Below are positions 1 to 64,000 of a DNA stretch of 64,000 nt, piece by piece. Made by a program: the position numbers and the translations under genes. Source of the stretch: Butyricicoccus sp. OM04-18BH (GTDB lineage: Bacteria; Bacillota; Clostridia; Oscillospirales; Butyricicoccaceae); NCBI RefSeq assembly GCF_003481705.1, contig NZ_QULN01000002.1, forward strand, positions 1 to 64,000, given 5' to 3'. The notes beneath the pieces are model-generated. The model was not told where the DNA came from. It worked only from the letters and a program-made list of their open reading frames with translations, and ran no database searches. Each line of letters begins with the position of its first letter. Position 1 is the first letter of the stretch.

Positions 1-67
1 AGGTAACCTCGAGAAGAATAGCGATTGCGAGTAAGATTGTTCAGTTTTGAAGGTGTAAATCTTCAAA

Positions 68-184
<117 letters not shown>

Positions 185-192
185 ATCATTTC

Positions 193-220
193 AAACCGAT
201 CCGAAAGGGTCGGTTTTCTG
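193..220 (+). terminator. Terminator of the rRNA operon
   Basis: Stem aaaccgatcc / gggtcggttt with a gaaa loop, followed by ttctg. It sits 9 nt after the 5S gene. Confidence 0.85.
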
Positions 221-221
221 T

Positions 222-420
222 TGTTTAAAAGACGTTGACGCTGCCGTGCGGCATCGCGCGTGAAATAATATCTGCAAAGCAAATAAAACCGGGGGCGTGC
301 ACCTCGGTTTTGTTGTTTTCAGAGGGAGAAAAATTCCGAATGGGAGCTTTCGGGTGATTCGTGTCTGCGTAGTCAGAATACAAACTGTCGCGAAAATGAT
401 AGTTTTTCGACAGCCTCTCA
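222..420 (-). repeat. Family B intergenic repeat, copy 1 (inverted)
   Basis: Read on the minus strand this is clearly homologous to 7089-7320 and 22699-22890. Shared blocks in order are a hairpin built on ctgtcg...cgacag, a ttctgactacgcaga block, a cgaaag-ttcccat-cggaa block, a ctccctc block, and an aaaaccgagg...ccggtttt terminator-like hairpin followed by a gccgcacggc-type inverted repeat. No coding potential is convincing here. This copy and a promoter account for the gene-free stretch between the 5S rRNA and the pan operon. Confidence 0.75.
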
Positions 421-450
421 ATGCAGGTGTATGCTGCCATCACTTTTTCC

Positions 451-479
451 TTGCTTTTTTTCATTCATCGCAGTATAAT
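451..479 (+). promoter_or_regulatory. Promoter of the pantothenate operon
   Basis: TTGCTT and a perfect TATAAT separated by 17 bp. This is the first good promoter upstream of the DUF2520-panBCD operon and leaves a leader of about 130 nt. The leader contains an 8-bp perfect hairpin (586-593 / 608-615) that ends 3 nt before the ATG at 619, so it could affect translation of the first gene. Confidence 0.55.
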
Positions 480-618
480 GCGATTATCGGGCTTCGTGCC
501 CGGCAGGCGGATGGTATTCCCTTATGGAAACTGTACCGGCACATTTTATCCCTGAAAGCCCCGTTCCATCGGGCAGCAGGATCGCATCACCCATGAAAAC
601 GAAAGGCTGGGTGATCGA

Positions 619-1476
619 ATGAAAACTGGTTTTATCGGAGCAGGCAAAGTCGGCTTCTCTCTCGGCAAAATGTTTGCGGAGAGCGGACTTCCGCTGACCG
701 GCTATTACAGCAGGCAGCGAGAGGCGGCGCAGGAGGCGGCTGCATTTACCGGAACACGCGCATACAGTGATCTCTGCGAGTTGGTGCAGGACAGTGATGC
801 GATTTTTCTGACTGTTCCCGACAGAGCGATTACCCCGGTTTATCTCGAACTGCGGTCGTTTTCCCTTTCAGGCAAACAAATATGTCATTGCAGCGGCGCA
901 CTCTCGGCCCGGGACGCATTCCCCGGCATTGAGGAGACAGGTGCGCTCGGTCTTTCCATCCATCCGCTTTTTCCCGTCAGCAGCAGGTACGATTCGTACC
1001 GGGAACTTGCGGATGCTTTTTTCTGTCTGGAGGGCGAAAAAAGCGCCATCCCGGCATGGAAAACGCAGCTGGAGTGCTGCGGCTGCACGGTGCAGACCAT
1101 CGATGCAGCGGTCAAGCCGCTCTATCATGCGGCCTGCGCCACGGCGAGCAATCTGGTCTGCGCACTCGTGCAGCAGAGCATCGATGAGCTGACGCGCTGC
1201 GGCTTTAGTCAGGAGGATGCGCTTCGCGCACTGACGCCGCTCATTCGCAGCAACACCGCGCGTCTGCTTGCGGTCGGCCCGACAGAGGCGCTGACCGGTC
1301 CGGTCGAACGAAACGACTGCGAAACGGTGAAAAAACATCTTGCCTGTCTCACGGAGGGAAATGAGAGGGCGCTTTACACAGCAGCTACCCGAAAACTGAT
1401 CGAAATAGCGGTCGGCCGACATCCGGAAACGGATTACGGCGCATTGCGGGAGCTGACGGAGGAAGGACAAAAATGA
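619..1476 (+). CDS. panG: Rossmann-like / DUF2520 oxidoreductase, candidate ketopantoate reductase (PanG type)
   Basis: A 285-aa protein with an N-terminal NAD(P)-binding motif GFIGAGKVG (residues 4-12) and the DUF2520 hallmark HPLFP (115-119). It is the first gene of an operon with panB, panC and panD, and its stop overlaps the panB ATG (ATGA). No panE is visible, while ketopantoate reduction is the only step between PanB and PanC. Proteins of this architecture (PanG) are known to replace PanE in some bacteria. The family assignment is read from sequence; the enzymatic role is inferred from context. Start is the first ATG of the frame downstream of the leader hairpin; the ribosome binding site is weak. 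Confidence 0.72.
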   Translation: MKTGFIGAGKVGFSLGKMFAESGLPLTGYYSRQREAAQEAAAFTGTRAYSDLCELVQDSDAIFLTVPDRAITPVYLELRSFSLSGKQICHCSGALSARDAFPGIEETGALGLSIHPLFPVSSRYDSYRELADAFFCLEGEKSAIPAWKTQLECCGCTVQTIDAAVKPLYHAACATASNLVCALVQQSIDELTRCGFSQEDALRALTPLIRSNTARLLAVGPTEALTGPVERNDCETVKKHLACLTEGNERALYTAATRKLIEIAVGRHPETDYGALRELTEEGQK

Positions 1477-2315
1477 AAAACACAGTAGCAACCCTCGCCG
1501 CGATGAAGAAAAACGGCGAGAAGATCTCGCAGCTGACCTGTTATGACTACTCGACCGCGAAAATCATCGACGCGGCGGGCATCAACATGATCCTGGTCGG
1601 CGACAGCCTCGGCATGACCATGCAGGGCTACAAGGACACGCTTCCGGTAACGGTCGATGAGATGATCGTTTACGGCCGCAGCGTCGTGCGCGGCTGCAAA
1701 GAGACGTTCGTTGTGGTCGATATGCCGTTCATGAGCTATCAGATCTCGGTCGAACAGGCGATGCAGAACGCAGGTCGCATCATGAAGGAGACCGGCGCGA
1801 GCGCAATCAAGCTCGAGGGCGGAAAAGAGGTCTGCCCCCAGATCCGCGCCATCACGGCCGCAGGCATTCCGGTCGTCGCGCATATCGGCATGACGCCCCA
1901 GTCGGTCAACGCCTTTGGCGGCTTTACCGTGCAGGGCAAGGGCGAGGCGAACGCACGCCGCGTGCTCGAGGACGCGCTCGCGGTACAGGAGGCAGGCGCT
2001 TTCGCGGTAACGCTCGAATGTGTGCCGCCGAAACTCTCCGCGCTCATCACGAAAAAGCTCGACATCATCACCATCGGCATCGGCGCGTCCCCCGAATGCG
2101 ACGCGCAGGTGCTGGTCTGGCAGGATATGCTCGGCATTTCGGACTTCAAGCCCAAATTCGCCAAGCATTTCGCTGAGGTGGGCGAGACCATGCGCGAGGC
2201 GTTCCGCGCCTATGACGGCGAGGTAAAGTCCGGTGTGTTCCCGGCGAGCGAGCACACCTTTGTCAAGAGCGACTGCACGGAGGAATTTCTGGCGTCTCTC
2301 GATGCGGAATATTAA
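1473..2315 (+). CDS. panB: 3-methyl-2-oxobutanoate hydroxymethyltransferase
   Basis: A 280-aa protein that makes ketopantoate from 2-oxoisovalerate with 5,10-methylenetetrahydrofolate. The protein has the family signature LVGDSLGMTMQGY (about residues 41-53), the Mg-binding and KLEGG regions, and full family length. Translationally coupled to the preceding reductase by a 4-nt ATGA overlap, with panC 41 nt downstream. Cytoplasmic TIM-barrel enzyme and first committed step of pantothenate synthesis. Confidence 0.96.
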   Translation: MKNTVATLAAMKKNGEKISQLTCYDYSTAKIIDAAGINMILVGDSLGMTMQGYKDTLPVTVDEMIVYGRSVVRGCKETFVVVDMPFMSYQISVEQAMQNAGRIMKETGASAIKLEGGKEVCPQIRAITAAGIPVVAHIGMTPQSVNAFGGFTVQGKGEANARRVLEDALAVQEAGAFAVTLECVPPKLSALITKKLDIITIGIGASPECDAQVLVWQDMLGISDFKPKFAKHFAEVGETMREAFRAYDGEVKSGVFPASEHTFVKSDCTEEFLASLDAEY

Positions 2316-2355
2316 GGACAGCATCACCCAAGACTACTGTGGAGGTAAATACAGC

Positions 2356-3213
2356 ATGATTATTGCAGAAACGATTGCGCAGGTTCGTGCGCAGGTAAAG
2401 GAATGGAAGGAGCAGGGCCTGACGGTCGGTCTCGTGCCGACGATGGGCTACCTGCATGAGGGTCACGCGAGCCTGGTAGACAAGGCGGTTTCGATGTGCG
2501 ACCGCGTTGTCGCGTCGGATTTCGTCAACCCGACCCAGTTCGGCCCGAATGAGGATCTGGAATCCTATCCGCGCGACTTTGACCGCGACTGCGCGCTGCT
2601 CGAGGAGCACGGATGCAGCATGGTGTTCCATCCCTCGGTCGAGGAGATGTATGCGCCGGACGCTGCGACCTTTGTTGAGATCCTGTCCGATATGCCGAGG
2701 CAGCTGTGCGGCAAGACCCGCCCCATCCACTTCCGCGGCGTGTGCACGGTCGTGTCCAAGCTGTTCAACATCGTCACCCCGGACAAGGCGTTTTTCGGCC
2801 AGAAGGACGCGCAGCAGCTCGCCATCATCCGCCGCATGGTACGCGATATGTCCTACGGAATCGAGATCGTCGGCTGTCCGATCGTGCGTGAGGCGGACGG
2901 TCTGGCGAAGTCCTCGCGCAACACCTATCTGAGTGCGGAGGAGCGCAAGGCGGCGCTCGTGCTGTCGAAGGCAGTATTCCTCGGTGAAAAACTCGTCCGC
3001 GAGGGTGAAACGGACGCAGACAAGATCGTTTCCGCGATGAAGGCCTGCATCGCGGCGGAGAAGCTCGCGAAGATCGATTATGTTTCCGCTGTCGACGCGG
3101 TCACGATGGAGAACGTACATCGCATCGACCGTCCGGTGCTCGTCGCGATGGCTGTCTACATCGGAAAGACCCGTCTGATCGACAATTTTCTGACGGAGGA
3201 CTGTGCGAAATGA
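2356..3213 (+). CDS. panC: Pantothenate synthetase (pantoate--beta-alanine ligase)
   Basis: ATP-dependent condensation of pantoate with beta-alanine. The 285-aa protein has the nucleotidyltransferase motif [10 protein letters not shown] (residues 28-37) and the KSSRN loop that replaces KMSKS in this family. The frame is open upstream to 2233, but the ATG at 2356 follows a strong tggaggt ribosome binding site and gives the normal N-terminus, so I use it. Its stop overlaps the panD start by 4 nt (ATGA). Confidence 0.96.
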
Positions 3214-3602
3214 TGCTGAATATGCTCAAGGGTAAGATTCACCGCGCGACCGTCGTGCAGGCCGAGCTGGATTACGTCGGCTCGATCACGGTCGATCAGG
3301 ATCTTCTGGATGCTGCCGGCATTCTGGAATACGAAAAGGTGCAGATCGTTGACGTCAACAACGGCAGCCGCTTCGAGACGTACACCATCTCGGGCGAGCG
3401 CGGCTCGGGCATGATCTGTCTGAACGGCGCGGCGGCGCGCTGCGTCAGCACGGGCGACAAGGTCATTATCATGTGCTACGCCCAGCTGAGCGCGGAGGAG
3501 GCGAAAACGCACAAGCCGCAGGTCGTTTTTGTCGGCGAGGACAACCGCATCGAGCGCATCACGACCTACGAGAAGCACGGTCTGCTGCGCGATATGGCTT
3601 AA
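3210..3602 (+). CDS. panD: Aspartate 1-decarboxylase (pyruvoyl enzyme)
   Basis: Supplies beta-alanine to PanC. The 130-aa proenzyme has the self-cleavage site Gly24-Ser25 in YVGSITVD; Ser25 becomes the pyruvoyl group. Choosing the first of two adjacent ATGs puts the cleavage site exactly at residues 24/25 as in characterised enzymes. Last gene of the pan operon. Its TAA stop codon is shared with the end of a family A repeat that begins at 3600. Confidence 0.96.
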
Positions 3603-3766
3603 GGCAACACCGCACAATTAAAGCGGCGGTGCTTTGCGGAAATTTTGTGCCCTGACTTTGTTGCAGTTTCACGGTAATACATCAAGTATTACCGCAAAAC
3701 TGCGCCTCGTCAGTACGCAAAATTTACTCGCAAATCACTCTTGTTCAATTATGCGGTATTGTCTTA
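3600..3766 (-). repeat. Family A intergenic palindromic repeat, copy 1
   Basis: About 167 bp bounded by terminal inverted repeats (taaggcaacaccgcacaatt at the left, aattatgcggtattgtctta at the right), with an internal perfect palindrome around ggtaatac...gtattacc. Homologous in inverted orientation to 17613-17756 and 46530-46696. Its left end supplies the panD stop codon. It has no ORF of its own and resembles a non-autonomous miniature element. Confidence 0.8.
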
Positions 3767-3784
3767 AAAAAAATCAATACGATT

Positions 3785-3826
3785 GCCGCTGTCCCGGGCA
3801 CAGGCTTCGGACGGCGGCTTTCTTTG
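3785..3826 (+). terminator. Terminator of the pan operon
   Basis: Stem gccgctgtcc / ggacggcggc (one G-U pair) followed by tttctttg. It lies after the family A repeat and before the IclR promoter. Confidence 0.7.
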
Positions 3827-3853
3827 TTATGAAAAAAACAAAGGGATTTCCTC

Positions 3854-3882
3854 TTGCATTTTTCACATGAAACCTGTATGAT
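3854..3882 (+). promoter_or_regulatory. Promoter of the IclR-family gene
   Basis: TTGCAT and TATGAT with a 17-bp spacer, about 40 bp upstream of the ATG. A second TATAAT lies at 3895-3900 without a good -35. Confidence 0.5.
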
Positions 3883-3923
3883 GATAAGTAGTTTTATAAT
3901 ACGAAACGAAGGGAGTCTGTCAT

Positions 3924-4700
3924 ATGGCCGAACATTCCCCGGTTCAGTCGCTCGACCGGGCCTTTGACCTGCTGGAGATTTTATGCCGGTCGCGCGGCGG
4001 CATGACGATCGGTGCGCTGTCTGCGGAGACCGGGCTGCACAAGTCCACCGTGCACCGTCTGCTTACGAGCATGTGCATGCGCGGCTATGTGCAGCGCGAT
4101 GCGGAGACCAGCATGTACCGCGCGGGCATGCGCCTGTGCGAGATGTCGAGCTATATCGTAGATAATCTGGACGTTGTCGACCGGGCGCGCGCCGTGCTGG
4201 AGCGCCTCGGCCGCGAGACGGACGAGACCGTTCATCTCGTCATGCGGGACGAACGGGATGTTGTCTATATCCATAAGATCGACGGCGGAAACAGCGCCAT
4301 CCGTATGTTTTCGCGCATCGGCATGCGCCTGCCGCTTTACTGCACGGGCGTGGGCAAGGCGATCCTTGCGACATGGCCGAGGTCGGAGGCGCGCGCGGTC
4401 TGGGAAGCGAGCGACGTTTACGCATGGACGGAGAATACGATTACCGACGAGGAAGCATTTTTCCGCGAGATCGACAAGGTGCGCCAGCTCGGCTATGCGC
4501 TCGACAACGAGGAGAACGAGGTGGGCGTCCGCTGCATCGCGGCGGCGATACCGGACTACCGCGGCCGGGCATTCTATGCGATCTCGCTGTCCGCGCCGAC
4601 CGCCCGTATGGCAGACGAGCGCATCATGCAGCTGCGCGGGCCGCTGCTGCGCGCGAGCCGCGACATCGCGCAGGCGCTCGGCGGCAGCACGGGACGCTGA
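3924..4700 (+). CDS. IclR-family transcriptional regulator
   Basis: A 258-aa protein with an N-terminal winged helix-turn-helix (about residues 12-65; TIGALSAETGLHKSTVHRLL) and a C-terminal IclR effector domain (about 80-250) including the YCTGVGKAIL loop typical of the family. Such proteins bind DNA as dimers or tetramers and usually control catabolic genes. The ligand cannot be read from the sequence, and no catabolic operon is adjacent, so the target is unknown. ATG preceded by gaaggga. Confidence 0.9.
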   Translation: MAEHSPVQSLDRAFDLLEILCRSRGGMTIGALSAETGLHKSTVHRLLTSMCMRGYVQRDAETSMYRAGMRLCEMSSYIVDNLDVVDRARAVLERLGRETDETVHLVMRDERDVVYIHKIDGGNSAIRMFSRIGMRLPLYCTGVGKAILATWPRSEARAVWEASDVYAWTENTITDEEAFFREIDKVRQLGYALDNEENEVGVRCIAAAIPDYRGRAFYAISLSAPTARMADERIMQLRGPLLRASRDIAQALGGSTGR

Positions 4701-4802
4701 CGAGGGGGACGGCTTGCGCGGGTGAACTGCATCCTGTGAAGCCGGAACACAGCCCGAATATTGACATTGCGGCGCAGCTGTTGTAAAATAGTATCACCAT
4801 AT

Positions 4803-5085
4803 TGCAAACGCGATGAAGGGGAAAGTACGCAGCGAGGTACGGCAAAGCGAGTTTCGGACGGTGGGAGCGAAACGCGGAGGGCGCGGCGGAAAATGGCCCC
4901 GGAGCGCCGCACCGAACCGTTCGGCAAGGCTGCGGCGGCGCTGTCCTGCCGTTATCGAGGCGAAGGGTAAGTTTTTACCTGCTGAGGCGCACGTTCGCGA
5001 GGACGGCGCAAAACAAGGTGGTAACACGGAAGCGTGCGGCTCCCGTCCTTGAATGGCCTGGGCGCCATTGGAGGGCGGGAGCTTT
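4803..5085 (+). promoter_or_regulatory. T-box riboswitch leader of metG
   Basis: The 452-bp gap before metG holds a T-box leader: a Stem I start gatgaaggggaaagta (4812-4827), the T-box sequence aaggtggtaacacgg (5015-5029) and a terminator hairpin ctcccgtcc / ggagggcgggag (5040-5081) followed by ctttct. The TGGT of the antiterminator bulge can pair with the ACCA end of an uncharged tRNA whose discriminator base is A, as in tRNA-Met. An ATG triplet at 4893-4895 is a candidate specifier codon, but I could not fold Stem I well enough to be sure. Confidence 0.88.
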
Positions 5086-5152
5086 CTGATGCAGTCTGAC
5101 ACAGGATAAGGAAATCACGCAAAACGTTATCAATAAAGGAGAGTATCAACCA

Positions 5153-7087
5153 ATGGAGAAGAAACCGTATTATATCTCGACGGCGATCGCATACACCTCT
5201 GCGAAGCCGCACATCGGCAACACTTATGAGATCGTGCTGGCCGACGCGATCGCGCGCTACAAGCGCATGACCGGCTACGATGTCTACTTCCAGACCGGCA
5301 CCGATGAGCACGGCCAGAAGATTCAGGAGAAGGCAGAGGCTGCCGGCATCACGCCGCAGCAGCATGTCGACAAGGTCGCGGGCGAGGTCAAGGCGATCTG
5401 GGATCTGATGAACACCACCTATGACAAGTTCATCCGCACCACCGACCCGATGCACGAGAAGAAGGTGCAGAAGATCTTCAAGAAGCTGCACGATCAGGGC
5501 GATATCTACAAGGGCGCGTACAAGGGCAAGTACTGCAAGCCGTGCGAGTCCTTCTGGACCGAGAGCCAGCTCAAGGACGGCTGCTGCCCGGACTGCGGCC
5601 GCCCGTGCGTGGACGCCGAGGAGGAAGCATACTTCTTTAAGATGAGCAAGTACGCTGACCGCCTGATGAAGCACATCGAGGAGCATCCGGAGTTCATCCA
5701 GCCGGAGAGCCGCAAGAACGAGATGGTCAACAACTTCCTCAAACCGGGTCTTCAGGACCTGTGCGTTTCCCGCACCTCGTTCTCCTGGGGCATCCCGGTC
5801 GATTTTGACCCGGGTCACGTTGTCTACGTCTGGCTCGACGCGCTGACCAACTATATCACCTTCTGCGGCTACGACCCGGACGGCAATCACGACGAGCATT
5901 ATAAGAAGTTCTGGCCGGCAGATGTTCACCTGATCGGCAAGGACATCATTCGTTTCCATACCATCTACTGGCCGATCTTCCTCATGGCGCTCGGCGAGCC
6001 GCTCCCGAAGCAGGTATTCGGTCATCCGTGGCTGCTCGTCGGAGACGGCAAGATGTCCAAGTCGCTCGGCAACGTGATCTATGCGGACGATCTGGTTCGC
6101 CTGTTCGGCGTTGACGCAGTCCGCTACTACGTGCTGCATGAGATGCCGTTCGCGAACGACGGCGTGCTCTCCTACGAGCTGCTCTGCGAGCGCATCAACT
6201 CCGATCTCGCGAATGTTCTGGGCAACCTCGTCAACCGCACCATCGCCATGACCAAGAAGTATTTCGGCGGCATTGTTCCGGCGCCGACCGCACCGGAAGC
6301 GCTCGACGATGAACTCAAGGCGGTCGCCCTCGGCCTGCCGGCGGCTGTCGAAAAGAAGATGGACACCCTGCACGTTGCGGACGCGATCGACGAGGTATTT
6401 GCGCTCCTGCGCCGCTCCAACAAGTATATCGACGAGACCATGCCGTGGGCGCTCGCGAAGGACGAGAGCAAAAAGGAGCGTCTCGGCACGGTCATGTACA
6501 ACCTGCTCGAGGCCATCCGCTTTGCGGCCGTTGAGCTGAAGCCCTACCTGCCGGACACCGCAGACAAGATCTTCGCACAGCTCGGCATCGAGAACAAGGG
6601 CGTTGAGAGCCTTGACTCCTTCGACGGCATGCAGGCCGGTCAGCCGGTCGGCGAAGCGTCCATCCTGTTCGAGCGTATCGACATCCCGAAGAAGCTGGCA
6701 GAGATCGAGGAGGAGAAGAAGGCAGCCGAGGCAGAGCAGAAGCCGGCTGTCGAGTTCCTGCCGGATATCCCGTTTGACGACTTCTGCAAGGTCGACATGA
6801 CGGTATGCAAGGTCCTCGCCTGCGAGAACGTCAAGAAGAGCAGCAAGCTCCTCAAGTTCCAGCTCGACGACGGCTCGGGCACGCCGCGCCAGATCCTCTC
6901 CGGCATCGCAAAGTATTACAAGCCGGAGGAGCTGGTCGGCAAGACGGTCGTCGCCGTCACCAACCTGCCGCCGCGCAAGATGATGGGGCAGGAGTCCAAT
7001 GGCATGCTGCTGTCCGCAGAAAAGGACGAGAAGCTGAACCTTCTCATGCTGAGCGACAGCATCCCGGCCGGCGCAAAGCTCTGCTGA
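5153..7087 (+). CDS. metG: Methionyl-tRNA synthetase
   Basis: A 644-aa class I synthetase that charges tRNA-Met. HIGN (residues 20-23) is the HIGH motif and KMSKS lies near residue 300. The zinc-binding insertion shows CKPC and CCPDC (about 127-150). A C-terminal EMAP/Trbp111-like tRNA-binding domain starts near residue 540. Strong aaaggag site before the ATG. Preceded by a T-box leader, so expression should rise when uncharged tRNA-Met accumulates. Confidence 0.97.
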   Translation: MEKKPYYISTAIAYTSAKPHIGNTYEIVLADAIARYKRMTGYDVYFQTGTDEHGQKIQEKAEAAGITPQQHVDKVAGEVKAIWDLMNTTYDKFIRTTDPMHEKKVQKIFKKLHDQGDIYKGAYKGKYCKPCESFWTESQLKDGCCPDCGRPCVDAEEEAYFFKMSKYADRLMKHIEEHPEFIQPESRKNEMVNNFLKPGLQDLCVSRTSFSWGIPVDFDPGHVVYVWLDALTNYITFCGYDPDGNHDEHYKKFWPADVHLIGKDIIRFHTIYWPIFLMALGEPLPKQVFGHPWLLVGDGKMSKSLGNVIYADDLVRLFGVDAVRYYVLHEMPFANDGVLSYELLCERINSDLANVLGNLVNRTIAMTKKYFGGIVPAPTAPEALDDELKAVALGLPAAVEKKMDTLHVADAIDEVFALLRRSNKYIDETMPWALAKDESKKERLGTVMYNLLEAIRFAAVELKPYLPDTADKIFAQLGIENKGVESLDSFDGMQAGQPVGEASILFERIDIPKKLAEIEEEKKAAEAEQKPAVEFLPDIPFDDFCKVDMTVCKVLACENVKKSSKLLKFQLDDGSGTPRQILSGIAKYYKPEELVGKTVVAVTNLPPRKMMGQESNGMLLSAEKDEKLNLLMLSDSIPAGAKLC

Positions 7088-7088
7088 A

Positions 7089-7320
7089 CATGCCGCAGAA
7101 CTACAGTTCCGCCGGCAGGTGTGTTCTGACTACGCAGAACACGAGGCGTCCGAAAGTTCCCATGCGGAAACTTTCTTCCTCTTAAAGTATAAAAACCGAG
7201 GCACATGTCCTCGGTTTTTGCTCTCATTGAATTTTTAAGGATAGAGGCCTACGGGCTGCGTTTGCGCAGCAAACGCTTTTTCATGCACGCTGCCGCGCGG
7301 CTGCTGTTTTGTGTAAAATT
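7089..7320 (+). repeat. Family B intergenic repeat, copy 2
   Basis: Homologous to 22699-22890 and, inverted, to 222-420: gtgttctgactacgcagaacac block, cgaaagttcccatgcggaaactttc block, aaaaaccgagg...cctcggttttt hairpin, then a gtttgcgcagcaaac hairpin and a gctgccgcgcggc block. Fills the space between metG and the convergent recombinase-like gene. Confidence 0.78.
7191..7222. terminator. Bidirectional terminator inside family B copy 2
   Basis: Perfect 11-bp stem aaaaaccgagg / cctcggttttt with T-runs on both strands. It can terminate metG (+) and the recombinase-like gene (-), which converge here. Confidence 0.75.
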
Positions 7321-7370
7321 GAATTTTTTCGACGGACTGAGAGCGCAGACATTTTGTCTGCGCTCTTTTC

Positions 7371-8159
7371 TTATGCGTTCCACCCGGTTTTCTCCTGCTC
7401 AGAGAGCAGGAGTTTTTCGTATTCCTCGCGTGCGAGCGTCGAAATATCGTGCAGGATATGCTCCTGCGTCTGCAAATACAGCTTGCGCAGACAGCGCGGC
7501 GTGCATTTGCCTGCCTCGACCTGCGCATCGTGCGCAAGCGACTGAATGAGGGCGGTGACGGTCGTGCGGCCGACCGGCGTGCCGCGCCGTGTGATGAAGA
7601 TCGGCCCCGACAGGATGCCCTCGCGCCCGGCAAAATCCAGAAGCTCCTCCTTCAGACAGCCGCACAGCTGCATATCATATTCCGGCAGACCGCCGGCCTG
7701 CGCGGCGCTTACCGTGACCGCATCGAGCAGATGCACGGGAAGTCCGGTCGTGCCGAGCAGCTTGACAAGCAGGTAGGCGCGTTCCTTTTCGAGGATGCGT
7801 GCGGTCTGGAGCAGACGCAGATATTCCTCGCGCGTCAGCTCGGGCTGCTCGGTCTCGGGCAGGGGGGCGGGCATGACCTGCCAGCCGCGCCGCCCGCAGA
7901 AGGCGAGCAGGCTGTTGGCCGCGGAGACCGCGCTGTTGATGGTACTCGGACAGTAGCCCTGCTCGCGCAGCGCCTCGGGCCATCGGCGCATCGCTTCATG
8001 GCTCAGCCTGCGTCCGGGCAGAAAGCCGCACAGCTTGCCGAGGCTGTTGCGGTAGCATTTCAGCGTTTCCTCGGTGCGGCCGCGGCTTTGCAGATCGGTG
8101 AGAAAGGTTTCGGTCAGGGTATCGTCGAGCAGGATAACGTCCTCAGAGGCAGCTGTCAT
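7371..8159 (-). CDS. Degenerate tyrosine recombinase-like protein
   Basis: A 262-aa protein with a SAM-like N-terminal phage-integrase domain (about residues 10-95; TEETLKCYRNSLGKLCGFL is typical) and a C-terminal half that follows the integrase fold. Catalytic residues look lost: TGLPVHLL stands where active enzymes have TGLR(I)SEL, CLRKLYLQ where HxLRH is expected, and no clear nucleophilic Tyr context is seen. It is intact as a reading frame and is divergent from the spoIIIA operon, 142 bp away. A DNA-binding or structural role is inferred. No inverted repeats or att site are evident, so it does not look like a live mobile element. Confidence 0.7.
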   Translation of the reverse strand: MTAASEDVILLDDTLTETFLTDLQSRGRTEETLKCYRNSLGKLCGFLPGRRLSHEAMRRWPEALREQGYCPSTINSAVSAANSLLAFCGRRGWQVMPAPLPETEQPELTREEYLRLLQTARILEKERAYLLVKLLGTTGLPVHLLDAVTVSAAQAGGLPEYDMQLCGCLKEELLDFAGREGILSGPIFITRRGTPVGRTTVTALIQSLAHDAQVEAGKCTPRCLRKLYLQTQEHILHDISTLAREEYEKLLLSEQEKTGWNA

Positions 8160-8301
8160 TATGTGTACGCTCCTTTGTGTTAATTTGGATTATGTGAGCT
8201 CATTATAGCGCAGGGACGGGCGTGAAAACGGTCGAATGGCGGCGGCGGACAGCAGTGTTTTTCCGGACGAGCCGCTCATAGAATGGAGCAGGTGATGAAA
8301 C

Positions 8302-9201
8302 ATGGGAAACAGACAGGATGCGGCATGGATGCAGGCGATCGCGTGCCTGCCGGAGGAGCGCGCCGCCGCGCTCAGCAGGGCGGCGGAGCAGGAACGGATC
8401 GAGGAGCTGCGGCTGCGCTGCGGCGAAGCACCAAGCGTGCGCATCGGCGGGGCGGAGCGCCCGCTCGCGATGGCGCCGGTCACGGCGGACGAGCTGCGCG
8501 AAACAGTCGGCCGCGCGGCGCGGTACTCGGTACACAGCTATGCGGAGAGTATGCGGCAGGGCTTTCTGCCGCTCGAGGGCGGCCACCGGCTCGGCCTGTG
8601 CGGCACGGCGGTCGCAGAAAACGGCAGCGTCACGGGCGTGCGGCGGATTTCCTCGCTCAATCTGCGCGTGGCGCGGCAAATTGATGCGCTGGATGATATT
8701 CTTGCGTCGTATATCGGGGAGGGCACGCCGTTTTCACTGCTCGTGCTCGCGCCGCCCGGCTGCGGCAAGACGACGCTCGTGCGCGAGTGGGTGCGGCTCG
8801 TTTCGGACGCCGGGCACACCACAGCCGTTGCGGACGAGCGCGGCGAGATCGCAGGCCTTGCCGAGGGCATGCCGCAGTTCCGTATCGGGCGCTGTACGGA
8901 CATCCTGGAGGGCTGCACGAAAAAGCAGGCGGCGCTCATGCTGCTCAAGACCATGTCTCCGGCGCTTGTCGCGATGGACGAGATCACCTCGCCCGAGGAC
9001 ATCGAGGCGGTCGCGCTCTGTGCCCACTGCGGCACGGCGGTGCTCGCCGCCGCGCATGCGGCCGGGCTTAACGACCTGCGGCGCAGACCGCTCTACCGGC
9101 GGCTGCTGTCGCTCGGCGTGTTCGAGCGGGTGCTGACGATTGAGCAAAAGGACGGGAAACGAAGCTACCGAATGGAGAAAACGGAGGGAACGACATGCTG
9201 A
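8302..9201 (+). CDS. spoIIIAA: Stage III sporulation protein AA (ATPase)
   Basis: A 299-aa secretion-type ATPase of the SpoIIIA-SpoIIQ channel joining mother cell and forespore. Walker A APPGCGKTTL near residue 150 and Walker B-like LVAMDEI near 222. First gene of an eight-gene operon that ends with spoIIIAH; overlaps spoIIIAB by 7 nt. Expected to be expressed in the mother cell under SigE, although I did not find a clear SigE promoter. Confidence 0.95.
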   Translation: MGNRQDAAWMQAIACLPEERAAALSRAAEQERIEELRLRCGEAPSVRIGGAERPLAMAPVTADELRETVGRAARYSVHSYAESMRQGFLPLEGGHRLGLCGTAVAENGSVTGVRRISSLNLRVARQIDALDDILASYIGEGTPFSLLVLAPPGCGKTTLVREWVRLVSDAGHTTAVADERGEIAGLAEGMPQFRIGRCTDILEGCTKKQAALMLLKTMSPALVAMDEITSPEDIEAVALCAHCGTAVLAAAHAAGLNDLRRRPLYRRLLSLGVFERVLTIEQKDGKRSYRMEKTEGTTC

Positions 9202-9713
9202 AACTGATCGGCTCAGTGATGATCTTCGGCTCGTGCGCCGCACTCGGACTGAATGCGCGGCGTGAGCTGCGGCGCAGAGTCGCGGCGGCGGACGCCATGC
9301 TGCTCGCGCTGCGGCTGATGGAGAACGAGATCACCGCGCACCGCACGCCTATGCCCGAAATTATCGACCTGCTCGCGAAAAACGAGAATGCGGTCATCCG
9401 GCAGATCTTTTCCGGCGTGCGCCGCCGGATGCGTGAGCGCAGCGGACTGTCGCTCAGCTATCTCTGGTGCGCAGGCATGCGCGCGGCGCAGGCGGACGCC
9501 GGTCTCGGCCGGGAGGAGTGCGGCGTGCTGTGCGATGCGGCGAATTTCCTCGGACGGTATGACGCTTCCGAGCAGAAGGCCGCCATCGACACGGCGCTGC
9601 ATCGTTTGCAGATGCTGCGTGAGCTGGCTTTTGCCGAGCTGCGCGACCGGGGCAGCCTGTACCGCACCTGCGGCATCGCGGCCGGTTTGCTCGTTATTCT
9701 GGTGCTTGTCTGA
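9195..9713 (+). CDS. spoIIIAB: Stage III sporulation protein AB
   Basis: A 172-aa protein with an N-terminal membrane segment (about residues 3-20), a helical middle domain and a C-terminal membrane segment (CGIAAGLLVILVLV). This matches SpoIIIAB, a GspF/T2SS-platform-like membrane protein. Position between AA and AC and the short overlap with AA confirm the identity. Confidence 0.93.
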   Translation: MLKLIGSVMIFGSCAALGLNARRELRRRVAAADAMLLALRLMENEITAHRTPMPEIIDLLAKNENAVIRQIFSGVRRRMRERSGLSLSYLWCAGMRAAQADAGLGREECGVLCDAANFLGRYDASEQKAAIDTALHRLQMLRELAFAELRDRGSLYRTCGIAAGLLVILVLV

Positions 9714-9730
9714 AGCGGAGGGGGAAAACG

Positions 9731-9925
9731 ATGGACGTTGATTTGATCTTCCGCATCGCGGCGGTCGGCATCCTCGTCGCGGTGCTGGGGCAGCTGCTGA
9801 CGCGGTCGGGACGGGACGAGCAGGCGCTCATGACGACGCTCGCGGGCCTGATCGTGGTACTTATGCTGATCGTCGAGCAGATCAGCCGGCTGTTCAGCAT
9901 GATGAAGAGCGTGTTCGGGTTTTGA
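9731..9925 (+). CDS. spoIIIAC: Stage III sporulation protein AC
   Basis: A 64-aa, two-helix membrane protein of normal family length. Preceded by ggaggggg and followed by spoIIIAD with a 4-nt overlap. Its helices (residues about 5-22 and 33-58) and operon position identify it. Confidence 0.93.
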   Translation: MDVDLIFRIAAVGILVAVLGQLLTRSGRDEQALMTTLAGLIVVLMLIVEQISRLFSMMKSVFGF

Positions 9926-10311
9926 GCGGCACCGGACTGCTCGCGGGCATCGTCGTGCTCGCGCTCGTGCTGTCGCTCACGCTCAAAAAGGACGCACCCG
10001 TCATCGCGTTCCTGCTTGTGCTCGCCGCCGGAGTCGTTCTGCTGCTGCGGCTCGGCGAGGCGGCGCAGAGCACGATGCAGCGCTTTTCCGCGCTGCTCGC
10101 ACGGGGCGATCTCAGCGCAGAGCTGTACGGGCCGGTGCTGCGCGTCGTCGGCATCGCGGTTCTCGTGCGCATCCTCGCGGCGCTCTGCCGCGATGCAGGC
10201 CAGTCCGCGCTTGCGGCGAAGGTGGAGCTTGCCGGGACAGTGCTCGCATTCGGAGCGGCGCTGCCTCTGCTCGAACAGGTGCTGACCTTTCTCACGGAAT
10301 GGACGGTATGA
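9922..10311 (+). CDS. spoIIIAD: Stage III sporulation protein AD (TTG start)
   Basis: A 129-aa polytopic membrane protein with three to four hydrophobic segments. The start is a TTG (TTGA overlap with the AC stop), the only start giving a full-length N-terminus. Operon position between AC and AE. Confidence 0.92.
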   Translation: MSGTGLLAGIVVLALVLSLTLKKDAPVIAFLLVLAAGVVLLLRLGEAAQSTMQRFSALLARGDLSAELYGPVLRVVGIAVLVRILAALCRDAGQSALAAKVELAGTVLAFGAALPLLEQVLTFLTEWTV

Positions 10312-11414
10312 TGAAAAAACGGATGAAAATTCTGGCGGCGGTTTTGCTGCTGCCGCTTGCTCTGTGCCTGTCTGCCGGGGCGGCGGAGACGGACGCGCAG
10401 CGCGAGCGGGACGAGGCGGCGCTGCGGAGCGCGGTGACGGGCGAGGCGCAGCCGTATCTTGCGGGCACGGACGGGCAGGACGTTGCGGACTCGTTCGCGC
10501 GGCTGCTCCGAAACGCCGCGCCGGATGCGAAAAGCGCGTGGGCAAAGGCGGCCGGCAGTCTCGGTACGGCGGCCGGCATCATGATTCTGACAGCGGCGGC
10601 ACGCGGCTTTTCCGAAGCGGCAGGGGGAGCGGCGAACGATGCGGTCGACCTGGCCGGGGCGCTCGGCATCTCCGCTGTGCTGCTCCGGGACTTTTCGGGC
10701 GTGCTGTCGCTCTGCCGGTCGGCGCTCGACGGCATCAGTGTGTTTTCCGCGACGCTCCAGCCGGTCCTCGCGGCGGCGCTCTCGATGGGCGGCAGCGCCG
10801 TGACCGCCACGACGCTTCAGGTCGCCTCCATGTTCGCCTTTGACCTTGTCTTGCGGCTGATCGAAGGTCTGCTCGTGCCGGCGGTGTGCGTATATCTCGC
10901 GGTCACGGTCGTGGATGCGGCCGCCGGGAACGGCGTGCTGCGCGGGCTCGCGGAGGGCATCGGCAGCCTGTCGGCCGGAGCGCTCAAGCTCATACTTACG
11001 CTGTTCACCGCATATCTTGCCGTAGCGGGCGGCGTTTCGGGGAACGTGGACCGCGTCGCGCTCAAAACGGCAAAGTTCGCGGTCTCGGGCGCGGTTCCGG
11101 TGGTCGGCGGCGTCATGTCGGACGCGGCGGAGACCGTTCTGTCGGGTGCGGTGCTGCTGCGCGGCTCAGTCGGCGTTTTCGGCATGATATGCGTCACGGC
11201 GATCTGCCTTGCGCCTTTTGTCCGCGCCGGGGCGTGCTATCTGTGCTTCAAGGCAGGCGCGGCTCTGCTCGCGCCCCTGTGTCCGGACAGCCTCAGGCGT
11301 CTGCTCTCGGGCATCGGCACGGGATTCGGTCTGCTGCTCGGCATGCTGAGCGCCGCCTGCACTATTCTGTATCTGGAACTTGTTTATGCTGTTGCGATGG
11401 TGAAACCGTTATGA
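10308..11414 (+). CDS. spoIIIAE: Stage III sporulation protein AE
   Basis: About 368 aa. A cleavable-looking signal (ILAAVLLLPLALCLSAGAA), an extracytoplasmic stretch, then about seven membrane segments. In-frame ATGs lie at 10299, 10308 and 10311; the 10308 ATG makes an ATGA overlap with the AD stop and is preferred, but the others are possible. AE is a multi-span component of the SpoIIIA channel. Confidence 0.92.
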   Translation: MMKKRMKILAAVLLLPLALCLSAGAAETDAQRERDEAALRSAVTGEAQPYLAGTDGQDVADSFARLLRNAAPDAKSAWAKAAGSLGTAAGIMILTAAARGFSEAAGGAANDAVDLAGALGISAVLLRDFSGVLSLCRSALDGISVFSATLQPVLAAALSMGGSAVTATTLQVASMFAFDLVLRLIEGLLVPAVCVYLAVTVVDAAAGNGVLRGLAEGIGSLSAGALKLILTLFTAYLAVAGGVSGNVDRVALKTAKFAVSGAVPVVGGVMSDAAETVLSGAVLLRGSVGVFGMICVTAICLAPFVRAGACYLCFKAGAALLAPLCPDSLRRLLSGIGTGFGLLLGMLSAACTILYLELVYAVAMVKPL

Positions 11415-11878
11415 ATGAACTGCTGCATACCATTCTGCTGCGCGTGACGCTTGCCGGGGCGGCGTCCGCAGCGGCGCTGCGCATGGCCGGGAGCGGCGCG
11501 ATGCGCGAGACGGTGCGTCTCGCGGCCGGTCTGCTCATGCTCGCGGCTCTTTTACAGCCGCTCGGCAGTCTGCGCTCTGCCGGGTGGAGCGCATCCGCTG
11601 CACCGGACACGCAGGCGATACGCGAGACCAACATGCAAACTGCGATGAGCGCGGTCGCATCGAGCATCGCTAAGGCGCTCGAGAGCCGCGCCGCCGCCGA
11701 GGGCTACGACTGCCGCTTTACGGTCACGATGGCGACCGACGAGAGCGGTATTTTACAGGTAGACCGCGTGACCGTGCACTGCGGTGCGGACGATATTGCG
11801 CATCTCAGAGAGATACAGGAGATTGTGACGAGCGAATGCGGCGTCCCGGCGGAACGGCAGGAGGTGATCGCGCGATGA
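11411..11878 (+). CDS. spoIIIAF: Stage III sporulation protein AF
   Basis: A 155-aa protein with two N-terminal membrane segments followed by a soluble domain with a YscJ/FliF-like ring-building fold in characterised homologues. ATGA overlap with spoIIIAE. The frame is open further upstream (to 10886) inside spoIIIAE, but the ATG at 11411 (MNELLHTILL) gives the expected N-terminus. Confidence 0.92.
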   Translation: MNELLHTILLRVTLAGAASAAALRMAGSGAMRETVRLAAGLLMLAALLQPLGSLRSAGWSASAAPDTQAIRETNMQTAMSAVASSIAKALESRAAAEGYDCRFTVTMATDESGILQVDRVTVHCGADDIAHLREIQEIVTSECGVPAERQEVIAR

Positions 11879-12399
11879 ATACGGAAAAATTGCACGAGCT
11901 TTGCGTGCGGCTGCGGCCGCTCGCGAAAAAATACCGCGCGGCACTCATTGTCCTGCTCGCGGGCGTGCTGCTGCTCGTGTCGGGCGGCCGGGAGGAAACA
12001 TCGGACGCCGCGCAGACGCAGACCGGCGCGGACAGCTTTTCGCTGAGCGATTTCGAGACGCAGCTCTGCTGCCGCCTGTCTGCGATCGACGGTGCAGGCC
12101 GGGTCGAGCTGATGCTCTCGCTCGAGCAGACCGGAGAGGCGGTGTATGCGGTCAACACGAGAGAGACCGGCGGCGCGGCCTCGAGTCGGGAGAGCGATGT
12201 CGCGGTCATTTCCTCGTCGGGATACGGCGAGACCCCCGTGACGGTCAAGAACGTCCTGCCGACGTTCCGCGGCGCGATCGTGCTGTGCGACGGGGCGGAG
12301 AACGCCGCGGTCCGGCTTGCCGTAACGCAGGCTGTCGAGACGGTGTGCGGTCTGACAAGCGACCGCATCACGGTTCTGAAACGCGCCTCCGGCGCATAG
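11875..12399 (+). CDS. spoIIIAG: Stage III sporulation protein AG
   Basis: A 174-aa protein with an N-terminal anchor (about residues 21-38, RAALIVLLAGVLLLVSGG) and a soluble ring-forming domain that builds the large SpoIIIAG ring in the intermembrane space. ATGA overlap with spoIIIAF. The longer open frame from 11836 is ignored because it would run into spoIIIAF. Confidence 0.93.
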   Translation: MNTEKLHELCVRLRPLAKKYRAALIVLLAGVLLLVSGGREETSDAAQTQTGADSFSLSDFETQLCCRLSAIDGAGRVELMLSLEQTGEAVYAVNTRETGGAASSRESDVAVISSSGYGETPVTVKNVLPTFRGAIVLCDGAENAAVRLAVTQAVETVCGLTSDRITVLKRASGA

Positions 12400-12445
12400 A
12401 ACGGTCATATGGAAATCTTTCACCGCATCGAGGAGGGCGAGCGTG

Positions 12446-12973
12446 ATGAAAAAAATCAAGAAACGAGGCGCGGTCTACGGCGTGGTCGCACTGCTGCTGT
12501 GCACGGCGGCGTATCTCAACTGGAGCTATGTCGAGCCGCCGGCGGATCTGCTCCAGACCGACGGGAACAGCGCGGACAGCGCTGCTGCTACATCGGACGA
12601 CGGCGCGGCGGCGGGAGAGGATTATTTCGCGTCCTCGCGTCTGACGAGAGAAAAGGCGCGTGACGAGGCGGTGAGCACGCTGAAGGAGTTGTCCGAGAGC
12701 GCGGATGCGGACGAGACCGCGAAGGAGGATGCCGCCTCGCAGATCTCCGCGCTGGCCGCGGCCTCCGTGCAGGAGGCGAACATCGAGAGCCTCATCCGCG
12801 CAAAGGGCTATGCGGATGCGGTCGTCATGCTCTCGGACGGCTCGGCGAACATCGTGGTCTCGCCGCCGGAGGGCGGCCTGCAGGCGGACGATGTGACGAA
12901 GATACGCGATATCGTGGTCTCCGAGACCGGCATGAGCGCCGGACAGATCAAAATCGTCGAGGCCGGCAGCTGA
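12446..12973 (+). CDS. spoIIIAH: Stage III sporulation protein AH
   Basis: A 175-aa protein with a basic N-terminus, one membrane anchor (about residues 9-25) and a C-terminal EscJ/YscJ-like domain (about 100-175; KGYADAVVMLSDGSANIVV). This domain pairs with forespore SpoIIQ in sporulation. Preceded by gaggaggg; 46 nt after spoIIIAG. Last gene of the spoIIIA operon. Confidence 0.93.
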   Translation: MKKIKKRGAVYGVVALLLCTAAYLNWSYVEPPADLLQTDGNSADSAAATSDDGAAAGEDYFASSRLTREKARDEAVSTLKELSESADADETAKEDAASQISALAAASVQEANIESLIRAKGYADAVVMLSDGSANIVVSPPEGGLQADDVTKIRDIVVSETGMSAGQIKIVEAGS

Positions 12974-13042
12974 CAGCCTCATATTTTTCCTTTTCATTTT
13001 GCGCCCGATGTGATATACTCTTGCTAAAGGAGAGTGAGCACT

Positions 13043-13504
13043 ATGGCGGATCATAAGGAATACTGGTCGACCGAGAGTGACCAGGGCTCTATTCGTATTT
13101 CTGAGGACGTTGTTGCCTCTATCGCGGCGCTTGCGGCCTCGGAGACCGACGGCGTGAGCGGTCTTTATTCCAGCGTAACGCGTGACATCGTCAGCTTTCT
13201 GAGCAAGAAAAACCTGTCCAAGGGCGTGCGCGTCGAGCTGGGCGAGGAGGATACCGTAAAGGTTGAGATCAGCTTTCTCGCGCTGTTCGGTCATAACATC
13301 TGCGAGGTCGCAAGACAGGTGCAGGACAATGTCAAGAGCCAGATCGAGTCGATGACCGGCCTGCATGTGGTCGAGATTAATGTACACGTCGGCGGCGTGA
13401 CCTTCGCGCCTGCGGCAGAGGAAAAGGCCGCAGAGCCGGAGGAAAAGCCGGCGCAGACCGCAGAGAAGCCTGCCGGGGAGCAGGAGGAAAACGCGGCCGA
13501 GTAA
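13043..13504 (+). CDS. Asp23/Gls24-family protein
   Basis: A 153-aa protein with an Asp23/Gls24 (DUF322) domain (about residues 12-118; the SIRISEDVVASIAALAASE start and a GVTF end are typical) and a Glu/Ala/Pro-rich tail. These proteins associate with the cell envelope and respond to envelope stress. The ATG at 13043 follows aaaggaga; a TATACT -10 lies at 13014. It sits between spoIIIAH and nusB, a common clostridial arrangement. Confidence 0.92.
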   Translation: MADHKEYWSTESDQGSIRISEDVVASIAALAASETDGVSGLYSSVTRDIVSFLSKKNLSKGVRVELGEEDTVKVEISFLALFGHNICEVARQVQDNVKSQIESMTGLHVVEINVHVGGVTFAPAAEEKAAEPEEKPAQTAEKPAGEQEENAAE

Positions 13505-13510
13505 ATTCGG

Positions 13511-13552
13511 AAAAATGTGCGGTGAGCGTCGGTCTCGCCGCACATTTTTTTA
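13511..13552 (+). terminator. Terminator after the Asp23/Gls24 gene
   Basis: Stem aatgtgcggtgag / ctcgccgcacatt followed by seven T residues, starting 7 nt after the stop codon. Confidence 0.85.
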
Positions 13553-13582
13553 TGCCCGGTACGCCGGACGCGGAAACGTCAT

Positions 13583-13660
13583 GGGCAGCACCGCACAAGG
13601 GAAAACGGCAGCGCTCTGCGGAAATTTTGCGTTCCTGTGCAATTATGCGGTATTGCCCTT
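13583..13660. repeat. Family A repeat, internally deleted copy
   Basis: Only about 78 bp. It keeps both terminal arms (gggcagcaccgcacaa at the left, caattatgcggtattgccct at the right) and the tgcggaaattttgcg block, but lacks the central palindrome of the full copies. Its right end overlaps the -35 of the nusB promoter. Confidence 0.7.
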
Positions 13661-13687
13661 GCGTTTTTCTGTAAAATAGGATAAAAT
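13659..13687 (+). promoter_or_regulatory. Promoter of the nusB-xse-ispA operon
   Basis: TTGCGT and TAAAAT with a 17-bp spacer, 74 bp upstream of the nusB start. The -35 box abuts the edge of a family A repeat. Confidence 0.55.
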
Positions 13688-13760
13688 AAGATATTGATAG
13701 TATAAAAAACATGAATATCAGTTACCTTGATAAATAAAAACAGAGAAGGAGCCTGCCGCC

Positions 13761-14237
13761 GTGAACGAGAATGTGATGAGCAGAACAAAAGCAAGAGAGA
13801 TCGCACTGCACCTTATCTTTGAGATGGGTTTTCAGCAGTTTGAGCCGGAAAATCTGGAGGAACGGCTGGACGAGAACATTATGCGCTCGCTCAAAACCGA
13901 TGCCGAGATGTATGCAGGCAGGCTGAGCGGCGAGAACGCCGACTATATCCGCGCAGTCGTCAAGGGCGTTGCGACCCATGTGGACGAGCTTGACGGCGCA
14001 ATCGAGCGCAACGCAAAGGGCTGGAAGCTGAACCGCCTGTCGCGCATGACCAAGGCTGTGCTGCGCCTCGCGATCTATGAGATGCGCTATGTGAGCGACG
14101 TTCCGGTCGGCGTTGCCATCAATGAGGCGGTCGCGCTCGACAAGATCTACGACACCGAGGAGGCTGCTGCCTTCATCAACGGCGTTCTGGGTGCGGTCGC
14201 GCGCGAGAAGCAGGAAAAGGACGAGACCGATGCCTGA
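13761..14237 (+). CDS. nusB: Transcription antitermination factor NusB
   Basis: A 158-aa all-helical RNA-binding protein. The family signature is clear: SRTKAREIALHLIFEMGF at the start, RLSRMTKAVLRLAIYEM and the VPVGVAINEAVALDKIY block near the C-terminus. A GTG start at 13761 has a well spaced agaaggag; the in-frame ATG at 13776 is an alternative. NusB joins NusE on boxA RNA in rRNA antitermination. Overlaps the next gene by 8 nt. Confidence 0.95.
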   Translation: MNENVMSRTKAREIALHLIFEMGFQQFEPENLEERLDENIMRSLKTDAEMYAGRLSGENADYIRAVVKGVATHVDELDGAIERNAKGWKLNRLSRMTKAVLRLAIYEMRYVSDVPVGVAINEAVALDKIYDTEEAAAFINGVLGAVAREKQEKDETDA

Positions 14238-15177
14238 GCGATTTCTGGGGATCGATACGTCCAATTACCGCACCTCGGCTGCGGTCTATGACGCGGAGAC
14301 CGGCGAATGGTGCAACCGCGGCAGTCTGCTGACCGTGCCTGAGGGTGCGATCGGCCTGCGGCAGTCGGACGCGCTGTTTCAGCACACCGTGCATCTGCAT
14401 GAAAGAATCGAAGCTCTGCCGCAGGGCGAGGTGCGCGCCGTCGGCGTCAGCACCCGTCCGCGCGCGGTCGAGGGCTCATATATGCCCTGCTTTCTGGCAG
14501 GAAAAAGCGTCGCGCACAGTGCGGCGCATTTGCTTTCTGTGCCGCTTTTCGAGGTATCCCATCAGCAGGGGCATATCGCGGCGGCGGCGCTGTCCGCCGG
14601 GCGGCTCGACCTGCTGGACAGTCGCTTCCTCGCGTGGCATCTGTCGGGCGGCACGAGCGAACTGCTTTACGTCGAATGCGGCGCGGACGGCCTGCCGGAC
14701 TGTACCTGCATCGGCGGCACGACCGATCTTGCAGCCGGTCAGCTGCTCGACCGGGCGGGCGCACTGCTCGAGCTGCCGTTCCCGTCGGGCGCGGCGCTGG
14801 ATGAGCTTGCGCTGACGGCAGAGCCGCAGAAGGGCTTTCGTCCCAGAGTGACGGACTGCAGATTCTCGCTCTCCGGTATGCAGAACCAGGTGGAAAATAA
14901 ATTTAAGACCGAAAAGCCTGAGGACATGGCGCGCTTCGCTCTTGAAACCGTGGCGAATGCGGTCATCAAGGCGACCGAACAGGCAAAGGAGCGCTATGAC
15001 GTTCCGGTGCTGTGCGCCGGCGGCGTGATGGCGAGCCGGGTCATCCGCGCGCGCATGGAGAAGCGCTTCGGCAGCGGCGTCAGCTTTGCCGAGCCGACGC
15101 TCTCGGGCGATAACGCCGTAGGTGTGGCGGTGCTCGCGGCAAGACTGTACCGAAAAACCGGCGCAGACGGACAGTGA
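14230..15177 (+). CDS. Kae1/TsaD-like ASKHA-fold protein
   Basis: A 315-aa protein of the Kae1/TsaD superfamily: FLGIDTSNYRTSAAVYD at residues 5-21, a metal-site-like SHQQGH (where TsaD has HxEGH), the LSGGTSELLYVE phosphate loop and a final LSGDNAVGVAVLAARL. It is shorter and more diverged than true TsaD and lies between nusB and xseA, so it is probably a paralogue rather than the t6A enzyme. Role unknown. Overlaps nusB by 8 nt. Confidence 0.8.
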   Translation: MPERFLGIDTSNYRTSAAVYDAETGEWCNRGSLLTVPEGAIGLRQSDALFQHTVHLHERIEALPQGEVRAVGVSTRPRAVEGSYMPCFLAGKSVAHSAAHLLSVPLFEVSHQQGHIAAAALSAGRLDLLDSRFLAWHLSGGTSELLYVECGADGLPDCTCIGGTTDLAAGQLLDRAGALLELPFPSGAALDELALTAEPQKGFRPRVTDCRFSLSGMQNQVENKFKTEKPEDMARFALETVANAVIKATEQAKERYDVPVLCAGGVMASRVIRARMEKRFGSGVSFAEPTLSGDNAVGVAVLAARLYRKTGADGQ

Positions 15178-15225
15178 GCCTGTCGAAGATCTGCGCTTTT
15201 CCGACAAACAGAGTGTGAAACCATT

Positions 15226-16500
15226 ATGGCAGCGATTTATACCGTATCTCAACTGAATAACGAAATCAAGGATCTCCTGGACGCCGTTCCGGGCTACCGC
15301 AGCCTGCTGGTGCAGGGCGAGATCTCGAACTACAAGGCGCACTCGTCCGGCCATCACTATATGACGCTCAAGGACCGGGACGCGGCCATCAACGCCGTCA
15401 TGTTCCGCTCGGACGCCATGCGGCTCAAATTCCGGCTGGAGAACGGCATGAAGGTCATCGTCCGCGCGCGTGTCAGCTCGTTTCCGCGCACGGGTGCGGT
15501 GCAGCTTTATATCTCGGAGATCATTCCGGACGGCGCAGGCGCGCTGAACGTTGCCTTCGAGCAGCTGAAGGTAAAGCTCGCGGCCGAGGGCCTGTTTGCC
15601 GAGGCACACAAAAAGCCGATCCCGGCCTGCCCGTCCTCCATTGCCCTCGTGACCTCACCGACCGGTGCGGCGGTGCGCGACATGATCCGCATCCTCGGGC
15701 GGCGCTGGCCGCTCGCGAAGGTCGTGCTCTACCCGGCGCAGGTGCAGGGACAGGGGGCGGCGGAGAGCATCGCGCGCGCTCTCGCGCTCGCGAACGCGAT
15801 CGGTGAGGCGGACGTTATCCTGTGCGGCCGCGGCGGCGGCTCAATGGAGGATCTTTGGGCGTTCAACGAAGAGGTGACGGCGCGGGCGATCTATGCTTCG
15901 GAAATCCCGGTCATCTCGGCGGTCGGCCATGAGCCGGACGTCACAATCGCGGATTTTGTCGCCGACCTGCGCGCCCCCACGCCGTCCGGCGCGGCAGAGC
16001 TCGCGGTTCCCGACCGCGCGGACTGGAAGGCGACGCTCGAAATGCTGGACGCGCGGCTGCGTGCGGCGGCGGGAAAGCAGACTCAAATGCGCAGGAGGCA
16101 GCTGCAAAGCCTGAGCGAGCGCCTGTCCGTGCGCACGCCCGTCCGCTATATCGCGGAAAAGCGGCTTGTGCTCGACACGCTGACCGAGCGCCTTCAGGGA
16201 ACGGTCCCGGCGCGGCTTGCGCACGAAAGACAGCAGCTCCGGACGGCGCAGGACCGCCTGCTTGCGGCAGGCAGGGGAAATCTGCACCGCGCGAGACTGC
16301 GCTTCACGCAGACTGTCGCGTCGCTCGACGCGATGAGTCCGCTGCGCGTGCTGAGCCGCGGCTATGCGGTCGCGACAAAGGGCGCACGGGGCGCGGTCGT
16401 GACCGATGCGGCGGCGCTGAAGGAAGGGGACGCGCTGCACATCCGATTTGCAAAAGGCGCGGCAGACTGCCGCGTGATCTATACCGAGGAGGAACAATAA
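15226..16500 (+). CDS. xseA: Exodeoxyribonuclease VII large subunit
   Basis: A 424-aa protein with an N-terminal OB-fold (about residues 5-100, VQGEISNYKAHSSGHHYMTL) and the ExoVII nuclease core (GRGGGSMEDLWAFNEE and SAVGHEPDVTIADFVADLRAPTPS split across residues about 203-265). The C-terminal half is helical with a coiled-coil look. Degrades single-stranded DNA with XseB. The small-subunit gene follows with no gap. Confidence 0.95.
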   Translation: MAAIYTVSQLNNEIKDLLDAVPGYRSLLVQGEISNYKAHSSGHHYMTLKDRDAAINAVMFRSDAMRLKFRLENGMKVIVRARVSSFPRTGAVQLYISEIIPDGAGALNVAFEQLKVKLAAEGLFAEAHKKPIPACPSSIALVTSPTGAAVRDMIRILGRRWPLAKVVLYPAQVQGQGAAESIARALALANAIGEADVILCGRGGGSMEDLWAFNEEVTARAIYASEIPVISAVGHEPDVTIADFVADLRAPTPSGAAELAVPDRADWKATLEMLDARLRAAAGKQTQMRRRQLQSLSERLSVRTPVRYIAEKRLVLDTLTERLQGTVPARLAHERQQLRTAQDRLLAAGRGNLHRARLRFTQTVASLDAMSPLRVLSRGYAVATKGARGAVVTDAAALKEGDALHIRFAKGAADCRVIYTEEEQ

Positions 16501-16737
16501 ATGGCGGAAAAGACGTTTGAAAGCCAGATGGCGCGGCTCGAAGAGATCGTGCGCCTGCTGGAGCGCGGCGAAGCGCCGCTCGCGGAGAGCATGAAGCTGT
16601 TCGAGGAGGGCACAAAGCTGTCCGCCGCCCTCGGAAAGCTGCTCGACAAGGCGGAACAGAAGGTGACGGTCGTTCAGGAAAATCTCCAGGGCGAGGTAAC
16701 GGAGCGTCCGTTCGACGCAGAGGAGGCGGCAAAATGA
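16501..16737 (+). CDS. xseB: Exodeoxyribonuclease VII small subunit
   Basis: A 78-aa helical protein with the family pattern FESQMARLEEIVRLLERGE. It begins on the base after the xseA stop codon and overlaps ispA by 4 nt (ATGA), so stoichiometry is probably set by translational coupling. Confidence 0.95.
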   Translation: MAEKTFESQMARLEEIVRLLERGEAPLAESMKLFEEGTKLSAALGKLLDKAEQKVTVVQENLQGEVTERPFDAEEAAK

Positions 16738-17615
16738 CATTTTCCGAACAGCTGAGCGCGGATATCGCGCTGATCGAGCCGGCGCTCGAGGGCTATCTCT
16801 CGCGCGAGACGCATGAGGGCTACGACCGCATTTTTGAGGCGGCGAAATATTCCGCGATGGCAGGCGGCAAGCGTCTGCGTCCGGTGATCGTGCTCGAGTT
16901 CTGCCGCCTGCACGGCGGCGACATCAAAAACGCCCTGCCGTTCGCGTGTGCGCTCGAAATGATCCATACCTATTCGCTTATTCACGACGATCTGCCGTGC
17001 ATGGACAACGACGATCTGCGCCGCGGCCGTCCGACCTGCCACAAGGCGTTCGACGAGGCGACGGCAGTGCTCGCCGGTGACGGTCTGCTGACCGCGGCGT
17101 TCGAGACCGCTTCGCAGGCAGACGTTCCGGCGGAGACCGCGCTGCGCTGCATCCGGATTCTGGGCGAGAACGCCGGCATGAACGGCATGATCGGCGGTCA
17201 GGTGCTCGACATGCTCGCGGAGCATCGCCGTATTTCCGAAACCGAGCTGCGCCTGCTCCAGAAGCTCAAGACCGGCTGCCTGCTGCGCGCCGCATGCGAG
17301 CTCGGCTGTGCGGCGGCCGGAAAGACCGATGCGGAGAGCATCGAGGCCGCGCGCGCCTATGGCGATAAGCTCGGCCTTGCCTTCCAGATCGAGGACGATA
17401 TCCTCGACATCGAGGGCGACGAGAAAACGCTCGGCAAGTCCATCGGCAAGGACGCGGCAAGCGAAAAATCGACCTTCCCGTCCCTGCTCGGTCTGGATGC
17501 GTGCCGAAAGCTCGCGGGCGAGCTGACCGAACAGGCCGTCGCGGCGCTCGCGCCGTATGAAGGACGCGCGTTTCTGAAAACGCTCGCGCGCAGCCTGACC
17601 GGCCGCAGGTCATAA
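16734..17615 (+). CDS. ispA: Geranyl/farnesyl diphosphate synthase
   Basis: A 293-aa trans-isoprenyl diphosphate synthase. First Asp-rich motif DDLPCMDNDD near residues 84-93, preceding GGKRLRP near 43-49, second motif QIEDDILD near 219-226. Builds farnesyl diphosphate for undecaprenyl and other isoprenoids. dxs, which feeds the same pathway, lies downstream beyond the OLE RNA. Its TAA stop is also the first triplet of a family A repeat. Confidence 0.95.
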   Translation: MTFSEQLSADIALIEPALEGYLSRETHEGYDRIFEAAKYSAMAGGKRLRPVIVLEFCRLHGGDIKNALPFACALEMIHTYSLIHDDLPCMDNDDLRRGRPTCHKAFDEATAVLAGDGLLTAAFETASQADVPAETALRCIRILGENAGMNGMIGGQVLDMLAEHRRISETELRLLQKLKTGCLLRAACELGCAAAGKTDAESIEAARAYGDKLGLAFQIEDDILDIEGDEKTLGKSIGKDAASEKSTFPSLLGLDACRKLAGELTEQAVAALAPYEGRAFLKTLARSLTGRRS

Positions 17616-17756
17616 GGCAATACGGCATCATTGAACAGGAACGATCTGCGAGCAAGTTTTGCGGTAATACTTGATGTATTACCGTGAAATCGCAGCAAAG
17701 TCAGGACGCGAAATCTCCGCAAAGCGCCCAGTTTTAATTGTGCGGTGATGCCTTAA
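17613..17756 (+). repeat. Family A intergenic palindromic repeat, copy 2
   Basis: About 144 bp. Terminal arms taaggcaatacggcatca and ttgtgcggtgatgcctta, with the central palindrome ggtaatacttgatg/tattacc. Same orientation as 46530-46696. The first three bases are the ispA stop codon. It separates ispA from the OLE RNA promoter. Confidence 0.82.
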
Positions 17757-17789
17757 AATGTTAAAATTCTGCGTATTCTTCGTATAATG

Positions 17790-17818
17790 TTGAAAAACAC
17801 TCGAATTTATGGTAAACT
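17790..17818 (+). promoter_or_regulatory. Promoter of the OLE RNA
   Basis: TTGAAA and TAAACT with a 17-bp spacer, predicting transcription from about 17825. A second TATAAT with a weaker -35 (TTAAAA) lies at 17783-17788. The RNA can therefore be made independently of the nusB-ispA operon. Confidence 0.55.
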
Positions 17819-17824
17819 GAAAAC

Positions 17825-18514
17825 AGTGACGTAGTATCCTAGTCAGTACATGCAATTCCCAAGACGGGCCTAAAAATCCGTAGACGGGCATATCGATGAA
17901 GTCTCTGGTGTTTGCTTCTTACGCCCAGTTTGGGGTGGATGCTGGAGGTTAAGGCTTGCGGGCGCGCTTCAATGGCATGAAGTACCGACCCTCTCGCCGT
18001 GGAGACCCGTGACTGTCGGACACCTATAGCATCCCTTTGGGGTTGATGGATGTCCAACGGCACGGGATGAAACCTGCAATGCGGTGCGGATGACCCTGTG
18101 AGGAATTGATCCCCCTCGCGCTGTTCAGAAACGCTGTGTGCAGTGTAGCCTGCCTTGAGTGGCCATGGTGAATATCGTATCCGCCTGCGGTTTCCCGGCC
18201 AGGAATGCCGCGGGAATTGACGGTTGAAACCATGTCTGCAAAAGAGGCTAAGAATTGTGTTGACTGCTGTGGAAATCACCTAGGCTATTCGTTTACGAGG
18301 CAGGCCGTGGATTGCAGTGCGGACTCAGTGGCAATTCGGTCCCGGTGATGGCAACATCCCGGCACGGACTTTAATGGGAAACCCCCACGGCGGCGACGCG
18401 TGGCAGTTCGCGGGGAAATCCAACCGAACCTCAAGCCGCAAGATTTACTCGGCCTGCCGTCACTGCCTTTTATCTATTTCCGGCGTCGCTCTCCTGCGTA
18501 AAACAGGGGAGCGG
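17825..18514 (+). ncRNA. ole: OLE RNA (ornate, large, extremophilic RNA)
   Basis: About 690 nt between ispA and oapA without a credible ORF, rich in GC and in local inverted repeats, for example the pair catccc...ggatg and a closing hairpin gctctcctg / caggggagc at 18487-18512. Identification rests on three points: length near that of OLE RNAs (about 600 nt); the downstream gene encodes the OLE-associated membrane protein OapA; and the gene order nusB-xseA-xseB-ispA-OLE-oapA-dxs-tlyA-argR-recN is the OLE context known from Bacillota. Known OLE RNA forms a membrane ribonucleoprotein with OapA. Ends are set from the promoter and the last hairpin, so they are approximate. Confidence 0.87.
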
Positions 18515-18568
18515 AGCCGTTTGCCATATGTGACCGACTTGAAAAAAGAACTGAGGAGTCGTATCGTT

Positions 18569-19156
18569 TTGGAGTCAACAGAAAATAAGCAAAAGAAAAA
18601 GCCGCCGCAAAAGCCGTCCGTTGTTAACGTCCGCTGGGTCGTGACGATCATGGCGGTCAGCTTTGTGCTGTCGGTGGTCATGTCGTATATCTCGAATGAA
18701 GCGCTCAACAGCGCAGGCACAGTCCTGTCGTTTGTGGTGCTGTTCTTCTTTATCGGCCTCGGCATCGTGTTCGACATGATCGGCGTGGCCGCGACCTCGG
18801 GCACGGAAAAGGAGTTTCACTCCATGGCGGCGCACAAGGTGCGCGGCGCGCGCGAGGCGGTCTGGATGGTACGCAATGCGGAAAAGGTCTCGAGCATCTG
18901 CAACGATGTCGTGGGCGATATCTGCGGCATTATCTCCGGTGCGACGGGCGCGCTGATCGTGACGCACATCACCGCCGGTACGGACGGCGCGACCAAGGTT
19001 CTGGTCTCGCTCCTGATCACGGGTCTGATTTCTGCGGGTACGATCGGCGGCAAGGCGGCCGGCAAGGGCATCGCTGTCGCTGCGAGCGGCAAGGTGCTTG
19101 CATTGTGCGGCCGCGTTCTGTCCGTGCTGCCGCTCAAGCTGGATAATAAAAGATAA
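18569..19156 (+). CDS. oapA: OLE RNA-associated membrane protein OapA
   Basis: A 195-aa protein with a basic N-terminus (KQKKKPPQKP) and four hydrophobic segments (about residues 26-50, 56-80, 117-137, 146-172), separated by a soluble loop rich in charges. OapA carries OLE RNA to the membrane. The frame is open back to 18317 inside the RNA. I choose the TTG at 18569 because ctgaggag precedes it; a GTG at 18530 (with ggggagcgga further upstream) is the alternative. dxs follows after 27 nt. Confidence 0.83.
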   Translation: MESTENKQKKKPPQKPSVVNVRWVVTIMAVSFVLSVVMSYISNEALNSAGTVLSFVVLFFFIGLGIVFDMIGVAATSGTEKEFHSMAAHKVRGAREAVWMVRNAEKVSSICNDVVGDICGIISGATGALIVTHITAGTDGATKVLVSLLITGLISAGTIGGKAAGKGIAVAASGKVLALCGRVLSVLPLKLDNKR

Positions 19157-19183
19157 AACTACCGTTCCGGTGGGGATATTTTC

Positions 19184-21049
19184 ATGAAAAGATATGGAAT
19201 TTTGAACAATATAACCAGTCCTGCTGATCTGAAGGGACTGTCGTATGACACGCTCGGCGTGCTGTGTGCGGCGCTGCGCGAGTTTATCGTGGACTCGGTC
19301 TCTCAGACCGGCGGCCATCTCGCCTCCAATCTCGGCATCGTCGAGCTGGCGGTAGCGCTCGAGCGGGAGTTCGACTCCTCGCGCGACCGCATCATCTACG
19401 ATGTCGGCCATCAGTGCTACGTCCACAAGATACTGACCGGCCGCCGCGACCGTTTTTCAACGCTGCGGCAGTACGGCGGTCTCTCCGGCTTTATGAAGCC
19501 GGAGGAGAGCATTACCGACCCGTGCATCACGGGCCACGCCTCGGACTCGGTTTCGGTCGCGCTCGGCATGGCGCACGCGCGCACGCTCAGAAACCAGAAA
19601 TACCACGTTGTCGCGGTCATCGGCGACGGCGCGCTGACCGGCGGCATGGCGTATGAGGCGCTTTCGAATGCCGGCACGTCGGGCGAGCCGCTGCTCGTCG
19701 TTCTGAACGACAACAATATGTCGATCGCGAAGAATGTCGGCGGCCTGAGCCGTCATCTGTCGCGTCTGCGCGTCAGTCCTCGTTATCTGGGTGCGAAGGT
19801 GCGTATCAAGGAAAAGCTCGCGCGCATTCCGGGCGGGCGGGCGCTGACGCAGTCGATCTCGCGCACCAAGGCGCGCATCAAGGGCTTCCTGCTGCCGACG
19901 TCGCTGTTCGAGCAGATGGGATTTACCTATCTCGGCCCGGTGGACGGCCACGACCTCAAGAGCGTCTGCGAGTTGCTGGCACAGGCGAAAAAGATGAAAA
20001 AGCCGGTGCTGCTGCACGTGATGACGCAGAAGGGACGCGGCTACGCGCCGAGCGAGAACAATCCGGAGAAGTATCACGGCGTATCGCAGTTCGACCGCGT
20101 GACGGGCGAATTTCTTGCGAAGAAGAAGGAGGACTTCTCGGCGCGTTTCGGAGCGGAGCTGTGCGGTCTTGCGGACAAGGACGCGCGCATCTGTGCGATC
20201 ACGGCGGCGATGCCGTCGGGCACGGGTCTGACCAGATTCTCCACGCTGCACCGGGACCGCTTCTTTGATGTCGGCATCGCGGAGGAGCATGCGGTCGCTA
20301 TGGCGGCCGGTATGGCGGCGCAGGGACTTGTCCCGGTCGTCGCGCTCTATTCAACGTTTTTACAGCGCGCCTACGACCAGATCGTGCACGATGTCGCGAT
20401 CGAAGGATTGCATGTCGTGTTCTGCATCGACCGCGCGGGCATTGTCGGCGCGGACGGCGCGACCCACAACGGCGTGCTCGATATTGCGTTTCTGCGCTCG
20501 ATCCCGGGCGTTACCATTCTCTGCCCGTCGAGCTTCGCGGAGCTGCGCTCGATGATGACGCGCGCGGTCTATCACGAGAACGGCCCGGTCGCCATCCGCT
20601 ATCCGCGCGGCGGCGAGGGCGCATGGCGCGGCGACACTTCGTCGCAGCCGCTCGCCTGTGTCCGGCAGACTGCCGGTCATGAGGTCACGCTCGTTACGCA
20701 CGGCATTATGATAAACGAAACGCTTGCGGCGGCGGAAAAGCTGGAAAGCCGCGGCGTCCGCACGCAGGTCTGCAAGGTAAACGAACTGAGTCCGGCGCTT
20801 GAGCAGGCGCTTGCGGCGCAGGAGGATGCGCTTTCCGGTCTGTGCGTCGTCGTGGAGGACACGGTCGACAACGGCGGCGTGGGCGAATGGCTTGCCTCGC
20901 ACCGCAGCGGCAGAACGCTGTGCATCAGCACGGGCAACCGCTTCCTGCCGCACGGCAGCGTGAACGATCTGTACCGTCACTGCGGTCTGGACGCGGACGG
21001 TATTGCGGAATTTGTGATGGAACATCGAAAGGAGACCGGTCTTGGCTAA
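19184..21049 (+). CDS. dxs: 1-deoxy-D-xylulose-5-phosphate synthase
   Basis: A 621-aa thiamine diphosphate enzyme condensing pyruvate and glyceraldehyde 3-phosphate, the first step of the MEP isoprenoid pathway. TPP/Mg motif GDGALTGGMAYEAL...NDNNMSI in the first third, the catalytic-Glu segment DVGIAEEHAVAMAAGMA in the middle and a transketolase C-terminal domain. Full length. Overlaps tlyA by 8 nt. Confidence 0.96.
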   Translation: MKRYGILNNITSPADLKGLSYDTLGVLCAALREFIVDSVSQTGGHLASNLGIVELAVALEREFDSSRDRIIYDVGHQCYVHKILTGRRDRFSTLRQYGGLSGFMKPEESITDPCITGHASDSVSVALGMAHARTLRNQKYHVVAVIGDGALTGGMAYEALSNAGTSGEPLLVVLNDNNMSIAKNVGGLSRHLSRLRVSPRYLGAKVRIKEKLARIPGGRALTQSISRTKARIKGFLLPTSLFEQMGFTYLGPVDGHDLKSVCELLAQAKKMKKPVLLHVMTQKGRGYAPSENNPEKYHGVSQFDRVTGEFLAKKKEDFSARFGAELCGLADKDARICAITAAMPSGTGLTRFSTLHRDRFFDVGIAEEHAVAMAAGMAAQGLVPVVALYSTFLQRAYDQIVHDVAIEGLHVVFCIDRAGIVGADGATHNGVLDIAFLRSIPGVTILCPSSFAELRSMMTRAVYHENGPVAIRYPRGGEGAWRGDTSSQPLACVRQTAGHEVTLVTHGIMINETLAAAEKLESRGVRTQVCKVNELSPALEQALAAQEDALSGLCVVVEDTVDNGGVGEWLASHRSGRTLCISTGNRFLPHGSVNDLYRHCGLDADGIAEFVMEHRKETGLG

Positions 21050-21839
21050 GAAACGACTGGATGTACTGCTGTTTGAAAAAGGTCTGTGCCCCTCGCGCGA
21101 ACGCGCGAAGACCGCTATCATGGAGGGCATCGTGTATATCGCCGGACAGAAGGCCGGCAAGGCAGGCGACATGGTGGACGAGAACGCCGAGCTTGAAGTC
21201 CGCGGCAACGACAATGCGTTCGTCTCGCGCGGCGGCAAGAAGATCGAGAAGGCGCTCAATTACTTTGCGATCGACCCGTCCGGCCTGACGGTCATGGACG
21301 TTGGCGCATCGACCGGCGGCTTTACCGACTGCCTGCTGCGGCGCGGCGCGGAGAAGGTCTACTCCATCGACGTCGGCTACGGTCAGCTCGCATGGAGCCT
21401 GCGTCAGGACCCGCGCGTCAAGTGCATGGAGCGCACCAATATCCGCTATGTAACGCCGGATATGCTCGAGGAGACCCCGTCGCTCTGCGTCATCGACGTA
21501 TCGTTCATCTCGCTGAAGCTCGTGCTGCCAGTCGTTGCGGGCCTGCTGACCGAGGACGGCCGCGTGGCCAACCTCATCAAGCCGCAGTTTGAGGCCGGCA
21601 AGGGCAAGGTCGGCAAGAAGGGCGTCGTGCGCGAGCCGGAGATCCATCTGGAAGTGCTCGAGAATTATGTAGAAAACGCACATGCGGCAGGCTTCAAGGT
21701 GCTCGACGTAACGTTTTCGCCCATCAAGGGGCCGGAGGGCAACATTGAATTCCTCGGCTATCTGGCGAAGCAGGGCGAGGAGCGTATTCCGGATCTGGCG
21801 GAGGTTGTGCGTCAGGCGCACGAGGAACTGGACAGCTGA
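21042..21839 (+). CDS. tlyA: TlyA-family RNA 2'-O-methyltransferase
   Basis: A 265-aa protein with an N-terminal S4 RNA-binding domain (residues about 3-62, KKRLDVLLFEKGLCPSRERA) and an FtsJ-type SAM-binding domain (VMDVGASTGGFTDCLL from about residue 84). The family methylates rRNA riboses and is often annotated as hemolysin. Coupled to both dxs and nadK. Confidence 0.92.
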   Translation: MAKKRLDVLLFEKGLCPSRERAKTAIMEGIVYIAGQKAGKAGDMVDENAELEVRGNDNAFVSRGGKKIEKALNYFAIDPSGLTVMDVGASTGGFTDCLLRRGAEKVYSIDVGYGQLAWSLRQDPRVKCMERTNIRYVTPDMLEETPSLCVIDVSFISLKLVLPVVAGLLTEDGRVANLIKPQFEAGKGKVGKKGVVREPEIHLEVLENYVENAHAAGFKVLDVTFSPIKGPEGNIEFLGYLAKQGEERIPDLAEVVRQAHEELDS

Positions 21840-22699
21840 TGCGGACGTTTTTCATCTACCCCAATCTGCGCAAGCAAAGTGCGCGGGAAATTCTGCCTTC
21901 GGTCTGCGAGCGGCTCCGGGGCAGGGATATTCACCTCATCCTGCCCAATCAGATGCGGGGCACCATGCACGCGCTGCATGATGAGGTGATGGCGCTCGAT
22001 TACATGGATACTGCCGAGGCGGTCCGCATCGCGGACGCCGCTGTCGTTCTGGGCGGAGACGGCACCATGCTGCGCATCGCCCGGGCGGCGGCGCAGAACG
22101 AGCTGCCGCTGCTCGGCATCAATGTTGGCCACGTCGGCTTTATGACCGAGCTAGAGCCTGCGGAGCTGGATAAAATGCAGGCGCTGCTCGAGGGGGACTA
22201 TCAGCTCGACAGCCGCATGATGCTGCATGTCGAGGTCGAGCGCCATGGCCGCAGGGTCTATGAAAATGACGCGCTGAACGATATCGTCATTGCAAAGGGC
22301 ACCGCGTTCCGCGTGGTGCGCGTCGGCATATCGGCCGATGGCGAGGAGGTCACGCGCTTCAACGGAGACGGCGTGATCGCGGCGACACCGACCGGCTCGA
22401 CGGCCTACGGCCTGTCCGCAGGCGGCCCGGTGATCGAGCCGAGCGCGGAAAATCTGGCGGTCATTCCCATCTGCGCGCATGCGCTTGCGGCGAAGTCATT
22501 CGTATTCGCACCCGAGCGCACGCTCGCCATCACGGCAGCCTGCGAGGGCGGCAGCGAGGTGTTCATCTCGGCGGACGGCGGACAGGGCTTCGCCGTGCGT
22601 CCGGACGACCGGGTGCTCATCACGCGCTCTGCGCTGCGCACGCGGCTGATCCGCCTCAAGGGCAACAGCTTTTACCGAATACTACAGCAGAAGCTGTGA
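21839..22699 (+). CDS. nadK: NAD kinase
   Basis: A 286-aa enzyme phosphorylating NAD to NADP. Shows GGDGTMLRIAR (about residues 65-75), the NDIV/FNGDGVIAATPTGSTAY region and the C-terminal SADGG motif. Start ATG overlaps the tlyA stop by one base (TGATG). Confidence 0.95.
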   Translation: MRTFFIYPNLRKQSAREILPSVCERLRGRDIHLILPNQMRGTMHALHDEVMALDYMDTAEAVRIADAAVVLGGDGTMLRIARAAAQNELPLLGINVGHVGFMTELEPAELDKMQALLEGDYQLDSRMMLHVEVERHGRRVYENDALNDIVIAKGTAFRVVRVGISADGEEVTRFNGDGVIAATPTGSTAYGLSAGGPVIEPSAENLAVIPICAHALAAKSFVFAPERTLAITAACEGGSEVFISADGGQGFAVRPDDRVLITRSALRTRLIRLKGNSFYRILQQKL

Positions 22700-22890
22700 G
22701 ACTGTCGCGAAACTAACGTTTCGCCGACAATCTGTGTTCTGACTACGCAGAACACAAGTCGTCCGAAAGTTCCCATACGGAAACTTTCTCCCTCCGGAGG
22801 TATCAAAACCGAGGTACACGCCCCCGGTTTTGATGCGTTTGCGAGCAAACGCTTTTGAATACGCGCTGCCGCGCGGTGGCGTTAACATTG
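22699..22890 (+). repeat. Family B intergenic repeat, copy 3
   Basis: The best preserved copy: hairpin cgaaactaacgtttcg, the tgtgttctgactacgcagaacaca hairpin split at its loop, cgaaagttcccatacggaaactttc, the aaaaccgaggtacacgcccccggtttt terminator-like stem, gcgtttgcgagcaaacgc and ctgccgcgcggtgg. It begins right after the nadK stop and fills the space before argR. Confidence 0.8.
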
Positions 22891-22970
22891 CGGAATTGGG
22901 CTTTATCGACAGACAGCAGAAGCTGTGATTTTATAGAAAAACGAGCATTTCTGAACAGGGGGTGCGTGAA

Positions 22971-23426
22971 ATGAAATTTCAGAGACAGGCGAAGATCCTG
23001 GAGCTGATCGATCGCTTCGAGATCGAGACGCAGGAGGAGCTGACCGACCATCTGCGTGCGGTCGGCTATAGCACCACGCAGGCGACGGTCTCGCGCGACA
23101 TCAAGGAGCTGCGGCTCATCAAATCACTTTCCACTGAGACCGGAAAGTATAAATATACGGTTGCGGCGGCTGGTGCAGCGGACAGCTTCACGACTCGTCT
23201 GCGGAACATTTTCCGTGAGTGCGTGACCGATATCGACGCTGCGCAGAACATGGTCGTCATCAAGACGCTGCCCGGTCTGGGTCAGGCGGCGGCGATGGCG
23301 ATCGACGCGATGCGCGCGGTGGATGTGGTCGGCACACTGGGCGGCGACGACACGGTTTTCGTCGTCATGCGCGATACCGAGAGCGCTGAGCGGTTTTCCA
23401 GACAGGCGCATGATATTCTAAAGTAA
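22971..23426 (+). CDS. argR: Arginine repressor ArgR
   Basis: A 151-aa protein with an N-terminal winged helix (about residues 1-70; TQATVSRDIKELRLIK is the recognition helix region) and a C-terminal hexamerisation and arginine-binding domain (GLGQAAAMAIDAM and GTLGGDDTVFVV). The ATG at 22971 follows cagggggt; the GTG at 22962 is less likely. It probably controls the arg cluster at 47-55 kb. recN follows after 18 nt. Confidence 0.95.
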   Translation: MKFQRQAKILELIDRFEIETQEELTDHLRAVGYSTTQATVSRDIKELRLIKSLSTETGKYKYTVAAAGAADSFTTRLRNIFRECVTDIDAAQNMVVIKTLPGLGQAAAMAIDAMRAVDVVGTLGGDDTVFVVMRDTESAERFSRQAHDILK

Positions 23427-23444
23427 GCAGGTGAGGACGCGGCA

Positions 23445-25124
23445 ATGCTGCAACTACTCCACATTGAAAATATTGCCGTGATCGAGCGCGCGGACATCGA
23501 GCTGGAGGGCGGACTGACCGTGCTCTCCGGTGAGACCGGCGCGGGCAAGAGTATCGTCATCGACTCGATTGGCGCGATCCTCGGCAGACGAGTCAGCCGC
23601 GATCTGGTGCGTTCGGGCGCGAAAAAGGGCTTTGTCAGCGCGGTATTCACCGATCTGCCGCCGGCGCTCTGCCAGCTTGTCAACGAGCTGGATCTTGCCG
23701 GTGACGAAGGGGATACGCTGCATATCCAGCGTCAGCTCACCGCGGACGGAAAAAGCTCCTGCCGCGTCAACATGAAGCCGGTGTCGGCCTCGACGCTGCG
23801 GCTGCTTGCGCCGTATCTGATCGACATTCACGGTCAGAACGACGGTCAGAAGCTGCTCGACGAGGCGCATCACATCGACTATCTGGACGGCTACGCAGGT
23901 AATGCAGCGCTGCTCGAGCGCTACCGGCCGAATTATCAGGCGCTTCTGGCGCTCCGGCGCGAAATTCACGCGCTCGAGACCGGCGAACAGGAGCGTTTGC
24001 AGCGCATCGACATGCTGTCGTTCCACAAGGACGAGATCGAACAGGCGGCGCTGAAGCCGGACGAGGACGAGACGCTTGCACAGCGCAAGGCTTACTTCGA
24101 CCACGCAGGGAAGATAGCGGGTGCGCTCGAACGCGCACGGCTTGCGATGAGCGGCGACGATGAGGTCGGCGGTGCATGTGCTCTGCTCGATGAGGTGTCG
24201 GCGGCGATCTCCGCGCTGCGCGAGGTGTCTGATGCCTTTGACGGCATGGCGGAGCAGGCCGAGGAGGTGCGTCTGCTCGCGGCCGATCTGCGCGACAGCG
24301 TAGCGGCACAGAGCGGCAATCTGGACTTTTCCTCGGCGGAACGCGAATATGTAGAACAGCGCCTCGACGAGATATACCGTCTCAAGCAGAAATACGGCGG
24401 TACGATACCGGAGATCCTGGCGTACCGCGACAGGATCGAGGCAGAGCTTGACGCGCTTCAGAATGCGGACGACCGCCGCGAGGAGCTTCGCGGGCAGTAC
24501 CGCGAAATGCTCCGCCAGACCAAGAGCATTGCAGCCGAGCTGACCGAGGCGCGGCGCACGGCGGCGAAAAAGCTCGAACAGGAGATCGTGCGCGAGCTTT
24601 CCGAGCTGGATATGGACAAGGTCCGCATGCGCATCGCCGTGCACACCGGGACCAAGCTGTCCGCGCACGGCTTTGACACCGTGACGTTCGAGATCTCGGT
24701 CAATCCGGGTGAGCCGGAAAAGCCGCTCTCCAGAGTCGCCTCCGGCGGCGAGCTGAGCCGCATCATGCTCGCGCTCAAAAACGTATTGACAGCGGGCGAA
24801 GATGTTGGTATGCTGATTTTTGACGAGATCGATACCGGCGTGTCCGGTCACGCGGCGCAGCAGATCGGGCGCAAGCTGTCCGCCATCGCGCGGAAGAAGC
24901 AGACGCTCTGCGTGACCCATCTGCCGCAGATCGCGGCGATGGGCGACCATCATCTGCGCATCTCCAAATCCGTCCGCGACGGGCGGAGTTTTACGGACGT
25001 GAGTCCGATGGATCGCGCACACCGCATCGACGAGATCGCACGGCTGCTGTCCGGTGAGGAAATCTCGGACGCAGCGCGCAAAAATGCAGAGGACCTGCTC
25101 GATGCGGCAGGGCAGGGGGCATAG
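23445..25124 (+). CDS. recN: DNA repair protein RecN
   Basis: A 559-aa SMC-like ATPase for double-strand break repair. Walker A GETGAGKSIV (about residues 29-38), two coiled-coil regions (about 150-370), ABC signature VASGGELSRIMLALK and Walker B LIFDEIDTGVSG. The argR-recN pair is conserved in Bacillota. Confidence 0.96.
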   Translation: MLQLLHIENIAVIERADIELEGGLTVLSGETGAGKSIVIDSIGAILGRRVSRDLVRSGAKKGFVSAVFTDLPPALCQLVNELDLAGDEGDTLHIQRQLTADGKSSCRVNMKPVSASTLRLLAPYLIDIHGQNDGQKLLDEAHHIDYLDGYAGNAALLERYRPNYQALLALRREIHALETGEQERLQRIDMLSFHKDEIEQAALKPDEDETLAQRKAYFDHAGKIAGALERARLAMSGDDEVGGACALLDEVSAAISALREVSDAFDGMAEQAEEVRLLAADLRDSVAAQSGNLDFSSAEREYVEQRLDEIYRLKQKYGGTIPEILAYRDRIEAELDALQNADDRREELRGQYREMLRQTKSIAAELTEARRTAAKKLEQEIVRELSELDMDKVRMRIAVHTGTKLSAHGFDTVTFEISVNPGEPEKPLSRVASGGELSRIMLALKNVLTAGEDVGMLIFDEIDTGVSGHAAQQIGRKLSAIARKKQTLCVTHLPQIAAMGDHHLRISKSVRDGRSFTDVSPMDRAHRIDEIARLLSGEEISDAARKNAEDLLDAAGQGA

Positions 25125-25223
25125 CAATGGTGTTTATCGACGAGAGACACAAGGAACGCGCTCCGTAACAGCGTTTCAGTACAGGATATAAAGGATAAAA
25201 TCAAGTAACAGGAGAAATATTCG

Positions 25224-26447
25224 ATGAAACTTTACGACGAACTGAAAGCGCGCGGCCTGATCGCGCAGGTAACGAACGAAGAAGAGATCAGCGAGATGAT
25301 CAACAACGGCAAGGCGACGTTCTACATCGGCTTCGATCCGACCGCAGACAGCCTGCATGTCGGTCACTTCATGGCGCTCTGCCTGATGAAGCGCATGCAG
25401 ATGGCGGGCAACAAGCCGATCGCGCTCATCGGCGGCGGCACCGCCATGATCGGCGACCCGTCCGGCCGTACCGATATGCGTTCGATGATGACCGTCGAGA
25501 CCATCCAGCACAACTGCGACTGCTTCAAGAAGCAGATGGAGCGCTTTATCGAATTCGGCGAGGGCAAGGCGCGGATGGTGAACAATGCGGACTGGCTGAT
25601 GAATCTCAACTACATCGAGTTCATCCGCGACATCGGTTCCTGCTTCTCGGTCAACAATATGCTCCGCGCTGAGTGCTTCAAGCAGCGCATGGAAAAGGGT
25701 CTGAGCTTCCTCGAGTTCAACTACATGCCGATGCAGTCCTACGACTTCTACTACCTGTTCAAGAACTACGGCTGCAATATGCAGTTCGGCGGCAACGACC
25801 AGTGGAGCAATATGCTCGGCGGCACCGAGCTGATCCGCCGCAAGCTGGGCAAGGATGCGCACGCGATGACCATTACCCTGCTGCTTAACAGCGAGGGCAA
25901 GAAGATGGGCAAGACTGCCGCGGGCGCAGTATGGCTCGACCCGAACAAGACCTCTCCCTACGATTTTTACCAGTACTGGCGCAACGTGGACGATGCGGAC
26001 GTACTCAAGTGTATCCGCATGCTGACCTTCCTGCCGCTCGAGGAGATCGAGGAGATGGACAAGTGGGAAGGCGCACAGCTCAACAAGGCGAAGGAGATCC
26101 TTGCCTACGAGTTGACCGCTCTGGTTCACGGCAAGGAAGAGGCAGAGAAGGCACAGACCGCTGCGAAGGAGATCTTCGTATCCGGCGGTGCGGCTGCCAA
26201 TATGCCGACCACCACGCTGACCGATGCGGATTTCACCGACGGCCAGATTGGCGTGCTGACCCTGCTGGTCAAGTGCGGTCTCGCGGCCTCCAACGGCGAG
26301 GCGCGCAAGCTCGTACAGGGCGGCGGTGTTTCTCTCAACGGCGAAAAGGTCGCGGATTTCAAGCAGCAGCTCGCAAAGGACTTCTTTAACGAGGAGTGCA
26401 TGATCAAGAAGGGCAAAAAGACCTTCCACAAGGCTGTTCTGGGATAA
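25224..26447 (+). CDS. tyrS: Tyrosyl-tRNA synthetase
   Basis: A 407-aa class I synthetase. HVGH motif in [11 protein letters not shown] (about residue 46), KMGKT in place of KMSKS (about 230) and a C-terminal S4 domain ([13 protein letters not shown]). Strong aggaga before the ATG. Unlike metG, no T-box sequence lies in the 99 bp upstream. Confidence 0.96.
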
Positions 26448-26453
26448 GACAGA

Positions 26454-26493
26454 AAAAAGCGGCGCGAACCTTTGGGTTCACGCCGCTTTTCCG
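26454..26493. terminator. Bidirectional terminator between tyrS and the AEC gene
   Basis: Stem aaaagcggcgcgaacc / ggttcacgccgctttt with A-run before and T-run after, placed between two convergent genes. Confidence 0.85.
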
Positions 26494-26507
26494 GTCATCT
26501 GAAGAAT

Positions 26508-27422
26508 TTACGAGAGCAGCCGTTCCGCAAAGAGCATGACGAGCGGGAGCGTTGCGACCGAGAGAAAGGTGGAGAGGCAGACGTAGGAGACTGCCCGGCG
26601 GTAGTCCTGATCGAACTTCTGCGCGAAGATGGCGGTGCTGCTTGCGATCGGTGTCGCGGCCGCGATGAGCGTGATGAGCGTAATCTCGCCGCGTGCGAAG
26701 GGGAACGGCAGGAACACGAGTATCGTGACCGCCGGAACGACGAGCAGACGCAGTGCGGAGAAGAGATACAGCCGTGCATCAGCGAACAGACCGCGCAGCT
26801 GCACCTTGGAGAGATAGTAGCCGAGGATGATCATGGCGAGCACGGTGTTGCCGTCCGCGATGTAGCCGATGGTACCGGTAACGACCGTCGGGAGCGTCGG
26901 CTGGAGCACGAAAAGCGCGATGCCGATGACCATGGAGATAAAGACCGGATTGACGAAAACCATTCTGAGATTCATGGTCTCCTTTTTACCGGAAATGATG
27001 ACGATGCCGTAGGTCCACTGCAAAAGGTTTGCGAACGTGCTGAAGGAGACCACATAGAACGCTGCTTCCGGCCCGAATACGGCGGTAACGAGCGGAATGC
27101 CGATAAAGCCTGCATTGCCGAAGGCGACAGCGAAGTTTTCGATCCGGTGACGGGTGCCGCAGGTCAGATACGCGACTGCGATGGACGCCGCGAAGGCAAT
27201 GACCGCGATCAGAGCGGAAAGACCCATCGCGCGCAGCTTTTCCGTGCTGAATTCAGACATATAGCTGCGCAGAATGACGCACGGGATGACCGCATACAGC
27301 AGCACATTGGAAAGATCACGGCTGCCCTGTTCGGTGATCATGCCGCGGCGAGAGAGGAGCAGGCCGAGCAGCATGAGCGCAAACATGATGATGGTCTGCT
27401 GAAGAAGAATTTGAGTGATCAT
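26508..27422 (-). CDS. AEC-family transporter (auxin efflux carrier-like)
   Basis: A 304-aa integral membrane protein with about ten hydrophobic segments in two five-helix halves (first half about 1-140, second about 170-304), fitting the AEC/malate permease family. FGNAGFIGIPLV is the family's Asn-containing broken-helix motif. Start is the ATG at 27422. Transcribed away from the LysR gene 45 bp off, so the regulator may control it. Substrate unknown; organic acids are usual. Confidence 0.87.
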   Translation of the reverse strand: MITQILLQQTIIMFALMLLGLLLSRRGMITEQGSRDLSNVLLYAVIPCVILRSYMSEFSTEKLRAMGLSALIAVIAFAASIAVAYLTCGTRHRIENFAVAFGNAGFIGIPLVTAVFGPEAAFYVVSFSTFANLLQWTYGIVIISGKKETMNLRMVFVNPVFISMVIGIALFVLQPTLPTVVTGTIGYIADGNTVLAMIILGYYLSKVQLRGLFADARLYLFSALRLLVVPAVTILVFLPFPFARGEITLITLIAAATPIASSTAIFAQKFDQDYRRAVSYVCLSTFLSVATLPLVMLFAERLLS

Positions 27423-27466
27423 AAGTATAAAAATCCTGTCAGTATGATAAAATGGGAGGAAAATGC

Positions 27467-28321
27467 GTGGAAATTTACCAGCTTCGGCAGTTTGCAGCGG
27501 TCGCAAAGACCGAAAATATGACGCGCGCCGCACAGAGCCTCAGCATGGCGCAGCCGGCAGTATCCAAGACGATACGAAATCTGGAGAGCGAGCTGGGTGC
27601 GGAGCTGTTCGAACGGACGGGAAAAGGACTCAGACGCACCGAACAGGGAGATATCCTGCTGCGGTACGCCCGAGCCATTCTGAATGCGGAGCTGGACGCG
27701 CGGCGCGAGATCGAGGAGAGCCTGCACCGCGCCGGCGGTCTGTGCATCTGCGCACTGTCCTGCGTCGAGCGGCTGAGCGACATTCTGGCCGGATTCGCGG
27801 CCGAGTACGGCAACGCGGATTTCCGCATCGGCAGCACGCCCGAGGGCAGCGACCTGCTGCTCGACTGCGCCGTCTCCCGGGACGAGGTCCCGGCGGGCGC
27901 CGAGGTGCTGTTCGACGAGGAAATCTGCATCGCGGTCCCGGACGGGCATCGCTTTGCGGACTGCGGCGCGGTCTCGCTGACCGAGCTTGCGGATGACCCG
28001 TTTATCGCGCTAAGCGGTTCGGAGTCCTTTCAGCAGGTTTCCGAGCATATTTTCCGCTCCGCAGGAATCGCCATGCACGCGGCGATCGAGTGCGACAGTC
28101 TGGCGCTCCAAAGCCGCCTGCTGTCCTGCGGCATGGGTATCGCGCTTGCCGCGGCCGGAGAGTGGAGACAGCTGTGCGAGGAGGGCAGCGTACATCTGCT
28201 GCACATCCGCGACGCCGAATGCCGGCGCTACATCTATGTGCAGCAGCTCAGCCGCTTTGAAACGCATTCCATGCGTGCCTTCCGCGCGTTTCTGCGCCGG
28301 TATTTTTCCAAAATCGGTTAA
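27467..28321 (+). CDS. LysR-family transcriptional regulator
   Basis: A 284-aa protein with an N-terminal HTH (residues about 3-62, TRAAQSLSMAQPAVSKTIRN) and a periplasmic-binding-like effector domain. GTG start at 27467 follows a strong gggaggaa. Divergent from the AEC carrier, the usual arrangement for LysR and its target. The stop overlaps the convergent dehydrogenase stop by 4 nt. Confidence 0.92.
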   Translation: MEIYQLRQFAAVAKTENMTRAAQSLSMAQPAVSKTIRNLESELGAELFERTGKGLRRTEQGDILLRYARAILNAELDARREIEESLHRAGGLCICALSCVERLSDILAGFAAEYGNADFRIGSTPEGSDLLLDCAVSRDEVPAGAEVLFDEEICIAVPDGHRFADCGAVSLTELADDPFIALSGSESFQQVSEHIFRSAGIAMHAAIECDSLALQSRLLSCGMGIALAAAGEWRQLCEEGSVHLLHIRDAECRRYIYVQQLSRFETHSMRAFRAFLRRYFSKIG

Positions 28322-29313
28322 GCGTGCACCTCAAGCGGCACGTTCTCGCCTGCATCAAACTGGTGCAGGCTTTCGAGCGAGCACTGTACCATGTCGAACA
28401 CTGCCTGGTCGGTGAAAAACGCAACGTGCGGCGTGACGATGGTGTTCTGGAAGGATTTGAGAATGATATAGTCGTGGTTGGTGACATGGCTGTTGTAGCT
28501 GTGATCCACGCGGATGACGTCATCCTCGCCCTCGAAGCAGTCCACACCGACCGAGCCGATGCGGCCGGATTCGATTCCTTCGATCAGAGCGCGGGTGTCG
28601 ATGAGCGCGCCGCGCGCGCAGTTGATGATAACAACGCCGGGCTTCATCTTTCTGATGGACTCGGCGTTGATCATATGGAACGTCTCGTCGTTCAGAAAGG
28701 TATGCAGCGTAACGATGTCGGACTGTGCATAGAGCGAGTCGAGCGAAACGTATTCCACACCCATTTTCTTCATTTCCTCGGACGGATACGGATCGTGCGC
28801 GACGATATGGCAGCCGAAGCCGGAGAGGTTCTGGATGACGGCCTTGCCGATGCGGCCGGTGCCGATGACGCCGACGGTGAGGTTCTGCATCTCCATGCCG
28901 CGCGCCGAGCCGGCCGCGCCGAGCGAATTATCCGCCGTGTGCGAGCGGAACATGATATAGACCGCCTTACGGATGCACATCAGCATGAGCATGACCGTGT
29001 AGTTCGCGACCGAGTAGGGCGAATAGCCTGCGTGCGACACGCGGATGCCCAGGCGCTTTGCCGCCTCAAGATCTACGTTGTCGTAACCGATGGTGCGCAG
29101 CGCGGCGTAGCGTACACCGTTTTCTGCGAGCTTCTCCAGAACTGGCGCCGGAAGATCGCAGGTGCAGGAAATGCCGTCGAAGCCGCGCGTCAGGCCGGCG
29201 TTGTCGACTGTCAGCGTGCCCGGCTGAAGCTCGAGGTCCATGTTCAGAGACTGACCGAAGTGATCGAAAAACGCGCGTTCGTCCGGACGGGCGTTAAATG
29301 CCATAACTTTCAT
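28318..29313 (-). CDS. D-2-hydroxyacid dehydrogenase (D-lactate dehydrogenase type)
   Basis: A 331-aa NAD-dependent enzyme. Nucleotide motif GVIGTGRIGKAV (about residues 148-159), catalytic Arg in NCARGALIDT, Glu downstream and His in TPHVAFFTD. Closest by architecture to fermentative D-lactate dehydrogenases that reduce pyruvate. It lies 3 bp after the aminotransferase gene on the same strand and is probably co-transcribed; the pair could interconvert amino, keto and hydroxy acids. Confidence 0.9.
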   Translation of the reverse strand: MKVMAFNARPDERAFFDHFGQSLNMDLELQPGTLTVDNAGLTRGFDGISCTCDLPAPVLEKLAENGVRYAALRTIGYDNVDLEAAKRLGIRVSHAGYSPYSVANYTVMLMLMCIRKAVYIMFRSHTADNSLGAAGSARGMEMQNLTVGVIGTGRIGKAVIQNLSGFGCHIVAHDPYPSEEMKKMGVEYVSLDSLYAQSDIVTLHTFLNDETFHMINAESIRKMKPGVVIINCARGALIDTRALIEGIESGRIGSVGVDCFEGEDDVIRVDHSYNSHVTNHDYIILKSFQNTIVTPHVAFFTDQAVFDMVQCSLESLHQFDAGENVPLEVHA

Positions 29314-29316
29314 GAT

Positions 29317-30513
29317 TTAGTGCTCCTTTACCCATTCATGCGTCAGTCTGCCGAGAATTTCGATGCCCTTTACGATCTGTTCATCGCTCGGGGTGGAATA
29401 GTTCAGACGGAAGGCGTTCGAAATCTGCTTTTCATCTGCGAGGAATGCCGAGCCCGGTACGCACAGCACGCCGCGCTTGATGGCCTCGCGGACAAACGGC
29501 TGCGCGTCCATGCCCTCAGGCAGGAATGCCATGACGAACAGACCGCCCTCCGGCTGCGGGAAGGTGACGGACGGGTGGAACGTGCGGCGCATGGTGTCGA
29601 GCATCAGTCTGCACTTTTCGCGGTAGACGCCGCGCGACTTTTCGAGATGCGAGGCGAAATCATATTTTGTCATGTACTCGTTGCACACATACTGGAACAG
29701 GACGTTGGAGTGCACATCGGTGGTCTGCTTGGCGATGGTCAGCGGCATGGTCAGCGACTTGTCAAAAACGAGGAAGCCGAGGCGGAATGCCGGGGCCATG
29801 ACCTTGGAGAAGCTGCCGGCATACAGGACGCGGCCCTCGGTGTCCATCGACTTGATGGTCGGGACATCCTCGCCGGAGAAGCGCAGCTCGCCGTAGGGAT
29901 TGTCCTCGAGGATGGCGATGTCGTACTTGCAGGCAAGCTCATAGACCTTTTTGCGCTTTTCGAGCGTGGTCGTGATGCCGGAGGGGTTCTGGAAGGACGG
30001 AATGGTATAGAGCAGCTTTGCGTTCGGGTTCGCCTTCAGCGCGGCCTCGAGCGCGTCGATGTCCATGCCGTCCTGCTGCATCGGCACGCCGACGAGCTTC
30101 GCGCCGTAGGAACGGAAGGTATTCAGACAGCCGACAAATGCCGGGTCCTCGGTCAGGATGACGTCGCCCTCGTTGACGAGCACCTTGGTCGTGAGGTCGG
30201 CGCACTGCTGACCGCCGGAGACGATGAACAGCTCGTTTTTCTCGAAATCAAAGCCCTGCGTGCGTGCAAGGTATTCCTTCATGGTATCGCGCAGCGGCGT
30301 ATAGCCCTCAGACAGGCCGTACTGAAGCACGGAGACCGGCGCGTTCTTCATGACGTCGGCCATGATCTCCGCGATCTCGGGAACAGGAAAGGTCTCCGCG
30401 GACGGATTGCCGCCGCCGAACGAGATCATGTTGGGGTCTGCGCCGAGCTTGAACAGCTCGCGGATTGCAGAGCCATGCACGTCGGACATACGATGGGAAA
30501 TGGTGTACTGCAT
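29317..30513 (-). CDS. PLP-dependent aminotransferase, class I/II
   Basis: A 398-aa fold-type I enzyme. PLP lysine in GSFSKVMAPAFRLG, Asp/Tyr pocket in ILEDNPYGELRF, and VSGGQQCADL for phosphate binding. Resembles 2-aminoadipate/aromatic aminotransferases (LysN/AraT-like). ATG at 30513 has a good aggagc site 8 nt upstream. Upstream gene of the dehydrogenase operon. Substrate not determinable from sequence. Confidence 0.9.
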   Translation of the reverse strand: MQYTISHRMSDVHGSAIRELFKLGADPNMISFGGGNPSAETFPVPEIAEIMADVMKNAPVSVLQYGLSEGYTPLRDTMKEYLARTQGFDFEKNELFIVSGGQQCADLTTKVLVNEGDVILTEDPAFVGCLNTFRSYGAKLVGVPMQQDGMDIDALEAALKANPNAKLLYTIPSFQNPSGITTTLEKRKKVYELACKYDIAILEDNPYGELRFSGEDVPTIKSMDTEGRVLYAGSFSKVMAPAFRLGFLVFDKSLTMPLTIAKQTTDVHSNVLFQYVCNEYMTKYDFASHLEKSRGVYREKCRLMLDTMRRTFHPSVTFPQPEGGLFVMAFLPEGMDAQPFVREAIKRGVLCVPGSAFLADEKQISNAFRLNYSTPSDEQIVKGIEILGRLTHEWVKEH

Positions 30514-30681
30514 ATATATCGCTCCTGATAAAAAATTGAATGACAAAAGAAAAGGGCATAGAAACCCCATAGTCGGTGGTTTCAGCCCCTTTGCTGATAC
30601 GATTATTGTAAACCTGCACAAACTTTATGTCAAATATCTGTTGTTTATGACGATATAACGCGAAAGAATAGTGCAGACGGC

Positions 30682-30710
30682 TTGCAGTATCCCGGAAAAC
30701 CTGCGATAAT
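30682..30710 (+). promoter_or_regulatory. Promoter of the TetM-NYN fusion gene
   Basis: TTGCAG and GATAAT separated by 17 bp, giving a start of transcription near 30717 and a leader of about 50 nt. Confidence 0.5.
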
Positions 30711-30768
30711 ATCAATGATACCCTGCGAGCTGTCCTCTGACGGGCACAGTTCGGAACAGAAAGCGAAA

Positions 30769-33342
30769 ATGACTATGAAACATATCTGTATAGGCATAAC
30801 CGCGCACGTCGATGCCGGAAAGACAACGCTCTCCGAGGCGATGCTCTTCCGCGCGGGTGCGCTCAAAAAAATGGGGCGGGTCGATCACCGGGATGCATTT
30901 CTCGACACCTTTGCGCTCGAGCGGGAGCGCGGCATCACGATCTTCTCCAAGCAGGCGGAGTTTTCTCTGCCGCATACGGAGGTGACGCTGCTCGACACGC
31001 CGGGACATGTCGATTTCTCCGCAGAAATGGAGCGTACGCTTCAGGTGCTCGATTACGCGGTGCTCGTCATCAGCGGCACAGACGGCGTGCAGGCGCACAC
31101 GGAGACGCTCTGGCGGCTGCTCGCCCGGCACGGCATCCCGACGTTCCTGTTCGTCAACAAGATGGATCTGGACGGCGCAGAGCGCGTTCTGCTGCTGCGT
31201 GAGCTGAAAACGCGGCTTTCCTCGGGTGTGGTCGATTTCGGCGACGAGGGCATGCTGCACGAGGAGCTGGCAGTCTGCGACGAGACGCTGCTCGAAAGGT
31301 ATTTCGAACAGGGAACAGTCGCAGACGAAGATGTTGTGCGTCTCATTCGTGAGCGCAAGGTCTTTCCGTGCTTTTTCGGCTCGGCGCTCAGGCTGGACGG
31401 CGTGGACGCGCTGCTCGACGCACTCGACCGCCGCACCGTGCAGCCTGAGCCGCAGGCGGACTTCGGTGCTCGTGTGTTCAAGGTCGCGCGCGATGCGCAG
31501 GGAAACCGTCTAACCTACATGAAGATCACCGGCGGTTCGCTTGCGGTCCGCGCGCAGCTTTCGGGCGGAGAGGACGGCGGTTGGCAGGAAAAGGTCAATC
31601 AGCTGCGCGTCTATTCGGGCGAAAAATTTACCGCTGTGGAGCGTGCCGAATCGGGCATGGTGGTCGCGGCGACCGGCCTGACGCATACCGCGCCGGGCAT
31701 GGGACTGGGGGCAGCGGCAGGCGCACTGCCGCCCGTGCTGGAGCCTGTGCTCAGCTACCGCGTCGGTCTGCCGGCCGACTGTGACGCGCACACCATGCTC
31801 CGCAGTCTGCGGCAGCTTGAGGAAGAGGACCCGCTGCTGCGTGTCGTCTGGAACGAACAGCTGGGTGAGATCCACCTGCAGCTGATGGGCGAGGTGCAGC
31901 TCGAGATATTGACCGAGCTGATCGAGTCGCGCTTCGGTGTGCGCGTGACCTTTGACGAGGGCAGCATCGTCTACCGAGAGACTATCGCGGAGCCGGTCAT
32001 CGGCATCGGCCATTTCGAGCCGCTGCGGCATTACGCCGAGGTGCATCTGCTCATGGAGCCGGGCGAGCGGGGGAGCGGCATCACGCTCGGCACGGCCTGC
32101 TCGACCGATGAACTCGACCTTAACTGGCAGCGGCTTATTCTGACGCACCTCGCGGAGAAAGCGCATCTCGGCGTGCTGACCGGCGCGCCGCTGACCGATG
32201 TGCACATCACCCTCATCGCCGGACGCGCCCATGTCAAGCATACCGAAGGCGGCGATTTCCGTGAAGCAACCTACCGCGCTGTGCGCAATGGGCTGATGCA
32301 GGCGCAGAGCATTCTGCTCGAGCCGTATTACGATTTCACGCTTGAACTGCCGGACGAATGCGTCGGCCGTGCAATGAGCGATATTCAGCGCATGGACGGC
32401 ACCTTTGAGCCGCCGCAGCCGCTGCACGGAGGGTCGATGCTGACCGGCAAGGCGCCCGTTGCATCCATGCGAAACTACTGGACTGAGGTCGCCTCCTACA
32501 CCAAGGGACGCGGCAGGCTCTCGTGCACGCCGGGCGGATATGAGGTCTGTCACAACACGGAGGCGGTCGTGACGGCCATTGGCTACGATGCCGAGCGAGA
32601 CACGGAAAATACGGCGGACTCGGTATTCTGTTCACACGGCGCAGGCTATGTCGTGCACTGGGACGAGGTCCGCGCACACGCTCATCTGGACACGAGCTGT
32701 GTGCTTGCGCAGCCGGAAGAGGAGGCGGAGCCGGTATCTGTGCCGCACAGCGGTGTGCGTTCATCGGGATTTGAAAATGACAGCGAGCTTCGGGCGCTGT
32801 TCGAGCGCACCTACGGACCGGTTCGGGATCGCGGCTTTGAAGCCCTGCAGCAAAGCCGGAAAAAGGCGGAGACGCTCGAACAGCTCTATGTGACACGCAT
32901 CCGGCAGGACGATTATCTGCTCGTCGACGGATACAACATCATTTTTGCGTGGGATGAGCTGAAGGCCATCGCGGCGGAGGACGTAAACGCGGCACGCGAG
33001 CGGCTTGTGAACATCATGAGCAACTACCAGGGTGTGCGCAGGTGCCACCTGATCCTCGTATTCGATGCCTACAAGGTCAAGGGCGGCACGGGCTCGGTCG
33101 AAAAACGCCACGGCATCCATATCGTCTACACCAGGGAGGCCGAGACGGCGGATATGTATATCGAGCAGGCGTCCTATGATCTGTCGCGCAGGCATCGCGT
33201 GCGCGTCGCTACCTCGGACGGCATGGAGCAGATGATCATTCTGGGACACGGCGCGGAGCGTATGTCTGCGACCGAGCTGAAATGGGAGGTCGAGCAGGCG
33301 GACGAGCATCTGCGCGGAATTATTCAAAATCTTCAGCCTTGA
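30769..33342 (+). CDS. TetM/EF-G-like GTPase fused to a C-terminal NYN (YacP/Rae1-type) domain
   Basis: An 857-aa translation-factor GTPase. G1 AHVDAGKTTLSEA (about residues 11-23), G3 LDTPGHVDF, G4 NKMDLDGA, then EF-G domains II-V as in ribosomal protection proteins. After about residue 715 comes an NYN ribonuclease-like domain: DDYLLVDGYNIIFAWDEL, LILVFDAYKVKGG and VATSDGMEQMIILG hold the acidic residues of the YacP/Rae1 family. The frame opens earlier (30682), but the promoter and the MTMKH start support 30769 (or 30775). Tetracycline resistance is not implied by sequence alone. Function of the fusion is inferred to be ribosome A-site surveillance. Confidence 0.87.
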   Translation: MTMKHICIGITAHVDAGKTTLSEAMLFRAGALKKMGRVDHRDAFLDTFALERERGITIFSKQAEFSLPHTEVTLLDTPGHVDFSAEMERTLQVLDYAVLVISGTDGVQAHTETLWRLLARHGIPTFLFVNKMDLDGAERVLLLRELKTRLSSGVVDFGDEGMLHEELAVCDETLLERYFEQGTVADEDVVRLIRERKVFPCFFGSALRLDGVDALLDALDRRTVQPEPQADFGARVFKVARDAQGNRLTYMKITGGSLAVRAQLSGGEDGGWQEKVNQLRVYSGEKFTAVERAESGMVVAATGLTHTAPGMGLGAAAGALPPVLEPVLSYRVGLPADCDAHTMLRSLRQLEEEDPLLRVVWNEQLGEIHLQLMGEVQLEILTELIESRFGVRVTFDEGSIVYRETIAEPVIGIGHFEPLRHYAEVHLLMEPGERGSGITLGTACSTDELDLNWQRLILTHLAEKAHLGVLTGAPLTDVHITLIAGRAHVKHTEGGDFREATYRAVRNGLMQAQSILLEPYYDFTLELPDECVGRAMSDIQRMDGTFEPPQPLHGGSMLTGKAPVASMRNYWTEVASYTKGRGRLSCTPGGYEVCHNTEAVVTAIGYDAERDTENTADSVFCSHGAGYVVHWDEVRAHAHLDTSCVLAQPEEEAEPVSVPHSGVRSSGFENDSELRALFERTYGPVRDRGFEALQQSRKKAETLEQLYVTRIRQDDYLLVDGYNIIFAWDELKAIAAEDVNAARERLVNIMSNYQGVRRCHLILVFDAYKVKGGTGSVEKRHGIHIVYTREAETADMYIEQASYDLSRRHRVRVATSDGMEQMIILGHGAERMSATELKWEVEQADEHLRGIIQNLQP

Positions 33343-33406
33343 GCTTGCAGGATGCAGGTATAAACGAATATTTTTTGCAAATTATTAAAATGGAAAACGC
33401 AGGGGG

Positions 33407-33435
33407 TTGAAAACATAGTAAACCTGTGGTATATT
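33407..33435 (+). promoter_or_regulatory. Promoter of the Rrf2-family gene
   Basis: TTGAAA and TATATT with a 17-bp spacer, about 95 bp upstream of the ATG. Confidence 0.55.
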
Positions 33436-33529
33436 AGTGGTAAAGGTGCCGGCAGGGGAGAAAAGCCGACACAGAAAGAAAGGATGGGGCGCGCCTGAAC
33501 GGAAAAAACAGAGGCGTGCCGGATAGATT

Positions 33530-33961
33530 ATGAAAATTTCAACCAAAGGAAGATATGCGCTTCGACTGATGATCGATCTTGCGCAGCACGACGCCGGCGG
33601 CTATATACCGCTTCGCGATATTTCCAGGCGACAGGAGATTTCGGCAAAATATCTGGAGCAGATCGTCGTACAGCTTTCGCGTGCGGGTTTTGTGACCTCG
33701 ACGCGCGGCGCACAGGGCGGCTATCAGCTGGCGCGTCACCCGTCTGAGTATACGGTGGGCGATATTCTGCGCATCACGGAAGGCTCTCTCGCTCCGGTTG
33801 CCTGTCTGGAGCATGAACCGATCGACTGTGCGCGAGCAAATGAGTGTATCACGCTCGATTTCTGGCGCGGACTGTACGATGCGATCAACCAATATGTCGA
33901 CTCGGTAACACTCGAGGAACTGGTCAACAACGAAAAAAATACGTTGAATTTCTCGATTTGA
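33530..33961 (+). CDS. Rrf2-family regulator (IscR/CymR-like)
   Basis: A 143-aa protein with a winged HTH (residues about 1-60, EISAKYLEQIVVQLSRAGFV) and three cysteines spaced C-x7-C-x5-C (ACLEHEPIDCARANEC, about residues 88-103), which fits the Fe-S ligands of IscR-like members. It is monocistronic here, followed by a terminator, and no isc/suf or cysteine genes lie next to it. Confidence 0.92.
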   Translation: MKISTKGRYALRLMIDLAQHDAGGYIPLRDISRRQEISAKYLEQIVVQLSRAGFVTSTRGAQGGYQLARHPSEYTVGDILRITEGSLAPVACLEHEPIDCARANECITLDFWRGLYDAINQYVDSVTLEELVNNEKNTLNFSI

Positions 33962-33967
33962 AAATTT

Positions 33968-34000
33968 CCCCGGAGGCTTCGGCTTCCGGGGATTTTTCTT
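33968..34000 (+). terminator. Terminator of the Rrf2-family gene
   Basis: Stem ccccgga / ttccgggg around ggcttcggc, followed by atttttctt. The tail overlaps the -35 of the next promoter. Confidence 0.8.
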
Positions 34001-34030
34001 GACATACCATTATAGATGTACTATCATCTA
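33999..34030 (+). promoter_or_regulatory. Promoter and probable MarR operator of the MarR-ABC operon
   Basis: TTGACA (33999-34004) and TATCAT (34022-34027) with a 17-bp spacer. A perfect inverted repeat TAGATG-N6-CATCTA (34013-34018 / 34025-34030) straddles the -10 box. An operator there would let the first gene's product repress its own operon. Confidence 0.7.
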
Positions 34031-34071
34031 AATGGTTGATACTACAACTATAACGGAAAGGAGCGGTAACG

Positions 34072-34548
34072 GTGGATCAGAGCCGCAGACAGATCACAAA
34101 AATCGCCCGGGAGGTGAGTAAGTTCACGGTCAGGGAGATGAAGGCGGAGGGGATCGGGACGGCCGAGTTCGATTTCATCCATCTCGTGCGTCATCACCCC
34201 GGCATCACGCAGACGCAGATACGCGATGCACTCAAAATCGACAAAGGCGCAGCGGCGCGGCGCGCAGCAAGTCTGGAAGCAAAGGGATACCTTGTGCGCC
34301 GGGAAAATCCGAACGATCACCGAAGTCAGCTGCTGTACGCGACGGAAAAAGCCGAAGGACTGCGAAATTCCAAGGCGGCCATCGAGCAGACGTTTTATGA
34401 GTGGCTGCTCGATGAACTGTCTGAAAGCGACCGTGACAGCTTCTGCCGCGTTCTGAACGATCTGTATCTGCGCTCGAAAAAGGAGGCGCGCGCAGGCTTT
34501 CCGGAGGTCAGCGCACGGCTGGAGACGGGGGCGGGGCAGGATGAATGA
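34072..34548 (+). CDS. MarR-family transcriptional regulator
   Basis: A 158-aa winged-helix protein; the HTH is HHPGITQTQIRDALKIDKGAAARRAASLEAKGYL (motif split here at residues about 43-76), followed by the wing RRENPNDHRSQLLYAT. GTG start at 34072 follows aaaggagcgg. Overlaps the first ABC gene by 8 nt and is preceded by a palindromic operator candidate, so it probably controls this exporter in response to a ligand. Confidence 0.9.
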   Translation: MDQSRRQITKIAREVSKFTVREMKAEGIGTAEFDFIHLVRHHPGITQTQIRDALKIDKGAAARRAASLEAKGYLVRRENPNDHRSQLLYATEKAEGLRNSKAAIEQTFYEWLLDELSESDRDSFCRVLNDLYLRSKKEARAGFPEVSARLETGAGQDE

Positions 34549-36232
34549 CCGCCACGATCCGCAGAGGATCACCTGGTATTTCGCGCAGGAAAAGCGCACG
34601 CTCGCGGTCGTTACGGTTTCCGGCCTGCTGTATAATGCAGGTCTGCTGGCAGGGCCGCTGTTCGAGGGCCGGCTCGTCGGCACGCTGCTCGATGTGCTGA
34701 ACGGAACGCAGACAGCGAAATACATGGCGCTGCTCGCGCTCGCGTATCTTGCGACCATTGCAGCCGTGCAGGGCGTGCGCTGCATCAAACGACTGTATGT
34801 CCGTCGGTTCGCAAATGACATCAACCGGCGCATGAAGCATATGCTCTATGCAGATCTTGTGCACCGTTCCAAAAAAGAACTGGATAGGGAAGGAAGCGGC
34901 GCGGTGCTGACCAAGGCGATTTCAGATGTCGATGCCTGCGCGGAGGGCATGCGTAAATTCACGACCGAGATATTCGATACGGGCGTCGTGCTTGTGTGCT
35001 ACATCGGCCTGCTGCTCTGGTATGATGTGAAAATCGCGCTGCTGAGCCTGCTGTTCCCACCGCTTGCATATTTTGCCGCGGAGCGCATGAAAACCATCGT
35101 ACAGCGCACCAATGCGGCGTTTCGTTCGAGCGCAGAGCGGCTGAATGCGGCGACGCTCGACCGCGCAGCAGGCGCACTGACATATCGTATTTTCGGCTGC
35201 GACGCGCAGCGGAACGCGGATTATGACGCACATCTTGCGGATTATGAGAGGTGTGCGGTGAGGGCCAATATATGGGTGTCCGCGCTGCCGCCGCTGTATA
35301 ATGCGCTTTCCATGACAGGCGTGCTGTTTATCCTGTACCTCGGCGGCGCCCGCGTACAAAGCGGTGCGTGGGACATTGCGGCGTTCACGACATTTATTGC
35401 CTGCTTCGCGAAGCTATCGGTAAAATCCTCCAAGGCAGCCAAGCTGTTCAATGCCGTGCAGCAGGCGCAGGTGTCATGGAGACGCATCAAGGGATTTCTC
35501 TGCACACCGCCGGAGGAACGAGATCTGCCGCAAAAAGCACCGTGCAGTGTGAAGGCGACCGGTCTCTCTGTACCGGATGTGCTGGAAAACGCGAATTTCG
35601 AGATCAAACCAGGACAGATAATCGGAATAACGGGACCGGTAGCGTGCGGAAAAAGCATGCTCGGAAAGGCGTTTTTGTGCGAAAATCCGTATGAGGGCTC
35701 TATCTGGTTTGACGATCGCGAGCTTGCGGCGCTCGATGAAACAGAACGATGCGCATATATCGGCTATCTGGGGCACGACACGGAGCTTTTGAGCGATACG
35801 GTCGAAAACAATATCCTGCTTGGCGGCACAGGAGATGTGAAGGCACTGCTGCGGGCTGTACGGCTCGAACGGGAAGTGACGCCGGAAACACGCATTGGCG
35901 CAGGCGGCATGCGCCTGTCCGGCGGACAACAGCAGAGGCTCGCGCTCGCGCGGCAGCTCGCAAATCTGAAGCCGCTGCTGATTCTGGATGATCCGTTTTC
36001 TGCGCTCGATCGAAGGACCGAACGTGAGGTGTTTGATGAGCTTAGAAAAAAAGCGAAGGACTCCGCGGTTTTGCTTATTTCGCATCGTTTATATGTATTT
36101 CCGGAGCTTGATGGCGTGCTGTGGATGCAGAACGGTGTCGTGCGCACCTCGACACACGCGGAGCTGATGGCCAGCTGTCCGGAGTATGCCGAGCTCTATA
36201 AGCTGCAGCAGGGAGGACAGGAAAGTGCATAA
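34541..36232 (+). CDS. ABC exporter subunit (membrane + ATPase), first half of a pair
   Basis: A 563-aa half-transporter with about six membrane segments (residues about 20-310) and a C-terminal ATPase: Walker A GPVACGKS, signature RLSGGQQQRLALAR, Walker B LLILDDPFSALD. The residue after the Walker B Asp is Asp, not the catalytic Glu, so this subunit may contribute the inactive site of a heterodimer. Overlaps the MarR gene and the second ABC gene. Substrate unknown; drugs or peptides are typical. Confidence 0.9.
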   Translation: MNDRHDPQRITWYFAQEKRTLAVVTVSGLLYNAGLLAGPLFEGRLVGTLLDVLNGTQTAKYMALLALAYLATIAAVQGVRCIKRLYVRRFANDINRRMKHMLYADLVHRSKKELDREGSGAVLTKAISDVDACAEGMRKFTTEIFDTGVVLVCYIGLLLWYDVKIALLSLLFPPLAYFAAERMKTIVQRTNAAFRSSAERLNAATLDRAAGALTYRIFGCDAQRNADYDAHLADYERCAVRANIWVSALPPLYNALSMTGVLFILYLGGARVQSGAWDIAAFTTFIACFAKLSVKSSKAAKLFNAVQQAQVSWRRIKGFLCTPPEERDLPQKAPCSVKATGLSVPDVLENANFEIKPGQIIGITGPVACGKSMLGKAFLCENPYEGSIWFDDRELAALDETERCAYIGYLGHDTELLSDTVENNILLGGTGDVKALLRAVRLEREVTPETRIGAGGMRLSGGQQQRLALARQLANLKPLLILDDPFSALDRRTEREVFDELRKKAKDSAVLLISHRLYVFPELDGVLWMQNGVVRTSTHAELMASCPEYAELYKLQQGGQESA

Positions 36233-37856
36233 AAACGTCAGTACGGTTCGGATTATCCTCTCCTCTGCGCTAAAAAACGCAGTTTTAAGCATCGGAACGA
36301 TCGCTGCGGTCGCCGGCGCCATCGTGACGGCGCTCATCCCGCCGCTTGTGCTCGAACGCATCGTAAACACGCTCACGGAAGGAAAACGCCCGGGAATTAT
36401 GCTCGTTTCAGCATATTTCGGTATTATTTTAATGGCAGGACTTGCTGAGTCAGCAAGAGAAAGCCTGCTCTCCGTGTTTGGACAGCGTATCACGCGCAGT
36501 CTGCGTCATGAGCTCTGCGGAAAACTTTCCCGACTGGATACGGGATGCTTTGTGCAGCAGACGCCCGGCGAAATCGTATCACGGTTTGTAGGTGATGTCG
36601 ATACCGTGGAAAAACTGTTTACCGGCGGCATCATTGGCATGACGGCAGATATCGGTAAGATTATCAGCATATTGGCGGTCGTTTTTATAAAAGCGCCCGG
36701 TCTCGCATGGATGATTATTGCGCTTATACCAGCGCTGTACATTTTCACGAGAGCGATTCAGAAGCGAATGCTTCGTGCGCAGATGGACAGCCGGGCTGCG
36801 GCTGCGAGCGTTTCCGGCTTCCTGCCCGAAACATTGCACTGCATCCGCACAGTGCATCTTCTTGGACGCGAAGGATTTATGCGGAAACGTTATGATGAAG
36901 CAATCGAGGAGGGATACCAGGCAATAGAACGCACAAATTTCTATGATTCGGTGTACTCTCCGGTCATTCTGATCGTGAGCGCTGCGGTAACTGCGCTGGT
37001 TTTCGTTCTTTCAGCATCAGGAAATCCATCGCTTCGTTATCTGTTCGGCATGTCTGCCGGTACAGCAGTCGCTGTGATCTCGTATATTTCGCAGGTATTT
37101 ACGCCGCTTGAAAGCATCGGCATGGAAATTCAGACCGTGCAGTCAGCTGTCGCAGGCGTGCATCGAATTGACGATTTTCTGGCTCTTTCAGAAAGAGAGA
37201 CCGGTAGCGCTGCTACTGAAAAATCGGATTTGTGCATTGCTGTGAATGAAGTGGATTTTGCTTATACTGCGGATACACCGGTCCTGGAGAATATTTCGCT
37301 GAATATAAGAGAGGGCGAGCACGTTACGCTGACAGGCCGAACCGGGGCAGGAAAATCGACGCTGTTTAAGCTGCTGATGGGGCTGTACCGTCCGCAGAAG
37401 GGCAGCGTGCGCATTATGGGACGCGAGGCGTCGGATATTCCGGATTCAGAGAAACGGCATCTGTTCGGCTGTGTGGAGCAGCATTTTTACGCGCCACCTG
37501 CTACGATCGAGGAACAGATTACGCTGTTTGATCCGGAAATTACGCATGATGACGCGGTGAAGGCGGCAAAGCTCACGGGTCTGCACGCGGCAATCATGGC
37601 ACTGCCTGAGAACTATAAAACGATGTTTTCGGAGGCTCACTTTTCCCAGGGACAGCGGCAGCTGCTTGCAATCTCCCGCGCGGTAGCAGCCGACCCGAAA
37701 ATACTGCTTCTCGATGAAATCACTGCGGATCTCGATGCTGAAACCGAACACTGCGTTCTTGCAGCGCTGCGTTCCGCCGCAGGAGGTCGCACTGTTGTTT
37801 CGATTTCGCACCGGCTATACGAGGAAGAGGGCAGCAGACGAGTCGAGATTGGCTGA
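36225..37856 (+). CDS. ABC exporter subunit (membrane + ATPase), second half of a pair
   Basis: A 543-aa half-transporter. Walker A GRTGAGKSTLF, Walker B ILLLDEITADLD with the catalytic Glu, but a diverged signature FSQGQRQLLAIS. The complementary defects in the two subunits are typical of heterodimeric exporters. The GTG at 36225 follows gggagg; the open frame from 36186 lies inside the first gene. Base composition is slightly lower in GC than in the flanking genes. Confidence 0.9.
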   Translation: MHKNVSTVRIILSSALKNAVLSIGTIAAVAGAIVTALIPPLVLERIVNTLTEGKRPGIMLVSAYFGIILMAGLAESARESLLSVFGQRITRSLRHELCGKLSRLDTGCFVQQTPGEIVSRFVGDVDTVEKLFTGGIIGMTADIGKIISILAVVFIKAPGLAWMIIALIPALYIFTRAIQKRMLRAQMDSRAAAASVSGFLPETLHCIRTVHLLGREGFMRKRYDEAIEEGYQAIERTNFYDSVYSPVILIVSAAVTALVFVLSASGNPSLRYLFGMSAGTAVAVISYISQVFTPLESIGMEIQTVQSAVAGVHRIDDFLALSERETGSAATEKSDLCIAVNEVDFAYTADTPVLENISLNIREGEHVTLTGRTGAGKSTLFKLLMGLYRPQKGSVRIMGREASDIPDSEKRHLFGCVEQHFYAPPATIEEQITLFDPEITHDDAVKAAKLTGLHAAIMALPENYKTMFSEAHFSQGQRQLLAISRAVAADPKILLLDEITADLDAETEHCVLAALRSAAGGRTVVSISHRLYEEEGSRRVEIG

Positions 37857-37861
37857 GATGT

Positions 37862-37898
37862 AAAAGACGGCTGAGAATAAAAACTCAGCCGTCTTGTT
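37862..37898. terminator. Terminator after the ABC operon
   Basis: Perfect 12-bp stem aagacggctgag / ctcagccgtctt with an A-rich loop, followed by gttgtatttg. It may also serve the convergent peptidase gene. Confidence 0.75.
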
Positions 37899-37907
37899 GT
37901 ATTTGTA

Positions 37908-39104
37908 TCAGTAATTGATTTCGAGACCGGTCTCGCAGTCGCCGGTAAGCGATTTTGCGGCGCTGCTCTCCGTAACTTCATAGGTGTTTTCCGTGCCGAT
38001 GAGGCCAATGCCTTCGAGCGCGATTTTCGGCTCGACTGCAAACGTCATGCCGGGTACGACCGGATCGTTAAAACCCTTAGCAAGCACCGGCGCCTCGTCC
38101 ATCGTCAGACCGATGGAATGGCCGAGAAATTTGCAGGAATTCATAAAGCCGTCGCGGAATACCGGGTCAACGGCGGCGAGAACTTTTTCGTAAATCTCAG
38201 CCGGAACCGCACCCGGACGCAGCAGCTCAGCAGTCATCTTCTCGAGTGCAATGCACTGCTCGTGTGCGGCGCGGATCAGATCGGCCTTCGGATTTTCGTC
38301 AAGGTCGCCGAAATAGAACGTGATGCTCTTGTCGGTGTGATAGCCGCGCCAGCCGCACGGAATGTCGAGCAGCACGGTATCGCCGCCGCGAAGCAGGCGC
38401 TCGGTCGAACCGATGGACTTCATGGCGATGCAGGTGCCGACCGTGCCGGAGGGGCCGTCGAGCGCCGCCGGCATCAGGCTGTTCTCACTGTAGCTTGCAA
38501 AGCCGAGCACATCCTCGGCCGCCGGCTGATTGTAACGGGAGATGCCCATCGCGCCGTGGTCAAGCATGGAGGTGCAGATTTCAGAACACAGACGGGCCTC
38601 GCTCAGGCCGGGGCGCAGGAGCGCCGGCGCAACAGTTTCGAGAACCTTTGCGTGGATTTTTCCGGCGTGCCTCATGCATTCCAGCTCGTAGGCACTCTTG
38701 ACGGCGCGCAGACCGCCCAGAATACTGTCGATGGAGGCAGGAGCGAAAGGAAGATACTTCTGGAGCATGGCAAGCTTTTGCAGCGTCATCGTCCGCGTCG
38801 CGACGTAAACCGTTTCAGGGATATGAGGAAAGGCGGATGCAATGCCGCGGAAGCTGCCAAGCGGACGGATGTCGGCAAAGCTGGAGTCGCGCACGGCGCA
38901 TTCATAGGAATGGCGCACGAAAAGGGCCGCCTCATCGGGCGTGATGACGAGCGCGCCCTCCTGCATCGTGCCGGTAAAATAATACAGGTCGATCTTGCTG
39001 TCGAGCAAAATCATCCCCCAGTCGGGGTGGGCGGCGGATATCGCGCGGCGCAGGTTTTCCAGACGCGCGGCGAGCTCGGCCGCAGGAACAGCGGTATGTG
39101 GCAT
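37908..39104 (-). CDS. M24-family metallopeptidase (Xaa-Pro dipeptidase/aminopeptidase type)
   Basis: A 398-aa protein with an N-terminal creatinase-like domain (about 1-150) and a pita-bread M24 domain. Metal ligands are visible: Asp in LLDIPCGW, Asp in YHTDKSI, His in LGHSIGL, Glu in VEPK and Glu in GTENTYEV. Splits X-Pro bonds or related substrates. ATG follows ggaggga. Confidence 0.88.
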   Translation of the reverse strand: MPHTAVPAAELAARLENLRRAISAAHPDWGMILLDSKIDLYYFTGTMQEGALVITPDEAALFVRHSYECAVRDSSFADIRPLGSFRGIASAFPHIPETVYVATRTMTLQKLAMLQKYLPFAPASIDSILGGLRAVKSAYELECMRHAGKIHAKVLETVAPALLRPGLSEARLCSEICTSMLDHGAMGISRYNQPAAEDVLGFASYSENSLMPAALDGPSGTVGTCIAMKSIGSTERLLRGGDTVLLDIPCGWRGYHTDKSITFYFGDLDENPKADLIRAAHEQCIALEKMTAELLRPGAVPAEIYEKVLAAVDPVFRDGFMNSCKFLGHSIGLTMDEAPVLAKGFNDPVVPGMTFAVEPKIALEGIGLIGTENTYEVTESSAAKSLTGDCETGLEINY

Positions 39105-39211
39105 GGTGATCCCTCCGTTTTTTATTTATGATAGCTCCTTCATCATACCACAGCTGTACCGTAAAAGTCGAGAGGGAAGCGCAGCTTTTTTGCGCATCCG
39201 GCTGCGTTCGA

Positions 39212-39240
39212 TTGACTTTTTTTCGCTGCTGCGGTATCAT
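39212..39240 (+). promoter_or_regulatory. Promoter of the cardiolipin synthase gene
   Basis: TTGACT and TATCAT separated by 17 bp, 39 bp before the ATG. Confidence 0.6.
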
Positions 39241-39279
39241 GATATATAAAGAAAAATGCCCGCAGGGAAAGGAGTCGTT

Positions 39280-40806
39280 ATGCGCAGATTTTTCGGCCGG
39301 ATACTCGGTGACCGGCGCGTTGCTGGCGGATTGTTTTTGATTTTGGAGCTGATCGCCGTGATGTGGGGCGTGGGCTGGATGAGCGAGCGATGGCCGTCGG
39401 TCACGCCGGCGCTCACCATTCTCAGCTTTGTCATCGTGGTCTGGCTTGTCCGCAAGTACGACAATCCGACCTATAAAATCACATGGATCATCATTATCCT
39501 GCTGTTTCCGCTGTTCGGCGGCCTGTTTTACCTGTTCTGGGGCAATACGCCCTTCAACCGCGCGCGCACACAGCATCAGTATGAGCCAAATCCGCCGGAT
39601 TTCACCGATTACATGCGCAAGCCTGCAACGGAGGAGCTTTCGCAGCTGCATCCGCGTCATGCGGCCCGTACGCGCTATATCGACAGTCTGTGCGGCATGC
39701 CGGCCTGGACGAACACGGAGGCGCATTACTTCCGCGCCGGCGAGGATATGTTTGCTTCGATGTGCGAGGAGCTGGAAAAGGCGGAGCGGTTCATCTTTCT
39801 CGAATACTTCATCATTGAAGAAGGCAAGATGTGGAACACGATTCTCGATATTCTGGCGCGAAAGGCAAAGAAAGGCCTGGATGTCCGCATCATTTACGAC
39901 GATGTCGGGTCGATCGCGACGCTGCCGCAGCACTATGACCGCTATCTGGTGTCGCTCGGCATTCGCGCGGTCCGTTTCAACCGCTTTATTCCGACGCTCA
40001 ATACCTATCTGAACTATCGAAATCACCGCAAAATGATGATCATAGACGGCAATGTGGGGTATATGGGCGGCATCAACCTTGCCGATGAATACATCAACGA
40101 AAAGGTGCGCTTCGGCTACTGGAAGGATACCGGCATTCTGCTGCGCGGTGAGGGCACGGCGAACATGACCTCGCTGTTCCTTCAGATGTGGGAGTATGTG
40201 ACGGGAGAGAAGATTACCGCGTTCAAAAGCTATCTGCCGACGGTCAAGCTGCCGCAGGACGGCTGGGTGCAGCCGTTCGCCGACTCGCCGCTCGACGATC
40301 TCAACATCGGTGAGTCCACCTATCTTCAGATCATTCACAACGCGCGAAAGTATGTCTACATCACCACGCCGTATCTGGTGCTCGACAATGAGATGATCAC
40401 GGCGCTGACGATCGCGGCGCAGTCGGGCGTTGACGTCCGCATCCTGACGCCGGGCATCCCGGATAAAAAGCTGGTCTATATGATCACGCGGTCGTATTAT
40501 CAGCAGCTGCACCGTGCAGGCGTGAAGATCTATGAATACCGCCCCGGCTTCCTGCACGCGAAGAGCATCGTCTCGGACGACGATACGGCGGTGGTCGGCA
40601 CGATCAATATGGATTTCCGCTCGTTCTTCCTGCATTTTGAGTGTGCGACCTGCTTCTACAACAGCTCGGTCGTAGCGGCGGTCAAGCAGGATATCCTCGA
40701 AACGATCAATGTCAGCCGCCGCATTGACGACGCATGGCTGCGGCGTGTTCCGTGGCTGCGGTCGATCGCCGCAAGCGTGCTGCGCCTGTTCGCGCCACTG
40801 CTGTAA
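39280..40806 (+). CDS. cls: Cardiolipin synthase
   Basis: A 508-aa phospholipase D-family enzyme that joins two phosphatidylglycerols. Two N-terminal membrane segments (about residues 15-65), then two HKD motifs: HRKMMIIDG...GGIN and HAKSIVSDD...GTIN. The ATG at 39280 follows aaaggag; the ATG at 39256 has no site. Full length. Confidence 0.93.
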   Translation: MRRFFGRILGDRRVAGGLFLILELIAVMWGVGWMSERWPSVTPALTILSFVIVVWLVRKYDNPTYKITWIIIILLFPLFGGLFYLFWGNTPFNRARTQHQYEPNPPDFTDYMRKPATEELSQLHPRHAARTRYIDSLCGMPAWTNTEAHYFRAGEDMFASMCEELEKAERFIFLEYFIIEEGKMWNTILDILARKAKKGLDVRIIYDDVGSIATLPQHYDRYLVSLGIRAVRFNRFIPTLNTYLNYRNHRKMMIIDGNVGYMGGINLADEYINEKVRFGYWKDTGILLRGEGTANMTSLFLQMWEYVTGEKITAFKSYLPTVKLPQDGWVQPFADSPLDDLNIGESTYLQIIHNARKYVYITTPYLVLDNEMITALTIAAQSGVDVRILTPGIPDKKLVYMITRSYYQQLHRAGVKIYEYRPGFLHAKSIVSDDDTAVVGTINMDFRSFFLHFECATCFYNSSVVAAVKQDILETINVSRRIDDAWLRRVPWLRSIAASVLRLFAPLL

Positions 40807-40876
40807 GTAGCTGATTTTGAAAGATGAAAATCGTGGGGGATAAAGCGAACAGATCGAAAGGTGTGGAGGTCTAAGC

Positions 40877-41116
40877 ATGAAGAAAATAATTGCAGGAACA
40901 GGATTTGAACTGACAAGAACATTGATGGTGCTATGTACTTCTTTGATGGCAAGCATGAATATGGAAAATACAACAGAGTGGAATACGGAATTGGGTAGAT
41001 ATTGGCAAACAGTATCTGATATGAGTTTATTCCCTGTGCTGATAACAGGAATTATTTTATTGGTAACAGGCATTGCATTTTCTTTATGGGGTGTTTTTTC
41101 AAAAGAAGATAAATAA
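40877..41116 (+). CDS. Small two-helix membrane protein, unknown function
   Basis: A 79-aa protein I do not recognise. Hydrophobic segments at about residues 12-26 and 51-72, the second ending in GVFSKEDK. A good gtggaggtc site precedes the ATG. The gene is clearly richer in A+T than its neighbours, which suggests recent acquisition. Confidence 0.6.
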   Translation: MKKIIAGTGFELTRTLMVLCTSLMASMNMENTTEWNTELGRYWQTVSDMSLFPVLITGIILLVTGIAFSLWGVFSKEDK

Positions 41117-41148
41117 ACGCTATTCCAGTTTGATAGACCGTGCATCTC

Positions 41149-41190
41149 AAAAAGGCACCGCCTCATTTTTCATGAAGCGGTGCCTTTTTG
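41149..41190. terminator. Bidirectional terminator
   Basis: Perfect 13-bp stem aaaaaggcaccgc / gcggtgccttttt between the small membrane protein gene and the convergent PadR operon. Confidence 0.85.
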
Positions 41191-41198
41191 ATACATTT

Positions 41199-41528
41199 TT
41201 ACGTGCGCAGACCGAGATGCAGCAGCAGATAAAGGATGCAGGCTGCGATGGCGGCCCAGATGAGGCTGGTCATCAGAGTCAGAAACAGGCCGCGGAGCGG
41301 AAAACGGGTGCGGCGGAGCAGCAGCCCGAGCGAATGCGCGTCTCCCATGGCGCTGATGGCACGTTCGATGGCCTGCCCGCGCGGGCAGCCGGTGCTGCGT
41401 TCGAGAAGCTCCGCGCGCGAGAGAATGTGGTCAGATAGCTCGCGGCGTACGCGGCGGCGGTAGGGCGGCCAGAACAGCGGACCGCAGACCTCATCGAGAA
41501 AAGAGGCAAGGCGTTCATCTTCGTGCAC
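41199..41528 (-). CDS. Small membrane protein of the permease-prefix type
   Basis: A 109-aa protein. The soluble N-terminal part (about residues 1-75; LDEVCGPLFWPPYRRRVRRE and AIERAISAMGD) resembles the permease prefix domain found after PadR regulators, followed by one or two membrane helices at the C-terminus. GTG start 41528 lies inside the end of the PadR frame with ggaggtgag upstream. Translationally coupled partner of the PadR gene; function unknown. Confidence 0.7.
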   Translation of the reverse strand: MHEDERLASFLDEVCGPLFWPPYRRRVRRELSDHILSRAELLERSTGCPRGQAIERAISAMGDAHSLGLLLRRTRFPLRGLFLTLMTSLIWAAIAACILYLLLHLGLRT

Positions 41529-41865
41529 AGGTCTCACCTCCCGCGGCCAGACTGCTGCATTTGCGGCGGTAATGCTCCCATTCACGGCGGCATCGCGCAA
41601 GCGTCTTTGTCCCCTGGCGGGTGAGACGGTACCAGCGGCGCGGCCGTCTGTCGTTCATCCGCTCGCGCGAGCGGATGTCGCCGCGCTCCTCCAGCCGGTG
41701 CAGCAGGGGGTAAAGGTCGCCCTCGTGCCCGGCAAAGGTGCGGTCACACTGGCGCTCGAGTATCGTTATGATCTCGTGCCCGGCGCGTTCTCCGTCGGCA
41801 AGTATGCCCAGCACGAGCAGTACATTGCATGACGCCCAGCAGGCGTCGTTCCTTCGGTCGGACAT
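41515..41865 (-). CDS. PadR-family transcriptional regulator
   Basis: A 116-aa winged-helix protein: LLVLGILADGERAGHEI, the EGDLYPLLHRLEERGDI recognition region and RRWYRLTRQG wing are typical. The frame extends upstream, but ATG 41865 has an excellent ggaggtgag site. Overlaps the downstream membrane gene by 14 nt. PadR regulators usually repress themselves and an adjacent membrane protein gene. Confidence 0.88.
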   Translation of the reverse strand: MSDRRNDACWASCNVLLVLGILADGERAGHEIITILERQCDRTFAGHEGDLYPLLHRLEERGDIRSRERMNDRRPRRWYRLTRQGTKTLARCRREWEHYRRKCSSLAAGGETCARR

Positions 41866-42028
41866 TGTTCTCACCTCCGCATATGATTTGCTATACACAG
41901 TATACCCGAAGTACGGCGATGCGTCAAACTGTTGATAAAATTCACACAAAATTTATAGGAGCGCCCTTGCGTTTTCTGTGCTCAAAGGGTAAAATAAAAG
42001 TAATATTTCGAAAAAAAGGAGTAGAAGA

Positions 42029-42520
42029 TTGTTTTCTGCATTATTTGACTGGCTGCTCGGCGCGGGGCGCGAGGCGGCCGTTTTTATCATTTCCATGGTG
42101 CCGCTCGTAGAGCTGCGCGGCGCAGTACCGCTCGGCGCGGCCGCCGGAATCCCGTGGACGACGCTTTTCCCGCTGGCCATCCTCGGCAATATGCTCCCCA
42201 TTCCGCTGCTGCTCGTGTTCGGGGAAAAGCTGCTTGCATGGGCGGAAACCCTGCCGCCGCTGCGTAAATTTGCCGCTGCGTACAAGAAAAAGCTGCTGAG
42301 CAAAAGCGGCGAGGTCACAAAATACGCCCGTCTCGGACTGTATCTGTTCGTTGCTGTTCCGCTTCCGGGAACCGGCGCGTGGTCGGGTGCGCTGATCGCA
42401 ACGCTGCTGAAAATGCCCAAAACGCGCGCGCTGCTGTCTATTTTCTGCGGCGTCATCACGGCGGGCATCATCATGCTGATCGCGTCTCACGGCGTGCTCG
42501 GCGTGGTAAAGATGATATAA
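42029..42520 (+). CDS. Small multi-drug export family membrane protein (COG2426-like)
   Basis: A 163-aa protein with four to five hydrophobic segments and the family pattern VPLVELRGAVPLGAA near the N-terminus and VPLPGTGAWSGAL in the second half (repeat halves typical of DedA-related families). TTG start at 42029 with aaaaggag at 7-nt spacing. The family name is historical; transport of drugs is not shown. Confidence 0.82.
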   Translation: MFSALFDWLLGAGREAAVFIISMVPLVELRGAVPLGAAAGIPWTTLFPLAILGNMLPIPLLLVFGEKLLAWAETLPPLRKFAAAYKKKLLSKSGEVTKYARLGLYLFVAVPLPGTGAWSGALIATLLKMPKTRALLSIFCGVITAGIIMLIASHGVLGVVKMI

Positions 42521-42525
42521 ACGAA

Positions 42526-42567
42526 CGCAAAAAGGCACTCTCATTCGTCCGAGAGTGCCTTTTGCGT
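42526..42567. terminator. Bidirectional terminator
   Basis: Stem gcactctc / gagagtgc extended by cgcaaaaag / cttttgcg, between two convergent genes. It ends at the stop codon of the DUF134 fusion gene. Confidence 0.85.
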
Positions 42568-43331
42568 TAATGCTTTCCGCAGCCGTGTTCGCCGCAGGTG
42601 TGATGGCCGCTGCCGTGTTCGTGCTCGTGATGGGTGCAATGGACGTTCGGGTCGAAGGTCAACTGACCGGCTGCAAGTGCTGCCGCAGCTTCGTCTGCGC
42701 TACCCGAAACACCGCCGTACAGTCGAATGCCCGCCTGCGCAAGCGCAGTCTGTGCGCCGCCGCCGATGCCGCCGCAGATCAGCGCGTCGACCTGATGCGC
42801 GGTCAGGAAGCCTGCAAGGGCACCGTGGCCGCTGCCGTTCGTGTCGACTACCTCGCTGTGTCTGATCTCGCCGTTCTCCACATCGTACAGCTTGAACTGT
42901 TCGGTATGGCCGAAATGCTGAAAGATGGTTCCGTTCTCGTAGGTAACTGCAATTCTCATGATATGTTCTCCTTTTTCTGTAATCTGCTGCGGGGACTGTG
43001 CCGCGTTTCTGCGGCATCGATGGCAGCAGAGCGGTCCTGTGCCGTCGCACAGGCGGTAGCGTCCGCCTGCGATCACGAGCGTCTTGCCGCCAATCAGGCT
43101 GTCTGCAATCTTTGTCCGTGCAGATTCGTAGATTTCGGTCGCTGTTGTCCGCGAAATATCCATCTGCGCGGCGCATTGCTCGTGGGTGTATTTCATCAGG
43201 TCGATCAGCCGCACGGCTTCGTATTCATCCACGGTCAGCGTGATGCTTTCCGGCGAAGGGATACCTTCGGGTACAAAGCGGTCGAACTCCGGCTCGGTGC
43301 AGATGCGCCGCCATCGACAGGGTCTTGCCAT
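42567..43331 (-). CDS. DUF134 HTH protein fused to a NifX/NifB-type Fe-Mo cofactor-binding domain
   Basis: A 254-aa protein. Residues 1-100 are DUF134 (starts MARPCRWRRICTEPEF; HTH ISRTTATEIYESARTKIA), then a CCHRC cluster, then a dinitrogenase Fe-Mo cofactor domain (about 120-225; IAVTYENGTIFQHFGH and ICGGIGGGAQTAL). The tail is very rich in His and Cys and probably binds metal. Start ATG 43331 with ggagtga upstream. No nif genes are nearby, so a metal- or redox-sensing regulator is the likely role. The two halves are often separate genes. Confidence 0.83.
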   Translation of the reverse strand: MARPCRWRRICTEPEFDRFVPEGIPSPESITLTVDEYEAVRLIDLMKYTHEQCAAQMDISRTTATEIYESARTKIADSLIGGKTLVIAGGRYRLCDGTGPLCCHRCRRNAAQSPQQITEKGEHIMRIAVTYENGTIFQHFGHTEQFKLYDVENGEIRHSEVVDTNGSGHGALAGFLTAHQVDALICGGIGGGAQTALAQAGIRLYGGVSGSADEAAAALAAGQLTFDPNVHCTHHEHEHGSGHHTCGEHGCGKH

Positions 43332-43426
43332 TGCTGTCACTCCGTTTCCGATATATGTCGATAATGATTATAACACACAAGATGCGTTCGGTCAACCCAC
43401 AGTAAAATTTATGAGCGGAGAAAAAC

Positions 43427-43461
43427 GAAAATCCCGATGCAGATCAGCTCTGCACCGGGAT
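43427..43461 (-). terminator. Terminator of the MFS gene
   Basis: On the minus strand, stem atcccggtgcag / ctgcatcgggat followed by tttcgttttt. Confidence 0.7.
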
Positions 43462-43477
43462 CAGAAAGAGAGAGATT

Positions 43478-44659
43478 TTAGCGTTTTTTAAGGTAGCGCA
43501 TATTGCACAGAGCGGAAACGACGAGCATTGCCGCCGCGATGAGCAGCAGAGCAAAGCCGATGCGGATACCGCCGTGGTTTGCGGCAACGCCGATCGCTGC
43601 CGGGGCAGCTGCTGCGCCCAGACCGTTCAGTGTAACATAAATGCCCATTGAGGCAGGATAGCGCGAGAACAGGTCGCCGGCATTCGAGACCGTCGTGCCG
43701 TACATACCGGACATACACAGGCCGAGGCCGATGGTAGCGACGATCAGTACCGGAAGGCTGGTGCCGAGGACGAGCAGGACGAGGAAGGCTGCGATGCCGA
43801 AGCACATGACGGTGATCATCTGCCACGGGCGGAACCTTGCCGCGATCACGCTGCACGAGAAACGGCCGACAAGCAGCGAAATCCAGAGCAGCGAAGTAAC
43901 GATCTGCGCCGCGCCCGCTGCAAGCACGCCGGAGTCGATGTAGAACGTGGTCAGCCAGCCCATCATGGATGCTTCGACCGCTTCGTAGAAAAAGCAGAGC
44001 GCGGTGGTCAGCCAGAACAGACGCTCGCGGAAAAATCCGTAATCGGTGGCGGATTTCTGCGAGCTTTCCGCAGGCTTTTCCTCATCCATTTTCATAAACA
44101 GGCCAAACACAAGACCGAAGGTGAGCAGAACGATTGCGATTTCAAGCGCCAGACGCCAGCCGTTTTCACCGCCGAGCTTCTGGCAGGCGAGCACCGCGAG
44201 CGGAGCAACGCACGCGCCGAATGCATACGAGGCGTGCATCATATTGAGCGGCGTTGCGCTGCCGTTTGCGTATTCGCTCATGACGCGGTTGTTGTAGTCG
44301 GTAATGCCGCCCTTGGAGATGCCGGTCAGGAACATCGCGGTGAGCAGCAGGACCGGCGAGCCGGTCACGAGCAGCATGATGAAGCCGACCGCAAACAGAT
44401 AGTAGGAAACGAGATAAGAGCGCTTGAGACCCCATTTGACGACTGCCGCGCCGGACAGCAGACCGATGAGAAGGTAGCCGACCGACTGGGAGGAGATCAG
44501 TGTTCCGCTGAGCTGGTAGTCGAGCCCGTAGGCGGCGCGGAGATCGGGGAGGACGGAGCCAAGCATGATCGAGCCGAGGCCGTGCGCGAAATAAACGAGG
44601 AACAGCTCAGCGACAACAAAACGCTTGTTGCGGCTGATAGATGATAAAAATGCCTTCAT
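43478..44659 (-). CDS. MFS transporter
   Basis: A 393-aa protein with twelve predicted membrane helices in two halves and a charged central loop (KMDEEKPAESSQKS). GLGSIMLGSVLPDLRAAYGL near the N-terminus (split motif) and RFRPWQ after helix 8 are typical of the superfamily. The frame extends to 44935, but the ATG at 44659 (MKAFLSSISRNKRF) has an aagggg site. Substrate unknown. Confidence 0.87.
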   Translation of the reverse strand: MKAFLSSISRNKRFVVAELFLVYFAHGLGSIMLGSVLPDLRAAYGLDYQLSGTLISSQSVGYLLIGLLSGAAVVKWGLKRSYLVSYYLFAVGFIMLLVTGSPVLLLTAMFLTGISKGGITDYNNRVMSEYANGSATPLNMMHASYAFGACVAPLAVLACQKLGGENGWRLALEIAIVLLTFGLVFGLFMKMDEEKPAESSQKSATDYGFFRERLFWLTTALCFFYEAVEASMMGWLTTFYIDSGVLAAGAAQIVTSLLWISLLVGRFSCSVIAARFRPWQMITVMCFGIAAFLVLLVLGTSLPVLIVATIGLGLCMSGMYGTTVSNAGDLFSRYPASMGIYVTLNGLGAAAAPAAIGVAANHGGIRIGFALLLIAAAMLVVSALCNMRYLKKR

Positions 44660-44901
44660 AGTGTTTGCCCCTTCTGGTTTACGAAAATGAAGCATTGAGA
44701 AAATGCGAAACAGCATTCCCTTGCTTGCAGACAAAAGTATAACAGGATAAAATGCGGTTTTCCAGCACAATCTTGCGAATTCGTGCAGAAAAAACGGAAG
44801 AAAAACCGGTGAAAACCGCCATCCGGCAGGCCTCGAAGCGCAAAAAAATGCGCGGCTGCCTGCGCGGTTTATAAAATCTTGCGCTCGCGTATTTGAGCAC
44901 A

Positions 44902-44936
44902 GAAAAACAGCGGACCGTAGAAGGTCCGCTGTCATG
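44902..44936 (-). terminator. Terminator of the nicotinate phosphoribosyltransferase gene
   Basis: On the minus strand, stem acagcggacc / ggtccgctgt with a ttctac loop, followed by a T-run. The rest of the 294-bp gap between 44660 and 44953 shows nothing else I can support. Confidence 0.75.
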
Positions 44937-44953
44937 TGTACGTTTGAATAAAA

Positions 44954-46393
44954 TCAGATGCGGCAGGATTCGAGCAGCTCGTTCTTGCAAGTCCAGAGCT
45001 TTTTGGACAGGTCGACAAAGTAGGTCTGCGGATTTTCGAAGCGCTTGATCTGATCCCAGAGCGTGTCCACCTCGCGCATACAGTAGTCGCGGATCTCGGT
45101 GATCGAGGGCGACTGATAGATGCATTCGCCGTTCTTGAAGATCTGCTGGCGCAGCGGACGGACGGTGTAGTCGGTAACGACGCGCTGCTTCCAGGTGTGG
45201 ATCGGGTGGAAGAGAACATAGGGGAGAGCCGGATCGATGATCTCGTCATGAATGGTCAGAACGTCGCCCAGCGCCTTGCCGGTCTTGTTGTCGAACAGAC
45301 GGTAGACCTGCTTGAAGTGCGGCGTGGTGATCTTCTCAACATTTTCGGAGACCTTGATCTTCGGAATGATCTCGCCGTCCTCGTTTTCAACGGCTGCAAG
45401 TTTGTAAACGCCGCCGAATACCGGCTCGGACTTGGAGGTGATCAGACGCTCGCCGATGCCGAACGAGTCGATCTGTGCGCCCTGTACGATGAGGTCGCGT
45501 ACCAGATATTCATCGAGCGAGTTGGAGGCCATGATCTGCATATCGGAGAAGCCTGCGTCGTTGAGCATCTTGCGCGCTTCGACCGAGAGATAAGCGATAT
45601 CGCCCGAGTCCAGACGGATGCCCTTGGCGCGGATGCCCTTTTCAGCAAGCTCCTTTGCCACGCGGATGGCGTTCGGAACACCGGATTTGAGTACATTATA
45701 GGTATCGACGAGGAATACGCAGTTGTCCGGATAGATCTCGGCATAGGCCTTGAAGGCCTCGTACTCGCTGTCGAACATCTGCACCCAGGAATGCGCCATC
45801 GTGCCGCCGGCCGGGATGCCGTGGTCGCGGTCGGCCAGAACACAGGCAGTACCCTGACAGCCGCCGATGAAGGTTGCGCGCGCACCGTAGATCGCGCCGT
45901 CATAGCCCTGCGCACGGCGGGAGCCGAACTCAAGCACGGTGCGGCCCTGCGCGGCGCGGGTGATGCGGTTCGCCTTGGTGGCGATCAGCGTCTGGTGGTT
46001 GACGGTCAGCAGAACCATGGTCTCAACAAACTGCGCCTGAATCATCGGGCCTGCAACGGTGACGAGCGGCTCGCCCGGGAATACCGGCGTGCCCTCGGGG
46101 ACAGCCCAGACGTCGCATTCGAACTTGAAGTCGCGCAGATAGTTGAGAAACGCCTCGGAGAAGCATTTGCGGCGGCGGAGGTATGCGATGTCCTCCTCGG
46201 TGAAGTGGAGATTTTTGAAGTAGGAGATCAGCTGCTCGACACCGGCCATGATGGCATAGCCGCCGCCGTCCGGAACGCGGCGGAAGAACATATCAAAGTA
46301 TGCGCGGCGGTTGCCCATACCTTTTTCAAAATAGCCATTTGCCATCGTGAACTCGTAGAAGTCGGTCAGCATGGTAAGATTTCTTTCGGTCAT
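44954..46393 (-). CDS. pncB: Nicotinate phosphoribosyltransferase
   Basis: A 479-aa enzyme making nicotinate mononucleotide in NAD salvage. Begins MTERNLTMLTDFYEFTMANGY as in the family. Shows GSRRAQGYDGAIYGARA and the phosphate-binding DSGDIAYLS region, and ends with the long C-terminal domain of bacterial NAPRTases. An in-frame ATG at 46441 is possible, but the family alignment favours 46393. Confidence 0.93.
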   Translation of the reverse strand: MTERNLTMLTDFYEFTMANGYFEKGMGNRRAYFDMFFRRVPDGGGYAIMAGVEQLISYFKNLHFTEEDIAYLRRRKCFSEAFLNYLRDFKFECDVWAVPEGTPVFPGEPLVTVAGPMIQAQFVETMVLLTVNHQTLIATKANRITRAAQGRTVLEFGSRRAQGYDGAIYGARATFIGGCQGTACVLADRDHGIPAGGTMAHSWVQMFDSEYEAFKAYAEIYPDNCVFLVDTYNVLKSGVPNAIRVAKELAEKGIRAKGIRLDSGDIAYLSVEARKMLNDAGFSDMQIMASNSLDEYLVRDLIVQGAQIDSFGIGERLITSKSEPVFGGVYKLAAVENEDGEIIPKIKVSENVEKITTPHFKQVYRLFDNKTGKALGDVLTIHDEIIDPALPYVLFHPIHTWKQRVVTDYTVRPLRQQIFKNGECIYQSPSITEIRDYCMREVDTLWDQIKRFENPQTYFVDLSKKLWTCKNELLESCRI

Positions 46394-46529
46394 TGCGATA
46401 AACGCCCCTTTGCGTGAGAAAAAGACACGCGGTAAATTCATAGCCTGTGCACTGTCTTGACACACAGTATTAAACATATAATAGTACGTTTTATGGAAAA
46501 GTGCAAGCATTTCTTTTGTTAGAGAGAGC

Positions 46530-46696
46530 TAAGGCAATACCGCATAATTGGATAAGAGCGACTCGCGAGTAAATTTTGCGTACTGACGAGGCACGGTTTT
46601 GCAGTAATACTTGACGTATTGCCGTGAAATCGCAACAAAGTCAGGATACGAAATTTCCGCAAAGCGCCGCAGCTTTCCTTGTGCGGTGCTGCCTGA
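46530..46696 (+). repeat. Family A intergenic palindromic repeat, copy 3
   Basis: About 167 bp. Arms taaggcaataccgcataatt and ccttgtgcggtgctgcctga, internal cagtaatacttgacgtattgccg palindrome split at its centre, and the tgacgaggc and acaaagtcagga blocks shared with the other full copies. Same orientation as copy 2, inverted relative to copy 1. Confidence 0.82.
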
Positions 46697-46936
46697 AATT
46701 TTCGGCGGGGCAGGGGGAAACAGACGGGCATCAGAAAGGTGTAGACGTGCTCTGACGACCCGGGGAAAACGGGCGGGCAGCGAATGCTACTGCGAAGGAA
46801 TGTCTGCTTTATGCGGACAAATGATAGGATGAAATCGATCGGCGTCGTGTAAAAAACAAAAGAAAAGCAGAAAAGATACCTATTTAATATAATGGGAATA
46901 ATGGTGAGAAGCAGCGCGGGCAGAGGAGGAACAGAA
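46697..46936. other. Intergenic, nothing identified
   Basis: Between the family A repeat and the argG control region. Only a TATAAT without a matching -35 (46888-46893) is visible. No ORF with a ribosome binding site and no structured RNA that I recognise. Confidence 0.5.
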
Positions 46937-47014
46937 ATGCACAAAGTGAATAAATATACATTTCATAAAATAATTATAAATTTTTCTTGCCAAACGGGAA
47001 ATGTGGTAGTATAA
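46937..47014 (+). CDS. Possible 25-codon leader ORF upstream of argG
   Basis: ATG with a near-ideal AGGAGG (46924-46929) at 7-nt spacing, reading 25 codons to a TAA that overlaps the -10 box of the argG promoter. It also overlaps the ARG-box candidate. No runs of Arg codons, so classical attenuation is not indicated. May be chance; included because the ribosome binding site is so strong. Confidence 0.3.
46947..46978. promoter_or_regulatory. ARG-box candidates upstream of argG
   Basis: TGAATAAATATACA (46947-46960) differs at one position from the ArgR consensus TGAATAWWTATTCA. A second, weaker A/T-rich site (cataaaataattat) follows at 46964-46977, about the spacing of tandem ARG boxes. They lie directly upstream of the argG -35, consistent with repression by the argR product encoded at 22971-23426. 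Confidence 0.6.
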
Positions 47015-47015
47015 T
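46987..47015 (+). promoter_or_regulatory. Promoter of the arg cluster
   Basis: TTGCCA and a perfect TATAAT with a 17-bp spacer, 40 bp upstream of argG. Confidence 0.75.
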
Positions 47016-47054
47016 AAAACCATCGAAAAAACGATGAATGCGAGGTCAAACGAT

Positions 47055-48308
47055 ATGGAAAAGAAATATAACAAAGTTGTTCTGGCATATTCCGGCGGTC
47101 TGGATACTTCGGTACTGATCCCGTGGCTTAAGGAGCATTACGGCTGCGAGGTCATCGCGGTTTCCGGCAACGTCGGTCAGGGTACTGAGCTGGACGGTCT
47201 GGAGGAGAAGGCGCTCAAGACCGGCGCTTCCAAGCTGTACATCGAGGATCTGACCAAGGAATTTGTTGATGACTATATCATTCCGACCGTCAAGGCGGGC
47301 GCAACCTATGAGCAGTATCTGCTCGGTACTTCCTTCGCGCGCCCGATCATCGCAAAGCGCATCGTAGATATTGCGCTCAAGGAAGGCGCAGACGCGATTT
47401 GCCACGGCTGCACCGGCAAGGGCAACGATCAGGTTCGCTTCGAGCTGGCAATCCATGCGTTCGCACCGCAGATGGACATTATCGCTCCGTGGCGTTTCTG
47501 GGAGCTGAACAGCCGCGAAAAGGAGATCGCGTACGCTGAGGCGCACAACATCCCGCTGAAGATCAACAAGGAGACCAACTACTCCAAGGATAAGAACCTG
47601 TGGCATCTGAGCCATGAGGGTCTGGACCTTGAGCTTCCGTCCAACGAGGCTCCGATCAACAAGCCGGGCTTCCTCGAACTGGGCGTTTCCCCGGAAATGG
47701 CTCCGGACAAGCCGACCTATGTCACCATCCACTTCGAGAAGGGCGTTCCGACCGCTGTGGACGGCGAGAAGCTGGACTCCGTTGCCCTCATCGAGAAGCT
47801 GAACAAGCTCGGCGGCGAGAACGGCATCGGCATCCTCGACATCGTCGAGAACCGTCTGGTCGGCATGAAGAGCCGCGGCGTATACGAGACTCCGGGCGGC
47901 TCTATCCTGTACGCAGCACACGCAAAGCTCGAGGAGATCACCCTCGACAAGGAGACCTCGCACTACAAGGCGCAGGTCGGCCTTAAGTTCGGCGAGCTGG
48001 TCTACAACGGCCAGTGGTATACGCCGCTGCGCAAGGCGCTGTCCGCATTCGTCGACTCCACGCAGGAGACCGTTACCGGCGACGTAAAGCTGAAGCTGTA
48101 CAAGGGCAACATCATCCCGGCTTCCGTAACCTCTCCGTACAGCCTGTACTCCGAGGATATGGCTACCTTCAACGAGGATGACTGCTACGATCAGGCAGAC
48201 TCCGCAGGCTTCATCAATCTGTTTGGCCTGCCGCTCAAGGTACGCGCGCTGAACGATCAGATGCTGTTCGCCAAGACCGGCGAGCACTTCCCGTCCGTTG
48301 ATAAGTAA
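47055..48308 (+). CDS. argG: Argininosuccinate synthase
   Basis: A 417-aa enzyme joining citrulline and aspartate with ATP. P-loop-like [10 protein letters not shown] at residues 11-20 and [15 protein letters not shown] near residue 115. The ATG at 47055 (MEKKYNKVV) is chosen over an in-frame ATG at 47034. First gene of argG-H-C-J-B-D-F. Confidence 0.97.
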
Positions 48309-48321
48309 GTTAATTAAGGAT

Positions 48322-48356
48322 CGTAGGGCGGCATGTCCGAAATGTGCCGCCCTACG
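48322..48356. repeat. Perfect 12-bp-stem hairpin between argG and argH
   Basis: cgtagggcggca and tgccgccctacg pair perfectly around an 11-nt loop. The following bases ggtgtttt are a poor terminator tail, so this is more likely a REP-type palindrome or an mRNA-processing or attenuating hairpin than a full terminator. Confidence 0.7.
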
Positions 48357-48380
48357 GGTGTTTTGAGAGGTAACAGCACT

Positions 48381-49772
48381 ATGGCAAAATTATGGGCAGG
48401 ACGTTTCCAGAAGGAGACCGATCTTGTAGTAAACGACTTTAACTCGTCCATCCTGTTTGACTGCCGCCTGTACAAGGAGGACATCACCGGCTCGATCGCG
48501 CACGCGACCATGCTGGGCAGGCAGGGCATCATCGAGGAGCACGAGGCCGAGAAGATCGTTGAGGGCCTCAAGGGCATCCTCAAGGATATCGAGGAAGGCA
48601 ACGTAGAGTTCTCGCTCGATTATGAGGACATTCATATGAACGTCGAGCAGCTGCTCACCGAGCGCATCGGCGATACCGGCAAGCGCCTGCATACCGGCCG
48701 TTCGAGAAACGATCAGGTCGCGCTCGATATGCGTCTGTATGTCAAGAAGGAGATCAAGGAGATCATCGAGCTGATCCTCGGCTTCATGAAGGCGCTCACC
48801 AAGAAGAGCCGCGAGAATCTGGACGCTGTCATGCCGGGCTATACGCATCTTCAGCGCGCGCAGCCGACGACGTTCGCACATTATATGATGGCATATGCCA
48901 ATATGCTGAAGCGCGACATCACCCGTCTCCAGGACTGCTACGAGCGTATGGACGAGATGCCGCTCGGCTCGGGCGCGCTCGCTTCCACCACCTATCCGAT
49001 CGACCGCGACTTCGTCCGTGAGCAGCTCGGCTTTGCGCGCCTGACCGACAACTCGCTCGACGGCGTTTCCGATCGCGACTACTGTGTTGAGCTGCTTTCT
49101 GCGCTTTCCATTCTGATGATGCACCTGTCGCGTCTGTCCGAGGAGATCATCTCCTGGTGCTCGTGGGAGTTCAAGTTCGTGGAGCTGGACGACGCATACT
49201 CCACCGGCTCGTCCATCATGCCGCAGAAGAAGAACCCGGACGTCTGCGAGCTCATCCGCGGCAAGACCGGCCGCGTTTACGGCGCGCTGACCACCATGCT
49301 GACCGTTCTGAAGGGTCTGCCGCTGGCATACAACAAGGATATGCAGGAGGACAAGGAGGCTGTTTTCGGCGCGATCGATACGGTCAAGCAGTGCCTTGAG
49401 GTATTTACTCCGATGTTCTCCACCATGACGCTCCGCCGCGACAATATGCGCAAGGCGGCGTCGCGCGGCTTCATCAACGCGACCGACTGCGCGGACTACC
49501 TCACCAAGAAGGGCGTTCCGTTCCGCGATGCGTACAAGACGGTAGGCCGTCTGGTCAATCAGTGCATCAAGGCGGACGAGACCCTCGAGACCATGACCAT
49601 GCGCGACTTTGCGGCGATCTCCAACAAGTTCGGTGACGATGTCTATGATGCACTCGACCTGCGTACCTGTGTTGCAGGGCGCAAGGTCATCGGCGGCCCG
49701 GCTCCGCAGGAGGTCACCCGTCAGATCGACAAGATCGAGAAGTTCGTTGCCGATGTGGAGGACGAGCTGTAA
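48381..49772 (+). CDS. argH: Argininosuccinate lyase
   Basis: A 463-aa fumarase-superfamily enzyme splitting argininosuccinate to arginine and fumarate. Starts MAKLWAGRF; the family signature GSSIMPQKKNPD is present near residue 277. ATG at 48381 preferred over 48333, which would include the upstream hairpin. argC follows after 2 nt. Confidence 0.97.
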   Translation: MAKLWAGRFQKETDLVVNDFNSSILFDCRLYKEDITGSIAHATMLGRQGIIEEHEAEKIVEGLKGILKDIEEGNVEFSLDYEDIHMNVEQLLTERIGDTGKRLHTGRSRNDQVALDMRLYVKKEIKEIIELILGFMKALTKKSRENLDAVMPGYTHLQRAQPTTFAHYMMAYANMLKRDITRLQDCYERMDEMPLGSGALASTTYPIDRDFVREQLGFARLTDNSLDGVSDRDYCVELLSALSILMMHLSRLSEEIISWCSWEFKFVELDDAYSTGSSIMPQKKNPDVCELIRGKTGRVYGALTTMLTVLKGLPLAYNKDMQEDKEAVFGAIDTVKQCLEVFTPMFSTMTLRRDNMRKAASRGFINATDCADYLTKKGVPFRDAYKTVGRLVNQCIKADETLETMTMRDFAAISNKFGDDVYDALDLRTCVAGRKVIGGPAPQEVTRQIDKIEKFVADVEDEL

Positions 49773-49774
49773 TT

Positions 49775-50698
49775 ATGAGCAAACCGAAGATTTATATTGA
49801 CGGCAAGGAGGGCACGACCGGCCTTCAGATCTACGAGCGTCTCGGCAAACGCGACGACGTAGAGCTGCTGCTCATCGATGAGGACAAGCGCAAGGATACC
49901 GAGGAACGCCGAAAGTTTCTGAATGCGGCGGACATCGTGTTCCTGTGCCTGCCGGATGCCGCAGCGAAGGAAGCTGTCACGCTGATCGAAAACGACCATA
50001 CCCGTGTGATCGACGCATCGACCGCACACCGCACCGACCCGGACTGGGATTACGGCTTTGCGGAGCTGTCCAAGGCGCACCGCGCCGCGATCGCCGGCTC
50101 CAGGCGCGTTGCCAACCCGGGCTGCCACGCGAGCGGCTTCATTTCCTCTGTTTATCCGCTCGTCGCACGCGGCGTTGTCCCGGAGGACTTTGCCTTTACC
50201 TGCTCGTCGCTCACCGGCTATTCGGGCGGCGGCAAAAAGATGATCGCAGAATATGAGGATGCCGAGCGCGACAGCCGTCACGACTCCGAGCGCATTTACG
50301 GCCTCAATCTGCATCACAAGCATCTGCCCGAGATGGAATACGTCTGCGGTCTGATGCACGCGCCGGTTTTCGTGCCGATCGTCGGCGACTTCTACAAGGG
50401 TATGGCAACGACGGTCATGCTGCCTGGCGTGGATGCACACATCGTGCACAACACCCTCGCGGAGCACTATGCAAACCAGAATTTTGTGACGGTCGCACCG
50501 ATAGGCGGCGATGAAAACGTCATTTATGCAAATACGATGGCAGGCCGCGATAGCCTGCGGCTGATCGTCTGCGGCCATGAGGAACAGACAATCGTTACCG
50601 CACTGTTCGACAATCTCGGAAAGGGTGCGTCGGGTGCTGCGGTGCAGAACATGAATATCATGCTCGGCCTGGAGGAAACGACGGGCCTGACGCTCTGA
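49775..50698 (+). CDS. argC: N-acetyl-gamma-glutamyl-phosphate reductase (short type)
   Basis: A 307-aa NADP-dependent reductase. N-terminal IDGKEGTTGLQIYERL nucleotide motif (about residues 7-22) and catalytic Cys in NPGCHASGF (about 115). Length is that of the short type 2 ArgC rather than the ~345-aa type 1 form. Confidence 0.94.
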   Translation: MSKPKIYIDGKEGTTGLQIYERLGKRDDVELLLIDEDKRKDTEERRKFLNAADIVFLCLPDAAAKEAVTLIENDHTRVIDASTAHRTDPDWDYGFAELSKAHRAAIAGSRRVANPGCHASGFISSVYPLVARGVVPEDFAFTCSSLTGYSGGGKKMIAEYEDAERDSRHDSERIYGLNLHHKHLPEMEYVCGLMHAPVFVPIVGDFYKGMATTVMLPGVDAHIVHNTLAEHYANQNFVTVAPIGGDENVIYANTMAGRDSLRLIVCGHEEQTIVTALFDNLGKGASGAAVQNMNIMLGLEETTGLTL

Positions 50699-50715
50699 AA
50701 CGGAGAAGAAGAACT

Positions 50716-51924
50716 ATGAAGATCATTGACGGCGGCGTTTGCGCCGCAAAGGGTTTCAAGGCGGGCAGCGTGCGCTGCGGCATCAAGGCGAGCCGCACGA
50801 ATGACGATACCGCGATCATTTTCAGCGAATGCGAGTGCAACGCTGCGGCGACCTACACGATGAACCGCGTAAAGGCGGCTCCGGTCTATGTCACCATGGA
50901 GCACCTCGAAAACGGTGTAGCACGCGCCATCGTCGCGAACTCCGGCAACGCGAATGCCTGCGCACCGGACGGCATGGAGAACGCACGCCGCATGGCGAAA
51001 GCGGCGGCTTCCTTCCTCGGCGTCGAGGAGGAGGACGTTGCGGTAGCGTCCACCGGCGTTATCGGCCAGCGCATCGATATCGAGTGCATCGAGGAGCATC
51101 TGTCCGAAATCGTTCTTTCGGACGACGCTTCGGAACAGGCAAACCGTGCAATCATGACCACCGATACCCGTACCAAGACTGCGGCGGTCGAGTTTACGGT
51201 CGGCGGCAAGACCTGCCGCATCGGCGGCATCTGCAAGGGCAGCGGCATGATCCATCCGAACATGGGCACCATGCTGTCCTTCATCACCACTGACTGCGCG
51301 ATCTCTCACGAAATGCTGACTGATGCACTTCAGGAGAACGTAAAAAAGACCTACAACCGTGTGACGGTTGACGGCGATACCTCGACCAATGATATGTGCG
51401 TCGTTCTGGCGAACGGTCTGGCAGGCAATGAACTGATCGACTGGCAGAACGAGGATTATCAGGCGTTCTGCAAGGCGCTGAACGAGATTAACACCCGTCT
51501 GGCGCGTCAGATCGCAGCGGACGGCGAGGGCGCGACCAAGCTCGTGACCTGCACGGTCAGGAATTCGCGCAGCGAGGAGACCGCCGAGCGTCTGGCAAAG
51601 GCGGTTGTCGGCTCTAATCTCGTCAAGGCTGCCATGTTCGGTGCGGACGCAAACTGGGGCCGCGTCCTGTGCGCAATGGGCTACTCCAAGGCGCCGTTCC
51701 GCCCGGAGTATGTTGATGTAGCGTTCGAGTCCGAAAACGGCTCGGTTGCTGTCTGCGAGAAGGGCGCAGCGCTGAATTTCGATGAGGAGCTTGCAAAGAA
51801 GGTTCTCACCGCAAACGAAGTCACCATTCAGATTGACGTTCACGAGGGCGAGCATGCTGCTACGGCCTGGGGCTGCGATCTGACGTATGATTATGTCAAG
51901 ATCAACGGCGACTACCGTACCTGA
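50716..51924 (+). CDS. argJ: Glutamate N-acetyltransferase / amino-acid acetyltransferase (ArgJ)
   Basis: A 402-aa self-cleaving enzyme that recycles the acetyl group from N-acetylornithine to glutamate. The autocleavage site with the nucleophilic Thr is in KGSGMIHPNMGTML (about residues 175-188). No separate argA or argE is visible here, which fits the cyclic pathway. Confidence 0.96.
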   Translation: MKIIDGGVCAAKGFKAGSVRCGIKASRTNDDTAIIFSECECNAAATYTMNRVKAAPVYVTMEHLENGVARAIVANSGNANACAPDGMENARRMAKAAASFLGVEEEDVAVASTGVIGQRIDIECIEEHLSEIVLSDDASEQANRAIMTTDTRTKTAAVEFTVGGKTCRIGGICKGSGMIHPNMGTMLSFITTDCAISHEMLTDALQENVKKTYNRVTVDGDTSTNDMCVVLANGLAGNELIDWQNEDYQAFCKALNEINTRLARQIAADGEGATKLVTCTVRNSRSEETAERLAKAVVGSNLVKAAMFGADANWGRVLCAMGYSKAPFRPEYVDVAFESENGSVAVCEKGAALNFDEELAKKVLTANEVTIQIDVHEGEHAATAWGCDLTYDYVKINGDYRT

Positions 51925-51964
51925 GCGGCGATAAATCGCGTGATTCTTCGTCAGCAGCGCGCTT

Positions 51965-51980
51965 GCGTACATATGTACGC
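51965..51980. repeat. 16-bp perfect palindrome after argJ
   Basis: gcgtacatatgtacgc, fully self-complementary, 40 bp after the argJ stop and just before the tandem repeats. Confidence 0.6.
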
Positions 51981-52002
51981 GGCGTGCGCTTCTTCCTCGG
52001 CT

Positions 52003-52194
52003 GACACGATTTCTCTTGCTCAGGAGGCGAAGCGAGCTGCGCAAATGTGTGACGCGGTTTCTCTTGCGCGAAGGTACGGAGCGAGCTGCGTGAATGCAGA
52101 CGCGGTTTTTCTTGCTCAGGAGGCGAAGCGAGCTGTGCAAATGCGTTGCGCGGTTTCTCTTGCGCAGGGGATACAGAGTAGATTGCGTGAGTAC
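52003..52194. repeat. 4 x 48-bp tandem repeat between argJ and argB
   Basis: Four adjacent 48-bp units begin at 52003, 52051, 52099 and 52147. All share gcggtttctcttgc followed by a gcgagctg-type block. Units 1 and 3 resemble each other most, as do 2 and 4, so a 96-bp higher-order unit was probably duplicated. Because 48 is a multiple of 3, the array stays open in the argB frame as a 16-residue repeat (V-[SF]-L-A-...). There are no spacers, so it is not a CRISPR array. Confidence 0.85.
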
Positions 52195-52233
52195 GCATCT
52201 GATAAAAACATATCCGAAAAGGAACGAAAAAGC

Positions 52234-53130
52234 ATGGATACTCCCATCACAGAACAGAAAACAGACAATATGGATGCGGAGCTGAGAGCCGACATTCTGG
52301 TCGAGGCTCTTCCGTATATCCAGGAATATTACGGTCAGACCGTTGTCGTCAAGTACGGAGGCAACGCGATGATCAATGACGAGCTGAAGGACGCGGTCAT
52401 ACACGACCTCGTTCTGCTCAATCTGGTCGGCGTCAAGGTCGTTATCGTGCATGGTGGCGGTCCGGAGATCAACGATATGCTGAAAAAAATCGGCAAGGAG
52501 AGCAAGTTCGTCAACGGTCTGCGCTACACCGACCGTGAGACCATGGACATTGTGCAGATGGTGCTGTGCGGCAAGGTCAACAAGGACCTTGTCACCCTGA
52601 TCGAAAAGGCGGGCGGCCGCGGCATCGGTCTCGGCGGCATGGACGGCGGCCTGTTTCAGGCAAAGCGCCTGACCGACCGCGCGGGCACAGATTACGGCTA
52701 CGTCGGCGACATCGTTGACGTTGACCCGGCGCCGGTCATCGACGTTCTTCAGCAGGGTTACATCCCGGTCGTTTCGACCGTTGCGCAGGGCATCGATGAC
52801 GAGACCAACTACAACATCAATGCCGATACCGCAGCGAGCAAGCTCGCCGTTGCGCTCGGTGCGAAAAAACTCATCCTGCTGACCGATGTGCGCGGCCTGA
52901 TGCTCGACGTCAACGATGAAAACAGCGTGCTGCATCGACTCAAGGTTTCTGAAGTGCCTAAGCTCGTGCGCGACGGCGTCATCAAGGGCGGCATGATCCC
53001 GAAGGTGGACTGCTGCGTTGAGGCGGTCCGCAAGGGCGTTGAGCGCGCGACCATTCTCGACGGCCGCGTCAAGCACTCCATCCTCATCGAGCTGCTGTCT
53101 GATGTCGGCGCAGGCACGATGTTTCAGTAA
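52234..53130 (+). CDS. argB: Acetylglutamate kinase
   Basis: A 298-aa kinase phosphorylating N-acetylglutamate. KYGGNAM and HGGGPEIN motifs near the start, NADTAASKLAVAL later. It carries an N-terminal helix (residues about 15-30) before the kinase core, a feature of arginine-inhibited hexameric enzymes. ATG at 52234 with aaaagga upstream is chosen; the frame is open back to a GTG at 51940 through the tandem repeats. Confidence 0.94.
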   Translation: MDTPITEQKTDNMDAELRADILVEALPYIQEYYGQTVVVKYGGNAMINDELKDAVIHDLVLLNLVGVKVVIVHGGGPEINDMLKKIGKESKFVNGLRYTDRETMDIVQMVLCGKVNKDLVTLIEKAGGRGIGLGGMDGGLFQAKRLTDRAGTDYGYVGDIVDVDPAPVIDVLQQGYIPVVSTVAQGIDDETNYNINADTAASKLAVALGAKKLILLTDVRGLMLDVNDENSVLHRLKVSEVPKLVRDGVIKGGMIPKVDCCVEAVRKGVERATILDGRVKHSILIELLSDVGAGTMFQ

Positions 53131-53192
53131 TTCACAGCAATCAGTAGATTTATGCTGATTTCGCAGATTTTCCACGAAAAGGGCGAAAACCA

Positions 53193-54374
53193 ATGACATA
53201 TAACGAACTGAAAAACGAAGAAAATAAATATGTAATGAACACCTACGGCCGCTTCCCGATCGCGCTCGACCACGGCAAGGGCGCGACCCTGTGGGACGTA
53301 GAGGGAAAGAAGTACATCGACCTTGCCTCCGGCATCGGCGTCAACTGCATGGGCTACGACAACCAGATCCTCATCGACGCAATCACCCGGCAGGCGCACA
53401 AGATCATGCACGCCTCCAACCTGTTTACCACGGAACCGATGGTGCAGGTCGCGAAGAAGCTCGTCGAAAAGACCCATCTGAACGGCAAGGTATTCTTCGC
53501 CAACTCGGGTGCGGAGTCCAACGAGGGTGCGATCAAGCTCGCGCGCAAGTATTCCTTCGACAAGTACGGTGAGGGACGCTACAAGATCGTAACGCTCATC
53601 AATTCTTTCCACGGCCGCACCGTAACTACGCTCAAGGCGACCGGCCAGGATCGTTTCCATAACTATTTCTTCCCGTTCACCGAGGGCTTTGACTACGCGG
53701 TCGCGAACGACATCGACGACGTTCGCCGCAAGGCCGACGATATGACCTGCGCGATCATGATGGAGCTTGTACAGGGCGAGGGCGGCGTGCTGCCGCTCGA
53801 TCAGGAATTTGTCAAGCAGGTCGAGGCGCTCTGCCGTGAGAAGGATATGCTGCTCATCATCGACGAGGTACAGACCGGCATCGGCCGCACCGGCAGCCTG
53901 TTCGCGTTCCAGCAGTACGGCATCCGTCCGGATGTTGTCACCATGGCGAAGGGTCTCGGCGGCGGTGTTCCGATCGGCGCTGTGCTCGCGGCAGATACCT
54001 GCTGCAGCGTTCTGACGCCGGGTACGCACGCGACGACCTTCGGCGGCACGCCGCTCGTCTGTGCGTCTGCGAATGCAGTGCTCGATCATGTAGGCGACCC
54101 GAAGTTCCTGCATGAAGTCAAGGAGAAGGGCGAGTATCTGAAGAACGGCATCCTTGCGCTCGGCAAGGACAGCATCCATGGCGTTCGCGGCATGGGTCTG
54201 ATGCTCGGCATCATCGTCGACGAGGGCAAGCATTCCGCTTTTGCGAACAAGCTGATCGAAAACGGTGTTCTGGCGATCACTGCCGGCAAGAATGCGGTTC
54301 GCCTGCTGCCGCCGCTGGTCATTTCCAAGGAGGAAATGGACGAGGCATTGGCAGTCATGGCAAAGGTATTTTAA
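53193..54374 (+). CDS. argD: Acetylornithine aminotransferase
   Basis: A 393-aa class III PLP aminotransferase. FFANSGAESNEGAIKLAR, the IIDEVQTGIGRTG motif and the PLP Lys in MAKGLGGGVPIGA. Its TAA stop is followed at once by a shortened family A repeat. Confidence 0.95.
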   Translation: MTYNELKNEENKYVMNTYGRFPIALDHGKGATLWDVEGKKYIDLASGIGVNCMGYDNQILIDAITRQAHKIMHASNLFTTEPMVQVAKKLVEKTHLNGKVFFANSGAESNEGAIKLARKYSFDKYGEGRYKIVTLINSFHGRTVTTLKATGQDRFHNYFFPFTEGFDYAVANDIDDVRRKADDMTCAIMMELVQGEGGVLPLDQEFVKQVEALCREKDMLLIIDEVQTGIGRTGSLFAFQQYGIRPDVVTMAKGLGGGVPIGAVLAADTCCSVLTPGTHATTFGGTPLVCASANAVLDHVGDPKFLHEVKEKGEYLKNGILALGKDSIHGVRGMGLMLGIIVDEGKHSAFANKLIENGVLAITAGKNAVRLLPPLVISKEEMDEALAVMAKVF

Positions 54375-54411
54375 GAAAACGCCGCACAATGAAAGCGCGG
54401 TATGGCCTTAA
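54372..54411. repeat. Family A repeat, minimal remnant
   Basis: About 40 bp that keep only the two ends (taagaaaacgccgcacaatg and gcgcggtatggccttaa). As at panD and ispA, the first TAA is the stop codon of the upstream gene, here argD. Confidence 0.6.
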
Positions 54412-54436
54412 CGGATTATAGAAAGGTGTTTTACCA

Positions 54437-55351
54437 ATGAAGCATTTACTCAAGCTGCTCGACTGCTCCACCGAGGAGATCATCGGCCTGCTCGATCTGG
54501 CAGATCAGCTCAAATATGAACAGAAGCATAATATTTCCCATCGCCATCTGGAGGGCAAGAGCCTCGGCATGATCTTCCAGAAGTCCTCCACCCGTACCCG
54601 CGTTTCCTTCGAAACCGGTATGTATCAGCTCGGCGGTCAGGCGCTGTTCCTGTCCAACCGTGACCTTCAGATCGGCCGCGGCGAGCCGGTGCAGGATACT
54701 GCGCGCGTTCTGAGCCGCTATCTGGACGGTATCATGATCCGCACCTACGCACAGAAGGAGGTCGAGGATCTCGCGAAGTACGGCTCCATTCCGATCATCA
54801 ACGGTCTGACTGACTTCTGCCATCCGTGCCAGGTTCTGGCCGATCTGATGACCATCCGCGAGAAGTTCGCGGTTCTGGAGGGCCTCAAGATGTGCTACAT
54901 CGGCGACGGCAACAACATGGCAAACTCGCTGATCGTCGGCGGTCTCAAGACCGGCATGAAGGTATCCATCGCAACGCCGGTGGACTACCGTCCGGATGCT
55001 GAAGTCATGGCCTTCGCAGAGCCGAACCCGAACTTCTTCATCACCGACGACCCGATGAAGGCTGCGGAGAATGCAGACGTTGTCATCACTGACACTTGGG
55101 CATCCATGGGTCAGGAAGCCGAGAAGGAAATCCGCATGAAGGCGTTCCAGGGCTATCAGGTTAATGACGAGCTGCTCGCCGCTGCAAAGCCGGGCTGCAT
55201 GGTGCAGCACTGCCTGCCGGCATACCGCGAGCAGGAGATCACCACCAAGGTGTTCGAGGAACACGCAAACGAGATTTTCGAGGAAGCGGAGAACCGTCTG
55301 CACGCACAGAAGGCTGTCATGGTCACTCTGATGGGCAGCGTCGAGGAATAA
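54437..55351 (+). CDS. argF: Ornithine carbamoyltransferase
   Basis: A 304-aa enzyme making citrulline. Carbamoyl-phosphate motif SSTRTRVSFE (about residues 52-61), HPCQVLADLMT (about 131) and the C-terminal HCLPAYR ornithine-binding loop. aaaggtg precedes the ATG. Last gene of the arg cluster. Confidence 0.97.
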   Translation: MKHLLKLLDCSTEEIIGLLDLADQLKYEQKHNISHRHLEGKSLGMIFQKSSTRTRVSFETGMYQLGGQALFLSNRDLQIGRGEPVQDTARVLSRYLDGIMIRTYAQKEVEDLAKYGSIPIINGLTDFCHPCQVLADLMTIREKFAVLEGLKMCYIGDGNNMANSLIVGGLKTGMKVSIATPVDYRPDAEVMAFAEPNPNFFITDDPMKAAENADVVITDTWASMGQEAEKEIRMKAFQGYQVNDELLAAAKPGCMVQHCLPAYREQEITTKVFEEHANEIFEEAENRLHAQKAVMVTLMGSVEE

Positions 55352-55366
55352 TCCGGGGCAACCCCA

Positions 55367-55408
55367 AGTGCCTGCAACGCGCAGAAAACGTTGCAGGCGC
55401 TTTTTTCT
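55367..55408 (+). terminator. Terminator of the arg cluster
   Basis: Stem gtgcctgcaacg / cgttgcaggcgc with a 9-nt loop and a ttttttct tail. Confidence 0.9.
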
Positions 55409-55431
55409 GTACGCCATTTGCGGAAATCCTA

Positions 55432-55460
55432 TTGACATACTCTGAAAAGCTGTGTAAACT
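55432..55460 (+). promoter_or_regulatory. Promoter of tcdA
   Basis: Perfect TTGACA and TAAACT with a 17-bp spacer, predicting transcription from about 55467. This leaves room for a ribosome binding site only for the GTG at 55502, not for the ATG at 55478. Confidence 0.75.
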
Positions 55461-55501
55461 TATATCAGTATGCAAAAATGGAGAATAAGGAGCAGATAGA
55501 C

Positions 55502-56266
55502 GTGTTAAACCAGTTTTCGAGAACAGAACTGCTGCTGGGTCATGAGGGCATGGAAAAGCTCAGCAAGGCTCGCGTAGCGGTATTCGGCATCGGCGGCGTC
55601 GGCGGCTATACGGTAGAGGCGCTTGCACGCAGCGGCGTCGGCACGCTCGACCTCATTGACGACGATAAGGTGTGCCTCACGAACCTCAACCGCCAGATTA
55701 TCGCCACGCGCAGCACGGTTGGCAAGTACAAGGTCGATGTGGCGGCGGAGCGCATCCACGACATCAATCCGGACGCGGTGGTCAACACTTACAAGACGTT
55801 TTACAACCCCGAAACGGCGTCCCAGTTCGATTTTACGCAGTACGACTACGTGGTTGACGCCATCGACACGGTAACGGGCAAGATCGAGCTGGTCGAGCAG
55901 GCCAACAAGGCCGGCACCCCCATCATCAGCTGCATGGGCGCAGGCAACAAGCTGAACGCCGCCGCCTTCGAGGTCAGCGACATCTATAAGACCTCGTTTT
56001 GCCCGCTCGCGCGCGTTATGCGCTACGAGCTGCGCCGCCGCGGCATCCGGAAGCTCAAGGTGGTCTATTCGCGCGAGCAGGCGATGACGCCGATCGACGA
56101 TATGGCGAGCAGCTGCCGCCAGGACTGCATCTGTCCACCGGGCACGGCGCGCAAGTGCACCCAGAGACGTCAGGTTCCGGGCAGCACGGCCTTTGTGCCT
56201 GCTGTAGCGGGACTGATCGTGGCCGGCGAGGTCGTCAAGGATCTCTCGGGCGTGAGAAACGATTAA
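55502..56266 (+). CDS. tcdA: tRNA threonylcarbamoyladenosine dehydratase (ThiF/E1-like)
   Basis: A 254-aa ATP-dependent enzyme converting t6A37 to its cyclic form in tRNA. GIGGVGGYTVEALARSG (about residues 28-44) binds ATP; SRTELLLG start and the CRQDCICPPGT segment are typical of TcdA. GTG start at 55502 has aaggag at 9 nt; the ATG at 55478 would be almost leaderless. Confidence 0.92.
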   Translation: MLNQFSRTELLLGHEGMEKLSKARVAVFGIGGVGGYTVEALARSGVGTLDLIDDDKVCLTNLNRQIIATRSTVGKYKVDVAAERIHDINPDAVVNTYKTFYNPETASQFDFTQYDYVVDAIDTVTGKIELVEQANKAGTPIISCMGAGNKLNAAAFEVSDIYKTSFCPLARVMRYELRRRGIRKLKVVYSREQAMTPIDDMASSCRQDCICPPGTARKCTQRRQVPGSTAFVPAVAGLIVAGEVVKDLSGVRND

Positions 56267-56271
56267 TACAG

Positions 56272-56304
56272 GACGGCCGGCGCTATTCAGCCGGCCGTTT
56301 TTTG
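56272..56304 (+). terminator. Terminator of tcdA
   Basis: Stem acggccggc / gccggccgt with loop gctattca, followed by tttttg. Confidence 0.85.
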
Positions 56305-56307
56305 CGG

Positions 56308-56338
56308 TTGACTCTATAACGGTTATAGAGCTTATCAT
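56308..56338 (+). promoter_or_regulatory. Orphan MerR-type promoter/operator
   Basis: TTGACT (56308-56313) and TATCAT (56333-56338) with an over-long 19-bp spacer containing a perfect inverted repeat CTCTATAAC-G-GTTATAGAG (56312-56330). This is the classic layout of promoters activated by MerR-family proteins. No merR-like gene or other ORF follows in the next 270 bp. Confidence 0.65.
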
Positions 56339-56616
56339 GGGATGCGGAGAAGGCACAGCCGCCCCGAATGATCAGAAAAACCGACTCGGACGAACGGAAC
56401 TTCCCCTGTGAAACGTGATTTCACCGCATCTGGTCACATGGTCTGAAAACCGCAGCATTATCGCGCGAGATCACGCCGGCCGACCGGGACTTCACCGAGA
56501 GCAGCATTCCTGTTTGGAGCATAAAATGACTGGAAAGCCGCCCTCGGATATGCTATACTGTTTTTTGTATAGGAAAAACAGGAGAGCGTATTCTCCTGCA
56601 AAAGGCGGTAAAAAGA
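56339..56616. other. Gap without a gene between the MerR-type site and the exporter gene
   Basis: No ORF of note. An extended -10 (TGCTATACT, 56551-56559) and a caggaga / tctcctg hairpin near 56579-56598 lie just upstream of the exporter-like gene and probably belong to its leader. The rest may be remains of a lost gene. Confidence 0.4.
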
Positions 56617-57540
56617 ATGCATTTTTTCAAAAAAATACGAATCGGTCAGCGTGCAGTCAAGACTGCGCTTTCGGTCGGAATCGCGCTTGCGGTTGCGCAG
56701 ATTTTAGGTTCCAGTCTGCCGATTTTTGCGGCGATCGGTGCGATTTCGGTTATGAGCCGCACATGGAGCGACTCACTGAAGGAAAGTCTGACGCAGGTTG
56801 CCGGTACTTTTCTCGGATACCTGATCGCATGCGCTTTTGTACTCTGGCTGCCGTGGCGGCCGCAGTTCTTTCTGTGGATGGCAGTCGGCACGCTCTGTGT
56901 CATCACACTCTGTATCGCGCTGCGGCTGAATTTTGCCATTCCGCTCGCGAGCATTGTGTTCGCGGATGTCTGTCTGTATACGGGCGGAGACGCCGTGGTC
57001 TACGGCTTTCATCGCTTCACAGATACGATGGTCGGTCTGGCGGTTGCGCTCGTGGTCAATATCGTGATCCGGCCATACAACAACCGCCAGAAAATCCTGA
57101 ATATGATGTACGAGCTGCAAAAGCAGTTTCTCCCGCTTCTGGAGGCGCGTGTGATCGCGCACCGCTACCCGGATCTTGCGCCGCTGCGCAACAAAATGGC
57201 GAAGCTGGACGATGAACTGCGTATTTTCGAAAAACAGCCGGTCGCGCTTTTTCATCATACCGTGCGTGTTTCCGCGCGGCGGCAGGAAGCTGCTTATCTG
57301 CGCGGCTGTCAGCAGCTGCTCGATAAAATGGGCGGCGAGCTCGCGGCGCTGTGCAACATGGATTCCAGTCCGGTTCCGGACGATAAAATGCTTGCACGCC
57401 TGAAGGAGCACGGTGTCGCCGTGCCTGAAGGCCTCGAAAAGTATGGATATTGCAGCGAAGTCGACACAGCGGTCATGAATTTCCATGTCGGCAATCTGCT
57501 GGATGCCTATGATTACCTGAGTATACTGCATCATGGATAA
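56617..57540 (+). CDS. Aromatic acid exporter-like (FUSC/ArAE) membrane protein
   Basis: A 307-aa protein with about five to six membrane helices in residues 12-145, beginning RIGQRAVKTALSVGIALAVAQ and containing NRQKILNMM at the end of the membrane part, followed by a helical cytoplasmic domain. This is the architecture of the short FUSC/aromatic acid exporter family. Efflux substrate unknown. The ribosome binding site (aaaggcgg) is moderate. Confidence 0.83.
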   Translation: MHFFKKIRIGQRAVKTALSVGIALAVAQILGSSLPIFAAIGAISVMSRTWSDSLKESLTQVAGTFLGYLIACAFVLWLPWRPQFFLWMAVGTLCVITLCIALRLNFAIPLASIVFADVCLYTGGDAVVYGFHRFTDTMVGLAVALVVNIVIRPYNNRQKILNMMYELQKQFLPLLEARVIAHRYPDLAPLRNKMAKLDDELRIFEKQPVALFHHTVRVSARRQEAAYLRGCQQLLDKMGGELAALCNMDSSPVPDDKMLARLKEHGVAVPEGLEKYGYCSEVDTAVMNFHVGNLLDAYDYLSILHHG

Positions 57541-57606
57541 GGAAAATCAGGGTTCGCGCAGATGCCGAGCGTGGCTTTTGGACAAATAAAAAAACAGCAG
57601 CAAAAA

Positions 57607-57647
57607 GCGGCGCTGCCTCCGAGAAGTGTTCCCGGAAGCAGCGCCCT
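57607..57647 (-). terminator. Terminator of the serine recombinase gene
   Basis: Outer stem ggcgctgc / gcagcgcc with an imperfect inner stem. On the minus strand it is followed by gctttttgctgctg and a T-run. Confidence 0.6.
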
Positions 57648-57667
57648 GTTTGCATTTCTTTGGAGCC

Positions 57668-59347
57668 TTAGCCCTTGGCTGCGAGGCTCTGCTCGTAAGA
57701 CTCAATCATCTTCTTGAACGTGTGTCCCGAACGACGTTCGAGTTTTTCGAGATACCGCATGGTGCTTTCGCTGGTGAAAAGTTTGATTTGCAGCTGAATT
57801 TTATCATTATCGACCGTTACAAAGATGCGGTCGATATATTTTTGCACAAAGTCGCGGCCCATGAGCCCGTTCACCGCATCGTCGCGAGCGGCCTGTAAAA
57901 CACGGCGGATTTCCGCGATGTGTGCGTTGAGGTCGGCGCGGGAGGTCCGGGCGGCCTCCAATTCTTCGAGACAGAGAGTGCACTCGTCGATCTCATTGTC
58001 GCACTGACGGTTCATCTTGAGAAAATCCGCATCCGTGATCTGACCGGTGACGTTGTACTCGAGCAGCTTGCTCTTTTTCTTTTCAGCGAGCTCGCGCCTG
58101 GTACGCTGCGTGTCGATCTCCTGCGCAAGGTCGGTATCGTCCTGACTGATCGCACGGTACATTTCGATATAGCGCTCGATCAGTTCATCGGCATTGACGT
58201 CCGCTTCCTTGAACACGTCCATCAAAACCGGCTTGAGTTCCTGCTCGTACAGCGGCAGGGAAGGGCAGGAGTCCTTTCCGTTTTTGATCTTGCCGGAGCA
58301 GACCCACTTGCTGTTGACGCTGCCTTTCCGGTCTTTGGCATCGCGTCGGTAGTAGGCCGCGCCGCAGTGCGTGCAGTACAGCTTGCCGGTCAACAGATTG
58401 TCGTGATTGCAAAGATTCTGCCGCCGCTTGACATCCTTGCTGCGGCGGGTGAGGACAGCGTTTGCTGCGTCCCACAGCTCCTCGGATACGATGGCAGGTA
58501 CGATTTCACCGCTCTCATCCTTGAACATCACCCACTCCTCAGGCGGGAGAAACTTCTGCTTTTTAGTGAACATATCCACGATGCGCACTTTGTTGCCGAC
58601 ATAATAGCCCTTGTACTTCGGGTTGGAAATCATGCCGGACATGGTCGTGTGGGCGATTTTTCTGCCGTTATGGTTGCGGTAGCCTTTTTCCCAGAACAGG
58701 TTTTCGATCTGCTTCATGCTGTAATGGTCAGTAGCGTACAGCTCGAACAGCTCGCGCACCATGGGCGCCTCGTTTTCGTCAATGACAAGGCGCCTGCTGT
58801 CCTTTCGATAGCCGAAAATGCGGCTGTTGCCGAGAACAACATTGTTTTTTATCGCCTGCTGGTGGCCGAACTTGACGCGGCTGGACAGCTTGCGCAGCTC
58901 GTCCTGAGCGATGCCGGACATGATGGTGAGGCGCAGCTCGGAGTCCTCGTCGAACGTGTTGATGTTGTCGTTCTGGAAAAAAACGCCGACGCCTGCGGAA
59001 AGCAGCTCGCGCGTGTAGCAGATACTGTCGAGTGTATTTCGGGCGAAACGGGTGATCTCCTTGGTGAGGATGAGGTCAAATTTGTCGTCCTTCGCGTCCT
59101 GCACCATGCGCTGAAAGTTGTCGCGCTTGCGCGTGGTCATGCCGGAAAGACCCTCGTCAATGTAGCCGTCGATGAACGTCCATGCCGGGTTGCGCGTGAT
59201 ATAGTCGCGGTAGTAGCTGATCTGGTTGTCGAGCGAGTTGAGCTGCTCGTCGCTGTCGGTCGAAACACGCGCGTAAAACGTTACGCGCAGAGCAATGTCG
59301 CTGAGCCGCGTTGTGCGCAGCTTTTGCCGTATCGTAAAGATGTCCAT
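57668..59347 (-). CDS. Large serine recombinase
   Basis: A 559-aa site-specific recombinase. Resolvase N-terminal domain (about residues 18-165) with nucleophile context RVTFYARVSTDSDEQ and TKEITRFARN; recombinase domain (about 180-290); zinc ribbon (LYCTHCGAAYYRR with a later Cys pair); coiled coil (about 400-480). This fits TnpX/integrase types used by clostridial transposons and conjugative elements. ATG 59347 has gaggtg at 6 nt; the upstream GTG would overlap that site. The reading frame is intact. Confidence 0.93.
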   Translation of the reverse strand: MDIFTIRQKLRTTRLSDIALRVTFYARVSTDSDEQLNSLDNQISYYRDYITRNPAWTFIDGYIDEGLSGMTTRKRDNFQRMVQDAKDDKFDLILTKEITRFARNTLDSICYTRELLSAGVGVFFQNDNINTFDEDSELRLTIMSGIAQDELRKLSSRVKFGHQQAIKNNVVLGNSRIFGYRKDSRRLVIDENEAPMVRELFELYATDHYSMKQIENLFWEKGYRNHNGRKIAHTTMSGMISNPKYKGYYVGNKVRIVDMFTKKQKFLPPEEWVMFKDESGEIVPAIVSEELWDAANAVLTRRSKDVKRRQNLCNHDNLLTGKLYCTHCGAAYYRRDAKDRKGSVNSKWVCSGKIKNGKDSCPSLPLYEQELKPVLMDVFKEADVNADELIERYIEMYRAISQDDTDLAQEIDTQRTRRELAEKKKSKLLEYNVTGQITDADFLKMNRQCDNEIDECTLCLEELEAARTSRADLNAHIAEIRRVLQAARDDAVNGLMGRDFVQKYIDRIFVTVDNDKIQLQIKLFTSESTMRYLEKLERRSGHTFKKMIESYEQSLAAKG

Positions 59348-59367
59348 AAGCCACACCTCAAAAGTTC

Positions 59368-59396
59368 ATTGTATCATGATTAGTATATCATGACAA
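59368..59396 (-). promoter_or_regulatory. Promoter of the serine recombinase gene
   Basis: On the minus strand TTGTCA and TACAAT are 17 bp apart. The spacer carries the repeated TCATGA hexamer, a possible operator or recombination-site half. The cas3 remnant starts at its outer edge. Confidence 0.55.
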
Positions 59397-60103
59397 GTGC
59401 GCAAATACAAGAGAAACGGATCGAGAAAGCACGGATCTTCATATGTATGAAGGCAAACCCTGTCGTGCGGTGGCGACGCAGTGCATTGAAGTGGGAGTGG
59501 ATCTGGACTTCAAAACGGTATATCGTGCTCTGGCGCCTTTGGACGCCATCATTCAGGCGGCCGGACGGTGCAACCGCAACGGACGTGACCGGATGGGACG
59601 AGCAATCGTATTTTGCCCTGAGGATAGCCGAAGGCTATACCCGGATGACTGCTATAACAATGCTGCCGTTACCGTGCAGGAAATGTCGCCGTCTTTTTTA
59701 TTCATGATCCGGATAATATTCGGGAGTATTATCAGCGGCTGTTCGATGGGAGTACAGACAAGAAAGCATTGACAGAGGGGATTGATGCCCGGTCTTTTGA
59801 GCAAACAGCGGCACAGTATAAGCTGATTGACAATACCGGTGTGCAGATTATTGTCCCCTATGCGGAGAAACGCGAATTGCATAAGAGTATATCGAAGCAG
59901 CATCTATTACCTTGATCTGCTTTGACAAAAATCTGGATATCTATGCGGAAGAAATTCCGGTTGCCCGCAGAAGCAGAGCTCGGTTCGATGGGCAGACGGC
60001 GGGAAGCTGCGTGTACCTGCTCCGTCCGCAATATGAAGAATACTATTCTGCGGAGATGGGACTTCATTTACCGCAGGGAGAAGAATTTGACGGTATATGG
60101 TAA
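59395..60103 (+). pseudogene. cas3: cas3 remnant (type I-C CRISPR helicase, C-terminal part)
   Basis: The frame from about 59395 contains the Cas3 helicase segment ATQCIEVGVDLDF and LDAIIQAAGRCNRNG (motifs V and VI). After about 59690 the protein continues in another frame (YYQRLFDGSTDKKALTEGID...), and after an apparent deletion near 59900 again in a third (ITLICFDKNLDIYAEE to FDGIW, stop at 60103). The N-terminal HD and most of the helicase are missing. Two frame changes and the 5' truncation make it non-functional. Confidence 0.83.
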
Positions 60104-60107
60104 GGAT

Positions 60108-60157
60108 AGCACGTTGAGTCTCCGCTTTATTGGACACTCAACGTGTTATTATTTTAC
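60108..60157 (+). terminator. Terminator-like hairpin between the cas3 and cas5 remnants
   Basis: Stem cacgttgagt / actcaacgtg with loop ctccgctttattggac, followed by ttattatttt. Confidence 0.6.
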
Positions 60158-60252
60158 AGATAAAATAGATGGAGAGCCTGAAAAATATAGATGACATAAT
60201 TTTGCTGTTCTATCCGTCAAACGACGCGGAGCACGCAAATCATGGAGGTGAA

Positions 60253-60470
60253 TTGTATTTGAAAGAAATTGTAATCGAGGTGTGGGGAGACCTTGCATGC
60301 TTCACGATGCCGTATGCAAAGGGTGAAAGATTAACCTATCCGTTCCCGACTCCATCTGCCGCAAGAGGGATTCTTTCAGCGATTTATTCAAAGCCGAAAG
60401 AGTTTCGCTGGCAGATCAATCGTATTGAAGTGCTGAACCCCATCCGTTATATCAGTTTTAAATCGTACTG
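60253..60470 (+). pseudogene. cas5: cas5 remnant (type I-C, N-terminal part)
   Basis: Begins at a TTG (60253 or 60259) after a strong ggaggtg site. IEVWGDLACFTMPYAKGER, TPSAARGILSAIYSKP and RIEVLNPIRYISFKS match the first third of type I-C Cas5. The similarity stops near 60468, where the DNA switches to amino-acid transporter sequence. No cas8c, cas7 or CRISPR array is present. Confidence 0.82.
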
Positions 60471-60471
60471 G

Positions 60472-60674
60472 TTACTGCGCCGAACAACACCGGCATTAAG
60501 ACGATTGATGATCTTGGCGGTAAGAAGGTTCCGGCAGGCGCAGGTCGCGTCAATGCGCAGTTTATGGAGAGCTATAATAAGGAGCACGCAGACAACCCGA
60601 TCGACATCCAGTACACCGATGCAGATGCTTCCGCGGCGTTGATCGATCTGTATAACGGCTGCTACGATGACATT
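60472..60674 (+). pseudogene. Fragment of an amino-acid ABC transporter substrate-binding protein
   Basis: An open stretch with no start, in the frame TAPNNTGIKTIDDLGGKKVP ... DADASAALIDLYNGCYDD. This is the middle of a family 3 extracellular solute-binding protein. Its 5' end is fused to the cas5 remnant and its 3' end to permease sequence; both ends of the gene are missing. Confidence 0.75.
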
Positions 60675-61176
60675 ATGAACCTTTTTAAGCCATCTGCGAT
60701 TTGGGAGGGCATCGTCCGCATCGTTCCGAATATTCCGCAAACGCTCGAGATCGCAGCGGCTGCGGCTGTGATCGGTATTGTACTGGGCTTTCTGCTGGCT
60801 TTGTGCCGCATTAAAAAATTCCCGGTGCTCAGTCAGTTCGCTACGCTGTACATCTCGTTTATGCGCGGCACGCCGCTGCTCGTGCAGCTGTTTCTGTCGT
60901 ACTACGGCAGACCGGCGGCCAGACCATGCGCCGCATCATTCTGCCGCAGGCAATGATCGTTGCCATCCCAAACCCCGGCAACAGCCTCATCAGCCTGCTC
61001 AAGTCTACCTCGCTCGCGTTTACCATCGGCGTGATGGACATGCTGGGCAAGGCAAAGGTCGTCGCGGGCAACAATATGCGCTATTTTGAGGTATATATCG
61101 GTCTGGCGCTTCTGTACTGGCCGATGTGCATCCTGATCGAGTTCGCCGTACACAAGCTGGAAAAACGTTTCAATTT
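60675..61176 (+). pseudogene. Remnant of an amino-acid ABC transporter permease
   Basis: From an ATG at 60675 (MNLFKPSAIWEGIVRIV) through FMRGTPLLVQLFLSYYG at about 60908. Then a deletion and frame change, and the conserved QTMRRIILPQAMIVAIPNPG EAA-loop and following helices continue to KRFNF near 61176. The deleted middle is roughly 70 codons. It cannot give a working permease. Confidence 0.78.
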
Positions 61177-61580
61177 TCTACAATCTCGGCAGCCTGCTCA
61201 TGGAGTTTGAGGCGGGCGAGTCCATCATTGCCCCGGAAATGTACGAGGCGTATGGCTATGGTGCGGACAGCCGTCCGTCCGATCTGCATTCCAATCGTGC
61301 TAAGGACAAAAACGGCAGCTTCATCGGTTTTAACGCAGAGCGCCGATTCTCGGAGAACTGCCTGCTCCAGATCGACAGGAATGAGGATGGCAGCGTAACG
61401 TATGGCCTTATTCCGATCGATTTGACCATGGAGAACGAGCGTGCGCTGGAGCGCGGCCTGCCGAAAATCGCATCCATCGAAGTGGCTGAGCTGATTATAG
61501 AGCATATGACGGCATACAGCGCACTGTATGGCACGAAGCTGACTTACGATAAGGAAAGCGGTCTCATCTGCATCGCTTAA
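61177..61580 (+). pseudogene. C-terminal fragment, possibly of a CapA-family protein
   Basis: Open frame FYNLGSLLMEFEAGESIIAP ... to the stop at 61580, with an internal ATG at 61200. FYNLGSLL resembles the SLGNF-type motif of CapA/PgsA metallophosphatases, and GLIPIDL and RRFSENCLLQI fit a C-terminal beta domain. The N-terminal catalytic part is missing; the join to the permease piece is abrupt. Family call is tentative. Confidence 0.5.
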
Positions 61581-61634
61581 TCTGAGGACAGCACGATGCT
61601 GTATAAAAACGAAATTGCTGAACAAGTAAAGCAA

Positions 61635-61669
61635 AAGAGGGTATCCAAACGGATACCCTCTGGTTTTTG
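61635..61669 (+). terminator. Terminator after the CapA-like fragment
   Basis: Stem agagggtatcc / ggataccctct with loop aaac, followed by ggtttttg. Confidence 0.85.
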
Positions 61670-61739
61670 TGTAAATTCGCAATGCGGGCTTGCCTGCTGC
61701 GCGCCTTGCAACACTGTTCTCATGCCTTTAGGCGGGGAA

Positions 61740-62002
61740 TCACGCGCAATACACAAGATAAGGAAAATAGAGGATCAATGCAAGACCGCTGCCGATAATA
61801 GTGAACGGCGTATCCCAAGAGCCTCCTGACGTATATGAATGCCGAGAGTTTATTCTGTGGGACGAATGGCTTGCGGGGGATTTGTGCATTTCATCAAAGG
61901 CCTGCTTGCAGTGCACATATCCGTCGATGCCTTTACCGTAAAATCCGTAATCCTCCTTGATAATCTGACTTGTGTTTGCTTGCCTTTGGCATTATAATAG
62001 CG
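61740..62002 (-). pseudogene. Frameshifted C-terminal fragment of an unrecognised protein
   Basis: On the minus strand the DNA reads YYNAKGKQTQ near 62000, then after one frame change near 61970 TSQIIKEDYGFYGKGIDGY and on through a hydrophobic TIIGSGLALILYFPYLVYCA end to a TGA at 61740. The continuous, protein-like character argues for a decayed gene, but I do not recognise the family. No start codon remains. Confidence 0.4.
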
Positions 62003-62075
62003 CTGTAGAGAGAATTTGTAAAGTAAGTATAATAATATGCGGTAGTTACTAAAAAGAAACTAATAGGAGACTGTC

Positions 62076-62435
62076 ATGGAAGATAGAGAAATCAAAATGC
62101 TGCCGGCCTGCCCGGTGGAGACTACGCTGACGCTCATCAGCGATAAGTGGAAGGTACTCATTCTGCGAGACCTGATGACGGGAACGAAGCGGTTCGGAGA
62201 GCTGAAAAAGTCGATTGGCCACGTTTCTCAAAAGGTACTGACAACGCAACTCCGTCAGATGGAGGCGAGCGGCCTGCTCAGTCGAAAGGTCTACGCAGAG
62301 GTTCCGCCGCGCGTGGAATATACGCTGACAGAACTGGGATGCAGTCTGAAGCCTGTTATGGATGCCATGTGGGAGTGGGGAGCAGGGTATCAGAAACGAC
62401 AGAAGGCGGAAGGTCTAGTGCTGACAGACAACTGA
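62076..62435 (+). CDS. HxlR-family transcriptional regulator
   Basis: A 119-aa winged-helix protein: CPVETTLTLISDKWKVLILR (Cys12 conserved in the family), FGELKKSIGHVSQKVLTTQL recognition region and RVEYTLTELG wing. ataggaga precedes the ATG; a TATAAT at 62028-62033 may be its -10. HxlR proteins usually control an adjacent redox or transporter gene; none is present. Confidence 0.92.
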   Translation: MEDREIKMLPACPVETTLTLISDKWKVLILRDLMTGTKRFGELKKSIGHVSQKVLTTQLRQMEASGLLSRKVYAEVPPRVEYTLTELGCSLKPVMDAMWEWGAGYQKRQKAEGLVLTDN

Positions 62436-62528
62436 ACATCGCATCGCTAAATAAGAACATCGCATCAGAGGCAGTATCGGGATAGCTGAGGAGACTTCTG
62501 CCGCGTGAGAAGAACCGATTATCATGGA

Positions 62529-62571
62529 TATAAGACCCGCTCGTTTCGGATTCAGACGAGCGGGTCTTGTG
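62529..62571 (+). terminator. Terminator downstream of the HxlR gene
   Basis: Perfect stem aagacccgctcgt / acgagcgggtctt with a 10-nt loop. The T-run is short (gtgcat), so it is a weaker terminator or a bidirectional hairpin. Confidence 0.65.
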
Positions 62572-62651
62572 CATAAAAATTCACCTGCGTGGAAAACTGA
62601 AATGAAAGCACCTGGGAATATATATTAGAAAGCCCAGAAAGGAGAGTTTTT

Positions 62652-62801
62652 ATGCAGGGTACAGAGCAAATGAAAAAACGGATGGCAGAAATGATCTGGC
62701 TTCAGTACTTCAACGAGAAGCTGTTTGAGCAGAAGAAGATCGATGAGACTGCCAGAAACAAACTCCGGCTGGCAATCTTGGCCGACGGACGAAAGGCATA
62801 G
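62652..62801 (+). CDS. 49-aa small protein (SHOCT-like)
   Basis: Begins MQGTEQMKKRMAEMIW and ends RLAILADGRKA. A gaaaggagag ribosome binding site precedes the ATG. The FNEKLFEQKKIDETARNK helix-turn resembles the short SHOCT-like proteins often encoded beside recombinases in clostridial mobile elements. Function unknown; the similarity is by eye. Confidence 0.6.
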   Translation: MQGTEQMKKRMAEMIWLQYFNEKLFEQKKIDETARNKLRLAILADGRKA

Positions 62802-62821
62802 CAGAGTGCTTCGGCACTCGG

Positions 62822-62925
62822 TTGAGACTGTCGAAAAACTCCGTTTTCCGACAATCTGTGTTTTGACTTCGCAAAACACGGACGTCCGAAGGTTCTCATA
62901 CGGAAACTTTCTCCCTCTGGACTTG
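62822..62925 (+). repeat. Family B intergenic repeat, partial copy 4
   Basis: Contains the first half of the family: cgaaaaactccgttttccg hairpin, tgtgttttgacttcgcaaaacac, gtccgaaggttctcatacgg and aaactttctccctc. The terminator stem and the 3' half are missing, truncated by A/T-rich sequence. Confidence 0.75.
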
Positions 62926-62999
62926 TTCGTCAGAATTCACAAATATTCGTTCCGTTTCTATTGTTTCCTACAAAGTTAATCCTCCTGAGCAGATTTGTC

Positions 63000-63028
63000 T
63001 TGTCATTCATTAAGTCAGGATATATTAT
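63000..63028 (+). promoter_or_regulatory. Promoter of the SLH-protein gene
   Basis: TTGTCA and TATTAT with a 17-bp spacer, leaving a leader of about 75 nt. The surrounding A/T-rich 180 bp shows no gene. Confidence 0.55.
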
Positions 63029-63108
63029 CGGAATATAGTAATATTTCTATTCGTTTCCTGCACAAATGATTCTAAAATCATAAATATTAGAAAGAGGAGG
63101 TCTTCCTT

Positions 63109-64000
63109 ATGAGAAAACTCCGGCATTTTATTGCACTCGTCTTGACCGTGTCTTTACTATGTTATGTTCTCATTCCGATAAAGGCCTCCGCTTATCATGA
63201 TACACAGGGGCACTGGGCCTCGACCGCGATTGAACGCTGGACGAAATACGGCGTTGTACAGGGCGATGGAACCTCTTTTCGTCCGGATGCCCGGATTTCC
63301 AGTGGAGAAATTGCAGCCATTCTTTCCAGAGTCCTGGATTTTAATACATTCAGCACAGAAAACGATGCATTCTGGTACGATCCATACATCAGGAAATGTG
63401 TATCCGAGCGCATTTCAATTCCTCAAGATCGAACTTGTATTTCACGGCAGGATGCAATGATTGCGCTGTCGCAGGCTCTGAGCGTTGCTGAATCCGATCG
63501 GTCGGCGCTTTCCTTATATTCAGATGCCGACCGAGTAAGTGATGACGCGGTTTCCTATGTTGCCGGACTGATCTCCTCCGGCATCGTGAACGGAATTACT
63601 CCCACTCTGATTGCGCCGGAGAAATCCGTCACCCGTGCCGAACTGCTTACGATGCTCGACCGAGCCATTATCCAGGTCATCTCATCACCCGGAACTTATG
63701 AGCTTGCTGCTCAAGACGGGATCATACTGATTTCGTCCGGAGATGTGATCGTATCCGGCAAAACACCGGCAGCGATCCTCATTACAAGCGGTGCAGACGG
63801 CGGAGTGATTACTTTTCAAGATGCGTCCGTCACCGGACGCTTTACCGTGCGTGCCAATAACACCCTGATTGTTAACGATAATTCCGAGCTTCCGGAGATT
63901 GGATTTTTCGGATGGGGCAGCCGGTTGGAAGTGCTGCCGGTTGAAATCCCGCCCGTCCTGCCTGCTGTTTCCGGAAAACCAAAATACGAACCCGTATATA
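63109..64000 (+). CDS. S-layer homology (SLH) domain surface protein, cut by the window end
   Basis: 297 codons are present and the frame is open at the edge. Signal peptide (about residues 1-27, MRKLRHFIALVLTVSLLCYV start, cleavage after ASA), then three SLH modules: HDTQGHWASTAIERWTKYGV, the diverged WYDPYIRKCVSERISIPQD, and YSDADRVSDDAVSYVAGLIS with GIVNG and VTRAELLTML. After about residue 190 a beta-rich region begins (VITFQDASVTGRFTVRA). SLH modules anchor proteins to pyruvylated cell-wall polymers. ATG follows aaagaggagg. Confidence 0.9.
   Translation, partial: MRKLRHFIALVLTVSLLCYVLIPIKASAYHDTQGHWASTAIERWTKYGVVQGDGTSFRPDARISSGEIAAILSRVLDFNTFSTENDAFWYDPYIRKCVSERISIPQDRTCISRQDAMIALSQALSVAESDRSALSLYSDADRVSDDAVSYVAGLISSGIVNGITPTLIAPEKSVTRAELLTMLDRAIIQVISSPGTYELAAQDGIILISSGDVIVSGKTPAAILITSGADGGVITFQDASVTGRFTVRANNTLIVNDNSELPEIGFFGWGSRLEVLPVEIPPVLPAVSGKPKYEPVY

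Follow-up and report, generated by a model that had tools for sequence, protein, structure and literature searches.

The DNA between ispA and dxs of Butyricicoccus sp. OM04-18BH raises the question of whether it encodes an OLE RNA together with the OLE-associated protein OapA and, if so, what such a pair would do in its host. OLE is among the largest structured RNAs of bacteria that have no known biochemical task. It forms dimers, is located at the membrane together with OapA, and binds OapB, OapC and bS21; without it, Halalkalibacterium halodurans becomes sensitive to cold, to short-chain alcohols, to Mg2+ and to poor carbon sources (reviewed in PMC12265935). The window analysed here is a stretch of 64,000 nucleotides from contig NZ_QULN01000002.1, and the whole of it was scanned against Rfam 15. 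Two matches passed threshold, a 5S rRNA and OLE (RF01071), the latter at 17810-18479 on the forward strand with 459.1 bits (E 1.5e-131; gathering score 50 bits) over model positions 1-616 of 616. The element is OLE RNA, a further member of a known RNA class, and the initial sequence-only reading had its place, strand and kind right. The same reading spoke of about 690 nt without an ORF; the OLE RNA is real, but its length is about 640-655 nt and mechanical ORFs are present. The mature RNA probably spans about 17825-18479. The locus is made up as follows.

16734..17615, forward strand: ispA, the upstream neighbour (HMM match)
17790..17818, forward strand: sigma-70-type ole promoter, TTGAAA-17-TAAACT, with TG before the -10 (promoter scan)
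17810..18479, forward strand: ole, the OLE RNA gene, full Rfam model (459.1 bits, model 1-616)
18481..18519, forward strand: strong hairpin between ole and oapA with a short U-run only (z -2.62 for a 116-nt stretch)
18569..19156, forward strand: oapA, TTG start, 195 aa, GAGGAG at 18553-18558 (ORF list, motif, fold model, relatives)
19184..21049, forward strand: dxs, the downstream neighbour (HMM match)

Gene order in the window is nusB, a TsaD-like gene, xseA, xseB, ispA, ole, oapA, dxs, tlyA, nadK, argR, recN and tyrS. HMM matches assigned nusB, xseA, ispA, dxs, tlyA, argR and recN, and xseB (16501-16737) was assigned from the ORF list and position only. The order first proposed, nusB-xseA-xseB-ispA before ole and oapA-dxs-tlyA-argR-recN after it, stands on these assignments, except that it omitted nadK (21839-22699, between tlyA and argR), which scores under the cut-offs of the NAD kinase models. 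The TsaD/Kae1-like protein encoded between nusB and xseA (14233-15177) scores 105.6 bits against a cut-off of 296.1 and is possibly a paralogue with another role. Published neighbours of ole include sporulation genes and yqhY. Upstream of the ole cluster, positions 9922-13504 hold spoIIIAD- and AE-like sporulation genes, both below cut-offs, along with a putative Asp23/YqhY-like gene, which matched only AmaP, and weakly (25.5 bits against 55).

The closest relatives of the window OapA, 71-81% identical, come from Agathobaculum and close Butyricicoccus genomes (gut anaerobes), and the ole-oapA pair probably belongs to an Agathobaculum species. Among the aligned OLE RNAs, identity to the window copy runs from 88.6% in the nearest relatives to 62% in the farthest. 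Surprise at finding OLE in a gut-type host was less well founded than it had seemed, as OLE is widespread in Bacillota, where a survey gave 2,822 matches and named gut lineages with variant OLE (PMC11332333), and in the host family it is present in 50 of 87 genomes and absent from 37. No published account of OLE in Agathobaculum or Butyricicoccus was found among the best 20 of 62 literature matches listed, supplementary tables lying outside the search. The GTDB survey of PMC11332333 very probably includes genomes of these genera, and the window OLE has probably been counted there already. With the Halalkalibacterium halodurans and Clostridium acetobutylicum types of RF01071, the window copy has in common the full-length 1-616 match, the conserved bridge loops and the neighbourhood with ispA, dxs and oapA. 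It differs from them in its gut-anaerobe host, in a promoter pattern that is dedicated in 19 of 27 copies examined, and in an apical part of P8 of 45 nt where the consensus has 4 nt. The Variant 1 and 2 OLE RNAs of the TANB77 and RF39 clades are of the same RNA family, but their P7-P8 region is short or absent, whereas the window copy has full P7, P8 and P9 (PMC11332333).

A promoter of its own had been read upstream of ole, and TTGAAA-17-TAAACT is indeed present at 17790-17818, in a region where the promoter scan gave four promoter-like sites against 0.9 in shuffles. The promoter count across relatives used 27 of 31 gathered sequences (the other four are without upstream DNA, and L131-L146 were left out); a TTGA-type -35 with a TANNNT -10 lies upstream of ole in 19 of the 27, window included, and is absent in 8, and ole promoters in this set often have an extended -10 (TGTGNTANAAT). 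At the other end of the gene, the hairpin at 18481-18519 was not called a terminator by the terminator scan. Several relatives likewise fold a hairpin right after ole. The window hairpin is a possible partial terminator or 3' boundary, and partial termination ahead of oapA is possible.

A protein-coding reading of the RNA region was tried and rejected. In the ORF list a GTG frame from 18317 stays open into oapA, but this extension of the oapA frame is short in 29 of 33 relatives, with a stop no more than 34 codons ahead of the start of the OapA match. Longer open extensions occur in four of the 33 (49, 53, 57 and 98 codons), the longest in the close relative A. butyriciproducens (L012). A conserved frame across the RNA, which had been named beforehand as evidence against OLE, was looked for in the 33 relatives, and none is common to them at large.

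Structural constraint on the RNA was evaluated with an alignment of the window OLE and 44 others (45 sequences), onto which the Rfam consensus structure was projected. The Rfam model leaves its first 53 and last 21 positions unpaired, and helices P1, P2, P3.1 and P3 were added; the alignment leaves out two truncated loci, L060 and L061, and those OLE genomes for which no locus was obtained (G020, G024, G036, G038, G041, G044, G047 and G049). With the full structure 89.4% of 8194 cells are paired, as against 79.5% in shuffles and 37 to 44% with partners slid by 1-3 columns, and both-side changes occur in 117 of 183 pairs. The added helices alone have 97.0% of their cells paired and both-side changes in 17 of 26 pairs, and none of 500 shuffles reached either the pairing or the covariation figure. 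OLE RNA in this family is under structural selection. In the window the elements lie at the following positions.

17825..17830, forward strand: P1, 5' strand, paired with 18459-18464 (98.9% of cells paired; both-side changes in 5 of 6 pairs)
17832..17842, forward strand: P2, 5' strand (17832-17835 with 18284-18287; 17839-17842 with 18280-18283)
17844..17858, forward strand: P3.1 and P3, 5' strand (17844-17846 with 18264-18266; 17850-17858 with 18252-18260)
17863..17882, forward strand: P4 with A-rich loop CCUAAAAAU, bridge B1 of the published dimer (loop invariant in 45 of 45)
17902..17948, forward strand: P5, loop CGCCCAG, bridge B2 (length 47 nt in each of the 45 sequences)
17953..17998, forward strand: P6 with loop CAAUGGCAUG, bridge B2 (Rfam match, alignment)
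18006..18066, forward strand: P7 (Rfam match, pairing count on alignment)
18074..18143, forward strand: P8, apical part of 45 nt at 18087-18131, Rfam consensus 4 nt (Rfam match)
18152..18249, forward strand: P9 arm with kissing-loop palindrome GGCC at 18197-18200, bridge B3 (alignment)
18252..18287, forward strand: 3' strands of P3, P3.1 and P2, and P10 at 18269-18279 (alignment pairing)
18289..18464, forward strand: OLE domain 2 and 3' strand of P1 (Rfam match, alignment pairing)

The outer pairs of P2 change on both sides in 2 of 4 cases, and its inner CUAG is nearly invariant and thus uninformative. Across the 45 sequences P7 ranges from 31 to 64 nt and the P8 arm from 28 to 103 nt. By analogy with the published OapB site, the predicted site in the window should fall within 18289-18464. 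It might be supposed that the window OLE is a decayed, non-functional copy kept by chance, with a poor -10 box, 17 of its 183 consensus pairs non-standard and a dispersed repeat just upstream; yet its score is within the 396-482 bits of complete OLE matches in the host family, compensatory pairs are present at P2 (U-A) and P1 (A-U), and both the bridge loops and oapA are intact, which makes decay scarcely credible.

Helix P3 has both-side changes in 9 of 9 pairs with 93.3% of cells paired, and 84 pair-state changes, a figure that includes one-sided changes and lost pairs, were counted on a tree built without the P3 columns. There are 25 different 5' strands among the 45 sequences, and at least 8 of the 9 pairs are kept in 39; six rows have fewer than 8, the lowest 3 of 9 (L062), and some of these six look like local misalignment. 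The 5' side measures 26 nt from P2 to P4 in 43 of 45 sequences, and the 3' side 19 nt in 41 of 45. A strut whose length is fixed and whose sequence is free would be expected to show such a pattern, which agrees with a published suggestion that P3 and P3.1, about 12 bp together, cross the membrane (PMC12265935). Length constancy was also considered as proof of a membrane span and rejected, because P5 (47 nt throughout) is more constant still and further variable helices hold their length too.

Contacts in the OLE dimer, as resolved by cryo-EM, are made by the A-rich L4, by the loops of P5, P6 and P7, and by a palindromic L9.3 (PMC12286853). The sequence features of these contacts, an A-rich L4, complementarity of L5 with L6, and a palindromic L9.3, are all present in the window. 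The A-run of L4 and the CGCCCAG of L5 are invariant in 45 of 45 sequences, and neither therefore yields a covariation signal. L9.3 reads GGCC in 43 of 45, GGGC in L039 (within GGGCCC, the palindrome being shifted by one) and GCGC in L063, and in L020, a relative outside the alignment, the L9.3 loop reads UGCGCA. Since the text of PMC12286853 names GAUC and AGCU as other palindromes and has no GCGC, this loop sequence, found in two related genomes only, would be a further change that preserves a self-complementary L9.3.

The position of ole directly ahead of oapA invites a different view of the RNA, as a long cis-acting, riboswitch-like leader of the oapA-dxs transcript rather than a free trans-acting RNA. 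In the window ole ends 89 nt before oapA, with the strong hairpin between them, and in 40 of 49 genomes with both, the OLE and OapA matches are 42-234 bases apart. In one of the 49 (G052), however, they are 20 kb apart on the same contig, with ole behind ispA and oapA ahead of dxs, and in 8 of the 49 they are on different contigs. Four genomes (G050, G052, G053 and G056) have no oapA within 1.5 kb after ole. Of the eight different-contig genomes, only G050, G053 and G056 extend 1.5 kb past ole with no oapA there; in G048 the separation is seen from the oapA side only, and G019, G024, G038 and G044, situated at contig ends or close to them, prove no separation. A 10-bp stem with a seven-T run follows the unlinked ole of L147 and passes the terminator scan (2 sites against 0.9 in shuffles), and perfect 10-11-bp stems with T-rich tails were read by eye after ole in L137, L142 and L143, whose hairpins the scan did not report, their loops being longer than its limit. 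From their sequences, the hairpins after these four unlinked ole genes look like terminators. A TTGAAA-type promoter lies upstream of the unlinked ole in L142 and L143 and a weaker one in L137, and for L147 none passed the promoter scan. Unlinked copies with likely terminators argue strongly against ole being a mere cis-acting leader of oapA; they largely refute that view, which we regard as very improbable. Separation as such may be known already, since a published passage calls the ole-oapA neighbourhood frequent and not universal. Upstream of the relocated oapA-dxs, G052 has a glycine riboswitch (L148 860-961) ahead of a gene for a sodium:alanine symporter.

The predicted structure of OapA has four helices of membrane length (mean pLDDT 77.8), its N-terminus is basic (KQKKKPPQK), and D113 and D117 of a DxxxD motif are invariant in 21 of 21 aligned sequences. 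The OapA profile used 21 of 34 sequences, that is, the window and 33 loci. The best structural match of the model is CNNM/CorB, OapA genes give weak CNNM profile matches (19-35 bits), and a domain search of the 195 aa gave no CBS or CorC_HlyC match. The libraries scanned yielded neither a curated OapA model nor a named OapA sequence (no NCBIfam match; from Pfam only DUF1761, below cut-off), so that the identity of the protein rests on motif, fold and context. Judged in this way, the claim of an OapA-like, four-helix protein with a lysine-rich start was well placed. The four membrane-length helices, DxxxD, basic N-terminus and gene directly after ole are common to OapA and the window protein. 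With the MpfA/CorC/CorB family of CNNM Mg2+ transporters it shares, by predicted structure, the fold of the membrane domain; in contrast to OapA, the MpfA family carries a CNNM, CBS and CorC_HlyC set. OapA lacks CBS and CorC_HlyC, has four predicted membrane helices, and has a DxxxD motif that is absent from CNNM domains.

Partner proteins were sought in the relatives' genomes, 33 of which were gathered through OapA, the family set comprising 87 genomes. OLE was found in 32 of the 33 reached via OapA, the exception (G025) having only 157 bases upstream of its OapA match. Family totals are 50 genomes with OLE, 53 with OapA and 41 with OapB, where absences are soft because the genomes are often incomplete MAGs. 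OapA is in 49 of 50 OLE genomes against 4 of 37 without OLE, and OapB in 35 of 50 against 6 of 37; these co-occurrence counts, and those for CNNM below, ignore shared descent, and Fisher p-values drawn from them are not independent tests, the OLE-negative genomes being mostly listed together and perhaps one clade. In the one OLE genome without OapA (G087) the contig ends about 81 bases after ole, as read from the length of the locus. Among OapA genomes without OLE, the contig of G086 begins inside the OapA match, and in G057 and G055 the DNA upstream of oapA is present and OLE is absent from it.

The OapB gene lies upstream of infA, and the gene found there, after a putative map (read from sequence), matches OapB of the PDB; the OapB profile drew on 12 of 26 infA loci. 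A search for OapB via Pfam KOW was set aside, as the lengths of the matches listed suggest NusG, L24 and further KOW proteins. L7Ae-family matches occur in 31 of 33 genomes, a count that is not one of OapC because the OapC-like YbxF is mixed with a second gene beside nusA, which we take from its position to be YlxQ. The OapC-like YbxF gene adjoins rpsL in six genomes (L088, L089, L092 and L158-L160; rpoC and rpsL read from sequence), it lies before rpsL in 3 of 3 Agathobaculum genomes looked at for it, and the protein of a family relative matches YbxF of the PDB.

A CNNM-domain gene above cut-off is found in 26 of 50 OLE genomes against 29 of 37 without OLE, with mean copies of 0.54 and 2.0, in a count that searched the CNNM domain alone, excluded OapA genes over the cut-off (G059, G090) and took fragments (G064, G084) as copies. 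The full set of domains was read in one protein, that of G007 (Agathobaculum), which has CNNM, CBS and CorC_HlyC.

On the computed evidence, namely the identity of the RNA, the constraint on its fold, the features of OapA, and the linkage and co-occurrence of the two, we consider it likely that 17790-19156 holds a functional pair forming a membrane ribonucleoprotein in which OLE RNA controls OapA; dimerisation, membrane location, protein binding and stress phenotypes are carried over from published work in other species. The ole promoter would give an RNA of about 640-655 nt with the OLE fold, which would pair with a second OLE RNA through the conserved loops L4, L5 with L6, and L9.3. P3, at its fixed length, would join domains 1 and 2 at the membrane, where OapA, the four-helix CNNM-like membrane protein from the next gene, would anchor the RNA, with OapB and OapC from ribosomal-protein clusters probably completing the particle. 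We infer that OapA is a probable divalent-cation (Mg2+) transporter under the control of OLE RNA. The particle would most likely sense stress or metal load and set OapA activity, the RNA doing the job that the CBS and CorC domains do in MpfA-type transporters.

A serious rival to transporter control is that OLE is a ribozyme or a sequestering scaffold (e.g., for bS21, or making c-di-AMP), with OapA a mere membrane anchor. The size and conservation of the RNA, published proposals (PMC11332333, PMC12265935), and the many invariant stretches in the 45 sequences, which exceed the needs of a simple tether, all speak for such a role. On the other hand, OapA co-occurs with OLE almost perfectly and OapB less constantly, and family genomes without OLE have more CNNM-domain genes, which points to a role linked to transport; on balance we hold a catalytic or sequestering OLE to be possible but rather unlikely. 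Control of OapA by OLE RNA is preferred. A bolder version, to which we give little weight, has OLE as a self-contained trans-acting gene, P3 as a membrane-crossing strut selected for length and pairing and not for sequence, with domain 1 cytoplasmic and domain 2 outside, and the particle working beside a CNNM-domain transporter in about half of the OLE genomes, alongside it and not in its place. Next to the oapA of G048, one of the genomes with ole on another contig, lie two MgtC-family genes in divergent orientation (L151 579-2011), a single case that may possibly hint at a Mg2+ link.

The additions made here are of a supporting kind: P1-P3 covariation within one family, another palindromic L9.3 variant, ole genes that stand apart from oapA and have likely terminators, and a test, inside the family, of the relation to MpfA. 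With 50 of 87 genomes carrying OLE and 37 without it, and with copies that are divergent yet alignable, the family makes a natural test bed. It offers the covariation of P1-P3 and stand-alone ole genes with predictable ends, and its hosts with and without the particle bear on what OLE and OapA add beside a possible CNNM transporter.

A dispersed, MITE-like repeat with a palindrome (core CGGTAATACTTGATGTATTACCG) and imperfect inverted ends was also observed. Its copies in the window are at 17614-17757, between ispA and the ole promoter, at about 46563-46698, and at least at 3599-3701 on the reverse strand. The repeat gave 60 match rows in G012, the Agathobaculum butyriciproducens genome to which L012 belongs, and was matched in five of seven genomes searched.
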